This document shows, one piece after another, positions 1 to 64,000 of a stretch of 64,000 nt of DNA. The translations under genes and the position numbers were made by a program. How positions within the stretch are numbered: position 1 is the stretch's first letter; each line of letters starts with the position of its first letter. The notes beneath the pieces are model-generated. The model did no database searches, was not told the origin of the DNA, and saw only the letters and a program-made list of their open reading frames with translations. Source of the stretch: Basidiobolus meristosporus CBS 931.73 (lineage: Eukaryota; Basidiobolomycota; Basidiobolomycetes; Basidiobolales; Basidiobolaceae); assembly GCA_002104905.1 (NCBI GenBank), contig MCFE01000178.1:78239-142238 (forward strand). The letters run 5' to 3'.

Positions 1-431
1 GTACTATCAGGCACTAAATGTGCTTTGTGTAGGTTTTACTTCAGGGCTAATATTTAAATATAGTACCGGATAGTACCAGTGGACCATGATAGTGTCATGC
101 TTTTTTGTAGCATGATACAAGCTACAGGAGCTGGATTCAGAGTGCCATGGGTATTGAGTACCAGATGCATGTCTTCAATCTTTTTGTGCTATTACACATC
201 CTGCACAACATTGACCCAAAAAAAAAGGTCAAAAAATAGATTTTCTCCAGCACAATGGGTGATACACAAGGGCTGCTTGGCATACAGATGCAGAGCTATG
301 TTTCAAACTTTGCGGCCAAGTATAGGCTCACTTGGCCTCTTTGGCACACTATGGCTTCATTTGGCACTCATGGTTCAACATGACACTATCCAATAGAACA
401 AGTCAATTATGTACTCACAACATCAGACCCA
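1..431. other. AT-rich left edge, no gene resolved
   Basis: This stretch lies upstream of the protease part of a degenerate Ty3/gypsy element. It has the same AT-rich, stop-filled character as that element and may be its decayed gag region. No gag motif, zinc knuckle or LTR end could be recognised. Confidence 0.3.
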
Positions 432-1217
432 TTGGGACAGGTCCAAGAATATCTAATGGAAAAAGAGGAAGTTGAAGAATTTAATTGCCTTATTGACAAG
501 AGAAAATATGTCTCTACAGAGAGCAATCCTAAAAAAGTGTGTACCCACAAAAGAAATCAGCCAGTTGTTGCAATACCAGTACAGCCAGAAGCATCAAAAA
601 TCCAAAAAGAACACTTGCAATCTCAATCCAAGTATGACACTGCTACAATTACACAAACAGTGACTGACAAATTCTGGAAATCTCCATTTCCACAACTTAC
701 AAATCAAGAAATGTTCACTGATATCAACAATCTCAATCAGCTACTGCCTGAAATGATTAAACCTATAAATAAGGATATCATCATGATTTATCAAGTGCAA
801 TCTTTAAGAACATTATCAAGTGAGCAGCTACATTTTGAGGTTGAAAAAGCATTTTACTCTATAACAACAGGATGCTATGCTGCTACAATCAACAACGTTG
901 AAGTGGAACACGCTTTTGATTCAGGATCAGAACTCAATGCCCTCACCGCCATGACTTTTGAAAAAATCAAATTGCCATTGACAGAAGTTGACTGGAATAT
1001 GAGAACTGCTACAGGTGCAACAGAGACAATGCATGGACTTGGTCACTATATGTCAATTGAAATTGGAGGAATCAGGGCTACTTCTCCCTTTTGCATTGTT
1101 GCCAATGGACCCACTTTTGAGGTATTGTTGGGACAACCATATGAGAGAAAATCTCTTTCACAAGCTGATAACAGACCTGATGGAAGCTTATGGCTGACAA
1201 ACACATCTGACAATTGA
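432..1217 (+). pseudogene. Ty3/gypsy gag-protease fragment
   Basis: This is a 261-codon open frame. Residues 1-110 are charged and not recognisable. Near residue 163 lies an aspartic-protease active site of the retropepsin type (FDSGSELN). It is followed about 75 residues later by a second beta-strand region ending in VLLGQPY, where retropepsins carry their ILG-like motif. The role in an intact element would be to cleave the Gag-Pol polyprotein. The frame stops before RT and reopens at 1311, so this is a relic. The identification of the protease is good; the identity of the N-terminal part is unknown. Confidence 0.7.
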
Positions 1218-1310
1218 AAAAGAAGGACAACCTTTTGTGCAGCACAAGAGAACAATCCAAGAAATGCAGACTCATTTCCAGTACAAAATATTCAGGTTCT
1301 TAAGGATATT

Positions 1311-2275
1311 TTGTTTTATAATCAAAACTTCATACCCTCAACAAGAAGTAAGACATATACCAAGTACAAGCCAGTTGCTTTGAAAGCAAAGCCAGTATCT
1401 ACTGGAATCTCACCATCTATCCGCAACAATCCTCAAATGGAGCCGTTTAACATATATGAAAAAATCAAACTCACAGAAGAGAAGTTCCAGGAGTTAGCTA
1501 TTGGGACTACTCTTACTACCAAGGAGAAAATTTTCTTTTTGACTTTGCTACAATGCTATGACAGTGTCTTTGCATCTAATGATTCACATACAGGATGTTG
1601 ATCCACAGAGCTATCTCCTCTGGTTAATATCCATACCATTGAACATACACTATGAGCATTGAGATCATAGCCTGCTCCCTCAAGATTACTGAATAAAGCA
1701 TTGAAATGCTACAATCAAGATTTCAAAGTCAAGCCATTGAGTATAGCTATGGACCTTATTGCAATCCCTGATTTACACTGTTGAAGAAAAATAGAAGTCT
1801 ACGGTTTATTCAAGATATAGAGCATTTGAATAAGGTCACCATCAAGGATGATATGCAACCACCCATATGACATGAGTATATTGGGTCATTTACTGGGTAT
1901 CTTCTGATTACAACATTGGACCTTTATTTAGGATATGACCAAATACTTCTGGATCCTGACTCAAGAGATTTCACTGCTATGGATACACCAACAGGACTCC
2001 TAGGAATGACAAGAATTCCTCAAGGATGAGCTAACTCTGTGCAAAATTATCAATGTGCAGTGATTTGAGTTTTGGATGACTGTTTCCCTGAGATATGTTG
2101 ACCATTTCTTGATGACATTGCAGTTATGAATAAGTCTAGAGAAAAAGATACATCACATGTCTTACCGCAAGTCAGAAGATATGCTTATGATCACATATGC
2201 ACTGTTGAAAGGGTCATGAAGAAACTTCAAGCTTCTGGTCTGACTGTATCTGGAGCCAAATGCAAGTGTCATGAA
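1311..2275 (+). pseudogene. Ty3/gypsy reverse transcriptase, 5' part
   Basis: The region starts with a linker typical of the protease-RT junction. At about 1780-2275 it shows recognisable RT blocks: a palm stretch TLDLYLGYDQ, then TPTGLLGMTRIPQG, then PFLDDIAV, which corresponds to the F-x-DD active site. It is broken by in-frame stops and at least one frameshift around 1790. Several stops replace expected Trp codons, for example after IPQG and just before PFLDD. The coding sequence is cut at 2275 by an inserted solo LTR and resumes at 2794. Confidence 0.7.
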
Positions 2276-2793
2276 TAGACACAAGGCAGGAGAGTAGGGC
2301 TAGGCAAGGCAGGATCAGGAAAGGACTTAGGTGTGGATCAACAAGGCAAGGCTGTTTATTCAAGACCTGTGCTTATCAGACTGAGGAATACATAAGGGGG
2401 GATAGGATTATATATGTTCTTTGGCAATATGGATGCCAAGAGATATTGCTTATACCAATGGGGCTCAGGGGTGAGGCACAGTAAGTTTGCCAAGATAGAG
2501 ATATACTAAAGAGCAAACTAAAATATCACATGGAGATATGTCAGGGGCTGGCTTATTGTGTAACCAGGTCATACAACATGTAATTACCATATAGAGTATG
2601 GGACTACATAAACTCCAATGGGAAGCTTCCATAGAATATTCCATTGTTTAACATTGACTTGGAGCTTTCAAGAAGTTGCTAGAATGTAGTAGAACCTTCT
2701 AGAAGGAACTTGGATTCCTTTGCTGACTTGATTTGGGTTGATAATTGGAGGCCAGGGATGTCATGTGATCTTAACAGCTAGTTTGGCACCACA
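2276..2793 (-). mobile_element. Solo LTR nested in gypsy RT
   Basis: A 518-bp insertion interrupts an otherwise continuous gypsy RT frame between a Cys-His stretch and the following connection region. On the minus strand it begins TGTGGTGCC and ends GTGTCTA. In that orientation it carries a TATATAAT-like box near 2413 and an AATAAA near 2357, as expected for an LTR. The flanking 5-mers are ATGAA and AAGAA, an imperfect target duplication. No internal coding region is present. Confidence 0.6.
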
Positions 2794-3480
2794 AAGAAAT
2801 CATTCTAGGTGAACTTGTTTCAGAAAAAGGGAGATTGCATGATCCAGCAAGATTTTCATCAGCACTAAATTGGAAGACACCATGCAATATTCATCAAGTC
2901 AGACAACTATTAGGACCTACTGGTCTATTCAGAATCTGGACCAAGAACTATGCTCAAATTGCTTAGCCACTAACTCAACTATTATAGAAAAACAGAAATT
3001 TGAGTGGCATGAAGAACAGGCAAATGCTATATTGACATTTCTTGAGTCATTATCAAAGCCACCTGTCTTAGCAGCTATAGATTACATTGTTATTTATTCA
3101 CAACCAATAACTGTATCAGTTGATAGCTCTGGAATTGGGGTTGGTGGAATCATGATTCAAGTTTCAAAAGATCATCATTGATAACCTTGCAAATATCTTA
3201 GTAGACTATTCAAAGGAGATGAGCTCAACTATCCATTTATCAAGAAAGAAGCACTGGGAGTACTCTATGTACTCAAAAAGCTAAAGTCATACTTATCAGG
3301 AGTACACTTCATGCTGGAGGTTGATGCCAAGCCATTATTGGGAATGTTGAATAAGTTAGAGCTTTTGCCTGATCCTATTCTAGCATGGTGGATATCATAC
3401 ATTCAGATCTTTGACTTTATGCTGCAACACATACCAGGAGCCAATCACAAAGGACCTGATGAACTACAATTACAAGTTTA
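2794..3480 (+). pseudogene. Ty3/gypsy RT thumb and RNase H relic
   Basis: The gypsy frame resumes here after the solo LTR. A segment around 3000-3060 has the FEWHEEQ pattern that links RT and RNase H in Ty3/gypsy pol. It is followed by VSVDSSGIGVGG, the first RNase H aspartate region. After a stop at 3181 the frame continues with LSRLF, a KKEALGVLYVLKKLK helix and the HIPGANHKGPDEL tail typical of the end of this domain. The frame then reaches the LTR without an integrase. It is clearly a pseudogene. Confidence 0.7.
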
Positions 3481-3610
3481 AAGGTTATAAGACTTCCCCT
3501 GCATCACTTGCACTGTTGAGTATTCTGACTTTGATTGGTACTGCATCAGTAAGGAGACTGCAAAGCTCACAAGAATCCAATCTAAGTTCTACAAGAAACT
3601 ACTACCTTTC

Positions 3611-4117
3611 TGTTGGAAAAGTCCCCTCTAAAAAACCCCTTTACTCCAAAGACCCCCCTTTAGTCTAAAGACCCCCTTAGATACCCCTTTAAGAAACCCC
3701 TTTACTCTAAAGAAACCCCTTTACTCTAAAGAAGCCCCTTTAGGCACCTCCTTAGTGTAAAGTCCACTTTGGAGACTTCTACAACACACCCCTTTAGGTT
3801 AAAGGGGAGCTCAGAATTACAATATTAGGGAATATTTTCTCAGACAGGAAAGTGACCTCCAGATAAGGAAATGTTGCTATAAAAGTAAATAAGCCCATTA
3901 GCTGGCAGAGGGTCAGAATACTGCTGAGGAAGTGAGAAACACTGCCTACAGTATATTTTGAGCCTAAGATTGAGGATATTAGTGAAAGCTATATCTTCTA
4001 TTGGTATATCAAACTCCCAATAAACTATTTCAGTATTAGCAAACTGGAAGTTGTTGTATATTGTTGATTAGCCTTGGCATTGTAGAAGCCCCAAACTAAT
4101 CACAATACAACACAACA
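3611..4117 (+). repeat. Probable 3' LTR of the gypsy element
   Basis: The segment begins TGTTGGAAAAG and ends CACAACA, giving short inverted TGTTG/CAACA ends. It contains a TATAAAA box near 3880 and an AATAAA near 4018, in the order expected for a plus-strand LTR. It directly follows the RNase H relic. No second copy is in the window to confirm the boundaries. Confidence 0.5.
3629..3745 (+). repeat. C-rich tandem array inside LTR U3
   Basis: Imperfect repeats of a unit close to AAACCCCTTTACTCTAAAG are packed here, some shortened. The units mix CCCCTTTA with TAAAG, so neighbouring units can pair partly with each other. The position upstream of the TATA box would be the U3 enhancer region of the LTR. 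Function is not shown. Confidence 0.6.
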
Positions 4118-6529
4118 ATTCTCAATGTTGATGTCTAGATAATAAATATCTTTGTGAGCTATGGAGTACATCCCCTAGATCTATATATGTCTGGCTATAT
4201 GCACCTCTTGAGCCATTTCAAGAAGCCTTACAGTTGTCCAAATGCCTATAGGTGCAGGAATGCCAAGATGTTGCTGAATTACCTCTAGAGAAGTAACAAT
4301 GAGAATGAACTTAAATTTTGCCAGCATCCATTGCCAATTGTAGATCAGGATCAATTGTAGTATTGAGCAAAAAGGTGGATAATGTGCAGCTTGTCCCATT
4401 GAAGTGGTGCAGGAAAGTTAAGATTAACAATCTGTAAAATGGCAAATGCTTATAGCAATATTGATAATGTATAGAAATTGAATCAACACCAATACAGGGT
4501 GATGGGGCCCAAATAGGCCAGTATGAGCAAAAGTAAAGGAATACATAGTTTGTCAATGGCTGTAAGCTAATCTGTATGCAGCAAACATATGTGCACCAGT
4601 GAAGTTAATAGGTAAGGAGTACAAAAAGAGGATATTGCCAATTAGTATGTAAGAGTGTGTGAGCAGATTGATTACCTGGGATCTGGATATATGCAAAATG
4701 ACAACAAACCAATCAACAGCCAAAATTAGCTGTAATAGAGGTCATATATAGGCAAAAGTTGCTCTATGAGAAATTGCCAACTTAGAACTTTACTGTGAAT
4801 CCGCTGGTACACTATTGATATTATGCTGGCACTTGGCTGGGGTTTTCCTGTCCAATCTTCAGATGCACTTTTGTGAAGTAGTAGATAGCAGATTGCCAAG
4901 TTTGTTATGTGTGCCAGCTGACCTAGTCACCTGCTGGAAAGTATGTTGACTTCTCTGCCAAATGGCTAGAACTTGAGGTATTGAGAGTTGTAAATTCAGA
5001 GAAACTTAGCACTCTGCTGATATTATGATGGTATATTTCTGGCCCTGTGTTAATTTTTTCTGTTAAGGTACTATAAGCCAAATACTCAATATCCTTATAA
5101 AGACTGACCATATCCATCAATAGATATACTAACTGATCACTATTAAGGGCTAATCAAATCAGTCAATACTGTCTTAATAATATTAATCAACAATGAGTAT
5201 AAAAAAAATAATTCATCTTTCAGCTATTGTAATGCAAAGTATCATGTACCATGGAGTACTCTGGGGTGCTGAATAAATCCAGCACTCTAGGTTGTCTGGC
5301 TATGTGTAGCACCATAAATAGAACAACTATTAAGTCTGAAAGTGCAATGCTGATAGTGTGGCTAATAGGCATAATAACATGTAATCCTAGGCACATCAGA
5401 GGCAGTGCAATTGATGAGGCATGCCAATTATCATGATACCAATAATACTCAAGCATATCAGAATGTAGAAAACACATGTATCCAAATGAGAAATAACTTC
5501 AACCATCCCATCCAAGGCCATCACAGGATTGGCATTCTACAACTAATTGCTGTTAATGCTCCTATGATACCCAAAGAATAAAATGAGTAAAATATCAATC
5601 TGAAAATCCAAAAAAAACTCAACCAAGGTCAAGTATACAGTCAGAGAGAGCAATCTTGGGCCTCATAATCTTTGATAGAACTTGGAGTAGTATTTGAAGA
5701 GATATAAAGGGCTGAAGAATTGTATAGGGTTCACTAGCTTTTTCAGAAGTTAATGTATATATGGAATCTCCAGAGGAGCATTACAAGGCTTATAGGAAAC
5801 ATTGCTAGCTGAAGGCCCCAAGTGGTGATGTGTAAGGTTTGAAGCATTCAGATAAGCTGTAAATTTAGATAACTATTCAATCTTGACTTACTCCGCTAGC
5901 AAGTTGATATCTTTCAAGCTGAATCTTGGTATTTGATAGCTTAGCAATATGCAAAAGATGGTCCATAGGCATATGAATACTTTCGGTGTAAATACGCTTT
6001 TTCAACACAGAATACCAGAAGGATAATGGCATAATACCGGCTGCATACCATGTGAAGCCCCAGCTTCATTGTTGTTGCTAGCAAGTGGAGCACATACTAC
6101 ACTAGCACAAATCATTCCCAGCCAAACTACTACTCCCAGGGTGTTCTCTTTGAGCAAAGCTGGGCCTCAGGTAGGTATTTTGGTTATGTGGGGCCAAATT
6201 GAAAAATACACCTAGAATACAAGCAGAATACCAGCTGAATATCAGAGGAGTTCCAAGTTTGAGATTTCTCATAGGGATCACCTGTGGTAAAATGGTCAAT
6301 ATTCAAGAAGTCTTGAAACCAAGTAAATATCACAAGGAGAGTGTGCTGCAAATGGGTTTTTTCTATAGTCAACAAATTACATCAAAGAGATTTGCAAGCA
6401 ATCCGCTGCTGTGATAAGAGACCAAAGATATTCAAACATCCATAGAACGCACAGAATTTTCAGAGGGGAGATTGGCTTTCACTACCATAGGTTGGCAACT
6501 GGATTTGGATTGTGGAAGATCCACATAAT
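4118..6529 (-). mobile_element. Degenerate Plavaka-like transposon debris
   Basis: No gene is intact in this AT-rich stretch. Around 4150-4200 and 5240-5310 it resembles the minus-strand Plavaka transposase copy near 40180-40220 (shared run close to GAGTTATGGGGTATATCC) and the two stretches resemble each other. The part at 4770-5010 is a diverged relative of 31815-32330, including the GAGGTATTGAGAG tract beside the 31971 LTR insertion. I read it as several internally deleted, non-autonomous copies. Element ends and terminal inverted repeats were not found. Confidence 0.45.
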
Positions 6530-6559
6530 CTAGCCCTAGCCCTAGCCCTAACCCTAACC
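6530..6559. repeat. Interstitial telomere-like tract
   Basis: Three CCCTAG-type and two CCCTAA-type hexamers in tandem sit exactly where the AT-rich transposon block gives way to higher-GC gene-bearing DNA. The C-strand reads left to right, the orientation of a left chromosome end and opposite to the terminal telomere in this window. The CCCTAG units are degenerate while the CCCTAA units match the terminal repeat. Confidence 0.85.
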
Positions 6560-9500
6560 AAAAACAGTTCTACCACCCAACAACTCCCATAACCAGATTT
6601 CCCCTTGCCCTTCCCAGGCCTTGTGCCCGCCATCTTAAGCTTTTTGCCACCCACCCACCTCAGCCTTGACCGTCCAATGGAGGATTGGGGTCAGCAACAA
6701 GAATAACAACCAACTTAGATTTCAGCAAGAGTTAGCTTGGAGCGACTGGTGCAGCGCAAGACAAACCCCACTGGCCATCCAAATCGCATCGATATCTGTG
6801 TAGCTGGATCCTAAACGTACAGAACGGGCCCAAATGGCCGAACGATCACATCTGGTGTTGGTGAAGTCATTGACAGTGCTACAAGCCAATCAGGTGTCCC
6901 TAGGAAGAGGAAGATCCCCAAGCTACGGATCATTTTTTTTCCAAGGAGGCGTGGCTCGACACCTAACCCTACGGATGCACAAGGGTTGCTATATAGCCCA
7001 AATCCAGCGGGTTACTAGAAAAAGCGATTTCCAACACCATGGATCAAGCTCTGATCAGCGCCCGAAATCCCCCGTTGCCAAACCGTTTAGCTGTCGAAAG
7101 CATCTCTCCAGGAGATTGCTAATGCTGGCATGATCACATTAAGACTACGTACAGTTGGGTTGACATCAACCACGCCAAGTAGCCGGGTGCCCCAAGGCAG
7201 GGGTGGGTAGGAATCCAAGCCCAACCTCGATGAAACACTCGGGGATGTCCCCGATTCCGTCGATAAACCTTCGCCTCGATCATGCCTCAGCCTACCTAGA
7301 ACGCAACATCAGGCCGCAAACTGAATCATGGAGCCCATCGGTAGACTGAGCCATGTATGGCTCGTTGAGCACCCAGCATTCTTTGTCGAGCTCCGTCTAG
7401 ATACTGCGACGCAGCCCATTGCATTTCCAGGTGCAACACATAGGACAGAGGATCGTAGCTTGAATGCACTTGCGCGACACCACGATCGCGTTAATCCCGG
7501 GTCTGCAATAGATAGAATGCTGCATCCAGCTCAAGGGAGAAGATCGAGGATTCGGTGCGGTGCGTCCCAGGATTAATCCCATTCATGAATCCGAGGTTGG
7601 CCACGGTTCTTTCAAAAGGGACGCGCAGATATCATCGAGAGCTGGGAGTTTCTGGAACGAGGCCACCTCGCAGCAAGGCTGGAGGTGGATCCAGGGACAT
7701 CAGACTGATTCTGGGGTGTATACACTCCCCTGCCCCTACAGCCCACCTAAGAGTCCATCCCTCCTCCGCATCCCCACCAGAGATATCGGAGACCGAAGCA
7801 GCTTGCAATCATATAGAACAGGAGTTCGGGTGTCTCAGTGAAACGACTCTCGTTTCTGACTCCCAGGCTCCCCGGCCCTGTCAACACAAGGGAGATGTGG
7901 TCGTATTCCGTCGACCCATTCTTTTCCCTATGACCTCATGGGCTTCATAAGAGTCAATCAACCCGATTTGGTAGTTGGCTTTCCAGTGGGATCCAAGAGC
8001 TTTCGTCGCACGCATGCATGCCGCTTGTCACCCAATATGAAATGAGTTGCTGTTGGTGCAGTGCTGATAACTGCATGCGATCATCCAAGCACCACAACCG
8101 AGCAATGAAGCTCATCCTCTAGATGAAATGAGCTGTGTAGTCGGATGTTCACAGGCATGCAACCCCCATTGGACCGAGGCTGAGGTTGAAACCACCACCA
8201 ACCCCACTTATGGCACCCAGATGTCGTACTTCGTCATGGCAGCGAGTAAATGGACGGCTATTCCATTAGCCACAACGCCAGTAGGCGGGCGGAATAGGGG
8301 CCCAGGATGAACTGTGCCCTTGGGTAGCTTGGAGAGTGTCGGCCCAACCGGCTGCAGACATGGACCGGTAAATGAATTACCTCACATTGATGCAGAGGGT
8401 CATGCGAAGGCCAATGTTCAGAGCAGCTGGGACTGGATCTTGAAATATCGGCCACGGAAATAGCGGCGGGCTATATTTGGATATACGGAGATCTGTTGAG
8501 CAGCTCTGTGCTACCACCATACAGAGCATTGACCGTCATGTGTCGCTTGATTGGACGAGGAGGGAAAAGGCGGCTCTCCGAGAAACGCTGTGCAACGATG
8601 GAGTGCTGCTTATGATGTCATCTGCATCTTCTGCGCCGCACCCACTGGTCGCCAGATCGACATGCTTGCAGCTCCGTCTCGCACCTACAGTTTAGGGACT
8701 GGTACAGGGCCCAGGGCACAATCAGCCATCTACACACCGTGCTGACGAACCTCTCTCAGCACCCATGAAACGGCTGTGACCCAGAATCTGCCACGCAAGA
8801 AAGATATGTACTGCGGGTCAGGGATTTGCAACGTCCACATCAATCATCACTGTTTCCCAGGAGCGCTGGCTTGGTGGGATGGCTGTGGGTGAATGGAGAT
8901 CCGCCAATCACAGGGCGCGGATATCAGGCGCAAGAGCCAACAATCTGTGCATTTAATCCACCATCGTAGTTGCCATGGCACATGGCCATAATGCGGCCTT
9001 GGAGGCGGAAGTGGAAGCTGTTTACAGTAAAAAGGAGTTAAAGTTTGGGCGGGGCTGATTGGCCGGTGGAAATGAAGCAATGTATTCAATGGAGCAGCAT
9101 TCTAAATAGAAGGATCGAAATCCATTTGCTGCATTGTCCGACATCAACAGCGAATCATCGGAAAACTGCCAACTGTGGCGGTTATTGGATTGGAGCGACA
9201 CCAGGTCGCGCAAACCTCACCACGCCCCTCATGACTCCAACCGCCTAGAAATCGGATCCCTCTTTGTGTCGGACTGGTAACATGACTGCCATCGAATCTG
9301 TCCACCCGATGTATTACATCCAACATTGGCCATTAGGCACCCTCCCCATGGAAATGGCAATCTCGAAGGAAATTTCGCAAATTGATATGCAGATCCCAGA
9401 GTGGAAGCTGCGATGACACTATTATGAGATAATAGGGTTTATCAAGTGCAGAAGCCCATTAAGGATATTGTGAATTATTCCTCTTTTTCTCGTCCAACAC

Positions 9501-9757
9501 ATTGGATCAGAGTAAATGACTTCTTTGGTTTTGGAATATTGTTCTATGTTGTGATGCGCTAGGAGCCCGCTTCCACACCTATCTATATCCACCAACCTAT
9601 TCCCATAACCCAACTCCAACTCCATATCCATCCCAATTCCCTGCTACCCTATATTTTTCTTTACTACTTCCCTAATTGACCTCTCCCCTCTAGTTTAATA
9701 GCCCCACCCGCTTCGCACTAACCACCCTCCCGTTTTGTTGGGTACCCTTTCACGAGC
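6560..9757. other. Long spacer, no supported gene
   Basis: This is higher-GC, apparently non-coding DNA of about 3.2 kb. Short open frames occur on both strands but none has a recognisable domain, sensible splice structure or consistent codon use. It may contain decayed repeats. The last few hundred bases are pyrimidine-rich and precede the start of the EH-SH3 gene, so they probably include its promoter. Confidence 0.5.
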
Positions 9758-12700
9758 ATGCACTATTCCAGCGATTTCCCAATCTCAACATCGGCAACCG
9801 GCTCGTCGCACACTGATGTACCCGAAGCCCTTACCTCCGTAGAACTCCAACGTATGCCCTTCGTTCTCACCTCGAAGAGAGGTTTGTCCAGCCCCACCCC
9901 CAGCGATAGATGGGCTAATGTTTGCCTATTCTCCACCTAGGACGCTTTCCACTTCTGAGCGAAAAAACCAGCCAGAAATACCGTGCCCTCTACAACGACA
10001 ACGTCGGACCTGACTCCCAACTTTCAGGTAGTCCAGCCCAACCAATGGTCGGTTTCATTTTCTAAAGGCTTCGTGCTGACGGGTTGTTTTCTCAAGTCAA
10101 GGCAGCCGGTGACCTATTTTCTTACTTGAACCTAAAACCGAGGGTGTTCACGCATCTATGGTCCGTGGTATAGCAACGTCCTGTCAAGCTTCCTTGCTAA
10201 CCGGCCGTTGTTGATATAGGTCCCTTTGCGACATACGCTCCAGCGGCTCGCTTAGTTTGCCAGAATTTTTGCTCTTTGTATACTTCCTTACTACATATCT
10301 GTCCTCCGGAGAACTTCCGACCGCTCTTCCATCCATTCTTTACCAGGAGTTGTTGAGCAATAATGAGAGTGCACCAAGCCCGACGGGCGTCAGGGATACC
10401 AGCCCTTCCAAAGACTGCGCCCAGGGGGCCTCCGAATGGAGGTCCCCACTACGCGGTGGGCATCTTCGTGATGCCAATACTATAGAAGGCCAGGAAAAAG
10501 CAGGGGGTTGGTATCCGTACTGGACCTGATGTCTATGCATTTTCATCCATCTAATTTCTAGACAATTTGTTTCCCACAGCTCCACTGGCTTCCAATAAAG
10601 AGCCACCCGACGGCACCGCAAGTCTATTTTTGACAGAAGACACCAATGCAGAGCTTTTGTACCCCGCACCGGACCTTCAGCTCGGTGGCACTGCCGAGCT
10701 TCGTGCCAGCTTCATCGATACACCTCTACCGCCGAACCACAGCGATGGCATGGTGGCATCGAGGCAACCACTCCAAAGCCAGCACCTGACCGTCCACTTA
10801 CTTCCGGAATACCCAATCAAGGAAGATCGGGAGTGGGAAGAGATCGAGCAATTAAAGGCCAAAATCCAGGTCCTTCAGAACGAAATCCACTCCGTGGAGG
10901 CATCTCAGTCCGACATCAAGATAGATTTTGAGAAAGTTACTGGAGATATGATCGATTTGTCCGAGCAGCGTTACCAGCTGGAACTTGCCTTTAGGGAGAT
11001 GACCACCCAGATGGGCGAGCTTGTTTCCAAGGCCCGGCATTTGAACGAGACTTTGGCCAATGCCAAGTACTCGCTTCTTCACACCAACAGGGCGAGAGTC
11101 ACCGGTGAGAATCAACCGGACAGGCTGATCCAGAGTACGCATGAGTTGGTGACCCCTCTCTCCGCGCTGAGAGCAGCTTCGGCTCCAGTACAGACCGAGC
11201 TCGAGACGAAGAAGGTCAAAGTGGACTCCGAAAGGAGAAGGGCGGACAAGGAGATCGACTCGGTCGAGCGCCAAGTGCAGAGGATGAACAAAAGACTGGA
11301 AAGAAGTGAGCAGTATATTCATCTATACTCCGATCTTCTGTCGAGGAAAGAAGGGTCGCCAGCGGATGGAACAGACGAATTTCTCGATGCATTCATGACC
11401 GAGCTCAAAAATCTCCAGCGTCGCGTCACCATGACGGAAAAGGCGGGGGCGAAGCCGCTGTCGCCCATCGAGGAGATGATCAGTGTCGACCTCAGTGCCG
11501 TGCAAAAAACCCAGAAGTCACACAGAGAGAAGCAAATGAAGATTTTGGAGGAAGCGCAGAAGCGTTTGGTCGAACGGGAAAGATGCCTCCGTGACGATTT
11601 CACTCGGCTCAAAGAAGAGAAAAGCAACATGGATAATCGCATCCGTAGACAAGAAGACGAGTGGGAAAGCATAAGGCTCCAGGCGTTGACCCAAGCGCAA
11701 AACACCATCGCGAACGCTCGGGCCGAGATGGAGGCAGCACGAGAGGAAACTGCCTCAAAGGCCAATCGGAATAACCGAGCAAGGCTGGCCGAAGAAACTC
11801 AGGTGATCGAGAAGCTTGCTCAAGAGAAGATCGAAGCAGCAACGCATGAAAGATATGCTATCGAGCGTCTAGCCAAACAAAAGATTGATGCCGCTTGCCA
11901 GGAAAAAGAGCTTATTGAGAAGAAATTTCGGGAGCGCATATGTCAAGTAGAGACGGCCCTCAAGAAGACCGAGCATGAGAAGCAAGAAATCAAGTCTATC
12001 TACGGGGGCAAGCAGAGCATGTGTAACTCGCCAATGCCACCTCCAAATCCACCACCCTCGCTGCCCCCATTGCCTGTCTCAATATCACCTAGCTTGACGG
12101 GGATTAAGCCGCTATGGCTGGCGCACACGCCCCCCTCCCCAACTGACTTTCCCAGAACTTCGATTTCTACCATGCAGAGGTCCAACGCTCAACCAGGCCC
12201 GAGGCGTTCAAGTCCTCTTCACGCAAATCCCTATGCTATCCAGCCACACATCCTGGACAGCGGATACAGCACCAACTCCGACTGGTCCGTAAATAACCAC
12301 TTTGTTCATGTTGAGCATCCCCACACGTACGAGGCCTGGGGAAAGCAATGCGCATCACACGACTTACAGCCGGAATTCACCACTCAGCGTTCCACCTCCA
12401 AGCAGATGGGATCCCCATGTTCCTCGGACGCGAGTGACCTGAAATCACCGTTTTCGGTGAAAACATTGTACCCGTACACGGCACCAGGGAAGGAGTACCT
12501 CGGTTTCGATCAAGACGTGTACATCATTGTCGACCCCACCTTTGAGTCCGAAGAATGGTGGTACGGAAAGCCGGAATACGGAGTCCAAGAAGGGTGGTTC
12601 CCCAAAAACTACGTCTGCGTGGAAGAGATTCCTGATCAGGTCCCGTTCCTGGCGAGGGTGCTGTATGATTACGAGGAGCGGCAAAGCGACGAGTTGACCA

Positions 12701-12831
12701 TTAAGGCCGATTCGGTTGTAGATATCCTAGAGAAAACGGATGTGAACTGGTGGAAGGCCCAGTACCAGGGCAATGTTGGTATGATCCCCGCAAGATACGT
12801 TCAGCAGTTGGTGGTTGGGCTCTCCCAATAG
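9758..12831 (+). CDS. EH domain - coiled coil - two SH3 protein
   Basis: Probable endocytic scaffold. Exons that fit in frame are 9758-9881, 9941-10027, 10097-10160, 10220-about 10506, and about 10580-12831; the donor of the last intron is uncertain. The third donor (GTCCGT) is weak but gives the right frame. Exons 2-4 encode an Eps15-homology fold: KYRALYNDN, then THLWSLCDIRSSGSLSLPEF, matching the EH helix-loop-helix pattern. Roughly 10820-12000 encodes a long, highly charged coiled coil. A proline-rich linker follows (12030-12150). Two C-terminal SH3 domains follow: the first about 12451-12630 (TLYPY, EEWWYG, GWFPKNYV), the second about 12641-12810 (RVLYDYEE, NWWKAQ, MIPARYV). EH plus coiled coil plus SH3 is an intersectin-like order, compact and with a single EH. 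Fungal Pan1 and Ede1 have EH domains but normally no SH3 domains. Function in actin-linked endocytosis is inferred from domains only. Confidence 0.85.
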
Positions 12832-14035
12832 CCGCTCGCACCGAAGCGCTTGTTGTCTAGGATCGCGACACCGCGTTCAAGACTCCATATATGCGTCAAC
12901 AAGATGGACGAGCCTCCACAGATTGTTGGCAATTTTCTCTTTGTCTTGATTAACATATATAACAATATATAATTCACTCGACTTTAATCTCCGTATATTA
13001 CATATCCTTAACCCAACCCTTCCAACCCGGTCTCAGACTCCACTCAAAAGACGACTTTCTGGTAACGAATAAACTCCCAACTGAGGTCATGCCAATGCGA
13101 GCCCGTTGCTGTGCTGTGGTTGGAGGAGTTTGCATGCATTGTGGTGAGGCCTGGAATGCAGCCCACAATTGGCCAGGACAGATCCACTATCCAAAGCATC
13201 GTCGGCAGCCGCGGATAGGTTGGCCCACACTGCCTGGAAGATGAGTTCATCTAGTTGGATGCGGCACGGCATCTGAGCAAATGGTTCCCTCTCATTGGAG
13301 GGAGTGCGCTGTGTTCAGGAGCATGATATTACGATGGTTAGGTGCCATTAAAGCGGAAACTTTGTTTGAGAAACTCATCACACTATGTCACAGCCAGTCT
13401 CACCGGATCCTGGCCATCTAACTTGATTAGTGGGCAGTGCACGAGTCCGATGCTGTAAATGAGCATTTGAATCATGGTTATAAGGTCCACACTAAACAGA
13501 GGGATCTGATATGGGCCGATGTGAGTGGGTTATAGGAGAAATACTGGAGTGATGCAGAGTATGTTATATCAGCGCGTGAAGAGTCACAACTTCCCTGCAT
13601 TTCGGAATCAAATGACTGAGGGGAATTAATTGGGCAAGGGGATCGGACAAAGTAGAGGATTCACTTGAAAGCTAAGAACGCCTGGTGTTAGTTACATGTT
13701 TGTTTGTGATATGTGGGCTACTTCGGAGTATGTCATGGCCTCTGTGTTTTCTTTATATACCAACTTGCATCCTGGGCAGCTCCTCAAACTTTGGAAGCTT
13801 CGAATTTTCTCTCTGGGCATTTTATAGCCAAAGTTATATGGACGCCAACCTGTTCGCGTCCACGATAGAATTTCATCACTTATATCCAACCACATTGTCA
13901 TTTGTACACACCCGCCCATATATAGCGTTCGATAAAGGAACCCCGGCGCTACTGTAAAACGTTCCGATTTGCTAACCCAGTGATATAGAGCTACGGAACA
14001 GATCCAAGAACGAAAGCGGTATCCATCTGCGCAAG
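12832..14035. other. Spacer between EH-SH3 and chitin synthase genes
   Basis: No gene is seen. The left part must hold the 3' end of the EH-SH3 transcript; an AT-rich stretch with several TATATA runs lies at 12940-12990. The right part should hold the chitin synthase promoter; TATATAG occurs at about 13918-13924, roughly 110 bp upstream of the start codon. Confidence 0.45.
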
Positions 14036-17000
14036 ATGCCAGACGCTTCTATACATTCCGGTGCTGGCTTGCACCGGAAGAAGACCCTAACCCGTCCCGA
14101 CCGTAACCAGGCACCAGCGCCTATGGTAAGCGGCGACCAGACTCGAAAATCCCTTGACCCGTGGGTGGTCTTTTCCAATGTTGTTACTTTGTGGGCACCA
14201 GGCTTCCTGTTGGCCAGATTTGCAGGGATGGAGGAAAAGGCAATGCGTCAAGCCTGGAGAGAGAAGGTGGCCCTTTGTATGGTGATAGCTGGTGTATGCT
14301 CTATAGTTGCTTTCCTGACCATAGGGCTGCCGTTTGTATTCTGTCCTAAAAGCACGCTGGCGGATCTAAGAAACTTCAGCCAGATACATTCTAGTGCACC
14401 AGGTATGAGCCTTCGTCCGTTAACTACATTTGGACTGTTGGAAAGCTAAATTGTCAACTTCAAGGGATGGTTGGAATTGGGGGCATCATGTATTCCTTGC
14501 AAGATACGAAGTCCCTCCCTAAAGTGAATCTGGAGGCCATCCCGCCAGGCACAGACATAAGCAGCCTCTTCGACAGGTCCAGCAAGTTTGCAGCAGCCTG
14601 TCAAGACCCAAAGCTCTCGAACTATACTGCGTTCAGTTTTGACCCGTGCGCTCCGCACGAGCAATACAAGGGGTGCCAGTTCCCCCCGATCGAAGAAGCC
14701 ATTGAGAAGTACGGGATCGTCAGTACTGGTAAGAAGGTGGGCTACGATTGGGACGACGTTCCGGAGAATTTCGTCGTGATCGACGGGAACGTCCTGAACT
14801 TTAATCCATACCTCAAGGCGTATCCCACATCCATACCAGGCGATCCAATCGATGAAGCTATTCGCGAGTCTATCTACCAAGGAGTTGTGGACGCCACCAG
14901 GATATTTATCCGTAGACCGGCGCTGCAATCCTCCATAAAGTGCATGCAGAGGAAATACTTCGCCGGCTATCTTAGCAAAGCCACACCCGGGTGCTTCGGT
15001 GTGAAACTGTTTTTCATTGTGTCGATGGTGATCATCTTGGGGGTGGTCCTCAGTCGATTCATCATGGCGGTCATCTTCGACTGGTTCCTGTCCTTCGATC
15101 TGGCTAAACCGCCATCAAAGTCAGCGCCAAAGCCGCTGAAAATCTCTCAGAGCACCCCATGGATCCACTCAAATAACTCCTCGAGCACCTCAATGGCCTC
15201 GGGACAAACGCTGGTCGAAACGAACGATCTGTTCACCGTTCTCTTGGTAACCTGCTACTCCGAGGGAGAGAGCTCGCTTCGATGCACCATCGAGAGCCTG
15301 GCGGTTACCGACTACAGCGACAGGCACAAGCTTCTCTTCATCATTGCAGACGGGATCATTACCGGTAGTGGAAACGATAAAAGCACCCCGGACATCTGTG
15401 TTGATCTGATAGACATCGACCCTGCCTTCTCTAACCCGGAGCCGCAAAGTTATGCTGCCGTCGCTGCCGGATCAAAAAGACACAACATGGCCAAGGTGTA
15501 TGCCGGCCACTTCAGTATGTACACGCTCACGCCATGGCCCAGCTCGACAGTTGTCTAACCAAACACAATTCATTCCATAGATCATCAGGGACACCGTGTT
15601 CCCACCGTGGTCGTAGTCAAGTGTGGAAACCCAGAGGAGCAGGATCAGCCAAAGCCGGGGAATCGAGGCAAACGAGACTCTCAGATTATCCTGATAAACT
15701 TCTTCAGTCGAGTCACCTACAACGACCGAATGACTCCTCTTGACTTCGACCTGTTTCGGAAGATCAATCATCTGATGGGAGTAACCCCCGACTACTTCGA
15801 GGTGGTATTAATGGTAAATATCATATTGGCATTCGTCGGTGCAGCTTTCCCCGCTCTGACACCTCCTTGTAGGTAGACGCTGATACCAAGGTTTATCCGG
15901 ACTCCTTGCAGCTTCTATTGAACTGTGTTCAGAACGACCCTTTAATCATGGGGCTGTGTGGAGAAACTAGAATCGCAAACAAACGTGACTCATGGGTTAC
16001 GGCTATCCAGGTGTTTGAATACTACATCTCGCATCACTTGGGAAAAGGGTTTGAATCGGTCTTCGGTGGTGTCACCTGTCTTCCTGGGTGCTTCTGCATG
16101 TACCGGCTTAAAGCGCGTAAGGGAGACAACGACTGGATCCCCATCATCACGAAGCCGGAGATTGTTCAGGAATATTCACAAAATGTGGTTGAGACCCTTC
16201 ATCAGAAGAACCTTCTCCTCCTTGGAGAAGACCGTTTCCTAACCACGCTGATGCTAAGAAACTTCCCCAACCGTAAGATGATGTTCGTACCGCAGGCGAT
16301 TTGTAAAACCGTCGTTCCGGACTCCTTCAGTATTCTGCTTTCGCAACGTCGCCGATGGATCAACTCGACCATCCACAATCTCCTCGAACTCGCGCTGGTT
16401 CGAAATCTCTGCGGAACCTTCTGCTTCTCCATGCAGTTCGTGGTTGTTATGGAGCTAATCGGAACAGTGTCGCTGCCTGTTGCCATCATCATGACGTTCA
16501 TCCTCATCGCATCACTAGCACGAACCCAGTTCACCGATGCCGCCAGCTACTTTCCGCTAATACTCCTCCTGCTTATATTGTTTCTGCCCGCCGTGCTGAT
16601 CCTGATCACCACCAGAAAGGTCATCTACATCGCCTGGCTATTTATTTATTTATTGGCACTCCCGATCTGGAACTTCGTCCTTCCGGTATACGCGTATTGG
16701 CATTTCGACGATTTCTCTTGGGGTGAGACTCGGTACGTGTGCCATGCTTCCACTCAAGCCGTATATATGCCCAATTCTAACCTTCTAACCGCAATCATTT
16801 AGCAAAGTTGAAGGGGAAAAGCGAGGAGAAGACCACAGCAAGAAGGATGGCGAATTCGATGCGTCTAGTATCACCTTCCGACGATGGGAGGACTACGAGC
16901 GGCGTCGAATTCGAGGCATCCGACGACAGGAGCGTAAAAAGCAGCAAGGAAGAGCCGCGACTCGGCTGCATCATCAGCCTACTGCCAGCGATGGCGAGTC

Positions 17001-17133
17001 CATGAAGGGATTGATGGTGGATACGGACAACAGCAGTGAATCCTATTTTGACGGAGACTCCTCCAGGAGCATATCCCCCGATATAGCGATCCCTCACGCG
17101 GCATACGGAGTTCACAAACGGCCATATTTCTGA
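14036..17133 (+). CDS. Chitin synthase, class IV-like (Chs3 family)
   Basis: Membrane glycosyltransferase that polymerises UDP-GlcNAc into chitin. The join 14036-14402, 14465-15514, 15581-15813, 15873-16732, 16803-17133 is in frame, has GT-AG introns of 59-70 bp and gives 946 residues. The N-terminus has two hydrophobic segments, then an approximately 150-residue non-cytosolic region, and a third segment ([17 protein letters not shown]) before the catalytic domain. Catalytic features are the CYSEGE...LLFIIADG stretch, VDADT at 551-555, EDR at 669-671 and QRRRW at 708-712, the hallmark of processive chitin synthases. Several C-terminal membrane spans ([18 protein letters not shown]) follow, then a basic WEDYERRR segment typical of Chs3-type tails. 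It is somewhat shorter than yeast Chs3. No myosin motor or cytochrome b5 domain is fused, which argues against class V/VII. All key residues are present, so it should be active. Confidence 0.95.
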
Positions 17134-19377
17134 GCAGCTTGGCTTGCCACTCCTCCAAAAATATATTCCTTATTTAATTCATCGTATTTCAACTCGAGGT
17201 TGTCTGTAACATAGTTCCGCACTGAGAGAGCGTGTGTTTTGTGGCTTTCCCATGTTCGTAAATTTTCCCTGTTCTTTTATGTCTCGTATTCGTGTTTAGA
17301 TTTAGATCACAGCTATGACTATATTTAACATGTATTCCTCGGCATTGGCCGCTCAAAAATGAAAACTTGAAACGACTTTGAGCCTGGTTCGAAACCCCTG
17401 CGTCAATTGGTCTTGTCGCGTAGGAAGGGCGACGAGTGTGGTCAGAACACACCATCGAGCCGCTTCATCTGCACCTTAGGCCCTGGCTTTGGCTGTGCTC
17501 AGGGTTCATGGAGGCTTATATATTTGGCAGGTCAGCCCTGAGAGCCTCCGGTCTAGTGTGCACACAAAGCCTGTGTTCCAGAAGTGACCTTTGAGCAATC
17601 TACGGTTTCGCCACTGTAAAACGTGATGGTATCCCTGGCGTGGATCCCCACCAATTGCTCTCGCAATTCCAAACCTAGTTACACTCCAACGACCACTGGA
17701 GGTCACGAGCGGCCATCTAATCTGGATTCCCATTCTGCAGGGCTGGTTGGGTATTGCTTTGATCAAATGTTCCAGTTACGAGCAGCCATGGAATTCCGAC
17801 ACAGAGTGCATGCTAACTATTACGAGGTTCATTGCGGCTGGCCCGCCTATGAGGGAGCATGGGAGACGTGCTTGGCGGAGGTGGGTCCCGTTCGAGTGTG
17901 ATGCAAACGTCCACTCCGTAACTCAACCATCATTCCATACAACCAATCTCTAGCTGCCTACTGCCATATTAGTCGCCAGAGCCAGATTAGATGGTGTTTC
18001 AATCACGGACGCACACAGACAAATATTTGTACCACGTGTCTACTTAGTAAATACAGTGTCAATAATATCTGAGAGCCTCTGTGGAACGCTCGGTATTTGC
18101 TCCCCCATCATCGCCCGTATAGTCTGCTTGTGGAATGGGCTTGGCGTGACTAATTCCAGTTGCGGAGCCCTGTTACGCCATGAATTCAGAAACCTGTGCG
18201 TATGTTTACTGTTATTGCCGAGACCAACCTATATGGAGAAGGGACATTGCAGGTTACCCATGAAGGTTGAGCAGGTTAGGTCAACCATGATGTGGCATCC
18301 CCCAGACACCGCCGCCTTCCAGAAGAATTTGTGTAAATCATGGACATCTAAGGAAAGACAAAGCCTGAATGCAAGCGCAGAGGCTTCAGGTTGTGGCAGG
18401 GCACAAGCAGCAGCATGCCGAGCACAGTGAGTCCTCAACGGCCGGGGTGGCCCAACCAAAAGAGATTGGCGAGGTGAGGTGGAAGTGGAGTTGGGATTGG
18501 CAGAAGCGAAACTGGATTTCGTTCGGAACAAGGGCCCGAATGCGATCAGGATCATGAAAGCGGTTGAGGCCTCATTAGCCGTCCGTCGTCCACCAAGGCA
18601 GATGCTGAGGTGTGGGAGGGCCCTTTCGAAGGGACTCCCTGCTTTCGCAATCGAGTCGGGATTTTAACCACGATTTGCACAATAGAGTTTCAATGTGAAA
18701 CCTCAGTGACTCAATCCACCAACTGTCACATTGACCAGTGGTGTTTGCATCGCTCGGGCACAAACCTGATTAGATTCTGGCTCGCCCTTGGGTGGGATAG
18801 CGTGGCTCGCCTGACTATGCTTTGGGGTGCACTTCCTGGCTCAGTGGTTGGGGATTGTTGAACAAGCTGCTCATCGCCATCGTTCAGCGCTATATGCCCT
18901 TATCAGCTTGCGTGTTTTTGCTGGTGTCCTGCATCTATACGCTCTGGATCCTCGCAGAGATGAAAAAGTCAACAATCGCCCATGGAAAAGCCGAAATCTG
19001 CATCTGGCTATGGGATGGCAATCAGTGGCGTACGATTGAATTGGTGGAGGCTGCTCGCCTTCCACAGTGCTTATCCATGCTCTTGAGCTATCTTCATATG
19101 ATTCCTGTATCACCGTGATTGAGGCTCAGTGATGTTGTTGTATGCGATCGAGGGAGTTATGTAACCCTGACTCTACACCTCTCCATGAGATGCAAACACC
19201 GGGGAACCCGTATAAATCGCCTTCACAGCCTTGTGGGGGTAGGATTCTCTTGGTCTTCTTGCTCCACTTGTGCTCGACACAGGCTAACCACAACCTAGAG
19301 GATTTCTGTAGTTGAGCAGCTTAACTGTGACTGCAATCCGGTCAACCTGATAGAGAGGTCCATGAATTCCATGACAA
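17134..19377. other. Spacer, no supported gene
   Basis: About 2.2 kb of mixed-composition DNA without a recognisable coding region. A TATAAAT box at about 19210-19216 lies some 165 bp upstream of the PAS gene start and is its likely core promoter. A GGTTCGAAACC at 17386-17396 resembles a Pol III B box but has no matching A box. Confidence 0.45.
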
Positions 19378-20400
19378 ATGTTGGACCCCTCGTTAACCAC
19401 ATATTTCTCCATCCACGAAGCTACTGCTGACATTCGCAGCATTTATCATTCCGAGAGCGTAGTGGATGTTTTGGGATATGAACAGGACCAGGTCTTGGGA
19501 GTTTCACCCTACGAGTATTGTCACCCAGATGATGTTCATTATTTTAAAAAAGCCATTGACGAGTGTATTCAAAAGCAAAAAATAGGAGCCACACTGTACG
19601 TGAGGTTAAGGATAGAAGGAGGCTGGGCGGAGATAGAGTCGGTCTTCAATTTCTGTCATAATATGTTCATCCTGGCCCATAGATTAGCACACAAAGGTTT
19701 GTAGTACATAATACCTAGCGTAGCTGACATTTCCGTTGATGGTCAGTACTTCTAGAGAAACTCCCTGACTGCGTGCAACTAGCGCCGCACCGTATTCCCA
19801 AGGTAAGTCGAAAGTTCTTGGCCGTCTACCAGAGTGGAAGCGCAAAGCCCCGCTTGCTTTTTGCTTGAATATTAACACGCCATTCCTTAGAGTGGACGAC
19901 CGAGCCGAGGGGGCACAGCGCTAGAGTTTATCCACCCGCTTGCTCATCCCACTGAGTATGCTCTTAAGACGAAGCCTGAACCGCGCATTGGTCTGGTGCT
20001 AAACCGTTTCTCCTACTTCTGCTACGTCCAATATTGCAGTGATCTGGTGGGATATATGTTCGGCATCAGCCAGAGAGATATATTGGGCAATTCTTTCTAC
20101 AACTACGTCCACGAGGAGGACACGGAGAAATTGGAGGAGGAAATAACCAAGATCAAGGTGAACAACGGGTTTTGCGTCGTCTCGTTCACCTTTGTCTCTG
20201 CCTACGGAAATGTCCTGGTTCAAGGCTGCTTTTCGGCTACGATGGATGGGATCGTAGGGGTTCTTCGTCCGGGGAACACCGAGTTCGTTGCCCATCCTTG
20301 TAAATACAACGCATGTAGTAATCAATTAGACGAGAAAGAAGAGGAAGGTGCTGAGGAGAGGTTCATACAGATGGCAACTGAGGTTAAGAAAGAAAACTGA
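19378..20400 (+). CDS. Small double-PAS domain protein
   Basis: Join 19378-19696, 19756-19802, 19891-20400 stays in frame, uses GT-AG introns (the second donor is a perfect GTAAGT) and gives 291 residues. Exon 1 encodes a PAS fold: SVVDVLGYEQDQVLG followed by YCHPDDVHYFKKAI, the classic PAS strand-helix-HPDD pattern. Exon 3 encodes a second PAS repeat: YCSDLVGYMFGISQRDILG and NYVHEEDTEKL. No LOV flavin motif (GRNCRFLQ type), zinc finger, kinase or other effector domain is visible. The tail is acidic (EKEEEGAEE). It could be a sensor or a dimerisation adaptor for a larger PAS regulator such as a White-collar-type complex; ligand and partner are unknown. The 5-bp-level choice of exon 2 rests on phase agreement. 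Confidence 0.8.
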
Positions 20401-21625
20401 TGTGGCTAGGTTGACTGGAACCCTCCTAAGTTTGTTTAGAACGGTATACATGTTTCGTGTGTCATCCCGCGACTGTCTTACACGGGATCGATTTTGAAAC
20501 ACGCAATTGCGAATCTCAGGGGATCACCCGTTTGATATGCCACCAAACCACGGCACATGTAGAAATGGCCGAATACTCTCAGCCCAATGAAAGCTAGCAT
20601 GCTGGTCGACTTTTTCAATAATAGATGTTCTCGAAGATGAATTGTGCTGCCTTGATTCCCCTGTGGGATGAACCGGTGTTTGTGCCATCTCACAGGCGGA
20701 ATCAGGTGTTTAGGCATGGCATTCAAAGACTTCATATTGTATTTGCACCACCAGTCTACCGTAGTCACATTGGAATGCAGCCAGGGCCAAGTGACAAGCT
20801 TGCGCCTTGTTGGTGTGTTCAATAAACAGATCTGGCCTACTCGGCTCATCATTGTCGGGCACTTACTGGGTTGCCAAGGAGGTGTTGCTCCAGCCATACT
20901 CGGCTGGGTTGAAGGGAAGGCCCGCAAGCCCAGTCATACAACTGACCTAACCCCTACTTCGTGGTCGCAGCGGGATCCCTTTCGGAAAACAGCATCGCAC
21001 CATACAAGGTGGCAGTTGGACCTCTCCTTGAATCTCACTGGAAATGTTCCAGAGCTCCATACAGAGATCTCCAGTTGGCTCTGAATCTGCTGATACTTCT
21101 CTGGATATCACAGTCTCTTACATGGCCTGTAACGGACGCACGTCGCGAATGGGCCAATTGTTTATGAGTGGCGATACTTGTATTTCAACAAATGCACCAG
21201 AAATCACTTCAATCAACTCTACCAATGGTCGTCGAAAAGGATGAATCGCTGTTGATGCGCACACTTGCCTGGTACCAATCAAATGTGGCCCATCAACAGC
21301 AATCCCGATTTACGACGGAAGGTGTCGATCATGTAAACGGTCTGGGTGTCATGAAGGCGTGATTCAGGGTGTGAGGTGCGAGGGCAAGTGGATTACTACA
21401 GGGGCGATGATGATCTCGATTCATTAATTTATTAGAAAAATATCGATTGGGAAATATACATAGAGGATTCGATCAATCAGACGATCAATCAGCCTATAGC
21501 CATAAGTGAAACGATGAATTGGTTGTGAGGATAGTTGTGATACGATCTAATGGTTACGTTCTCATCTCATATACATGCCTGATAAGAGGTTAACTAGGAT
21601 CTGATGCATGCCAAGGCGCTCGTGC
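20401..21625. other. Convergent spacer
   Basis: No gene is seen. It separates the 3' ends of the PAS gene (plus) and the zinc-cluster gene (minus), so both terminators should lie here. The right half (21400-21600) is AT-rich with repeated ATCGAT/ATCAATC runs. Confidence 0.4.
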
Positions 21626-24134
21626 TCAAGAGGGTTCGCCCATGCTGGATGGCGACCACATCCCTTGCATGTTCATTTGGTTCACGCCATTCGTGTGCGA
21701 GTTATCCAGCATATTTTGGTCCATGTATTTGTTCCATTCTTCGACATCCATGGACATCGGGAAGCTATTGAAGAACAGCGGGCTCTCATTGATGCCGACG
21801 TTGTTGGGCGGGACACTCATGTATGGCTGCACATTGTTGGGATAGAGCGGGAGCTGGTTAACGGGTGTGTAGCCGATGTTGTTGCCGTCGTTATGGGGGG
21901 TATTGCTATACATGGAGTCCGCAAGGTTGAAGTTGTTGGGGTTGTTCACGTTGGGCGTAAAGTCGAATGAGTTTTCAACATACCCAGCGATGGCTGGCTG
22001 TGATACCGTGCTAGCAGGGCTAAGCATGACCGGAGAACGTCCAATGCTGTCCGAGGAGCCTGGAGTGTGTGCCGAGTGGCGGACGGAATACTCGGAGAGC
22101 AGCAGCATCACATCCGAATCGTTTCTTTTCGAGGGAACCGGCAGGATGTTGGATGGGTTGGGGCACGGAATCTCGTTCTCCAAAAGCTCGGGCACCAAAT
22201 TGCCCCGGTCACCGATGGTGATTTTCCGCTCGCTGAAGAGCTCTTTCAAGAAGACCAGACATGCGGTGGCTCCGAAAGAAGACATCGAGTACTTTTCGAG
22301 AATGTCAATGCTGACCACTAGATTGATGCGCGCTGCCTGAGCCAAGGCACGAATAGGCGAGAAGATGTTGAAGAGATATACACTGTTCGAGTTGTACACC
22401 CCAATCACCTTCAAAGGTATTCCGGTGATACGGTTCTCTTGTAGTGCCCGATCCTGCATGAAGGTGATCATGTTCGCAGCCCGAGTGCAAATGGCAAGCG
22501 ATGGCTGGTTGTCGAGGGTCTTGATTTGGTCGAGCTTTGGCAGGAAAGGGCGATGCAGAAGTATAAGGACCGTGTAGTAGAGCGTGCATATGATCTCGGC
22601 AAATGGGGTGTTGGCGCTGCTTCTGACGTTGTAATCGAATTCCGAGGGCAGGGCAGATTTCCACTCGTACAGCGCCTTGTTAAGCACTATGAGCATAGAG
22701 CTAACCCTAGAGGAAGATAGAGTGCGCACGGCATATATGGTCTTTAGAACTCTTCCGAAAATGAAGCTGAGCTTGATCAGCTGCACAAAGTATCTCAACG
22801 AGACATCCGAGTGCGCCTGCTGGGGGGATGGCAGCTCTTGACTGTTGTCGCTGGACATGGATGCCCCTCTATGAAACCCGGTTGGCTCTTCTTCACTGGT
22901 GTACACCAGCTTGGTGTCGAAGTCGTTCTCGTCGATCGAGATTGGTCGACCAAGGCTAGCACTGATAATCCGATCCACCACAAAGCATGCCCACCACACA
23001 CGCTTTCTGTTCTCAATTTCTATGAAATCCATGTTGCTGCGAGAGGCTTTCTTCAGATGGCGATGCAGGCCTATGTCTTGAGCCATCCGGATGGCCATTC
23101 CCAGGAACAACCACCCATCGCTAGAGAAAATTGACATCAACAGCAGCGCTTGGACAGTGGTCACCCGCGAGACTCGATACTGCTTGTCCAGCAGGTTCTT
23201 GGCGCGGTTGAAGAAGACGTCTCCCGACGAGCCGACCTTGGTAGGATTTGAGTATAGATCGCTATTTCCGGAATGGATACAGGCGATGGCCAATGCGGCA
23301 TTGACTAGGATAGCTGGGGGCTTGTCATTGCTGTAAATTCTTCTTAGGAAATCCCCTTTGTGAAATAAGGGCAGATATGGGTGGAATCTTTCAAAATAGA
23401 TTTCTAGAAGCTGGCTGAGCATCTCAGGAGTGAGGAAATCAATTGAAGGGTCGCACATAAGCTCAAACTCGATCTCTGGATTGCTTGAGCCGCCAGGCGC
23501 TTTCAGGTATTTCTTTTCGAACAAGGTGCTGTTCTTGTAGAACTTCCCCTGATTCAGCAGATACATGCCAGAGCTTGGGCCGAAGTATCTACACCGGTTT
23601 CGGTCTTCAAGGCTAAGGTTATGCACGCTAGCTTCGAGCTCGTCGTCTTCGCTCTCACTATATTTGGGGCACCATTGATGTTAACAAGTGATGAATAAAA
23701 GTGGCATAATATCCCTCCTACTCTGATATGGGGACGTCCTCGATGTCGTCAGGCACTAGAAATTGCTCTTCCACCGGCTCTTTTTTAAGCTTGGCAAGGG
23801 ACAGCCGCTCCTCCTCGCCTAAGGGGTCGCTTAGTCCCTGCAATTGTGCAAGAAGATTCTGTGCAATCGTAGGCTGCGTCTGGACGAGTTTATTTACTGT
23901 CGATTCGATCTGCATCAGTCGAGATTCTAACACTTCATTAAAATCTCTATATGAAGTGCGTCGATTGAGTGAATCGGTATAGGTACAATCGTAATCAAAC
24001 AAGAAGCAACTTTTGCATTTTGGCTTCGCTCCGTCGCACTTGACTTTTCTCTGGCGACACATGTCACAAGCTCTCCCTATCCTTCTCCTTCTCTGGGGAA
24101 CCGGACCTGTGGTTTGCTCATTCTTAGAGGCCAT
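21626..24134 (-). CDS. Zn2Cys6 transcription factor with fungal-specific domain
   Basis: Nuclear DNA-binding regulator of the Gal4-type family. Exon 1 is 24134-23722 and exon 2 23657-21626; the 64-bp intron (GTAGGA...ATATAG) joins them in frame to give 814 residues. The zinc binuclear cluster has Cys at 23, 26, 33, 40, 43 and 50 (spacing C2-C6-C6-C2-C6-C), preceded by a basic run RRRRIGR. A short coiled linker (residues about 75-95) may mediate dimerisation. The fungal-specific transcription factor domain starts near FHPYLPLFHKGDFLRRI and includes MAQDIGLHRHL and RVWWACFVVDR...GRP, characteristic of that family. The C-terminal 130 residues are Asn/Pro/Ser-rich and low complexity, a plausible activation region. 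The target pathway cannot be read from the sequence; no obvious cluster surrounds it. Confidence 0.93.
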
Positions 24135-25468
24135 ATTGTTCTGAACGATGGTTAAACAGCAGAGAGAAAATAATCTAAGTATACTTCATATAACATATGA
24201 GAATCTTATGCATGATTCACCATACCTGGTAACCCATATTCAGACTGCCAAATCGAAGGATTTTTTTGGCCCGGGATTTTAAATGGGCCTTCCTGTATGG
24301 GAAAATTGAAGCGTTCACATTGTTCCAAGTGATCCTGACTGATCCTCGATGTCTCTACAGTAACCCAAGAACATTCCGGTGTTCGCTATTTGTTTGTGTT
24401 AGGTCCAAGTAGCCCAGCAAGCTCAAACAGGTACCCTTCTACCTGATGCTAGCCATGATTCAGGCTAAATCCGGATCTTTCGGAGTTCAGCTCAGTGTGG
24501 TCTTTCTCAACCGGGCTAGAGGCTACCCCGCCCTTGATTGATCTCATGGAGCGATCAGGCGATTAATTCCTCACCCGACTTCGATCGAAGCCATGATCGA
24601 TCACCGCCGGGGAATGCACTACATCTTCGTGACAGTGTCTGTGATTAGGTCATGCTGAGTACAGACTTCGCCCCTCCTGCCACACGTAATGATGAATCTG
24701 GGCAAGACACAAGAGCATGAAGCCGCACCGCGCGGATACAGACAGATGGCAATTACCTGGTGTGCGCATTTTCTAGGATTCGGAATCACACGTGTGAAAC
24801 ATGATGTCACCACTACCTACTGCAACATGCTATCAAGTATGGGGTACGCTGTTGCTAAATTGACATATTGTACAGTCACATCAAGGCCGGATCAAAGTCA
24901 CCCTTGACAACCAATGGCAGGCGTAGAGGGTGGAGCCTAAATTGAAAAACAACGACCACGTATAGGGATTCCTCGATATATCTCCATGACTCTGTAGAAC
25001 CTTCCTCTATCTAGCCACCAGGCGTGGACTGCTCATTTCCGTGCCAGCGACTCTACCTCAATATGTCACATTTATGGTAGGAGGCGATGTATCTTTGCAT
25101 TCGGTCACCAGTCATCTGTCTTGATTTCTATTGGATACATCACACGGCTTCAGGATCAGCTTTTTAACATTGCGATGATGCCTGAAGATGCTCAATTTTA
25201 CTCAGGGCTTAAACCAGATCTCCTGCGTCTGAGTCGAGACCAATCCACTTGCAAGTCGAAAACCGAAACGGAGATACAAAGATGAGTACATCAAACCGCA
25301 TCACGTGATTTGCGGCAAACCTTATTTAAGCCTCGTTGAAACAAGGGGATAAAGTAGCACCATCATTTCAGATTTTGCCTGACTATTAAATCACGCCTCC
25401 TGGATCCACGTCGCCTTACTTGTTACCCACAACCTTGTCTCCCTGAGCATTTCTACACCGCGACCACA
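24135..25468. other. Divergent promoter region
   Basis: Shared upstream region of the zinc-cluster gene (minus) and the acidic-repeat gene (plus). A TTATTTAAG motif at about 25321-25330 lies some 140 bp upstream of the plus-strand start. The final 80 bp before that start are C/T-rich. No other gene is supported. Confidence 0.45.
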
Positions 25469-26389
25469 ATGGAGTCATCATCGCTACGATCCCCCCAAAA
25501 CGTAAACGACGTTCTAGCATCCAAGAAATTCACAGACGAGCAACTCGCTACACAGCTTGAAAGTATGCCTTCAGAGATGCGCAAGGTCTCCATAGATGGC
25601 GTAGTCCCAGATTCGGACGAAGAGAAAGAGAGGAAACCATCGGTGACATTTGTTGAAGATCAAGCATTAGAGCATGACGTTGACGCCGAGTCGGACTTCT
25701 CAGCCTCACCAATCATGTCGGTCAGCATTAGTGGCGAGCAAATACCACACGATGTACTGGTAGCCATGAGAGACCGTGATGCGGAAATGCGAGAGCTGGT
25801 ATCTCTAAACAAAGAGTTTTTCGGAATGATCCGGCGCTCCCTTGATTCCAGGGAAACTTGGAGAATGTTCTTGGGCATCATATATTCCCCAAGAGAGCGC
25901 CTGCCAGACAAGATCTGGATTGAGAAGATCCAAAGCCTCCTCCACCATGCACCCTCCATGCTACATAAATTCTACGAATTGGTAGGCTATGACGCCGTCA
26001 TGTGGGATGGCTACTACGAGGAGGAGAATGATGAGCCTGATTTTGAAGAGATCAGCATTCTGGCCGTCCGCGATCTGACCGACACATCTCTAACGCAGTT
26101 CGAGCAATCTTATCCGCAATTCTTTATTAATGTACATGAGCATCTGCAACAGCGCAATCCCAAGGATGCGGAAGAAGAGTACGCTGCATTCAAGAAGACC
26201 CTCTTCTGCAAAAGAGAGGAGCTCAGCGACTACGATTGGATCAGCTCCATAGAGCAGTTTTTCAATGGATCGCCGACCTTGGAATCTCAGCTGAAAGAGC
26301 TGATTGCATATGAGATCGAGAATGACGAGTCTGAGAGCGGAGAGCCGGTCATGGATATGGAAGAAAAGATATTAAATGATTTTGAATGA
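25469..26389 (+). CDS. Acidic protein with two helical repeats, unknown function
   Basis: Single-exon gene of 306 residues with a good pyrimidine-rich leader and an ATG in CACAATGG context. The protein is strongly acidic. Two related segments of about 50 residues are visible: the first around residues 130-175 (TWRMFLGIIYS, then KIWIEKIQSLL, then PSMLHKFYELVGYD) and the second around residues 240-290 (AAFKKTLFC, then YDWISSIEQFF, then PTLESQLKELIAYE). Both share a pattern of aromatic helix, W-I helix, then P-x-L and EL(V/I)xY(D/E). This recalls paired-amphipathic-helix repeats of the Sin3 type, but it is not close enough to assign. A nuclear scaffold role is possible. There is no signal peptide and no membrane segment. 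Confidence 0.8.
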   Translation: MESSSLRSPQNVNDVLASKKFTDEQLATQLESMPSEMRKVSIDGVVPDSDEEKERKPSVTFVEDQALEHDVDAESDFSASPIMSVSISGEQIPHDVLVAMRDRDAEMRELVSLNKEFFGMIRRSLDSRETWRMFLGIIYSPRERLPDKIWIEKIQSLLHHAPSMLHKFYELVGYDAVMWDGYYEEENDEPDFEEISILAVRDLTDTSLTQFEQSYPQFFINVHEHLQQRNPKDAEEEYAAFKKTLFCKREELSDYDWISSIEQFFNGSPTLESQLKELIAYEIENDESESGEPVMDMEEKILNDFE

Positions 26390-28436
26390 TTCTCTAGTCC
26401 TCTTACCTTAATGACTGGCAGTACGTGTAAATGACTATTATAATTAACTATTAAACAATGATAATTTACTTCCTGACTTGCACCGATGCATCAGTAATCT
26501 AGAAGACACCGTTCATGTCATATTGAGGTCATCCATTTATTGTTGAGGTCATTATCAGGGCGGAGGTTGAAGCCCAAGAATGACGAGACCAAGTGGCAAG
26601 CAAGCCTTACGCACTTGAGCCGAAATTGATTCGGCCCGATAAGGCTCGGATCCAGGATCGGGCCTTTCGCTGGGATCCAATTTAAACAAAACGCTACCAA
26701 CTGACTAGGCCTTCTAGACTCCATACGGTAGAAGGAACCCAGGGAGTCTCTGCCAAGTCATTCGTATGTTGGGAATTCCATTTATTCATCTGGACACGAA
26801 TTTATATCGACCACCACTCTCCAAGAACAGAGACGCTATGGATCCTCCCGAAGACCGCCAATTTCCCTAGCATCTGGTTTTGTTGACGTATACTGAGATG
26901 ATGTCTGTCTGCGGTGCAAATCAGAGCCATACTGGATCTCATGACGGTGTTAATCATGCGTATATTTTGGGCGCGTACCACTGTGACCACCCAAGCCATA
27001 TATGTATGCGCCCCATATTTATCCACCAAAGTTGTCAGACCTGTGGCTCCAATGGAAACAGCATAGCATCCATCAACCAAATCGTATCAAGCGTGCGGTC
27101 ATTTTGGAAATCTGATAGTCAGTGGAGTGCTGTCTTGTGGGCTTGGCAATGGAAGTCCTACCATCCGTTTGTGGCCTACATATCTTGCTGATTTTGAGTG
27201 CAATCCGCTGATACATGATCATGGACCAACCGGAATATACTGGTTGGCTTAGGTGCCTGGCCCATAACGTCCACTGGACACCCTGAAATAGCAGGAGCGC
27301 AACCTATTTCTTTGGTAGGCTCTACCTAACAACTGATTTTTCATTTCCCAAGCACTTATATGGGGTATAATGTAGATCATGCATTGTGGGCTAATGTCAC
27401 CGCCCATTCCTACGTTAAATACAGTAAATTTCGGATGGCTGACGGCAGGTTGGTTGGCGACGATATCTCCCGTTTATTCATGGAGGTGCCCTGTTCTCAC
27501 GAAGAGATGATAAGCAGCACTGCAAAGCTGATGTGATTCATCCAAGTGTCGAGGGACCCAAGGCTTCAAGCGAATCCCTGCTCAACCAAGGTTCTACGAG
27601 ACCACGCCTTGATACCTCCCACTCATTGGTCAGGTGGGTGCTGGTTCTGATCCGGTCCCGGTCCCGGTCCTGCTCCCGAAACATTGCTGCGTTTGACACA
27701 TCGTCCAAATTGGCCATGTTGCTGGTGAGAAATCACCAAACCACCATTTGGACAAGCGGTTTGGTCAACATCATAGAGATAATCAGCTGCGTGATAGATA
27801 AAAGAATGGTTAGCATCTTCGATTCCCAAGAGCGCATCCAGGGTCCGAGATTAAGAGAAAGAGTGTGTTGCAGCCGTCAAAGGAACGGCTATCACCATAG
27901 TTTCCGCGGAAATACATGAATATATTCCTGCCACTCCAGGCCTTCGAAGCCCATATGGTAGTCGAGATATGGGATGCAGGTTCTATTTCAGATGATATCG
28001 ATGTTTCAGACATTTTCGTGGCTCAGAGGGCAACGGGGATTCAATGGTGTACCAACATCAGCCAGGCCAAACCACCACAGGTAGCTTATCATAGCCCCGC
28101 GACTACGTTTCTCAACATCTTTATTGCTATCTTGAGTATATACTTCGAGTTGGTCTCGCTTGAGAATACACGCCTTCAACTGACCACAAATTAAACTATA
28201 CAGGTAATATTGGAGATACGAGATACCGCGTTAGATAATGTTCAGGTATCGGCATTCGTACTAGGTGAGGCCTAGTCTATTTCCATGGAGTATATCCGCG
28301 GCGAGGTATTGTCTACCAAACTTGGCGGCGGTTCCATCTCCCCAAAACTCTTGCAGGAGGGAGGAGACGGAGTGGAAAAGGAGTAGTTATCCTTAGAGTG
28401 ACTAGTTGTCTACGATAAGGGAAGGCAGAGAAACAT
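26390..28436. other. Spacer, no supported gene
   Basis: About 2 kb without a recognisable coding region. A short imperfect GGTCCC tandem (about 27650-27672) is the only repeat noticed. Short open frames on both strands show no domain. Confidence 0.4.
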
Positions 28437-28919
28437 TTAGTGGGCGGAAACAGAGGTACACCTTTTAACGACACCTACCGTGACACCGTTTGCGGGCGTT
28501 TTTTTGGACTCGGTGTCCTTCATTGGGTTGTGTGACTTTGCCTTTCGACTGGCCTTGCTGGTTGCGTAATTCTCGCCAACTTCCTTCAAGGTTTCCCCGC
28601 TGCTCAAGTCAAAGATGCGAACCCCCTGGGAAAAACGAAAGGTTGCTAATGTAGAGTGCAGGAGCTCCTGTTCGGTGGGCGGAGGTGGACTGATACTAGT
28701 CTTGGTATCTACCTGTGAGGTCCGTGGGCGTTTGACCGGTCTTGAGGGATGCTTCGGGGGGATTTCTACAAAGTGGGACCGTTTACGCTTGAATTTTAGC
28801 GGGCTATGCGACACAACGGCAGAGAGGTCAAGGTTTGAGTATTCATGTGGAGAGTACGGGGAGCAACCCGTTGAGAAAAGGTTTCTCGATGGATAGGTGG
28901 GTGTTTGTGTCGATAGCAT
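28437..28919 (-). CDS. Small basic Ser/Pro-rich hypothetical protein
   Basis: Open frame of 160 codons from the ATG at 28919; the frame is open further upstream to about 28991 but without an ATG. The product is rich in Ser, Pro, Lys and Arg. It has two bipartite basic stretches (FKRKRSH and PVKRPR) that look like nuclear localisation signals, and a short hydrophobic-acidic stretch (VRIFDLSSGETLKEVG). A GTAGGT at about 28478 could be a splice donor, in which case the C-terminus shown by the open frame is wrong and the gene continues to the left. No family is recognised. It may be a genuine small nuclear protein or a chance frame. Confidence 0.4.
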   Translation of the reverse strand: MLSTQTPTYPSRNLFSTGCSPYSPHEYSNLDLSAVVSHSPLKFKRKRSHFVEIPPKHPSRPVKRPRTSQVDTKTSISPPPPTEQELLHSTLATFRFSQGVRIFDLSSGETLKEVGENYATSKASRKAKSHNPMKDTESKKTPANGVTVGVVKRCTSVSAH

Positions 28920-30593
28920 ACTCAAGAGAGGGGGGCTGGGGGGGATGGGGCACTTTGGAACTGCAAATCCACACGGTATATGGGTTGACAAACAAGGCGT
29001 AACTGCCTCAGAAAAATCAGCAACAATAATGGGTTGAGACTAGGTGAAAATTGGGGGATGAGCAAGTCAGCACGTTGGCAACAAGAAATAGCAAGTCTGA
29101 GAAACCCGCTCAACCTGAGAAGCCGTCAATAGTGAACGGTTTTATTCCGGTGATAAAAAATTCGTTTCTTCCGATTATCAGCGTAACCATCGGCTTCCAC
29201 ATCAAAGGCGATCTTTTGTGACGAATGATTTCGATCCTAGCGAGTGGCGGTATTTGATCTGGTGGTAGGATGCTAGAAGATTCCAAAGCGTTGATCCAAT
29301 CCATGCCTTAGCCGTAAAAAAATCGCCTTCAAATCAGAGCAGAAAATGCTGAGGCGGTATATCAAATTCCCCAAATCTCGCAAACTTCCCAATTCACCAA
29401 GGTGGAAGTCTGATTTGCAGTGTGAACTGTGACCTCATTGAACACCATTGTTATGAACAAAGCGGTTTCAAGGTACAACAAAAAAAAGCCAATCAATGTT
29501 TCAGTTGGCTTGGAACGACCTCACGATATGAGCGTCAATCAGATTCGATCGCCCTTTGCAATCGGGATACAATGGATATATTTAGTAACGAAGGTTGGGA
29601 AGCCTACCAACCGAGAATATTCCTTCGTTCACTCAGAAGGGCGGACATTCAATTAAAGCAGTACTACTCCCCCCGCCTTCCCACCTCACTGTGGGATTTC
29701 CACCGTAGCTCCAGACAGTCACCGAGTGCGAATCCATGCTGCCACTACATCACCTAGATAGGCACTGTGGTTGGGCATTCACGAGCTGGGTCACCCATCG
29801 ATTGATCTCGAGGCCGGTCAACTCCAGTCTGGCGCAGGAGAGGAGAGACTGGCGTAGCACAATGTAGTGGGGAATAAAGGGGTGGCTGCTGGTGTTCACA
29901 CTTGGTTAGTCGTAATCAGCCAGGGGCGGTGGAGAGATACTGCTATTACGAACCGTGGATCCATTGGATAGAACAACGTTGTCCAAAAGTAGGCTGTTCT
30001 AGATGTTGGTCACACACTGATAAATGCCTGTGTTTACAATAATACACGCGAAATCCTAGATCTTATCAGAGTTAATCCGCCCTATAGATTAAGACCAGTT
30101 GATAGGTACTAGAGGCAGGCTTGGTAGTCTGCTAAATGAAGAAATCGAATCATCATGGGTGAGATCGAGATTTTATGCCTGATCATGACTATGGTATGTG
30201 GACCCCTACGCGCTGGTCAAGTTGCCTGCATCACAGTGAAAAGATTGGTTTGCAGCATTGTTAGAGCGAACGCTCATTGCTCTGACATCATCATTTCCTA
30301 ACCGACCGTTCTTCTCGGCCTTACAGATTGCTCGTATGCAGCAGGTTAGAATCAGCTTGGAAGGGACTGCACTGGTAAGGGTGCCTGGCTAACGTCGTAG
30401 CGATTCACCAGATTGACAAATTATGCATATTCTTCACGGATAATCCTCTACAGTCCTGTAATGGCATGAGATGATCATGCAGGGGAGGCATTCCAAGTCT
30501 GCAGCGAAATGATGGAGCGTGCACTTCCATTTTTGAATAAAACTGGTGGGGATCCTAGGTTGTTGATCATCTGGTATTTCCCATCACCTTCCT
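28920..30593. other. Spacer, no supported gene
   Basis: About 1.7 kb without a recognisable coding region. It contains the presumed promoter of the LPMO gene near its right end (a TTGAATAAAACTGG stretch at about 30534). No repeats of note. Confidence 0.4.
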
Positions 30594-31552
30594 ATGTCTG
30601 TGATCCACACGCTGTTCTATGTTTTCCTGTTGTGCTGTCCGTTGATAATGGGGCATATGGAGATGATTGAACCTATTCCGCGAAGGTCGAAGTATGGGGC
30701 CGGCGATACTGCTGGGATTGATTATGATATGACTTCTCCTTTGGACAAAGAGGTGATTCAAACCAACGTTTTCGCACGACCCATGGCCAACCTTGACTAA
30801 TCATTCTGTAGAGACCGTATCCGTGCCGTGGCCACAGGGAAGGTCCTAGTGTTGCGGAGTATTCGTCAGGAGGCTCCATAAGGGTCAAGCTGGCAGGAAG
30901 CGCCTCACATAACGGCGGTCACTGCCAATTTTCACTCTCGATAGATGGCGGGAAAACCTTCATAGTAACCAAGACAGTGCTAGGAAACTGTATGGTTGGC
31001 AGTCTCGAGTACGATGTTCCCATTCCCAACACAGCCCCTAATGGAAAGGCCGTGTTGGGTTGGACATGGATCAACAAAACCGGTAATCGAGAGTATTACA
31101 TGAATTGCGCAGATATAACCATCAAAGATGGTACTGGCCAATGCATCAGTGGCCCCAAGAATTTTATCGCCAATCTCCCGGGCTATTCCGTTATTCCGGA
31201 ATTTACCAAGGACAACGCATACGTAGATCATTTTCAAAACCGCCCCTATGTTACCTCTTGCTCTACAAATGGGGATTCTCATGCCACGCAAGCTGATCCT
31301 GATCAGGAGGTTGAGTCTGAATATACCAGAAACCAAGATCAAGATCCAAACTCAGGCTCTGGTTCTACAGCTAAGGAGCAGGGAAAGCACCCAGAAGATG
31401 AGGAAGCCTCAACTGGCGGGCCATGTGAGGTGCGCTGTATTGATGGCCCTGTATATCAAGTTTGCGGGCACGGAGGAATGACTCCGTTTCGCATGAGGTG
31501 TGCACCAGGGACAACATGTCGCAAGCAACAAGGGCAAATTTTTTGCTTGTAA
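30594..31552 (+). CDS. Secreted AA11-like LPMO with CBM19-like tail
   Basis: Copper-dependent lytic polysaccharide monooxygenase, probably oxidising chitin in the cell wall or environment. Join 30594-30752 and 30812-31552 is in frame and gives 299 residues. Residues 1-20 are a signal peptide. Cleavage after Gly20 leaves His21 as the N-terminus, the first ligand of the copper histidine brace. The second ligand is probably His86 in ASHNGGHCQ. WTWINKTGNREYYMNCAD (137-154) is the conserved C-terminal core block with the axial aromatic. A charged Asp/Ser/Gln-rich linker (about 208-250) joins the catalytic domain to a Cys-rich tail, with CEVRCIDGPVYQVC and MRCAPGTTC, that fits a CBM19-like chitin-binding module. 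Family assignment to AA11-like is by motif pattern; substrate is inferred. It is the last host gene before a transposon block. Confidence 0.9.
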
Positions 31553-31814
31553 CCTGGGAAGCCCCATAGACATCAATGCCTCCTATACCTAGCATCAGTC
31601 AATGTCATCCTTACAGTGGAACCTACGTTACACGAAATTTTGTCAGTCTTGCATCTACATAGCATTCATAGCGTTCATCCTCAGCAATTGCATACTAGCC
31701 ACAATTTCCCCTCTGCATCAGCTCTGATCAATGGCCTATTTCAACAATTTGCGCCCATGATCCTCGCCAATATTGTTCTTTCTAAATACAGTCAAATCAA
31801 CATTATCCCCAACT
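31553..31814. other. Transition from gene to transposon block
   Basis: This holds the presumed 3' end of the LPMO transcript and then turns AT-rich. The exact boundary of the first transposon fragment was not found. Confidence 0.35.
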
Positions 31815-33180
31815 GACTGAAACTACTTTGGCATTTAGCTGGTGTTTTGCATTCAAACTTTCAATTGCAATTTTGGGGGAGGTAGTGAGCAGCTGATTAC
31901 CAGATTTGGTGTGGATGCTAGTTGGCATAGTGTTCTCCTGGAAAATATGACTGCTTGTTTACCAAATAGCTGTTGTAAAAATTCGTATTTCCACCTAAAT
32001 ATTCACCTAACTTAGTCACTTAGATCATTACCTTCAAATCCTAGAAAATACTGACCAAATTCCTTGTCGGGATTTACTTAGAATATTTACCCAGAACATG
32101 AAAATTTGATAAGTTGTTCAAACAGCCCCAAACTTTGCACACATGTTCTTGGGACCTTCCTTAACCTATTCTACGTGTTTGTAATGCCAAGACCAGGTAA
32201 AAGTACAAATACCACTTTTACATTCAATAAATCATTAAGTGAAAACCACATAATCTACTTGTTCTCCCAATCACTTCCAATATCTCCAAGACTCTTACAA
32301 CAATAGCTAGTACCTGAGGTATTGAGAGTGGTCAGTTATGAGAGCCTAGGAATTCCACTGACATTAAAATGGAATCCTGTTAGCCATTTCTTGATATTTT
32401 TCTTAGAGAATTGGAGCTTGTAAGAAGTATTTTGAGCAATGGATACCCTTTATATATCTTGCCAGTTCTTTCAGGTCTCTCAGATTCTTTGAAGGGCTCA
32501 TTCAGCTTGAAATGCCCCATGTGTACCTTGGTCACTGGAATTGGGATATTGTTGAAGAGCAAATGCATTGCTCCAGTCAAAAGCTTTTGCTCCAACTTAC
32601 TCCCTTCATGTTAAATATATTTGACTTTTGATTGATTTCTTATTTGGCTTATTGGCCTGTGTTGCCACAGCTTTGCTGCAATTGCATGTTGACCTCTGTA
32701 CATTTTGTCAGTGGAAAGATGACATACTGAACATTGGTGTGAATACATAAAATATGAGCAAGTTATAGAGTGAGTCCGCTAAATCTGACACATTTGGCTG
32801 CAAAACTATCCATTGTCCATAGAAAAGCTGATCAACATGTTGATATCTGGTGTATCTAGAATGCAGTAAATGACATGTACTTTGTCATGCTAGCCATATA
32901 TTAGTATCCCATTGGATAGCATACAAGTTCATCCAGTAATGACCACAGGTAGCCATCCAGATTGGACAGAATCTTAGGCCCAGATATCAGTGAGACCACC
33001 ATAAGATTACTGCTGTAATACCATAAGATTGGTGGCAGATTCAGGTTGGTGAGAATCAGTGGCCAGCAGGATTTGCTGGCAGAGTACTGCTTAATAATTA
33101 TGCATCATATGTCAAGGCAAAGTCATGGTCATGTGAAAGATTTCAAAGTTGGAATTCATTGAATACTAGTAGGTCTCAAG
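31815..33180 (-). mobile_element. Internally deleted Plavaka-type transposon copy
   Basis: Read on the minus strand this matches the larger Plavaka relic at 39240-40522. About 33050-32900 corresponds to the NLPP...PGPK block, and 32595-32380 encodes MHLLFNNIPI and MGHFKLNEPF, the Tnp2-like core. The right part of the transposase is missing and the copy jumps to a non-coding tail (31815-32400) that is interrupted by a 332-bp solo LTR with target duplication ATAGC. Many stops; not functional. Confidence 0.55.
31971..32302 (+). repeat. Solo copia-family LTR, TSD ATAGC
   Basis: Begins TGTTGTAAAAA and ends CTTACAACA, 332 bp, the same length and sequence type as the LTRs of the copia element at 34531-39239. 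It is flanked by perfect 5-bp direct repeats ATAGC (31966-31970 and 32303-32307). It sits inside a Plavaka-derived copy, so it is younger than that copy. No internal region remains, which indicates LTR-LTR recombination. Confidence 0.92.
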
Positions 33181-33770
33181 CTGATATTCTGTATGGTATT
33201 TTGCTGATACATAGCTAATGTTTCTGCTTCAAATTTTCAGTTGCACTTTTGGGTGGAAATAATGATCACCAGGCTTGGTGTGAATGCTAGTTTGCCCTAT
33301 GAGAAATAATTTGATACTTACAAGTGGATTCATTCCCAATCAGCCATTAGGATCCTGCAATGAGGCCATCATAATGTCAGCAGCTTGGAATTGGTGACCC
33401 TCTGCACAATCTTACAACAAGATCATGATGGTGTTTTGCTGTTTTTACTGCCAAATATTGTCATAAACTTCAGTGTTTCAATGGTATATTGTAAGGATTT
33501 CTATGGCATTCTGGAAGACTCAATGCAGTCTACATTTATTTGAGCAGACTTTGCCAGCTAGTACATAGAATTGCCTTATATGGAGAGAAACCTAATGGTG
33601 TTTTGACAGACTTGATGTGGACCTTTGCTGGCATTATCATGGCAGTACAGTGGTCTACTCTACCAATTTACAAGATGGTAGTTCATTTGTTGCCACCCCT
33701 GGTGTCATTCACATATTTACTGTGGAATTATGCCACTTTGTTTACATACCCATTACTAGCATGGGTATTC

Positions 33771-34118
33771 TTTTGTAAGAGTCTTGGAGATATTGGAAGT
33801 GATTGGCAGAATAGGTTGATTATGCAATTTTCACTTAATGATTATTTGAATGTAAAAGTAGTTTATATACTTTTACATAGTCTTAGCACAACAAGCATAT
33901 TGAGTATACTTAGGAAGGTCCCAAGAGCATGTGTACAAAGTTTGGCGTGGCTTGAACAACTTTGAGAATACTCATATCTGGGTATCTGATATATTGGTGA
34001 AAATATTCATAGTAAATCCCAACAAGTAATTTGGTCAGTATTCTCTAGGATCTGAAGGTAATGATCCAAGTGACTAAGCTAGGTGAATATTTAGGTGGAA
34101 TTACAAATTTTTACAACA
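33771..34118 (-). repeat. Solo copia-family LTR, TSD TATTC
   Basis: A 348-bp copy in the inverse orientation to the intact copia element (start TTTTGTAAGAG, end TTTTTACAACA; the first G of TGTTG is mutated). Perfect TATTC direct repeats flank it at 33766-33770 and 34119-34123. The insertion point within the Plavaka relic is confirmed by the uninterrupted plus-strand copy near 42375-42390 (GTGTGGAATACCC). Confidence 0.9.
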
Positions 34119-34530
34119 TATTCCACATATTATGCAAATCAAAAAAAATATGGCCTCTTGCTTACTAACCTCTACATATGTACACACTTGCTGCAAATGA
34201 CACACTTCTATGATATCAGCTTTAGAGCTTTTCAGCTTGATACTTGCAAAGTTGCCATACACCTGGTATTGCATGTAGCCTATACATCTTGCAAACATAG
34301 GCTTGGTGCCACCACTGTTGCCATAATTATCTCTTGAGTATCCCCAAAATACTTTTTAGTACTTAGCCAATATAAATCTTCTTCCTGCTGGATTTTGTCC
34401 TGCATTTAGGTGTGCTATGACTGTTGGGTGTGTGAAATCTGTACCAAAGGGTGTAGAAATCAGCTTATACCCAGGGGAAACCCATCATACTTTGGTAAAG
34501 TTGCTCTAATAAAAGTTATTGGCTTGTCGT

Positions 34531-34862
34531 TGTTGTAAAAATTTGTATTTCCACCTAAATATTCACCTAACTTAGTCACTTAGATCATCACCTTCAAATC
34601 CTAGAGAATACTGACCAAATTCCTGGTTGGGACTTACTTAGAATATATACCCAAAACATGAAAATTCTCAAAGTTGTACAAACAGCCCCAAACTTTGCAC
34701 ACATGCTCTTGGGACCTTCCTTAACCTACTCCACATGCTTGTAATGCCAAGACCATGTAAAAGTATAAATACTACTCTTACATTCAATAAATTATTAAGT
34801 GAAAACCACATAATCTACTTGTTCTCCCAATCACTTCCAATATCTCCAAAACTCTTACAATA
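34531..34862 (+). repeat. 5' LTR of copia element
   Basis: 332 bp, beginning TGTTGTAAAAA and ending CTTACAATA, where the last C of the usual CAACA end has become T. A TATAAAT box lies at 34764-34770 and an AATAAA signal at 34786-34791. Confidence 0.92.
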
Positions 34863-34874
34863 GGTTATGAGCCC
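34863..34874 (+). promoter_or_regulatory. Primer-binding site, initiator-tRNA-Met half-molecule type
   Basis: The 12 bases GGTTATGAGCCC immediately follow the 5' LTR. Their complement GGGCTCATAACC is the anticodon arm of eukaryotic initiator tRNA-Met. This is the arrangement known for Drosophila copia, which is primed by a 5' half tRNA rather than by the tRNA 3' end. Confidence 0.8.
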
Positions 34875-35631
34875 CAAGCTGTCACTTGCTGCAATGTCTA
34901 CTACTGCTATTACTGGAATTTTTCCCTCTGCTGAAAAGTTGGATGGATCTAACTACCAAGTGTGGAAGGTGAAGATGAAGATGCTTCTACAAGAAAGAGG
35001 CCTTTGGGATATTGTCATGGGAGAAGAATGCCCTCCTAAAAGCATGGGAGAGGAAGCCTTGAAGTACCAGAAGAAAGAACAAAGTGCCTTTAACTGCATT
35101 TGCCTTAATGTTCAGGACAAATTGCTAATTCAATGCTCAAGAGCAAAAACGGCAAAGAATGCCTGGAAGGCATTAGAAGACACATACCAGTCATGTTCAG
35201 CTGCCAAGAAAATGTATCTGAGACAAAAATCCTTTAGTAAAAAGATGCTGCCAGGAGAAGAAATGAAAAATCTAATTAACAGAATTACCCTGCTGGTAGA
35301 TGAAATGAAATCTGTGGGCGTACCAACTACTGATGAGGATGTGCTAGTTACCGTCCTGAATAGCCTGACAGACAAGTTTCAGGGCCTTGTATCAGCCTTA
35401 GAGTCCAGAACTGAAGATTTGACCTTAAATTACGTATATGGAAGGCTCCTGTACAAAGAATTAAGAAAATCAAGTGCCAATAAGAAGGAAGAAGAAAATG
35501 CTTTAATAAGCAATGATAACCAACAAAGGAGGTACCCAAGACCCTACAAAGGCAACAGCAACCTGTTTTGTAACTACTGCAAAAGGAAAGGACACACCTC
35601 AGACCGGTGTCTCAAAAAGAAAGATAATTAG
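34867..35631 (+). CDS. gag: Copia Gag
   Basis: 254 codons. The start of the protein has the GSNYQVWKVKMKMLL pattern of copia-type Gag (UBN2/DUF4219-like). A CCHC zinc knuckle, CNYCKRKGHTSDRC, lies at residues 235-248. It would form the particle and bind the element RNA. The ATG overlaps the primer-binding site. The frame ends with TAG at 35629, and pol continues in the same frame, so in the ancestor Gag and Pol were probably one open frame or separated by a leaky stop. Confidence 0.85.
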   Translation: MSPKLSLAAMSTTAITGIFPSAEKLDGSNYQVWKVKMKMLLQERGLWDIVMGEECPPKSMGEEALKYQKKEQSAFNCICLNVQDKLLIQCSRAKTAKNAWKALEDTYQSCSAAKKMYLRQKSFSKKMLPGEEMKNLINRITLLVDEMKSVGVPTTDEDVLVTVLNSLTDKFQGLVSALESRTEDLTLNYVYGRLLYKELRKSSANKKEEENALISNDNQQRRYPRPYKGNSNLFCNYCKRKGHTSDRCLKKKDN

Positions 35632-37239
35632 CAAAAGAAGCCTGAATTTGGAAATGCTGCTACAACTGAAGATAGACTATTCATGTCTGCACTAAATATG
35701 ACCACAAACAAGGATTCTCAGACGTGGCATATTGACTGTGGAGCATCTTAACACTTTACACACCAAAAAGAACTTTTTACCCCATATCAAGAAATTCCAA
35801 TTAAGAAGGTTTTCATGGGTGATGATAGAACACTTGATGCAGTGGGAGAAGGAACTATCCAAGTAAACCTTAGAAGCAGTGAAGGAAGCCATACACTGAC
35901 CTTCAAAGAAGTACTCTATGTACCAGAAATAGCTAAGAACCTACTCTCTGTAAGCAAGGCCACAGCGGAAGGACTCAGTTTCAGTTTTGACAATTCTGGA
36001 TGCAGGATCACTGATCAAAATGGTGCTTATATTGCTTTGGGCATCAGAGATCAGAATCTATACAGGTTGACTTATATTCCATCATATCTGGAAGCCAATA
36101 TAAGTAACTTAAATGAAGAAACACCAATGCTTTGGCATAAGAGATTTGGACACATCAATTTTGATTATTTGCGCAAAATGATCAAAGATCAGCTAATTTC
36201 TGGAGTGAAAATTGATCCCCCAGCTAATTTGGAGCACTGTGAAGCCTGCATATATGAGAAACAAGCCAGACAACTGTTCAAGAGCTCTGGGTTAATCAAA
36301 ACTAAGAAAAAATTAGATCTAATTCACTCAGATCTGTGTGGACCTATGCAAAATTTATCCTTAGGTGGGATGAAGTATTTAATCACTTTTATTGATGATT
36401 ATACAAGATACACATGGGTCTACTTCATGGAGAGAAAGGAAGAAGCTCTGTCTAAGCTCAGAGAGTTTAAAGCCATGGTGGAGAGAAAAACTGGTGAAAA
36501 AATCAAGAAAATACACTCTGACAATGGTGGAGAATATACCTCAAAACTCTCAATCCACTTCTGCAAAATTCATGGGATAAAGCAAGAGACTACTGTACCA
36601 TACTCCCCACAGCAAAATGGAGTAGCAGAACAAGCTAACAGATCAATAATTGATATGGCAAGATCTATGATCCATGATCAAAAATTATCCTATGATTTTT
36701 GGGCGGAATCAGTTGCCACCGCTGTATATCTTAAAAATAGGAGTTATAACAGAATACTTTGTGATTCTACTTCATTTGAAGCATGGTATAGATACAGACC
36801 AAGTGCCAAACATCTAAGAATATTTGGGTGTACAGCATATGCCAAAAAACTGGCCGGAAATCAGTCAAAATTTGAGCCAAAAAGTGTAAAATGCATATTT
36901 TTGGGCTACTGCAATGAGAGTAAGGCATACAGACTCTAAAATACCAAAGCAAAGAAGCTGATCAAGTCCAGGGATGTCTTGTTTAATGAAAATTCAAAGT
37001 TTTCACAGAAAATGACAGCAGATGATAACAAAAATTTGATCTCAAGTCCACCAATTGTCAGTATTGAATCAGAGCAAAACAATGAAGATTTTTTCTCTCC
37101 AGGGGACTCTACAACCATGGTTCAGCCAGAATCAGTGCCCAGGAATATCCCAGAAGTGATCATTCCAGTATCAAATGCCCGGAGATCCAATTGGACAAGA
37201 AATAGCCCAATTACTATATCAATGAGGGTACAAATTTAG
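35632..37239 (+). pseudogene. pol: Copia protease and integrase
   Basis: This is in the same frame as Gag. It begins with a protease site WHIDCGAS, broken directly afterwards by TAA (35750 region). Then comes the GAG-pre-integrase zinc region LWHKRFGHI...CEACIYEKQ, giving the HHCC finger. The integrase core carries HSDLCGPM, HSDNGGEYTS and QQNGVAEQANRS, which supply the D, D and E residues. A long uninterrupted frame runs 35815-36939. Further stops (TAA at 36937, TAG at 37237) break the linker to RT. All catalytic residues of integrase are still present. Confidence 0.85.
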
Positions 37240-38900
37240 CCAAGTTTAATTCCATCAGATTAATATAGGCTATTGCAGCCAAATATAAGTTTTTTATTCA
37301 TCAAATAGATGTAAAAACTGCATTTTTGAATGGAGAACTTGATGAGGATGTGTATATGGACCAGCTTGATGGGTTTGTTGACCAGGATAACCCTCATTTG
37401 GTCTGCAAGCTTAAAAGTCACTGTATGGTCTCAAACAATCACCAAGAGCCTGGAATTGAAAGATAGATTATTATTTGGAATCTTTGAGTTTCAAGAGGAG
37501 TAATGCTGACTATAGTACATACTATAAGCCCAATAGAGCAAGTCCAGTTCTATTAGCTCTATATGTGGATGATCTTATTATAGCTGCCAATAACCTAGAA
37601 ACATTGGAAGAGACTAAATCCAGCCTATCTAAGGAGTTCAAGATGTCCAATCTAGGAGAACTTAGTTACTACTTAGGGATTAAGTTCTCCATAAACAGAA
37701 GTACCCAGACTATCACCCTAAGCCAATCCAAGTATATTCAAGATATACTAAAGAAGTATAAAATGGAAGACTATAAACTGGCAGCTACCCCAATGGAGAC
37801 AAACCTTAACTTGGTCAAAACTCAACCAAATCAAGAGAGCTTGGTTCCATCTGAAAGCCCTGACTTTCCTTATCAATCTATGATCGGCAGTCTGATGTAT
37901 ATCATGCTTGGAACACGTCCAGATATCTCATATTTAGTGGGAGCTGTCAGCCAACATAATCAGAACTATGGATCTGATCATATTGCAGCAGTTGAGCGGA
38001 TTTTTAGATACCTAAAAGGAACTGCTGATATCTGCTTAAGATACACTTATAAGGATTCAGAACAGGATCTTGTGGGATACTCTGATGCTGATTGGGGACA
38101 AAATTTGGAAGACAGAAGATCCACCACAGGATTCACCTTTCTTTACTGTAAAGGAGCAATTTCATGGAATTCAAGAAAGCAACCAACTGTAGCACTTTCT
38201 GCTACAGAGGCAGAGTATATTGCAGCCTGTGAAGCTACAAAAGAAGCAATGTGGTTAAGAAAACAATTTACAGATTTAGGCCTATGTCAAAAAACGCCCA
38301 TTACTTTATTTCAAGATAATCAAGGATGTATACAATTAGGTAGAAGTCCAACTTTTCATGCTAGAACCAAGCACATAGATATTAGAAATCATTTCATATG
38401 TGAAGCTATAGAGAATAACTTAGTTAGCTTAGTTTACTGTCCTACAGATGAAATGATTGCAGACATATTTACCAGACCATTAGCTAGATACTGTTGTAAG
38501 AGTCTTGGAGATATTGGAAGTGATTGGGAGAACAAGTAGATAATGTGGTTTTCACTTAATAATTTATTGAATGTAAAAGTAGTATTTATACTTTTACATG
38601 GTCTTGGCATTACAAACACATAGAATAGGTTAAGGAAGGTCCCAAGAACATGTGTGCAAAGTTTGGGGCTGTTTGGACAACTTTGAGAATTTTCATGTTC
38701 TGGGTACCTGGTATTTTGGTGAAAATATTCTAAGTGAATCCCAACAAGGAATTTGGTCAGTATTCTCTAGGATTTGAAGGTGATGATCTAAGTGACTAAG
38801 TTAGGTGAATATTTAGGTGGAAATACAAATTTTTACAACAGAGACAAGTTTGAATATCTTAGGTCAAAATTAGGACTAGTCAGTATGAACATTTAGCTGA
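37240..38900 (+). pseudogene. pol: Copia reverse transcriptase and RNase H
   Basis: The N-terminal third of RT is missing: the sequence goes from the linker straight to [21 protein letters not shown]. After a frameshift near 37470 a long frame (37475 onward) carries LYVDDLIIAA (the YVDD active site), GYSDADWGQ, ALSATEAEYIA and DNQGCIQL of RNase H, and the ADIFTRPL end block. The natural C-terminus KFEYLRSKLGL is displaced to 38844-38880 by the inverted solo LTR at 38492-38840. Confidence 0.88.
38492..38840 (-). repeat. Inverted solo LTR inside copia RNase H
   Basis: 349 bp, start TGTTGTAAGAG, end TTTTTACAACA, opposite in orientation to the element's own LTRs. It splits the RNase H C-terminus; removing it joins RPLAR to DKFEYLRSKLG, the usual copia ending. 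Flanks are GATAC and GAGAC, a target duplication with one mismatch. Confidence 0.9.
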
Positions 38901-38907
38901 GTGGGAG
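38899..38907 (+). promoter_or_regulatory. Polypurine tract of copia element
   Basis: GAGTGGGAG lies directly before the TGTTGTAAAA start of the 3' LTR, the place where plus-strand DNA synthesis is primed. Confidence 0.75.
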
Positions 38908-39239
38908 TGTTGTAAAAATTTGTATTTCCACCTAAATATTCACCTAACTTAGTCACTTAGATCATCACCTTCAAATCCTAGAGAATACTGACCAAATTCC
39001 TTGTTGGGATTTACTTAGAATATATACCCAGAACGTGAAAATTCTCAATGTTGTCCAAACAGCCCCAAACTCTGCACACATGTTCTTGGGACCTTCCTTA
39101 ACCTATTCTACGTGTTTGTAATGCCAAGACCATGTAAAAGTATAAATACTACTTTTACATTCAATAAATTATTAAGTGAAAACCACATAATCTACTTGTT
39201 CTCCTAATCCCTTCCAATATCTCCAAGACTCTTACAACA
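38908..39239 (+). repeat. 3' LTR of copia element
   Basis: 332 bp, TGTTGTAAAAA to CTTACAACA, same length as the 5' LTR with only scattered differences. Confidence 0.93.
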
Positions 39240-40522
39240 GTTGTGTCCAACCCATCTTTGCATTACTTAACTGATTATCCATCCATTGGGGCTGTGTAGC
39301 TTCTTGATGCCCAAGGCATAGGTGTATCCATGTGCACTTATATGCACAATATTTTCCAACTCTTCCTGGCTTTCCACCATATGCCAGCCCAGCACATTCA
39401 TGACAGACTGGAAGATAATATTCTTGATGAAATTGGGATATGGCAGTAACTGCAACTTGTCTTGTTATCTCCCTACACATCTGCTCCATAGGAAACTCCC
39501 AACAGGTAACATAAGGTCCACTATTCACTGCACACTAAGCAAAATGCAGTAGAAAATTGATAAAGTAGTGGCAGAGATCTACATGTCAGCTTTATGCTTT
39601 TAGTAAAGCTGCTCAAGTCTTGTTACACACTCCTTGCATAAAAGTTGTAGATGCACTTGATTGGCATTAGTGATCTGCTTATGGATAGATATTCCTGATG
39701 TGTCAACATATGAATACTAATGTTTCCAATGTAATTTTGCTGGAAATTGCTTCAGAAGGCCACTTGAATAATTACATATCCAGGTCATCCAGTCCTTGCA
39801 TTTGTACCATAGCATATATGTATGAATATTGATTGGAGCTTGTGAGAAGTACTTTGGGTGGTAGATAATCTGTGATATCTTGCCAGATCTTTTGAATATC
39901 TCTGATATCTCAAAGAGCTCATTTAGCTTGAAATGCCCCATGAACAACTTGGTCTCTAGTATAGGGATATTGTGGAAAAGCAAATTCATTGCTCCCAGTG
40001 GAAAGCTTTTGCTCCAGCAACTACCTTCTATCCTTAGTATCTCCAGTTTCCAGCTTGTTCCATATTATGGCAATGGCCTATAGCTTACCAACTTTGCTGC
40101 AATTGCATGTTGACTTCTGTATGTTCTCTCTGTTGGAAGATCATGTTCTTAGTGTTGGTTTTTGGGAAATAATAATGTGTGTGAGTTATGGGGTATATCC
40201 TCTGGATCTCACACATTTGAGAGCAATACCATCTATTGTGCCCAGATAAGCTCACTATCCTGCTGAAGGCTGGGGTATCAATTACTAGTATCCCTCTGGA
40301 AAGCATACAAAACTCATCCAGCAATGGATACAGGTAGCTATCCAGGTTGGACAGTGATTTAGGCCCAGATACCAGTGAGATTACCATCAGATTTCTGCTC
40401 TGATGCTGTAAGATAGGTGGCAGATTCAGGTTGTTGTAAATCAGTGATGAGCAGGATTTGATCATAGAGTACTTGTTTAATGAAAATCTGACAAGTTTCA
40501 AGGCAATGGCTTGGCCATACAT

Positions 40523-40822
40523 ACGTTCAAAGTAGCCCTTACTTCTTAGTTGTATGTAATATTTGACATCAAATATAATGTAAATATTTGCGCTTGATTG
40601 ATACTAAGTGTCATACATTAAAGCTTCACAATATTTGTTGGACTGCATGAGCTTCTTAAGACAGGGTTTTACTGGAATATATCTGGAGTGTGAAGAAATT
40701 TTCTCCTTTAGTAGTAGACTCCTGACAAGTATGACACCTAGCAATGGGGCATTTTCTGATATGAATGCCATGCAATTGTTAACACACGCTGGTATCAGGA
40801 AAGTCTCTGGCGCTGTAATTAT
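40523..40822. other. AT-rich junction between inverted Plavaka copies
   Basis: No gene. It connects the minus-strand Plavaka relic to a truncated LTR and then to an oppositely oriented Plavaka copy. Confidence 0.35.
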
Positions 40823-41024
40823 TGAGTTGTCACCTGAATATTCACACTAACTTATTCCCATAGATCTTATTCTTTGATTAGCATTCTGTTGTGACCAAAT
40901 TTCTTTTGGGATTTACTTACAGTATTTTTATCAAATTATCAGGTACCCATATTATGATCACTCTCAATGTTGTCCAAAAGCCCCCAAACTTTGCACACAT
41001 ATTCTTTGGACCTTCCTTAACATT
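40823..41024 (+). repeat. Truncated, diverged copia-family LTR fragment
   Basis: About 200 bp resemble the central part of the LTR at 38908-39239 (CACCTGAATATTCAC, GGGATTTACTTA, CTCAATGTTGTCCAAA, CAAACTTTGCACACAT, GGACCTTCCTTA). Both LTR ends are missing and divergence is high, so it is an old fragment. Confidence 0.7.
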
Positions 41025-42960
41025 GGAGATACCCTAGCCATCAGCAAGATAGCAGGTTTTCCTGGGCACAATGGATGGTATTGCTGTCAAATATGTGAGA
41101 TCCAGGGGATTTACTCCATAACTCATAAAATTATTATTACCCAAACTACAGCACTAAGAACATTATCTTCCCACAGAGAGAGCAAACAGAAGTCAGCATG
41201 CATTTGCAGCAAAGTTGGCAAGCTATAAGCCATTGGCTGGAGTATGGCCAATCAGAAACCAAAGATACTTAAGATAGAGGGTATCTGTTGGAGCAAAAGC
41301 TTTCCACTGGGAGTAATACATTTGCTTTTAAACAATATTCCTATACTGATGATGAAGTTGTACATGGGGCATTTCAAGCTAAATGTGCCCTTCAATATAC
41401 CAGAGAAATTTGAAAGAATTGGCAAGATATTACAGAGTATTAGCTACCCTAAGTACTTCTCACAGGCCCTAATCAATATTCATACGCATATGCAACAATA
41501 CAAATGCAAAGATAGAATGAACTGCATATGTATTTATTCAAGTGGCATTCTAAAGCCATTCCTATTGGGAGTACATTGGAAGCATTGGGAGTCATATGTG
41601 GACATTGTAGGATTATTTATCCAGAAGCAAATCACCAATGCCAACTTGATGCATCTACAGCTGTTGTGTGAGGAGTTTGTGACGGGATTTGAGCAGCTAT
41701 ACTACAAGCATAAAGCTGAACATGTAGATGTGTGGGGAGATGGGAAGACAAGTCAAGTGGCAGGTACTACCATATCCTAATTTCATCAAGAATATTACCT
41801 TCAAGTCCATCATGAATGTCATGAGTTGGCACATGGAGGACAGCCATGAAAAGCTGGAAAATACTGAGGACAAATGTTCACATGGAGACACCTATGCCTA
41901 TGGCATTAAGAGGCTAAGCAGCCCCAATGCAAGGGTAATCAGTTAAATAATGCAAAGTTGAGTTGGGTGCAACAAGCAACTAATTTTTACTAGGAAAACT
42001 CTACCAAGGTATGCTGATTTCTCTTGGTCACAAGTCAACTTCTACACCATTCAATACAGAATTCAGACAAACAAGAGCCAGAGCACACCTGTAAGGGGGA
42101 CTCAAACCCAGCACAGAGAAGGAATATATTGGCTAAGTACCAAGAAGTTCTTTGCGGATATTCAGAAGGTATTCATGGCAGAAGTGGCAACAACCAAGCA
42201 TATATTTGCAAGATGTATATGTTATCAGCAGTACAAGGTATATGGCAACTTTGCAAGTATCACACTAAAGAGCTGTAAAGCTGAGATGATATAAGTATGT
42301 CAATTGCAGCAGATGTGCATGTTTGTAGAGGTTAGTACGCAAGAGGCCATAGGGTTTTTTGATTTAAACTATGTGTGGAATACCCAAGGTAGTAGTGAGT
42401 TAGCAAATAAAGATGGGTAATTCCACAGTGAAATATATGAATTGCACAAGGGGAGGTAGAAAAAGGAAATACTATTTGGTAAATTGGTACAGTAGCATTA
42501 TACAGAACCAGCTGTAGGCCACCTTACTGCTAATATAATGCCATCAGAGTCCTGCTGTGAGACCATTGAGATACTGTCAAGTTTCTTGCCATATAAGCCA
42601 GTTGGATCCATTTAAAATTGTGGTAGAGCGCAACAAGACTGCAACAATACCATGCAATTATTGTCACAGCACAAATCAAGTCTTATCAAGTTTTATAACT
42701 TTATTTGGCAGTAGAATTAGCAAAACACCATTGTGATCCCATCATAAGATTGTTAAGAGGGTCACTAATTCCAAGCTGCTAGTATTATGACAGTCTCTCA
42801 ACAGGATCCTGCCAGCTGATCTTGATTGGATCCACCTCTGGGACCTAATTATTTTTCATAGGGAATGCAACCATCAGGAACTCAAGGCCAAGCAGAATGC
42901 ACTTGACCAGTTCCATGAGCATTATCATGAACTTAAACAATCTAACAGATTTTGAGCCAG
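41025..42960 (+). mobile_element. Plavaka/CMC-type transposon copy, plus strand
   Basis: Inverted partner of the minus-strand relic to its left. It begins in the middle of the transposase: RIAGFPGHNGWYCCQICEIQ gives the GH-x-C-x-x-C knuckle. The longest intact piece is 41244-41780 (178 codons) with FPLGVIHLLLNNIPI and MGHFKLN. Then come blocks matching the minus copy, with stops, to about 42960. The N-terminal half is absent. This copy lacks the LTR insertions of its partner and serves as an internal reference for the empty sites. Confidence 0.65.
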
Positions 42961-43018
42961 CATTGGTATGCTAAGAAAGTGTCTCAAGAATAGTAGACCC
43001 ATCAAAGGCAGAAGAGCA

Positions 43019-45740
43019 AGGGTGCTGTGGCTAAAGGCCAGCAGCTTCCTCACAAGCCCACTACAAGCAGGGCTGAAAGCTCTAAACAAGTGTAAAGGAA
43101 ATGTCAGCTAGCTGGAAGAGTGCCAGTAAGGGACAAGCAGGTAGACACACATGCACCAGCACAACATTTATCAAGGAAAAAGTGTAGCTCTATTGAAGAA
43201 GCACTTGGTCAATATAGTGGTTAAGGACCTGTCATTGATTAAAACTGGCAGTTTCCACAGGAGCCTGTCACCCCTGTGGCTGAAAGCTGAAAAAAAGCAG
43301 CAAACAAACATCAGGCTGCTTGAAGAGTGCTGGTAAGGAACAAGAAGGCAGAAATGGATGCACCAGTGCAGCATTTATTGAAAAATACATGGAGTTCAAT
43401 ACAAGAAGCACTCAGACAAAGCAGTAGTGAAAGACCTGGCAGTGGTAAAGTAAAAGGTAAAGGGAAAAAGTCTTGCCAAGCCAGAGACAGGGAAGCATAA
43501 GAAAAAGCTGTATCTCTTGCAATTGATGCCTTAAGCCCAGAACAGGCCTAATCCCATCATAGCCAAAAAGAGTTACCAATAAGGCAAAAGCAATTTTCTC
43601 AAGAGTTGCAGGCACAGCCAGTTGAGCTACACTCCAGTGAGGTAGATGAGCTTGCAGAGAAAGGTAATTTGTCTCCCACACCCTCCACCTCCTCAATTAT
43701 TGAGAGTGTGGAGATCCCACACACAGACAAAGTAACAATGTCAAGAACTCAAAAGACTATTGCAATGCCTACAGTGGAGTTTTGGGGCAATAACAGGCAC
43801 AGCAAAAGGTATCAGCACTCCTTCAAGTGCAGTGTTCAAGAGATTACACTTGAATATTGCAAGGGTTTATTGCAAAGACTGGCAGATGAGGTGCTAGACC
43901 TTGCAGTGCTGGCTGAAGACAAAGATTTATGGGAACCAGTGAATGAACAATGTCATAAAGCCATATGGTTCCTGCCAAAGTCATGGAAAAAGGGTATTTT
44001 AGCAGATATACTTATTGAATGGTGGATTTCAATAGAGTTACTTGTTGAGTGTGAGTCTGGGCTTAATGTTAGTGTTAGATATATGGACTTGCATAGATCA
44101 GTACAATCCAAAATTGAGTTACAACTGAAGATTGAAAAGTGATGAACCAGCTTGTATGCATGAAAAGTAAGAGCATTGTTTGAGTCAGGAAGTAAGGAGT
44201 GTAAAAAAGAAGCTTTAGCTAATCAATGTGCACAAATGTAGGAGGTGACTGAGTGTCAAGAATCAGAAACTGAGAGAATTGAGAGAGAACCAATCAAAAG
44301 TCATTTATATTGTTCTGATGGAAGTTTTGACCAAGTTTCTTGTGAAATCTGGGATGCAATTTTTCTCAACAGTCTTTGTATGATGTCCTAACAGCATCAA
44401 TACCTCTTAGTAACAGGATTTAAGATTTGTGACTGCCTTTTGATGGGATCATCACAATTATATCTTATAGGGCCAAGCAAAGTAGTACTGAAGGACAAGG
44501 CATTGATAAATACAAGTAGCTTCCTCAAGGGCCCATTGCAAGTAGGGCTGAAAGCTCAAAACAAGCAGCAAAGAAACATCAGTTGTACAGAAGAGTGCCA
44601 GTGAGGGACAAGCAAGCTGAAATAGAGGCACCAGTGCAGCATTTGTCAGGAAGATAATGTAGTGCAATACAAAAAACACTTATCAAAGGAGGCAGTGAAA
44701 GACCTGGCAGTGATAAAGTAAAAGGTAAAGGGAAAGAGTCTTGCCAAGCCAGAGACAGGGAAGCATGAGAAAAAGCTGCAGTTCTTGCCAATTGATGCCT
44801 TAAGCCCAGAACAGGCTTAATCCCACCATGGCCAAGAAAAATTACCAACAAGACATAAGCAATTTTCTCAAGAGTTACAGGTGCAGCCAGTTGAGCTACA
44901 CTCCAGTGAGGTAGATGAGCTTGCAGAGAAAAGCAATTTGTTTGCTACAGCCTCCACATCCTCCATTTTACATAAAGTGGAAATCCCACCAACAGGCAAA
45001 GTAACAGCATCAGAAATTAGGGGACTTTCACAATGCCTACAGTGGAACTTTAGAACATTACTAGGCACATCAAGTGGTTACAGCACTTCTTAAGTGGCAG
45101 TGCTCAAGAAAACACACAAAAGTATTGCAAGAAACTATTGCAGAGACTGGCAAATGTAGTGCTAGACCTTGCAGTGCCAGCTAAAGACCTGGACATATTT
45201 GAACCAGTGAATGAACAATGACACAGAGCTGTAGGGTTACCATCACAGACATGGGCAAAGGGTATACAGCAGAAACACATATTGAATGATAAGCATAATA
45301 AAGTTATTTGTTAAGTGTGAGATAGGGCTTAATGTTAGTGTTTGGTATAGGGATATGTAGAGGCCAGTGCAAACAGTAAATGAGTTGCAACTGAAAATTC
45401 AACAGAACTAAACCAATTTATATGCATGAAAAGTGAGAGCATTGGTTGAGTCAGGAAGTAAGAAGCATACAAAGAGGCTATAGCTACTCAATCTAAACAA
45501 ATGATGGTGGTGATTGAGTGTCTGGAATTGGAAAGTGACAGAAATGTCAGAGAACCAATCAATAACCACTGATGGATTGTTGTATTGATACTTTTGACCT
45601 AGTTTTTTGTAAAGTCTGAGATGCAACTATTTTCAACAGTTTTTGCACAGTGTCCTGATGGCATCAATACCTCCTAGTCACAGGATTTAAGTTTTGTGAT
45701 GGCCTTTTGATTGGTTCATCACCACTATTTCTGATAGGGA
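43019..45740 (+). repeat. Three partial tandem copies of an unclassified unit
   Basis: A unit recognised by GGCTGAAAGCT, AGAGTGCCAGT and GCACCAGTGCAGCATTT recurs at about 43019-43250 (partial), 43251-44450 and 44510-45740. The last two are full-length and collinear, including an ORF start and a tail ending with a CTGATGGCATCAATACCTC-type stretch. The unit is not recognised as any named element. It may be a transposon tail duplicated in place. Confidence 0.6.
43606..44142 (+). CDS. Unrecognised ORF in tandem unit
   Basis: 178 codons, the longest open frame in the repeated unit. The N-terminus is Ser/Thr/Glu-rich (VELHSSEVDELAEKGN). The middle is helical (EYCKGLLQRLADEVLDLAVLAE) and the end is basic-acidic mixed. 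The neighbouring copy starting at about 44881 has the same beginning but is broken by stops after about 70 codons. No DNA-binding, transposase or protease motif was recognised. It could be a degraded part of a transposon-encoded protein or a chance frame. Confidence 0.3.
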   Translation: MQAQPVELHSSEVDELAEKGNLSPTPSTSSIIESVEIPHTDKVTMSRTQKTIAMPTVEFWGNNRHSKRYQHSFKCSVQEITLEYCKGLLQRLADEVLDLAVLAEDKDLWEPVNEQCHKAIWFLPKSWKKGILADILIEWWISIELLVECESGLNVSVRYMDLHRSVQSKIELQLKIEK

Positions 45741-47770
45741 TGGTTATTATATTTGTGGCTTGAACCCCCACTAATTCAATCTTACAACTGATAAGATGGT
45801 TCAATTTAATGGGCTTTCTATTTTTTCTCCTTATAGCATACATGTAGCATTGAATTCTTATCTTAGATACAATTCCTTAACAGCTAGACATGCCTAATAG
45901 GTGTCCTCAAATTGTTGTTGATCAACACCTGAAACTTGGCCAATTCTTCTAAGCTAGAATATCTAGTACTCAAACTGATTTCCCCTAACCCAAACATAAC
46001 TATTATCAGTTATGGCTTATTTTATCCCTTCTGAGTGTCTATTTTTAGCTTTTACACTGGATGAATTTTCATGTGGACATTATCCTATCAATGAATCTGC
46101 CAAGTCTTCCCAGACAATTAGTCATCTGAGAACTACTCAATTACTTAGCAATTGCCAAAACATCAACAGATTAATGATGCATTTTTCATTTATCTTATGC
46201 ACCTATCAACATCCAAGTTGATTTCAATTAGTCCAGTCTCTTAGTGCTTACTAATTCAGCTTGATCAGAACAGTATCAATAGAGTTTACTGAACCTTTTG
46301 GTTTAGTGCATGTGTCAACAAGGTTAAGAAGTCAATAATATGGCTCTAGTTTTTACCCAAGCTTGGCTTATCTAGCACTCCCAAGAACACCAACCCTAGC
46401 CTGCATAGCAAACCAGCCCTGTTGCCTTTACAGCCAAGCCCATCTTTATCTCAGAACAATATTTGACAAGAATCCTTCTGCCAATATTTCTGCTATGCTC
46501 TGACAATTTTAAGATTCTGCACTTAAATACCCCTTTGATTCAGTTAAACCATTCAGGAATTTTATTACACTCTTCTCTTTGATACAACATTTTTGTTTGT
46601 TGAATTCCATACATTCAACCACTTTATGAGATGTCCTCAGCAGCAAGCAATCCAAGCCTTTCCATGTTGAAAGAAGCCAGAAGAAATCAGGAAGAACTGA
46701 CTGTCCCTTTGGCTTGGTTGAGCTATTCAAGAGCTTTATTACACTATTTAGCCAATTAAATATCCATCAGTACTATCCAAATCATGCTACATGAGCTCCA
46801 TAAAAATCATCAAGCAACTGAGATATCTTTTATTATCAGGAAGCTTCATTACAAGTAAATATATATGTATACAGTGTGTAGAAGCATAAACATGCAGAGT
46901 AGATTTGTTATGGAAGCATCAATTTAGGGCTTGGATTTTTTCACACTGGTCTCACAAAAGCAATTCACTATGTAGTTTGTAGTGTACTTCCCTACCTTTT
47001 ATCAATGATTTTACTACACAATGCTAACTAGATCATATAGATCAGGGCTTGTAAAGTACATTATATGCACTGTAGCAGTGTTAACCCCCCATCAGATGGT
47101 GGTCCATGTGCTTTTAAGTATATGTATATTTGTTGTGGTCCAAAGTCATGCGTATGCCGCATTACAAGCAATCAGTGCTTATTGTAAAATTGATTTGACC
47201 AATATTTTAAGCCATAGGCTACCATACCAGCGGGCTTCTGTGATGGAAATAACAAATATCAATGTAATGAGCAACAAGAGAGCACTGGGGGCTGGGTAAA
47301 GCGTTTACTACTTCCCTCGCTGTGGAGACAAAAAACTCCAAAAATGCAAAATTATAAGGAATCGCTGATGTTGGGTAAGCTTGGATAGGATTGAAGGAGA
47401 CTGATCCCGGGCAGATTAGTTACTCGAAGTCGAATATTAACATACAAAAGCCAGGCCTTTGGAAGTGTTATTCTATTACTCGAAAACTATGGTATGGTAT
47501 TACTGTTAATATGGTCTGAACTATACAAGCTATTCTTTGCTATGTACGTAATGGAAACGGATATATGGGAATTAAATATATAGGTCAACGGGTTGGACGG
47601 CAAAACGCTTATCTCACCGATCGGTTAAACCGGATTCCATGTACACTTCGATAGGGTTTCAGAAGGGACCGAAGTTAGAGCGGCTCCTTCAATGTTGAAA
47701 GTGTGAAGTATGGTCGATAAACGCAAATGAGGGAAGATTACAAAACGAGCAAAATTGGATGAGATGAAGA
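45741..47770. other. AT-rich region to gene boundary
   Basis: No gene is supported. Two imperfect 43-bp repeats with ATT(C)A(A/G)G...TTTATTACACT lie at about 46533-46577 and 46711-46753. Composition becomes more balanced after about 47300, where the 3' flank of the phosphatase gene should be. Confidence 0.4.
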
Positions 47771-48998
47771 TTAGTGTTGATCATTTGCATTATCTAGAGC
47801 GGTGATTACGTTGTCGGTTGTCGTTAAGCCTTCGAGAATGGGGACCAAGTCAAGAAGCTCAGTATCATGTGGGTCATTGAACCACGAGCTGATTGCTACG
47901 GCGTTGTTGGGATGAAACATGTAACTGGCTGGAGAGTTATCAACGATGATCACATGGCCGATTTCGCGACCTAATTGTGAGAGATCCTATGGATACACGA
48001 TCTTAGCCTTTTGCCAGGCTGAAGCACATTACAAGACACTAACCTTGACATAGTTACCCCGGTGAATGTGGCATGACTCTCGGAAAAGTCGATGCTTGAC
48101 AGATTTGTGTTTGTCCAGCAAATCCACTACTGGATCAGCATACTTGAAATGACGTTAGTATCCAATTCATTGGAAGCTTCAGATGACTATTTACTTTTGA
48201 TAAGCTGGCAGTGAACACGACAACTTCGAAGAGCAATCCCACTTGCCGAAGGAATTCATCTACGCCTGGCCGCTTCAAAACGTAGACCTTGTGAATCTGG
48301 CCTTCAATGTTCACTGGAACAATGAAATCGGCGTTCTCAACAACCTGGGTTCTTGTTTACTGCTGTGGATACTCGTCCCATTTAGTGAAGAAGAGTCCTT
48401 ACCTTGAAAGAGCTATGAACCAAAGTCTCATCAAGATCCAGTACTAGACATTTTTTTCCCTTGTCTTCTGACGCAAGTGGAGGAAGCAGGGCTTTAACCT
48501 CTGGCTGAAGTAGGTATTTAGTATCTTCGCGATAGAACGACCAAAAACTGCAGTAGACCTCACCTTGTCTGTGGGAGAAAGAGCCCCGTGGGAGGTCGTG
48601 GCCTTCTTTTCGCTCAACACTGCATGATCCTTGTTTGCTGCAGTTCTAGGAAACCCCGCCCTTCTGAAGATTGATCTTTTCTCCGATTCTGAATTCCCAT
48701 CGTTCGAATCCAGACGTACACAGCGAAATAGTTTTGTCAAGACACCGAAACGAGGTTTGCTCTCCCTAGCCTCCGAGCTTTTGAAGAGAGAAAAGGGGAT
48801 ACGACTCTTGAGAAACTTCGAATACTTCTTTTCTGTAGAAGAGCATGAGAAGCACTTCATCGCGAACAGCTGCTTACCCACCATACCTTGATTCACAAAA
48901 GAGGTCTTGACAGAAGTATTCTTCTTGAGCTCGGTGGTTGTAGTAACAGAGATGGTTGTTGGTGTCGGGCTCACTTGGGTGATAAGATTCTCGGCCAT
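47771..48998 (-). CDS. CTD small-phosphatase-like HAD phosphatase (Psr1/SCP type)
   Basis: Protein serine phosphatase of the FCP/SCP (NIF) branch of the HAD superfamily. Five exons, 48998-48564, 48504-48403, 48344-48195, 48142-48044 and 47986-47771, join in frame with GT-AG introns of 50-59 bp to give 333 residues. Residues 1-145 are a Ser/Thr/Lys-rich leader with a Cys patch (KCFSCSS) that could be lipidated, as in yeast Psr1. The catalytic motif [13 protein letters not shown] places the nucleophile at Asp168 and the acid/base at Asp170. FTASLSKYADPV supplies the conserved Thr. [20 protein letters not shown] and [18 protein letters not shown]...[11 protein letters not shown] are diagnostic of SCP/Psr proteins. 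All catalytic residues are intact. Likely roles are stress signalling at the plasma membrane or RNA polymerase CTD dephosphorylation; the sequence alone does not decide. Confidence 0.93.
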
Positions 48999-51948
48999 TT
49001 CGGAGGATATCTTGCTGTACGAAGGTATGGAGACTTTATCTGAATCCGAAATGAAAGGCCCTTGCCCAAACCGAAAATGTGAATTTATTGAAGAATAGCT
49101 TCAAATTATTCAGTTGTGGGTAAGCGAACTTGTTGGCGATATATTCAACAAAAACAGCGTTAAAGAGAGGTGCACCAGTGAGAACGGCCAATGACCTGGG
49201 GAAGAGGTCGCAATATATGCAAATGAAGGAGATAAAGGGACAAGGGCAATCAACAAGAGGATATATGTCAAGGTTAACCTGGAAATGGAGCAGCAGGTTA
49301 CAACAAATAAGCAGGTTTGATGGCCTGCAATCTTCCAACCAACTCTTAATATTGATTGTGTTAATCAAATGTTCAAACCTATTTCTGGACTACCGCTTCT
49401 CTAAATAGTAGAATTTATTTGAGTTTTCTGCAAAAAAATGCGCATCTATGCATGCGACTCAATTTGTAATATTCGGAATTCCATGTGATCTCCGACAATA
49501 GTGCACCACTCTTAATTATGAAAGGTTTAGGGCATGGAGTGTTATTCGAATTATTGCCAACCGGGGCTAATACGGGGAACTTCGAGAAAATGGTTCCCAT
49601 TTGTATAAGGTGCGTTTCCTTGCATCATCTCTGTTCTACGGAGATTTTCTCAACAATGCGCTTGATACTGGTGCTCACATGATCTACTTTATTTTCTTGA
49701 CGTTTCCCAATAACCTCTATGTTCAGTTCAGTAAGCCATGGCGTGTCCCAAACATGGCTGCCCACCATTAAATGCCCTCCAATCATAGCTTAATTCTGAG
49801 ACTCCGATAATATTGGCTGGTGGACTGTGATTGGAGCAATCCGTCAGCCTGCGGCCAAAGCTGATTTTCGAGAGATCACCATGCCACAATCGGCAATGAC
49901 TGAATCACAACCTTATTAGCCATACCCCATCCAAGTAGCATGGAATTATTAGTACTCACATGATGCCATTGATTCGGCCTAGGCAGCAGCTCAAATGACT
50001 CTAATATGGAACCAGATGAAACGCTATTTACACACAGGTCCATTCCCTTTGCTTGGCCTTCGTAGTGGCACCAGGGCCCTCTATAGCGAGTGGGTTGAGA
50101 GCAGGTGGGGCTGAGCGCCATGGCGAATGTAGACTACTGTTGTGCATCGCCTTATGTGCAGCAGCTCAACAGTGTCCGTCTCATCGAGGGTTGGCTTCGT
50201 CCAGCCGATCTGCTTGGCATGAATTATTGGTTAGCTACCTGCGTTTGGAGAGTCAACACTGTGTCACAGCTGTCGAACGGAGCTGTGTAGACTCGGAGGC
50301 CAGTTCCAACATGTTGCATCCATTAGTGGTGACACCAATAATTGCTTTCATCATAGGGCCGCTCGTTTTGTTGACACACCCATGCATCTCGTAATTATGA
50401 GGGGTTGTTGGTCAGTTGCCAATCTCAGGTCCATCCGTAGTCAGCACTATACCCACATCATTCCCTCAACAATATAGTATGGCACCACTGATGGATGGTT
50501 TGATACTTAATTATCATCGAAATGGAGATACCAGATACTCAATCAGGGTACGGATCGCTAGTCTCATCAATTTAACCATTAATGTTTCGGTGGTGAGCTG
50601 CATGGTTTTGGCCTGCGTCATCCAATAGATAGAGCCTCCAGTTTAGAGAGCAAATCATCATGACTTCATGGTTGGGAGGCAGTCCTTACTCTATTAGGGA
50701 AAGATTAGCATTACTCGTATGAATATCTGGAGACGTCAATCCAGTTCGAGTCTCTGCAGTGTTATGCTGGAAGCCTACATGATGGTGAGGGGTTCATTCC
50801 CCTTTACCGATGGTTCTAGAGAGCAGAATACAGTGCTGATGGATTCAGCGATACAGGGGCGTATATCCTGGCTCTATGGCCAAACAATCCTTTGAATGGG
50901 CAATGCACTTGACCTGAGGGTTATCAGCATCATGTCTCCTGTTTGCCGCCCATATTAGGGCTTGTGCGCGGCTGTGTCATTGAGCAGCCTAGAGCGAGCC
51001 TGCAGTGGGGTTCCAAATGGTGAGCTGGCCAGAAAGAAAGCGTATGGTCATTCTAGACCCTCAAGGGCTGCTGAATTCGAGCGTTTCTGCTTACCTGACA
51101 TCTTGTAATCATTGATGGAGAATGCAGCATTTATCTGATCGCTTTATATTTCCTACAAGTGGGATGAAGCATCTACTTGACTGGCGCCGTGGGATAGGTA
51201 TGGGCACCGCTGATTGTGGCTGACAACTTATAATCCAAGGGGAAAGCCAATAGCTATGTCCTTATTGTTAGCAGAGCGATGACTACTTCAACGCCATCTA
51301 ATGCTGTGGGGGAGTATAGAGAATCCGGGTGGTCGCCAAGATCCTGGGCAGACCAGTGAAATATAACAAATGTTGTGGCTAACCATTTAAACACAGTTCA
51401 TGAGATCCAGTTTTCTGCGTATACGGGGTTAGACCGCCGAGACTTCGTTAATATGTTGAGTAACCCTATCGATAACCCTGCATATAGAGCTTTATTACAA
51501 AGAGCACTGTCAAAAATCGTACTTGGTCACGGTATATCAAATTCTCCTGATTGAGCGAGTCATTGGTCTCTGACAAAACTTCCCATCATGGCTTGCAAGT
51601 CCCAAACTTCGGTATAGACAGCATAAACACATTTAGTCCGAGTAGGCCCTGTCAAGAGCAGAAATCGTCATCTTTGTGAACACTGCGAATAAATACCAAA
51701 CCATTTGGATTTCCGAAGACTCCCAGGATATCAATATTATTGCCCCTAATAAACAGTAAGGATACTACGGAGCATCGGCTGGTCTGGCCAAAGAGAACTA
51801 GTTAATCACATGGAGTGAGTCCTTGCATATTCGCAACTATGCTGAAAGTTAAAAGCCTCCACAATATCAAGTGCCGCAACCACCATCCTCTGTTTGTGGT
51901 GCAGGACGCGAGGGGATTCCGATTGGTTTATTGGTACAATCCAACGGA
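48999..51948. other. Spacer, no supported gene
   Basis: About 2.9 kb between the phosphatase gene and the SPRY gene, both on the minus strand. It contains the phosphatase promoter at its left end. Short open frames at 50050-50640 have no domain. The last 100 bp hold the 3' flank of the SPRY gene. Confidence 0.4.
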
Positions 51949-53589
51949 TTAGAGAGGATATCTAAATGGCGAATCTCCGAAATTGACCTGAACATCAACA
52001 TTCCCATCTGCACCCAACGTAGGATATACAAGATGCCACATTCCTTTGCGTGCACAACCGAGGTTAACGCCATTGCGTGTAAAGAACACACCTCCGCCCG
52101 AACAGTCATATCCACAGCCAATAACATCACCCACGCCAAACGGTAGAGCATAGTCACGGCCGCCATAACCATCATCCACATATTTCCGACCATCATCTGA
52201 GTGATAGCCCACACTGAAAATGTTCCATCCTGGGAGCCTGAAATACGGATATGGTCTGGTTGCTAGACCAACAGCAAACACAGTATCCGAGTCTGGCTTA
52301 GCCAGGATTGTAACCTCAAAATATGATATGGACCGGACACTTTCCAATGAATGGTGCCCTGCGTCTGTACATATAGAATTTTGAAGATATGTATGAGAAA
52401 TCGAGGCTGGCAGTGGGAGTCGTGTCTGGATGGAGGTATCATTGCCATTAGGATGAAAGCGTATGATAGGTGCAGCTTTGGTGCCTGGCCTTATCTTGAG
52501 TGCTACTGTAGATACGTATTCTTTGAGCATTGGGTTGATGGGCCAGTTGTTCATGGCTGTGTTTTTGAAGTATCCAAGATAGTTCAGTTCCTCTATACTG
52601 GGTGGATCAGTAGATGGGGGGAATTCCTGGCTAAACCGCAACCCAGCTTCGAATTGCTCCTCGGTAGCATTGTTTGTGGAGAAGTAATGGCTCGGCGTGG
52701 TGTCTGGCATAACTTCAGTGTATATCGGGGGTGGCAACTCTGGAGGATTGAGTGGTAACTGTTGCCCAGTGGTAGCCTCATTGCCACAGCTGTTGGAGCT
52801 GTGGGAGTTGCTGCTCTGCGGGGTTTGGGAAACCGGGCTTTTCCGGTTAAACAAAAGGTAGGTAAAAAATGCCACAAGCGCTGCTAGTATGAAAACATTA
52901 ATTGGCGACGTAGAGTCTATTACGTGGCTTGGCCGGTCTAGGATGTACTCAGTTGTTGGTCTGATTGGGGCATATTTTATACCGCCAGTTGAGTATTGGC
53001 CACTAACCCTCTGTACTTCAGCTTCACCATAAACAATCCCTTGACTGACAACGCCGCATCGCTCACCCTCGGCAGAATCGTTTTCTCCATTACAGTTGCT
53101 AGGCGTATTGGTTATAATAGAAAGGCTGGGGTTTTGGACGCCTTGGTCTCTCTTCACATCTTCACCGGAGTCAAGCTTGATACCATTGGCACTCCAGTTA
53201 TCTTCTTCACTTCCGATTAATTTGGCGCGATTAGAACCGCGGAGGTTATTTTGGGCATGGCTTTCCCCATTGCTCTTGGTAACCCAAGTACTTTTTTGTG
53301 ATTCTTTCCATGCATTGTAGATTTCAATGTAGGCTTCCTGCTTTTTTTCTCTTTGCTGGCCCCTGTTCATATTGCTGGCGCTCGATGAGCTTCCTCCGTT
53401 ATGAGTACTACCAACCTGAATTCTGAATTCAGCTTTTCTCGGATACTTGGGTGCATATGTGCTTCCTGCTTGATTGTCATTATTTTCTTTAACATTACCG
53501 GCTCTCCATGTTCTACCACCTCCACCACCTTTGGCAAATGCTCCTGGACAGACAATGCATAGCAAGAATCGGAATTGATTGAACAGCAT
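51949..53589 (-). CDS. SPRY-domain membrane protein, Ssh4/Ear1-like Rsp5 adaptor
   Basis: Probable endosome/vacuole adaptor that recruits the ubiquitin ligase Rsp5 to membrane cargo. Single exon, 546 residues. The N-terminus MLFNQFRFLLCIVCPGAFA looks like a signal peptide, followed by about 200 polar residues. A single membrane span (INVFILAALVAFFTYLLFN) lies at about 228-247. After it come a Ser/Asn-rich stretch and PPPIY at about 284-288, a PPxY motif that binds Rsp5 WW domains. Residues about 400-546 form a SPRY/B30.2-type domain: SISYFEVTIL, FAVGLATRPYPYFRLPGW, SVGYHSDDG, FGVGDVIGCGYD and FFTRNG are in the usual order. The TM-PPxY-SPRY combination is the Ssh4/Ear1 pattern; the long N-terminal luminal region is longer than I expect for that family. 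It is the last apparently intact host gene before the telomere. Confidence 0.88.
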   Translation of the reverse strand: MLFNQFRFLLCIVCPGAFAKGGGGGRTWRAGNVKENNDNQAGSTYAPKYPRKAEFRIQVGSTHNGGSSSSASNMNRGQQREKKQEAYIEIYNAWKESQKSTWVTKSNGESHAQNNLRGSNRAKLIGSEEDNWSANGIKLDSGEDVKRDQGVQNPSLSIITNTPSNCNGENDSAEGERCGVVSQGIVYGEAEVQRVSGQYSTGGIKYAPIRPTTEYILDRPSHVIDSTSPINVFILAALVAFFTYLLFNRKSPVSQTPQSSNSHSSNSCGNEATTGQQLPLNPPELPPPIYTEVMPDTTPSHYFSTNNATEEQFEAGLRFSQEFPPSTDPPSIEELNYLGYFKNTAMNNWPINPMLKEYVSTVALKIRPGTKAAPIIRFHPNGNDTSIQTRLPLPASISHTYLQNSICTDAGHHSLESVRSISYFEVTILAKPDSDTVFAVGLATRPYPYFRLPGWNIFSVGYHSDDGRKYVDDGYGGRDYALPFGVGDVIGCGYDCSGGGVFFTRNGVNLGCARKGMWHLVYPTLGADGNVDVQVNFGDSPFRYPL

Positions 53590-53969
53590 TTGTGAAGCTT
53601 ATGTATGATCAAGATCTTGAATATATATGCTTAATTGATGATTTAGTGTACGCAGATATGAGCCAGTAGGATGCTGATTCGTAGCAAACTCCAGGTCACC
53701 AAATCTGATCACTTGCCAAGACCATATATACTAATTGTAGAATGTAGTTCCATCAATATCACATGCCTTCATCAACTAGGCAACTCACAATACTGGAGGC
53801 AATAAATAACGGATGTTCTAATGAACTATGGCAGGTTTTTAATACCGATGTGTTTCATGTTTGTCTACTACTATTAGACTTCTCCATTGAGCAACTACAA
53901 TAAAGCAAACTTGTAGCTTTAATATATCAGGAGGTAAATTGATACAACAGTATATTGAATAAAATATAT
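53590..53969. other. Upstream region of SPRY gene
   Basis: Contains the presumed SPRY promoter (ATATATAT at about 53620) and then AT-rich sequence leading into LTR fragments. Confidence 0.4.
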
Positions 53970-55020
53970 TATAGTGTAAGACTTTTGGATAAATAGAAGT
54001 GATTGGAAGCACTAATAGATTATGTGGTTTTCACTTAATGATTAATTGAATGTAAAAGTGGTATGGATACTTTGACATGGTCTTCACAAAACAGACATGT
54101 TAAATATGCTCAAGAAGGCTCAAAGAGCAGGTATGCAAAGTTAGGGGCCTTAAGCAGATATGGGTATTTTTCAGGTTCTGAGAACCTTGTATAATAGCTA
54201 AATATTCCAAGTAACTATTAGAAAGTAATTTGGGTAAGGTAGTATATGTTGTGAGAGTTTTGGAGATATTTGATTTGATTCAGAGAGCAAATACATTGAG
54301 TTGCTTTCACTTAATGTTTGATTGAGTTTAATTGTAGTACTTATTCTTCTATAGTTTGTTGATAAAAGTAAGATGTAGAAGATGCTTAAAAAGGTCCAAA
54401 GTCCTTTACTGTCTTGGATATATTGGAAGTGATTAGGAGAACAAGTAGATAATGTGGTTTTCACTTAATGACTTATTGAGTGCAAAAGTAGCATTTATAC
54501 TTTACATAATCTTTGCATAAAAACGCATAGAATAGGTTTAGGAAGGGTCCAAGAGCATGTGTGCAAAGATTGGGGCTGTTTGGACAACTTTGAGAATTTT
54601 TATGTTCTTGGTACCTGATATTTGTTGTGAGAGTCTTGGAGATATTGGAAGTGATTGGGAGGACAAGTAGATTATGTGGTTTTCACTTAATGATTTATTG
54701 AATGTAAAAGTAGTATTTATACTTTTACATGATCTTGGCATAACAAACATGTAGAATAGGCTAAGGAAGGTCCCAAGAACATGTGTGCAAAGTGTGGGGC
54801 TGTTTGGACAACCTTGAGAATTTTCATGCTCTGGGTACCTGGTATTTTGGTGAAAATATTCTAAGTAAATCCCAGCAAGGAATTTGGTCAGTAGTCTCTA
54901 GAATTCGAAGGTTATGGTGTAAGTGACTAAGTTAGGTGAATATTTAGGTGGAATTACAAATTTTTACCACAATATTTTGGTGAGAATATTCTAAGTAAAT
55001 GCCAACAAGGGTTAGAGTCA
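53970..55020 (-). repeat. Stack of copia-family LTR fragments
   Basis: At least four minus-orientation pieces of the LTR family lie in series: 53970-54240 (diverged, no start), 54247-54410 (start TGTTGTGAGAG, truncated), 54411-54622 continuing at 54977-55020 (one LTR split by an insertion), and the inserted 54623-54971. All share GATTATGTGGTTTTCACTTAAT-like and AAAGTTTGGGGCTGTTTGG-like stretches. No coding sequence of the element is present. Confidence 0.8.
54623..54971 (-). repeat. Solo LTR nested in an older LTR, TSD ATATT
   Basis: 349 bp, TGTTGTGAGAG to TTTTTACCACA, flanked by perfect ATATT repeats (54618-54622 and 54972-54976). The target is the GGTATTTTGGTG segment of an older LTR of the same family. 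Confidence 0.92.
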
Positions 55021-55154
55021 GGGTCTAAGTTCTATTATTGTATATGATTAAGTACAGTAATACCATTTCTACTTGATGCAAGTTGTATAGTGCAAATTGT
55101 ATAAAGTAGCTGTATCTATTGCTTTATTAAGGTAAAAATACCGCTGAAATTGAG

Positions 55155-58048
55155 TTAGGGTAGGGGGGAGACAGTCACTAACAGGAGAAATATTTATTTC
55201 AGTTGAAACAAAGAAGCCAGAGCTATTGTTGTAGCTTTGATATAAGAGTGTGTGGCTGCGGGGAGTTTGTTGGTAAGTTAATAAGAAGTTATTATAGTTC
55301 TTCAGTGCTCAAAACACTGTTCAGTGGGAAGGGGGGTAGCAAGAGGGGAAAGAATGATTTGTGAACAACATTAATGAGGGGAATATGATAAGGATTGATG
55401 TTCATCATAAAGGGAGTGTGCTGCTTCAGATATTGCTGCCAAAGGTCTGTCAAGTACTTCAGGTAGGCCAGCTTGGGATTTTCTGACTGCAGAATATAGT
55501 GAGCAAACTTCTTGACTTCAGGATCTCCAAGTATAGTTCTCCAGCAGGAGCCAGGTGTAGTGTGGTGTGCTCTCTTCCAGACCTTGATCAGTGGGTTGTT
55601 GCAGTGGTGAAGTCTGAGATATAATCTGGTTCTAAGCTAGAGTAGTCTGATCTTATAAGGCATAAACCCAAAAGCACCAAGAATACCATGTCTGTAGGGG
55701 CATTCAGGTAGATGAGGCACTAAGGAGGTAATGCACCATACTGCAAGCTTGTCAAGCTTAGTGCAGTCTCTAGAAGTAAGAGAGAGAAGTGGTAAGCCAA
55801 ATTCCAGGACAGGGAAGACAAACTGCTTGAGTAGAAGGAGGCAGCTGGGAGCTGAAGTTGTAGGAGGAGTAACAGCCAATAGCTTGTGGAGTGCCTGTCT
55901 TGCAAGGATAATTCTCTTCTTCAGGTGTGCTCCTGAGTCTAGTCCAGTAGGAAGGAAAGGAAAGCCAAGATATGTAGCAGAAACCTGGGCAGGTAGAGTG
56001 GAGTTCTCCAAATTGATGGGAGAGCCCAAAGGTACTGTCTTTGCAATGAAAAGCTGGAGATTATTCTTCTGCAGATACTGGTGGATGATCTGGAAGTCTT
56101 ATTGCACATTGGAGGAGGATATTCTGATGTCATCAGCAAAGAGAGTAACCAGGCAGTCAGCTGAGAGTCTTGGGAAGTCATTCAGGAAGATGGCAAACAG
56201 AATAGGACCAAGCACAGAGCCTTGAACCACTCCATTAGGAACCAAGAATACAGCTGATTGCTCACTTGGGTGAAGAATTCTTGCTTATGGATCCAGAAAC
56301 AGAGACCTGACAAGGAGGGTGAGAGAGGTACTGGAGAAGCATTGCAACTTGGACCAAAGCAGATTTCTGTCAGCTGAATAAAAGGCCTTAGTAATATCAA
56401 ACAGAACAGAGGGATACTTGCACTGGAGAGAGTGATCTTGGCTAGGTATGACTGCATATTCCAAGGAGAGGCCAGGAACAAAGCCAAACTGTGCAGGGTG
56501 AAACTTGAGGGAGTCAGAATAGAGCTCCTGAGCAAGCAGAAGCTCAAACACCTTTCTGCAGGTGGGCAGCAGAGATATTGGCCTGTAGGAGCAAAAATCC
56601 AGGTGCTTTCCTTTACCCTTGTACAGTGGCAGAACATTTGCAAAGGACCATTCCTCAGGAGTAGAAAGCTGAGCTGAGCATTGTTGAAACATTGGAAGCA
56701 GAAGTGCATACATGGCCTTGGTACTAGTCTTCAGAAGCTCATAGGAGATTGTGTCCACACCTGGAGCAGTAGAGTTGGGAAGCCTCTTGAGCACATTATG
56801 GATTCTCCCTTGATCAAGTGCAAGTGGGATGGGCAGAGTCTTGAAGTCAGGATGAAAGCCAGGAGTTTAATACTGCTTTGTAGAGAAGAAGATGCTAGCC
56901 AGCTGTTCTGTTGAAGGTAACTTCCTGGAAGCGGGCCTCATTGCCCTGTAGAGTATTGATACTGTTCTTGTTATAGAGTTGGAAGATTGCAGAGGCAAAG
57001 AACTCATAATATGATCCCAGAGCTGAGTATGCAGAGTGTGGTGAATTGCCTTGGAGTGGTGTATGGCTGTCAGGAGGAGTTTCTCTGTTTTTGGGTTAGG
57101 GAAACTCAGGTAGCTTTGTTGCAGGGCTGAAACAATGGATTCCCATTTTCTTGAGGTAACAGCAGTAGTCTTGCATGGCAGTGAGAGGGAGGCAGAGACC
57201 AGAATCTGATGCTTCACATAGAGCCAGGCATAGTTGAGATCATCTGGCATAGAAAGTAGCAAGCTGGCAAGCTTCAAGTAGTTCCCAAAGTCTTTCTTCT
57301 GATTCTTGGTAGCTTTGTGGATGAGCACAGTGAGTTTTGGCAGCTTCTTCTTCACAACTGGTTGCATAGAAAGGGACCAGGCTGGGTGGTCAGAGGCTCT
57401 CAAGGATCCTAGCTCAGCTCCAGAGAATTGCTTAACTTCATTCACAAAGTAGAGGGCAGCAGCAGAAGGGCAGATCCAGTTAACACATCATTTCTCAGAT
57501 TGAGCACCTAGTGCTAGCAGATGGCTTTCTCTCAGGAAGTTCAGTAGGAATGTAGACCTTGGCTTCATTCTTGCAGTCAGAGTAGTCTTGTTCTGAGGAT
57601 GGGGAATGTTGAGATCTCCAAGCAAGATAACAGGTGTTGATATAGATTGCTGGTATTGCTGAACTTTCTGGCATATAACTTACACTTCCTGAAGGGCAAG
57701 ACTTTGAGGAAGATAGCAGAGCACCAGACTGATAGTTGGCAACTGGAGAGCAGCACAGTAAGGGGAGTAAAGAGGAACACAGAGCTGAGGATTATTGATG
57801 GTAGAAGAGATGAAGCAGATAGAGGAGGTATTCTTTGCTCTAGGAGTAGGAAAGCAATCTAGATTAGTCAAAAGTATAGAGGGTAGCTGGACATCAATCA
57901 AACACAGAAGGGAAAATATCAAAAGAAGTCTCTCTAGAGTTGGTCTTGATGGCTGTATGCTGTTGCAGTTAAGCAACAGAACTTCAGGTAGTCAGGCAGA
58001 GGTTGTAGCTTCTTCAGAGGCAGCATTGACAATGTGACCTGCAGAGTC
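55155..58048 (-). mobile_element. 5'-truncated telomeric LINE copy
   Basis: APE-type non-LTR retrotransposon, highly similar over its whole length to the distal copy at 60205-63768. Its 3' end (GTCTCCCCCC on the minus strand) abuts TTAGGG plus a TAGGG (55155-55168). It contains the end of ORF1, the TGA-CTA junction (57989-57994) and ORF2 broken by several stops and shifts; readable blocks are 57445-56867, 56794-56285 and 56029-55637. It keeps the Trp codon (NLLWSKLQCF) that is a stop in the distal copy. At 58048 it stops inside ORF1 and is joined directly to TTAGGG and the 3' tail of another LINE, so it is 5'-truncated. Confidence 0.9.
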
Positions 58049-58110
58049 CTTAGGGGGGAGACAGTCACCAACAGGTGAAATCTTTATTTCAGTTGAAACA
58101 AAGAAGCCAG
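58049..58110 (-). mobile_element. LINE 3'-tail stub
   Basis: About 60 bp identical in kind to the 3' terminus of the LINE (TTAGGG then GGGAGACAGTCACC...GAAACAAAGAAGCCAGC). It is joined head-to-tail to the truncated 5' end of the copy at 55155-58048. The body is missing, either by extreme 5' truncation or by the later sequence at 58111. Confidence 0.85.
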
Positions 58111-59145
58111 CACTGTAGTGGGGTGACAGTGACACCCACTGACAGATGTGCTTATTCCCCTATTTTCTACTTTCCTATATCTCTACTACACTTATTTTAG
58201 TTTTATCCCATTTGTCTTACCCAATCAGTACTATCCCATAAGCTGGTTGACTATCACACCTGCTTACCTTATTACATAAGTTACCCCTCACTTTATGTTG
58301 ATTACTAGCTATAAGTGCTTCTATATTAGGCAAGTACTTGTGCCAGTACCTGTGACATATAATCAACCCATGTCACCATCCCTACCATTTCCATACCATA
58401 TATGGCATCCCTATGTTACACAGATTTCAGAATACTGATTCCTGATTGGTTGGATGTGCTGTGCCTCTTAGAACCTTCTGGCACCTACTTAGAACATTCT
58501 TAGGTCAATCTGATGTTATTAAGATTTCTATTGATATCCAGAACCTTCTGGAACACCATGATTAGTAATCACTTAGCCAGTAAGAAAAGTATATAAGGGA
58601 GGCTATCCCTCAACAATAAATCATCATCCCTTTTATCAATATACCAACTTGTTGATTAGTGTTATCACTGCTACCTGCTGATACCTGAACTTCCAACCCC
58701 AGACCACAGGACATTCCCAGGAAACCATGCTGACAGCCAGCTGACCTTGGAGGCACTACTTGTTAGGAATACTCAGAGTAGGTATCTTTTATTATATTTG
58801 ATTCTTCCCCAAGTTTGTTCTTGTACAGGCAAAGATACTTTTCTGTCTTTGTAACTATTGACCACAGCTGCATTCTTATCAAGTCCCTGCTGGTGGAGTT
58901 TACAGTTGTTTAGACTTTGGAAGCTTTAGTACATTGTCATCTCAAAGGACGCTGAACCCAGCACATACTTTTATTAAGACGCCAACTAAGTTGGGGATTG
59001 TAGCTCAATAGTTTTCCCTTGACAAGCTTGTGGCTTTATTCCCCTTCACATTAGATTAGAGACAGAACCCATGTATTCCTAACAAGCTTTTGCCAGAGGT
59101 TATTGCACCCAGTGAACACCCCACACACAAAACACTTGAGGGCTA
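58111..59145 (+). mobile_element. LTR-like sequences within the subtelomeric array
   Basis: No coding frame. 58112 onwards begins TGTAGTGGGGTGACA, has a GTATATAAGG box at about 58588 and CAATAAATC soon after, an order typical of a plus-strand LTR promoter. Its right end is not defined. A second LTR-like unit with clear inverted ends follows at 58761-59084. Confidence 0.4.
58761..59084 (+). repeat. Probable solo LTR with 12-bp inverted ends
   Basis: 324 bp beginning TGTTAGGAATAC and ending GTATTCCTAACA, a perfect 12-bp terminal inversion (14 bp counting CT/AG outside). The TG...CA ends fit an LTR. Neighbouring 5-mers CTACT and AGCTT do not form a target duplication, so rearrangement or a non-LTR foldback element is possible. 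Confidence 0.5.
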
Positions 59146-59677
59146 GGGTTAGGCTTTTAAATACTTTATTGTGAACTTCATATAGTGCTTACTAATACAA
59201 AGAGAAAAGTACAATAGGTAGCTATACATGAACATCTGAAAGAATAGCTATTGCTGGCTCTATGATGCCTAATTAATACTATAAGGGCACTCTTGCTACT
59301 CAATATATGTTGAATGTAACAACTTTGGCCTAATTGCTGAGATTATAGCTGACAGCCTCATGATGAGTGCTTTTTGAGAATGAAACTGAAACAGTGCATC
59401 AGTATCTTTAAAACCAAAGCACTTCTCAGCTTGAGTATAGTGAAAGTAGCTATTGCATCTTGGGCACTTAGAACCCAAGCACAAAGTACTCATTCTCCAT
59501 CTGATTGCTTGCAGTGCAAAAAAGCAATCACTGATGTAGAAAGAAACATCTGCCTGGCTATTGGAATGACGACTTGTAGCTGAGATCAGTCCAATTCTGT
59601 CTCTTGATGTTGAGACTCTGGAGATATTGTTAAGCTTTCTGAGAGCCATAGCCACAGAAAGTGGTACATGTGTAGAC
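59146..59677 (-). mobile_element. Unclassified element Y in telomeric array
   Basis: Reads on the minus strand from the SINE junction (59677) to a 3' end at about 59163, where CACAATAAAG and TTTAAAAG are followed by CCTAACCCTAG, i.e. telomere-type repeats (plus strand 59150-59161). One open frame (to 59296) of about 126 codons covers most of it, without a proper start. It contains SKCPRCNSYFHYTQ, a single C-x-x-C, but no recognised domain. The orientation and telomere-repeat junction match the LINE and SINE neighbours. It may be the 3' end of a different LINE family. Confidence 0.45.
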
Positions 59678-59763
59678 TTAGGGGGGAGGAAAGTCACCAA
59701 GTGGTGAAATCTTTATTTACTTATGACAAGTATCTAAAGAAGCCAAGTTAATCTGAAGTTTTT

Positions 59764-59882
59764 CCTAGAAAGCTAGGTCTGAGAGATATCTTCCTGGTAA
59801 GCCAGGTCTGAGAGTTGAGAAGCTGAGTGATACTATATTTCCTAGTTAGCTAGGTCTGAGAGTGGTTTCCTGGAAAGCCAGG
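59764..59882. repeat. Four covarying 14-nt hairpins
   Basis: Stem-loops at 59764-59777, 59793-59806, 59841-59854 and 59869-59882. Two have stem CCTAG/CTAGG and two CCTGG/CCAGG, each with a 4-nt loop (AAAG, TAAG, TTAG, AAAG), followed by TCTGAGAG or CCTGAGAA. The A-T to G-C swap is compensated on both arms. Confidence 0.8.
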
Positions 59883-60136
59883 CCTGAGAAGTGAGAATCT
59901 GAATATATCTGAGCTAAGTTATACTGGTTTGCGGTAGCTGAATTGTGGCCGGAATGGCCAGTAGACTGGGGGAACTGAGAGGAATTTCTGGGCAATCACT
60001 GGCCAAATTTACTAGGCAAATCTGGCCAATTAGCATTTCAAGGATTTTGGCCAATCAGAGCCTTTACTTTGCCCGATGGTTGATCAAGCCATCTCCCAAT
60101 GAGCACACATCAATTTATTAATCAAATTTTGCTGGA

Positions 60137-60202
60137 TCCAGGATTTGAACCCACAACCATGGGTATGGAAGGGTTAGGGATAACCACAAGGCTAAGTGTT
60201 CT
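60137..60202 (-). other. tRNA-like Pol III promoter head of SINE
   Basis: A and B boxes with tRNA spacing (44 nt start to start). The T arm can pair partly (two G-C pairs and two G-U pairs), but acceptor and anticodon stems are decayed, so this is not a functional tRNA. It should act as an internal RNA polymerase III promoter. Confidence 0.8.
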
Positions 60203-60269
60203 TGGTTAGGGGGGGAGACAGTCACCAACAGGTGAAATCTTTATTTCAGTTGAAACAAAGAAGCCAGCG

Positions 60270-63038
60270 CTACTGTTGTAGCTTTGATACAAGAGTGTGT
60301 AGCTGAGGGGAATTTGTAGGTAAGTTAATAAGAAGTGATGATAGCTCTTCAGTGCTCAAGACACTGTTCAGTGGGAAGGGGGGTAGCAAGAGAGGTAAGA
60401 ATGACTTGTGAACAACATTAATGAGGGGAATATGATAAGGATTGATATTCATCATAAATGAAGTGTGCTGCTGCAGATATTGCTGCCAAAGGTCTGTCAA
60501 GTACTTCAGGTAGGCCAGCTTGGGTTTTTCTGACTGCAGAATAAAGTGAGCAAACTTCTTGACTTCAGGATCTCCAAGTATAGTTCTCCAGCAGGAGCCA
60601 GGTGTTGTGTGGTGTGTTCTCTTCCAGGCCTTAATCAGTGGGTTGTTGCAGTTGTGAAGTCTGAGGTATAATCTGGTTCTAAGGTAGAGAAGTCTGATCT
60701 TATAGGGCATAAACCCAAAAGCACCAAGAATAGCATGTCTGTAGGGGCATTCAGGCAAATGAGGCACCAAGGAGGTAATGCACCATACTGCAAACTTGTC
60801 AAGCTTAGTGCAGTCTCTAGAAGTAAGAGAGAGAAGTGGTAAGCCAAATTCCAGGACAGGGAAGACAAACTGCTTGAGTAGAAGGAGGCAGCTGGGAGCT
60901 GAAGTTGTAGGAGGAGTAACAGCCAACAGCTTGTGGAGTGCCTGTCTTGCAAGGATAATTCTCTTCTTCAGGTGTGCTCCAGAGTCTAGTCCAGTAGGAA
61001 GGAAAGGAAAGCCAAGATATGTAGCAGAAACCTGAGCAGGTAGAGTGGAGTTCTCCAAGATGATGGGAGAGCCCAAAGGTACTGTCTTTGCAATGGAAAG
61101 CTGGAGATTATTCTTCTGCAGATACTGGTGGATGGTCTGGGAGTCTTGTTGCACATTGGAGGAGGATATTCTGATGTCATCAGCAAAGAGAGTAACCAGG
61201 CAGTCAGCTGAGAGTCTTGGGAAGTCATTCAGGAAGATGGCAAACAGTATAGGACCAAGCACAGAGCCTTGAACCACTCCATTAGGAACTGAGAACACAG
61301 CTGATTGCTCACTTGGGTGCAGAATTCTTGCTTGTGGATCCAGAAACAGAGACCTGATAAGGAGGGTGAGAGAGGTACTGGAGAAGCATTGCAACTTGGA
61401 CTAAAGCAGATTTCTGTCAACTGAATCAAAGGCCTTAGTAATATCAAACAGAACAGAGGGATACTTGCACTGGAGAGAGTGATCTTGGCTAAGTATGACT
61501 GCATATTCCAAGGAGAGGCCAGGAACAAAGCCAAACTGTGCAGGATGAAACTTGAGGGAGTCAGAGTAGAGCTCCTGAGCAAGCAGAAGCTCAAACACCT
61601 TTCTGCAGGTGGGCAGCAGAGATATTGGCCTGTAGGAGCTAGGATCCAAGTGCTTTCCTTTACCCTTATACAGTGGCAGAACATTTGCAAAGGACCATTC
61701 CTCAGGAGTAGAAAGCTGGGCTGAGCATTGCTGAAACAGTGGAAGCAGAAGTGCAGACATGGCCTTGGTACTAGTCTTCAGAAGCTCATAGGAGATTGTG
61801 TCCACACCTGGAGCAGTAGAGTTGGGAAGCCTCTTGAGCACATTATGGATTCTCCTTTGATCAAGTGCAATTGGGATGGGCAGAGTCTTGAAGTCAGGAT
61901 GAAAGCCAGGAGTTGAGTACTGCTTTGTAGAGAAGAAGATGTTAGCCAGCTGTTCTGTTGAAGGTAACTTCCTGGAAGAGGGCCTCATTGCTCTGTAGAG
62001 TCTTGATACTGTTCTTGTTATAGAGTTGGAAGATTGCAGAGGCAAAGAACTCATAATATGATCCCAGAGCTGAGTATGCAGAGTGTGGTGAATTGCCTTG
62101 GAGTGGTGTATTGCTGTCAGGAGGAGTTTCTCTGTTTTTGGGTTAGGGAAACTCAGGTAGCTTTGTTGCAGGGCTGAAACAATGGATTCCCATTTTCTTG
62201 AGGTAACAGCAGTAGTCTTGCATGGCAGTGAGAGGGAGGCAGACACCAGAATCAGATGCTTCACAAAGAGCCAGGCATAGTTGAGATCATCTGGCAGAGA
62301 AAGTAGCAAACTGGCAAGCTTCAAGTAGTTCCCAAAGTCTTTCTTCTGATTCTTGGTAGCTTTGTGGGTGAGCACAGTAAGTTTTGGCAGCTTCTTCTTC
62401 ACAGCTGGTTGCATAGAAAGGGACCAGGCTGGGTGGTCAGAGGCTCTCAAGGATCCTAGCTCAGCTCCAGAGAATTGCTTCACTTCATTCACAAAGTAGA
62501 GGGCAGCAGCAGAAGGGCAGATCCAGTCAACACATCTTTTCTCAGATTGAGCACCCAGTGCTAGCAGATGGCTTTCTCTCAGGAAGTTCAGTAGGAATGT
62601 AGACCTTGGCTTCATTCTTGCAGTCAGAGTAGTCTTGTTCTCAGGATGGGGAATGTTGAGATCTCCAAGCAAGATAACAGGTGTTGATATAGATTGCTGG
62701 TATTGCTGAACTTTCTGGCAGATAACTTGCACTTCCTGAAGGGCAAGACTTGGAGGCAGATAGCAGAGCACCAGACTGATAGTTGGCAACTGGAGAGCAG
62801 CACAGTAAGGGGAGTAAAGAGGAACACAGAGCTGAGGAGTATTGATGGTAGAAGAGATGAAGCAGATGGAGGAGGTATTCTTTGTTCTAGGAGTAGAAAA
62901 GTAATATAGATTAGTCAAAAGTATAGAGGGTAGCTGGACATCAATCAAACACAGGAGGGAAAATCTTGAAAGAAGTCTCTCTAGAGTTGGTCTTGATGGC
63001 TGTATGCTGTTGCAGTTAAGCAACAGAACTTCAGGTAG
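60270..63038 (-). pseudogene. LINE ORF2: APE endonuclease and reverse transcriptase
   Basis: 923 codons in one frame, broken only by TAG at 61401-61403 where the sister copy has TGG. The N-terminal AP-type endonuclease shows LNCNS, LLGDLNIPHP, VDWICPS and ASDHPAW in order; the usual Gln-Glu motif near residue 30 reads DVQLPS, so the metal-binding Glu appears replaced. The RT domain has LPLYKGKG, SYRPISLLPT, FDITKAFDSVDR (motif A), NGVVQGSVLGPILF (motif B) and FADDIRIS (motif C), followed by a thumb and a C-terminal region without RNase H or a clear zinc knuckle. It would nick or use DNA ends as primer and copy the element RNA. The single stop makes this copy probably inactive. Confidence 0.92.
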
Positions 63039-63041
63039 TCA
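63036..63041 (-). promoter_or_regulatory. TGA-CTA leaky-stop context between ORF1 and ORF2
   Basis: The ORF1 stop TGA (63041-63039) is followed by CTA and then by an open frame in the same phase that leads into the endonuclease domain. UGA-CUA is an established readthrough-promoting context in eukaryotes. The same bases occur at 57994-57989 in the second copy. No ATG lies between the stop and the endonuclease Asn motif. Confidence 0.6.
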
Positions 63042-63768
63042 GGCAGAGGTTGTAGCTTCTTCAGAGGCAGCATTGACAATGTGACCTGCAGAGTCCCAGA
63101 GCTCTTCAAATGGTGCATCACTTAAGTCAGCAAGGAGGGAAATGGCATGATTCTTGAGGAAGTATGCCACATCATAGGAGGGGGCTTGTCTCTTGATGGC
63201 AGCAAAGAAAGACAGAATGGCAACATGGGCTGGAGGCTTGTTGAACAGTAGAGAGTCAGAGGATTCAGATTCTTCAGGCACTATCTTGAAGTCAGTTTTC
63301 AGCCAGTTAAGGTTCTTCTCCACAAAGACAACAAATGGGTCAGCAATGTTTTGGTCTAGGATAACCTCCAGAATCTTCCCTTTTCTCCAGGCCAGGTTGA
63401 CAATTCTTGAGAGCTGAATATTGCATGCCTTGAGTGCTTTCCTGATGTTTGAAATGGGAGTCCAGGGAACTTGCTTCAAGTACACACAGTCCAGGTAGAA
63501 GCTGGTGGTAGGTTTGCTGGGGGCTTGTAAGTCCTTCTGTGTTGCAATGGAGCTGCAGTAGTCAGATTGGAGTCCACATAATCAGTAGAGGGTTTTCTTG
63601 ATGTGTCTTGCTGAATGGTACTGGAGCTGGATGTGTTGATAATTCTTGCTAGAACCTTGCCTGCATAAGTCTGAGGTATAGCTGAGGTGACTGTAGAGGT
63701 GGTGGCAGCTGGTGCAGGTGGAGAGGCAGAGACTGAAGCAGGAACTGAGGTCACCTGGGAGAAGGCAG
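63042..63768 (-). pseudogene. LINE ORF1 (5'-truncated, one apparent frameshift)
   Basis: ORF1 of the distal LINE, presumably an RNA-binding chaperone protein of the element. The first part (63754-63500) is Ser/Thr/Pro-rich (SASPPAPAATTSTVTS). Around 63497 the sense shifts by one base to a frame beginning FYLDCVYLKQVPWTPIS and running to 63042. That part is helical and basic-acidic mixed (VRNIRKAL-like; AFEELWD-like elements) with no zinc knuckle. The frame is open into the telomere repeats, so the natural start is lost. Whether the shift is mutation or programmed cannot be judged because the second copy lacks the region. Confidence 0.65.
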
Positions 63769-64000
63769 TTAGGGTTAGGGTTAGGGTTAGGGTTAGGGTT
63801 AGGGTTAGGGTTAGGGTTAGGGTTAGGGTTAGGGTTAGGGTTAGGGTTAGGGTTAGGGTTAGGGTTAGGGTTAGGGTTAGGGTTAGGGTTAGGGTTAGGG
63901 TTAGGGTTAGGGTTAGGGTTAGGGTTAGGGTTAGGGTTAGGGTTAGGGTTAGGGTTAGGGTTAGGGTTAGGGTTAGGGTTAGGGTTAGGGTTAGGTTAGG
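63769..64000 (+). repeat. Telomere, (TTAGGG)n
   Basis: About 38 tandem TTAGGG units without interruption except one TTAGG near the very end (about 63991-63995). The G-rich strand reads towards the right end, so this is the right terminus of the chromosome. Confidence 0.98.

Follow-up and report, generated by a model that had tools for sequence, protein, structure and literature searches.

Outward-facing LINEs and a SINE stacked on telomeric repeats at a Basidiobolus meristosporus contig end: a candidate case of end-primed retrotransposition

The window, that is the whole 64,000-nucleotide stretch of Basidiobolus meristosporus DNA that was analysed, ends where its contig ends, in a terminal tract of 39 TTAGGG units. 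Read from the tip inward, this tract is followed by a LINE (LINE1a copy C), a SINE, part of a second LINE (LINE2), a LINE1a stub (copy B) and a further LINE1a copy (copy A), and the sequence places all LINEs and the SINE on the minus strand with their 5' ends pointing outward. The features are:

55155..55162, plus strand: telomere-like junction at the array base, TTAGGGTAGGGGGGAGAC, with TTAGGGTA followed by the G-run of the copy A 3' end (direct reading)
55163..58049, minus strand: LINE1a copy A, 5'-truncated; a gap-free alignment with copy C over 2887 bp shows 96.4% identity
58050..58055, plus strand: TTAGGG at the copy A/copy B junction, TTAGGGGGGAGAC (direct reading)
58053..58113, minus strand: LINE1a copy B, a 3' stub of ~60 bp, interrupted by a dispersed repeat
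58114..59140, no strand assigned: dispersed repeat within copy B (genome copies in both orientations; ends compared with loci L140 and L141)
59141..59153, plus strand: telomere-like junction before LINE2, GGCTAGGGTTAGG then CTTTTAAATAC on the LINE2 side
59154..59677, minus strand: LINE2, a second LINE represented by its 3' part (RT ORF and PF00078 of the longer copy L132; tree)
59678..59683, plus strand: TTAGGG at the LINE2/SINE junction, TTAGGGGGGAGGAAAG (direct reading)
59681..60205, minus strand: SINE, which ends 3' in the same hairpin and C-rich tail as LINE1 (499 genome matches to its 3' end; 3' end fold)
60206..60211, plus strand: TTAGGG at the SINE/copy C junction, TTAGGGGGGGAGAC (direct reading)
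60209..63767, minus strand: LINE1a copy C, the outermost element, truncated at the 5' side within ORF1 and adjoining the terminal TTAGGG tract
60270..61394, minus strand: predicted C-terminal part of LINE1a ORF2, with the second half of the RT and the C-terminal region (PF00078, E 1.3e-11)
61401..63023, minus strand: predicted N-terminal part of LINE1a ORF2, with an APE-like endonuclease and the first half of the RT (PF00078, 29.8 bits)
63039..63485, minus strand: C-terminal part of LINE1a ORF1 (similar to ORF1 of an ORF1-only element in L176)
63768..64000, plus strand: terminal tract of 39 TTAGGG units, reaching the contig end (unit count)

Allowing at most one mismatch, TTAGGGTTAGGG has 42 matches in the window against a chance expectation of 0.21, and 37 of these lie inside the terminal tract. 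Direct reading bears out the TTAGGG-type sequence that the sequence-only reading had placed at the 3' junctions (55155, 58050, 59141-59153, 59678 and 60206), as well as the run of the outermost LINE into the terminal repeats. Its claim that every junction reads TTAGGG/GGGAGAC fails at LINE2, where TTAGG/CTTTTA stands; the SINE 3' end reads GGGAGGAAAG. The single minus-strand orientation it had reported applies to the LINEs and the SINE and does not extend to 58114-59140, while the LINE stub exists at a much smaller size, the remainder up to 59140 being a dispersed repeat. A first look across the genome returned 2379 candidates for this repeat, and the 40 scored occur in both orientations, ruling it out as a telomeric element; the window copy breaks off ~47 bp before reaching the right end present in L140 and L141. 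It is thus a dispersed repeat inserted in stub B, outside the telomeric element system.

The placement of these elements across the genome was examined with near-identical copies, which are therefore young, and all end-location and junction counts refer to such copies. Among the first 100 exact LINE1a 3' ends, every one on contigs longer than 100 kb (38/38) lies at most 18.3 kb from the contig end that it faces. Against expectations for random place and strand, copies at most 20 kb away from the end they face number 32 of 34 for LINE1a (5.8 expected; best 40 of a DNA search), 27 of 27 for the SINE (3.1 expected) and 17 of 18 for LINE1b (2.9 expected), all on contigs longer than 50 kb, and 7 of 8 for LINE2 on contigs longer than 20 kb (2.6 expected). 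Two LINE1a copies among the best 40 are internal (C558 and C726), and both have TTAGGG at their 3' junctions.

Junctions were sampled as the first 100 exact LINE1a 3' ends among 958 genome matches. T(T)A and a G-run directly precede the element in 95 of them (TTA in 85, TA in 10); of the other five, four appear telomere-like by eye and one (L052) is devoid of telomeric sequence. The junctions hold one telomeric unit in 64 cases, two in 23, three to seven in 8 and none in 5, with a median of one. All 51 proximal neighbours that could be identified have the same orientation as the element that follows them. Where the neighbour is LINE1a (n=23), 23 different endpoints spread over 2.7 kb, though four pairs are only 2-9 bp apart, and SINE neighbours share the same end nucleotide in 10 of 22 cases. 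LINE2 has a telomere-like stretch before its 3' end in 8 of 8 loci. An independent sample of 20 ends, chosen solely for a long telomere tract (198-297 bp, median 218), shows outward-facing elements within 1.1 kb in 16: LINE1a, LINE1b or the SINE reaches the tract in 12, four more have outward-facing elements, among them an ORF1-bearing type, and the array families are absent from the other four. Since near-identical copies are end-located, outward-facing and joined to telomeric sequence, the proposal of a telomere-targeted LINE system is supported; copies of the opposite kind, mostly internal, in both orientations and without TTAGGG, were not what this sample contained. The shared orientation of neighbours and the many truncation points likewise agree with the sequential terminal addition proposed earlier.

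On its predicted proteins, LINE1 is a non-LTR retrotransposon with an RT domain, frequent 5' truncation (LINE1a has many truncation points) and an ORF1 followed by an ORF2 with an N-terminal APE-like domain. Every LINE ORF2 protein scanned passes the PF00078 cut-off, the window's N-terminal piece only just (cut-off 29.6); in that piece PF14529 stays under cut-off (E 2e-4). ORF2 of copy C is interrupted into two ORFs. Its ORF1 stretch is contained in a longer ORF at L156 and has no Pfam match; compared with ORF1 from the ORF1-only element, it shows 34% identity (E 2e-16). LINE1b at L153 has an ORF1 of at least 428 aa, which extends past the locus boundary, and an uninterrupted ORF2 of 949 aa. 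A TAG lies inside most matches to P0125; as six loci have an open ORF2 of 949 aa, this is probably an ordinary ORF2 stop, and a reading as recoding was rejected.

The APE Pfam models match weakly, at cut-off in P0125 and under it in P0121, P0122, P0170, P0171 and P0173. The GD-N and SDH motifs are kept in the LINE1 proteins, and the ET motif is replaced by DV (IDV in the window), so that Asp replaces the catalytic Glu in every LINE1 sequence examined that holds the site (window, P0121, P0122, L153, L154-L158). Because much of the APE domain is retained and is only moderately less conserved than the RT (55% versus 67% for LINE1b against P0125), a nicking role may persist. No REL endonuclease emerged from Pfam scans, whose models did not include REL, and the N-termini are APE-like instead. 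Among solved structures L1 ORF2p outscores R2 as a match. LINE1 forms a long separate clade (100/100 support) with weak matches to aphid LINEs.

The array member previously left unclassified can now be assigned to LINE2. The longer copy L132 has an RT ORF of 621 aa (PF00078, E 9.8e-28), ruling out the idea of a retrocopied cellular mRNA at 59141-59679, suggested by an AATAAA-like end; the window copy includes the ORF2 C-terminal end with a CPRC..H..C stretch. The canonical ET motif is kept in three database relatives of LINE2. In the tree, LINE1 and the clade containing LINE2 fall on one side against insect sequences (99/94), and a shared end-targeting ancestor of the two is therefore possible.

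LINE1a, LINE1b, the SINE and the ORF1-bearing elements, one of them ORF1-only, have in common a 3' hairpin and C-rich tail, which we found in 13 types among the loci examined. The hairpin is predicted to form in RNA as UCACC-loop-GGUGA, with fold z-scores of the 3' end from -2.4 to -3.7. Across the alignment 96.4% of cells pair; the hairpin stem is invariant, and in the upstream helix just one pair changes on both sides, with 54 of 500 shuffles reaching the score, so that covariation is weak. By eye the SINE resembles a tRNA at its 5' end, but ARAGORN predicts none. The genome also contains telomerase RBD exons that score over the Pfam cut-off, one piece with a TAG, alongside TTAGGG caps; judged by these, the elements are not a replacement for telomerase.

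Based on these observations we propose, with a probability of roughly 0.7, that the arrays arose by end-primed retrotransposition, with very short chromosome ends as the target and telomerase later re-capping them; each element was apparently reverse-transcribed from its RNA at the tip before telomere repeats were added. RNAs of LINE1a, LINE1b, the SINE and the ORF1-bearing elements would end in the hairpin and C-rich tail, which would pair with the terminal GGG where a TTAGGG end is worn down to about one repeat; a broken end offering a TAG or TTAG seed might also serve as primer. The 3' OH of the chromosome end would prime the LINE1 reverse transcriptase, which the SINE and ORF1-only elements would presumably borrow, and the element would thereby come to lie with its 5' end towards the tip and its 3' end on the inner side. 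Synthesis would stop at the RNA 5' end, as in full-length SINEs, or sooner, as in 5'-truncated LINEs; telomerase would then add TTAGGG, on which the next element could prime. LINE2, of the other lineage, may use the same route with an RNA end pairing with TTAGG. Against this proposal stand the internal C558 and C726, the L052 junction, the four telomere-selected ends without these families, the weak covariation and the retained APE domain, and the short interstitial tracts could also have shrunk after insertion.

Part of the same evidence would fit insertion directed by an endonuclease, in which APE nicks TTAGGG arrays, the element goes in by target-primed reverse transcription and the repeats distal to it are kept as the new cap. 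The APE-like domain, the ET motif in the LINE2 relatives and the reported specificity of TRAS/SART APE nucleases for telomeric repeats (PMC4700185, PMC5537684) speak for it, but random insertion into tracts of ~33-49 units should leave many more proximal units than the median of one, the catalytic Glu is Asp in LINE1, and 5' truncation is common here while silkworm telomeres are reported to carry full-length elements only (PMC4700185); we regard this as unlikely. Passive spread, with a few old insertions copied between ends by break-induced replication or subtelomere exchange that keeps orientation and location, appears more improbable still. Subtelomeric repeats are indeed common to different ends (sub55kb matches), LINE2 copies L132, L133 and L135 have 98.7-99.6% identity across 2025 bp, and some LINE1a endpoints are a few bases apart. 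Exchange alone is nevertheless insufficient, since LINE1a neighbour endpoints cover 2.7 kb and the LINE2 3' junctions in 8 loci adjoin proximal sequences that differ from one another (by-eye comparison of 90 bp), the sole similarities in ~0.6 kb flanks being out of register with the junction. Chimeric or collapsed contig ends might produce arrays artificially, and many arrays do lie on short contigs of 10-20 kb, with telomere tracts almost all on the plus strand (7428 vs 81; 459 vs 0), an unexplained feature of the assembly. Yet 100 junctions follow a consistent logic in many different proximal sequences, the pattern recurs on contigs of 160-345 kb and four element types agree, which makes an artefact very improbable.

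Telomere-capping elements are known from flies and a few fungi; what is new here is a different type of enzyme, APE-class LINEs in a fungus. The MoTeR parallel drawn by the sequence-only reading is valid for geometry and not for membership. MoTeR1 and MoTeR2 of Magnaporthe oryzae likewise form head-to-tail arrays with 5' ends outward, with TTAGGG tracts from half a unit to more than 20 between elements and de novo telomeres on short seeds, and MoTeR2 probably uses the MoTeR1 RT; MoTeR1 differs in its SLACS/CRE-like RT, REL endonuclease and 5' TTCGGG(TTTGGG)n run (all as described in PMC7367193). In the Basidiobolus array the RT follows an APE-like domain at the N-terminus instead, and there are a SINE as partner and LINEs of a second lineage. 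FoTeR of Fusarium oxysporum is described as confined to ends, 5' outward, with TAACCC at its 3' side and junctions of ~3-8 units, against mostly one in Basidiobolus (PMC12857005). Full-length Cnl1 copies of Cryptococcus are all at chromosome ends in the isolates studied, with additional insertions elsewhere (FRR1) (PMC12810828). FoTeR and Cnl1 are grouped with MoTeR in a CRE/R2-type clade (PMC12857005, PMC12810828), so that, going by their published descriptions, the fungal telomeric LINEs in the literature examined make up one CRE/R2-type group, whereas the Basidiobolus LINEs appear to be APE-type, and LINE1b has two ORFs in place of their single one.

Among animals, HeT-A, TART and TAHRE of Drosophila form single-orientation head-to-tail arrays at ends (PMC5537684), an arrangement that near-identical Basidiobolus copies share apart from the two internal exceptions. 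TART and TAHRE have APE and RT, and HeT-A encodes no RT, which compares with the ORF1-only element; nick-free end addition has been proposed there, yet the TART endonuclease is under selection (PMC5537684). Drosophila has no telomerase and its elements end in oligo(A), as against telomerase exons, TTAGGG caps and a C-rich end in Basidiobolus, and the literature examined mentions no SINE partner for them. TRAS/SART of Bombyx are also APE-type LINEs at telomeric repeats, but insert within the repeats by endonuclease specificity and at full length (PMC4700185, PMC5537684); the Basidiobolus elements are often truncated and lie at ends with about one repeat, which argues against within-repeat insertion. 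Endonuclease-deficient Penelope-like elements (Athena of rotifers) are described as priming on exposed ends, with truncated 5' ends followed by telomeric repeats, and are reported from fungi too (PMC3846280); they have a Penelope-type RT and no endonuclease, against LINE RTs with an APE-like domain here. Titles and abstract beginnings of the literature on Basidiobolus telomeres revealed nothing on such elements, and no title on telomeric SINEs concerned fungi.

That APE-class LINEs occur together with a SINE and an ORF1-only element at chromosome ends of a fungus with telomerase exons and TTAGGG caps suggests that LINE end targeting arose more than once in fungi. A more tentative joint reading, which we hold to be possible though less than even, is that this early-branching, telomerase-positive fungus independently evolved a Drosophila-like end-extending guild: autonomous APE-class LINEs, with a conserved Glu-to-Asp change in an endonuclease for which nicking may have become dispensable, a HeT-A-like ORF1-only element, a SINE borrowing the 3' hairpin and C-tail, and a further, distantly related LINE lineage that has converged on this end. 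They would act mainly at ends of about one repeat, as emergency repair of lost telomeres before telomerase re-caps them. The one-repeat junctions raise the question of whether retroelements act on uncapped ends ahead of telomerase, and the two distant LINE lineages, each with a 3' end matching the G-strand, make pairing of the RNA tail with the overhang directly testable.

The window's right edge is the end of contig C400, where 39 TTAGGG units (99% matching) cap an array of LINEs, of the LINE1a family and of a second lineage, LINE2, together with a SINE. All of them lie on the minus strand, and their 5' ends thus point to the telomere, an orientation here called outward.

Array at the right end of the window, from the base outward
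Base of the array, innermost, plus-strand reading: subtelomeric sequence, then TTAGGGTA
55163-58049, minus strand: LINE1a copy A, with TTAGGG on its outer side
About 60 bp, minus strand, outside copy A and its TTAGGG: LINE1a stub B
58114-59140, within stub B: a dispersed repeat, itself broken
Between the dispersed repeat and LINE2, plus-strand reading: GGCTAGGGTTAGG
59154-59677, minus strand: LINE2, with TTAGGG on its outer side
59681-60205, minus strand: SINE, with TTAGGG on its outer side
60209-63767, minus strand: LINE1a copy C, the outermost element, adjoining the telomere

The dispersed repeat ends about 47 bp short of the right end known from two of its other loci (L140 and L141), and outside this break lies telomere-like sequence followed by LINE2. 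The order of the elements reads as a probable history of successive additions. The repeat is present in high copy number. Inverted ends were seen by eye in L140 and L141 (GCGCTGTAGTGG / CCACCACAGCGC), not in a further locus, L142, and the scored copies of the repeat are about 96% identical to that of the window. An ORF for a SPRY-domain protein is present at 51949-53589 on the minus strand, its best named matches coming from early-diverging fungi at 34-56% identity over part of its length.

The genome searched comprises 89 Mb in 1311 contigs. The 3' end of LINE1a (27 bases, up to 3 mismatches) gave 958 matches, 865 forward and 93 reverse, and the reversed control of the same 27 bases gave none. 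Junctions were analyzed at 100 places among the matches listed, all exact and distributed over 60 contigs, a sample that favours young, near-identical copies and in which the context of short contigs is uncertain. The sequence-only reading had proposed a telomere-targeted LINE system, with copies facing the telomere and TTAGGG at their 3' boundaries, and these exact copies support it: on contigs longer than 100 kb none of the 38 is more than 18,238 bases from the end that it faces, and 95 of the 100 junctions have TTA (85) or TA (10) immediately before the G-run. The nearer contig end is faced at 90 of the 100 places, the remaining 10 all being on contigs shorter than 20 kb. To the eye, four of the remaining five junctions still resemble telomere, with TTAAGGG or with a telomeric stretch set back by a few bases; L052 is the exception. 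Telomere-like units per junction number none in 5 cases, one in 64, two in 23 and three to seven in 8. The G-run is 4-12 nucleotides long, a spread that may partly stem from homopolymer errors in the assembly. As elements without TTA, or with TA only, still begin in the G-run, we infer that the junction TTA derives from the chromosome end rather than from the element RNA.

Among the best 40 LINE1a copies two are internal, 97 kb into the 218 kb of contig C558 and 59 kb into the 70 kb of C726, and both retain TTAGGG at the 3' junction (L119, L120) and array-type neighbours. They belong to internal arrays of LINE1a and SINE with TTAGGG junctions (C726 50000-60100 and C558 88500-98800; loci L159, L120, L160 and L119), which may be internalised or fused ends, or contig joins.

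The same 100 LINE1a junctions were surveyed for neighbours within 150 bp on the proximal side, i.e. away from the telomere, against a small element library. The identified element neighbours were 23 copies of LINE1a, 22 SINEs and 6 copies of the other LINE1 family, LINE1b, and all 51 share the orientation of the LINE1a copy; the others were 4 subtelomeric repeats, two in each direction, and 45 sequences without a library match. No two of the 23 LINE1a neighbours share a BLAST endpoint, and the endpoints range over nucleotides 107-2772, although in four pairs they are only 2-9 bp apart and the members of a pair may be duplicates of a single event. Of the 22 SINE neighbours, ten share one endpoint, which is the 5' end of the full-length element.

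Comparable placement was recovered for the other families. The 3' end of LINE1b (34 bases including TTAGGG, up to 3 mismatches) has 218 genome matches, and its ORF2 of 949 aa is unbroken in six loci; 25 of the 100 places listed are on a contig of known length, and on such contigs longer than 50 kb 17 of 18 are at most 20 kb from the end they face, the eighteenth at 21.8 kb. With at most 2 mismatches allowed, the SINE 3' end matches 499 times, and among the 100 places listed the 27 on contigs of known length above 50 kb all fall within 20 kb of the end they face. LINE2 has 8 matches, seven within that distance and the eighth at 20.8 kb, and in all 8 loci CTTTT follows TTAGG, CTAGG or TTAGA. The dispersed repeat served as a weak control: of its 5 places on contigs of known length one, the window's own, is no more than 20 kb from the end it faces, where 1.1 would be expected. 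LINE1a, LINE1b, the SINE and the ORF1-bearing families share an RNA-sense 3' end of the form GGCUUCUUU...AAUAAAGAUUUCACC-loop-GGUGA, with small variants, followed by a tail of at least CCCC. In the loci collected we found 13 types of this hairpin-plus-tail at 239 places (overlapping loci counted repeatedly), using a pattern that fixed the TCACC/GGTGA stem and let only loop and flanks vary; the loops differ in length and sequence. Fold z-scores for four representatives are -3.6, -3.7, -2.4 and -3.7, and across six the stem is invariant and covariation in the upstream helix weak.

A query of 33 perfect TTAGGG units gave 459 plus-strand matches and none on the minus strand, and the 100 places listed fall on 24 contigs, at 20 of which the 1.1 kb beneath the tract was taken. 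At these 20 ends, chosen for long tracts, the tract up to the contig end is 198-297 bp long, with a median of 218. LINE1a, LINE1b or the SINE abuts it in 12, and every match to these three listed for the 20 ends is outward. A further 4 ends (L162, L171, L176, L179) have outward elements, including ORF1-bearing ones with the same type of 3' end. One of these is an ORF1-only, HeT-A-like element beneath the telomere (L176 57-1102, L179 145-1102, L162 903-1102). In L176 its 242-aa ORF, starting from ATG, adjoins the 3' end, with no space for an ORF2 between them, and aligns with LINE1a ORF1 at 34% identity over 137 residues (E 2e-16). A further family with an ORF1, seen in L171 (206-1102), has a 3' tail that is a variant (GATGATCATCCCC or close to it), and L011 and L016 have similar 3' ends. 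In the 1.1 kb of the last four ends (L164, L173, L174, L177) none of the LINE1a, LINE1b, SINE or ORF1-bearing families was found; they hold a subtelomeric repeat, a tRNA cluster, an ORF that by eye resembles LTR-element protease/RT, and an 86-bp satellite. In L173 (end of C249) the telomere apparently starts within the tRNA-Lys gene of a four-tRNA-gene cluster, probably because telomerase healed a break there, and in L177 (end of C327) the tandem satellite, with TTAGGG-like stretches, lies immediately beneath the telomere. The plus-strand excess of telomere tracts also holds for four units (7428 versus 81 genome-wide); contigs seem to be oriented with the telomere to the right, a bias that is unexplained. 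Many short contigs (about 10-20 kb, e.g. C21-C343) carry a terminal telomere tract and array elements, and could represent alternative forms of chromosome ends among the nuclei that were sequenced.

Two pieces at C880:173109-173423 score above the cut-off for the telomerase domain PF12009, which had no match in 14 control genomes; one of the pieces has an internal TAG, perhaps within an intron. These pieces and the terminal TTAGGG tracts argue that telomerase works in this genome and that the elements are no substitute for it. The explanation that we favour is that element RNA would prime on very short or broken ends, which telomerase would then re-cap; the main rival is endonuclease-directed insertion inside TTAGGG arrays. 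What appears to discriminate most strongly between the two is the proximal tract, mostly one unit as against about 33-49 units in the terminal tracts of ends chosen for their length, since insertion inside tracts of that size should leave more repeats proximally. The endonuclease itself also bears on the choice. The glutamate of the ET motif is catalytic in APE enzymes, and in the LINE1 endonuclease D replaces it in the compared proteins P0121 and P0122, in loci L153 and L154-L158 and in the window ORF (IDVQ); ET is kept in the endonucleases of three relatives of LINE2. The LINE1 endonuclease is somewhat less conserved than the RT, and it is therefore possible that it no longer nicks.

Priming on ends with re-capping of truncated 5' ends has a parallel in endonuclease-deficient Penelope-like elements, which are reported from fungi too (PMC3846280). 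In MoTeR (PMC7367193) and FoTeR (PMC12857005) the array geometry and the TTAGGG between elements are like those described here, but the type of enzyme differs. The HeT-A/TART/TAHRE system (PMC5537684) is alike in composition, with a full LINE and an RT-less partner; telomerase is absent there, unlike here. Database relatives of LINE1 are five sequences at 47-84% identity, followed by weak matches, some of them from aphids. A 33-row RT tree shows LINE1 as a clade (100/100) on a long branch, and in it LINE2 groups with Smittium proteins (99/99) inside a 13-row clade (100/100). The tree, rooted for drawing only, places LINE1 and this 13-row clade together against the insect-containing clade (99/94), and the two are thus distant relatives rather than strangers, for which a single origin of end targeting is possible.
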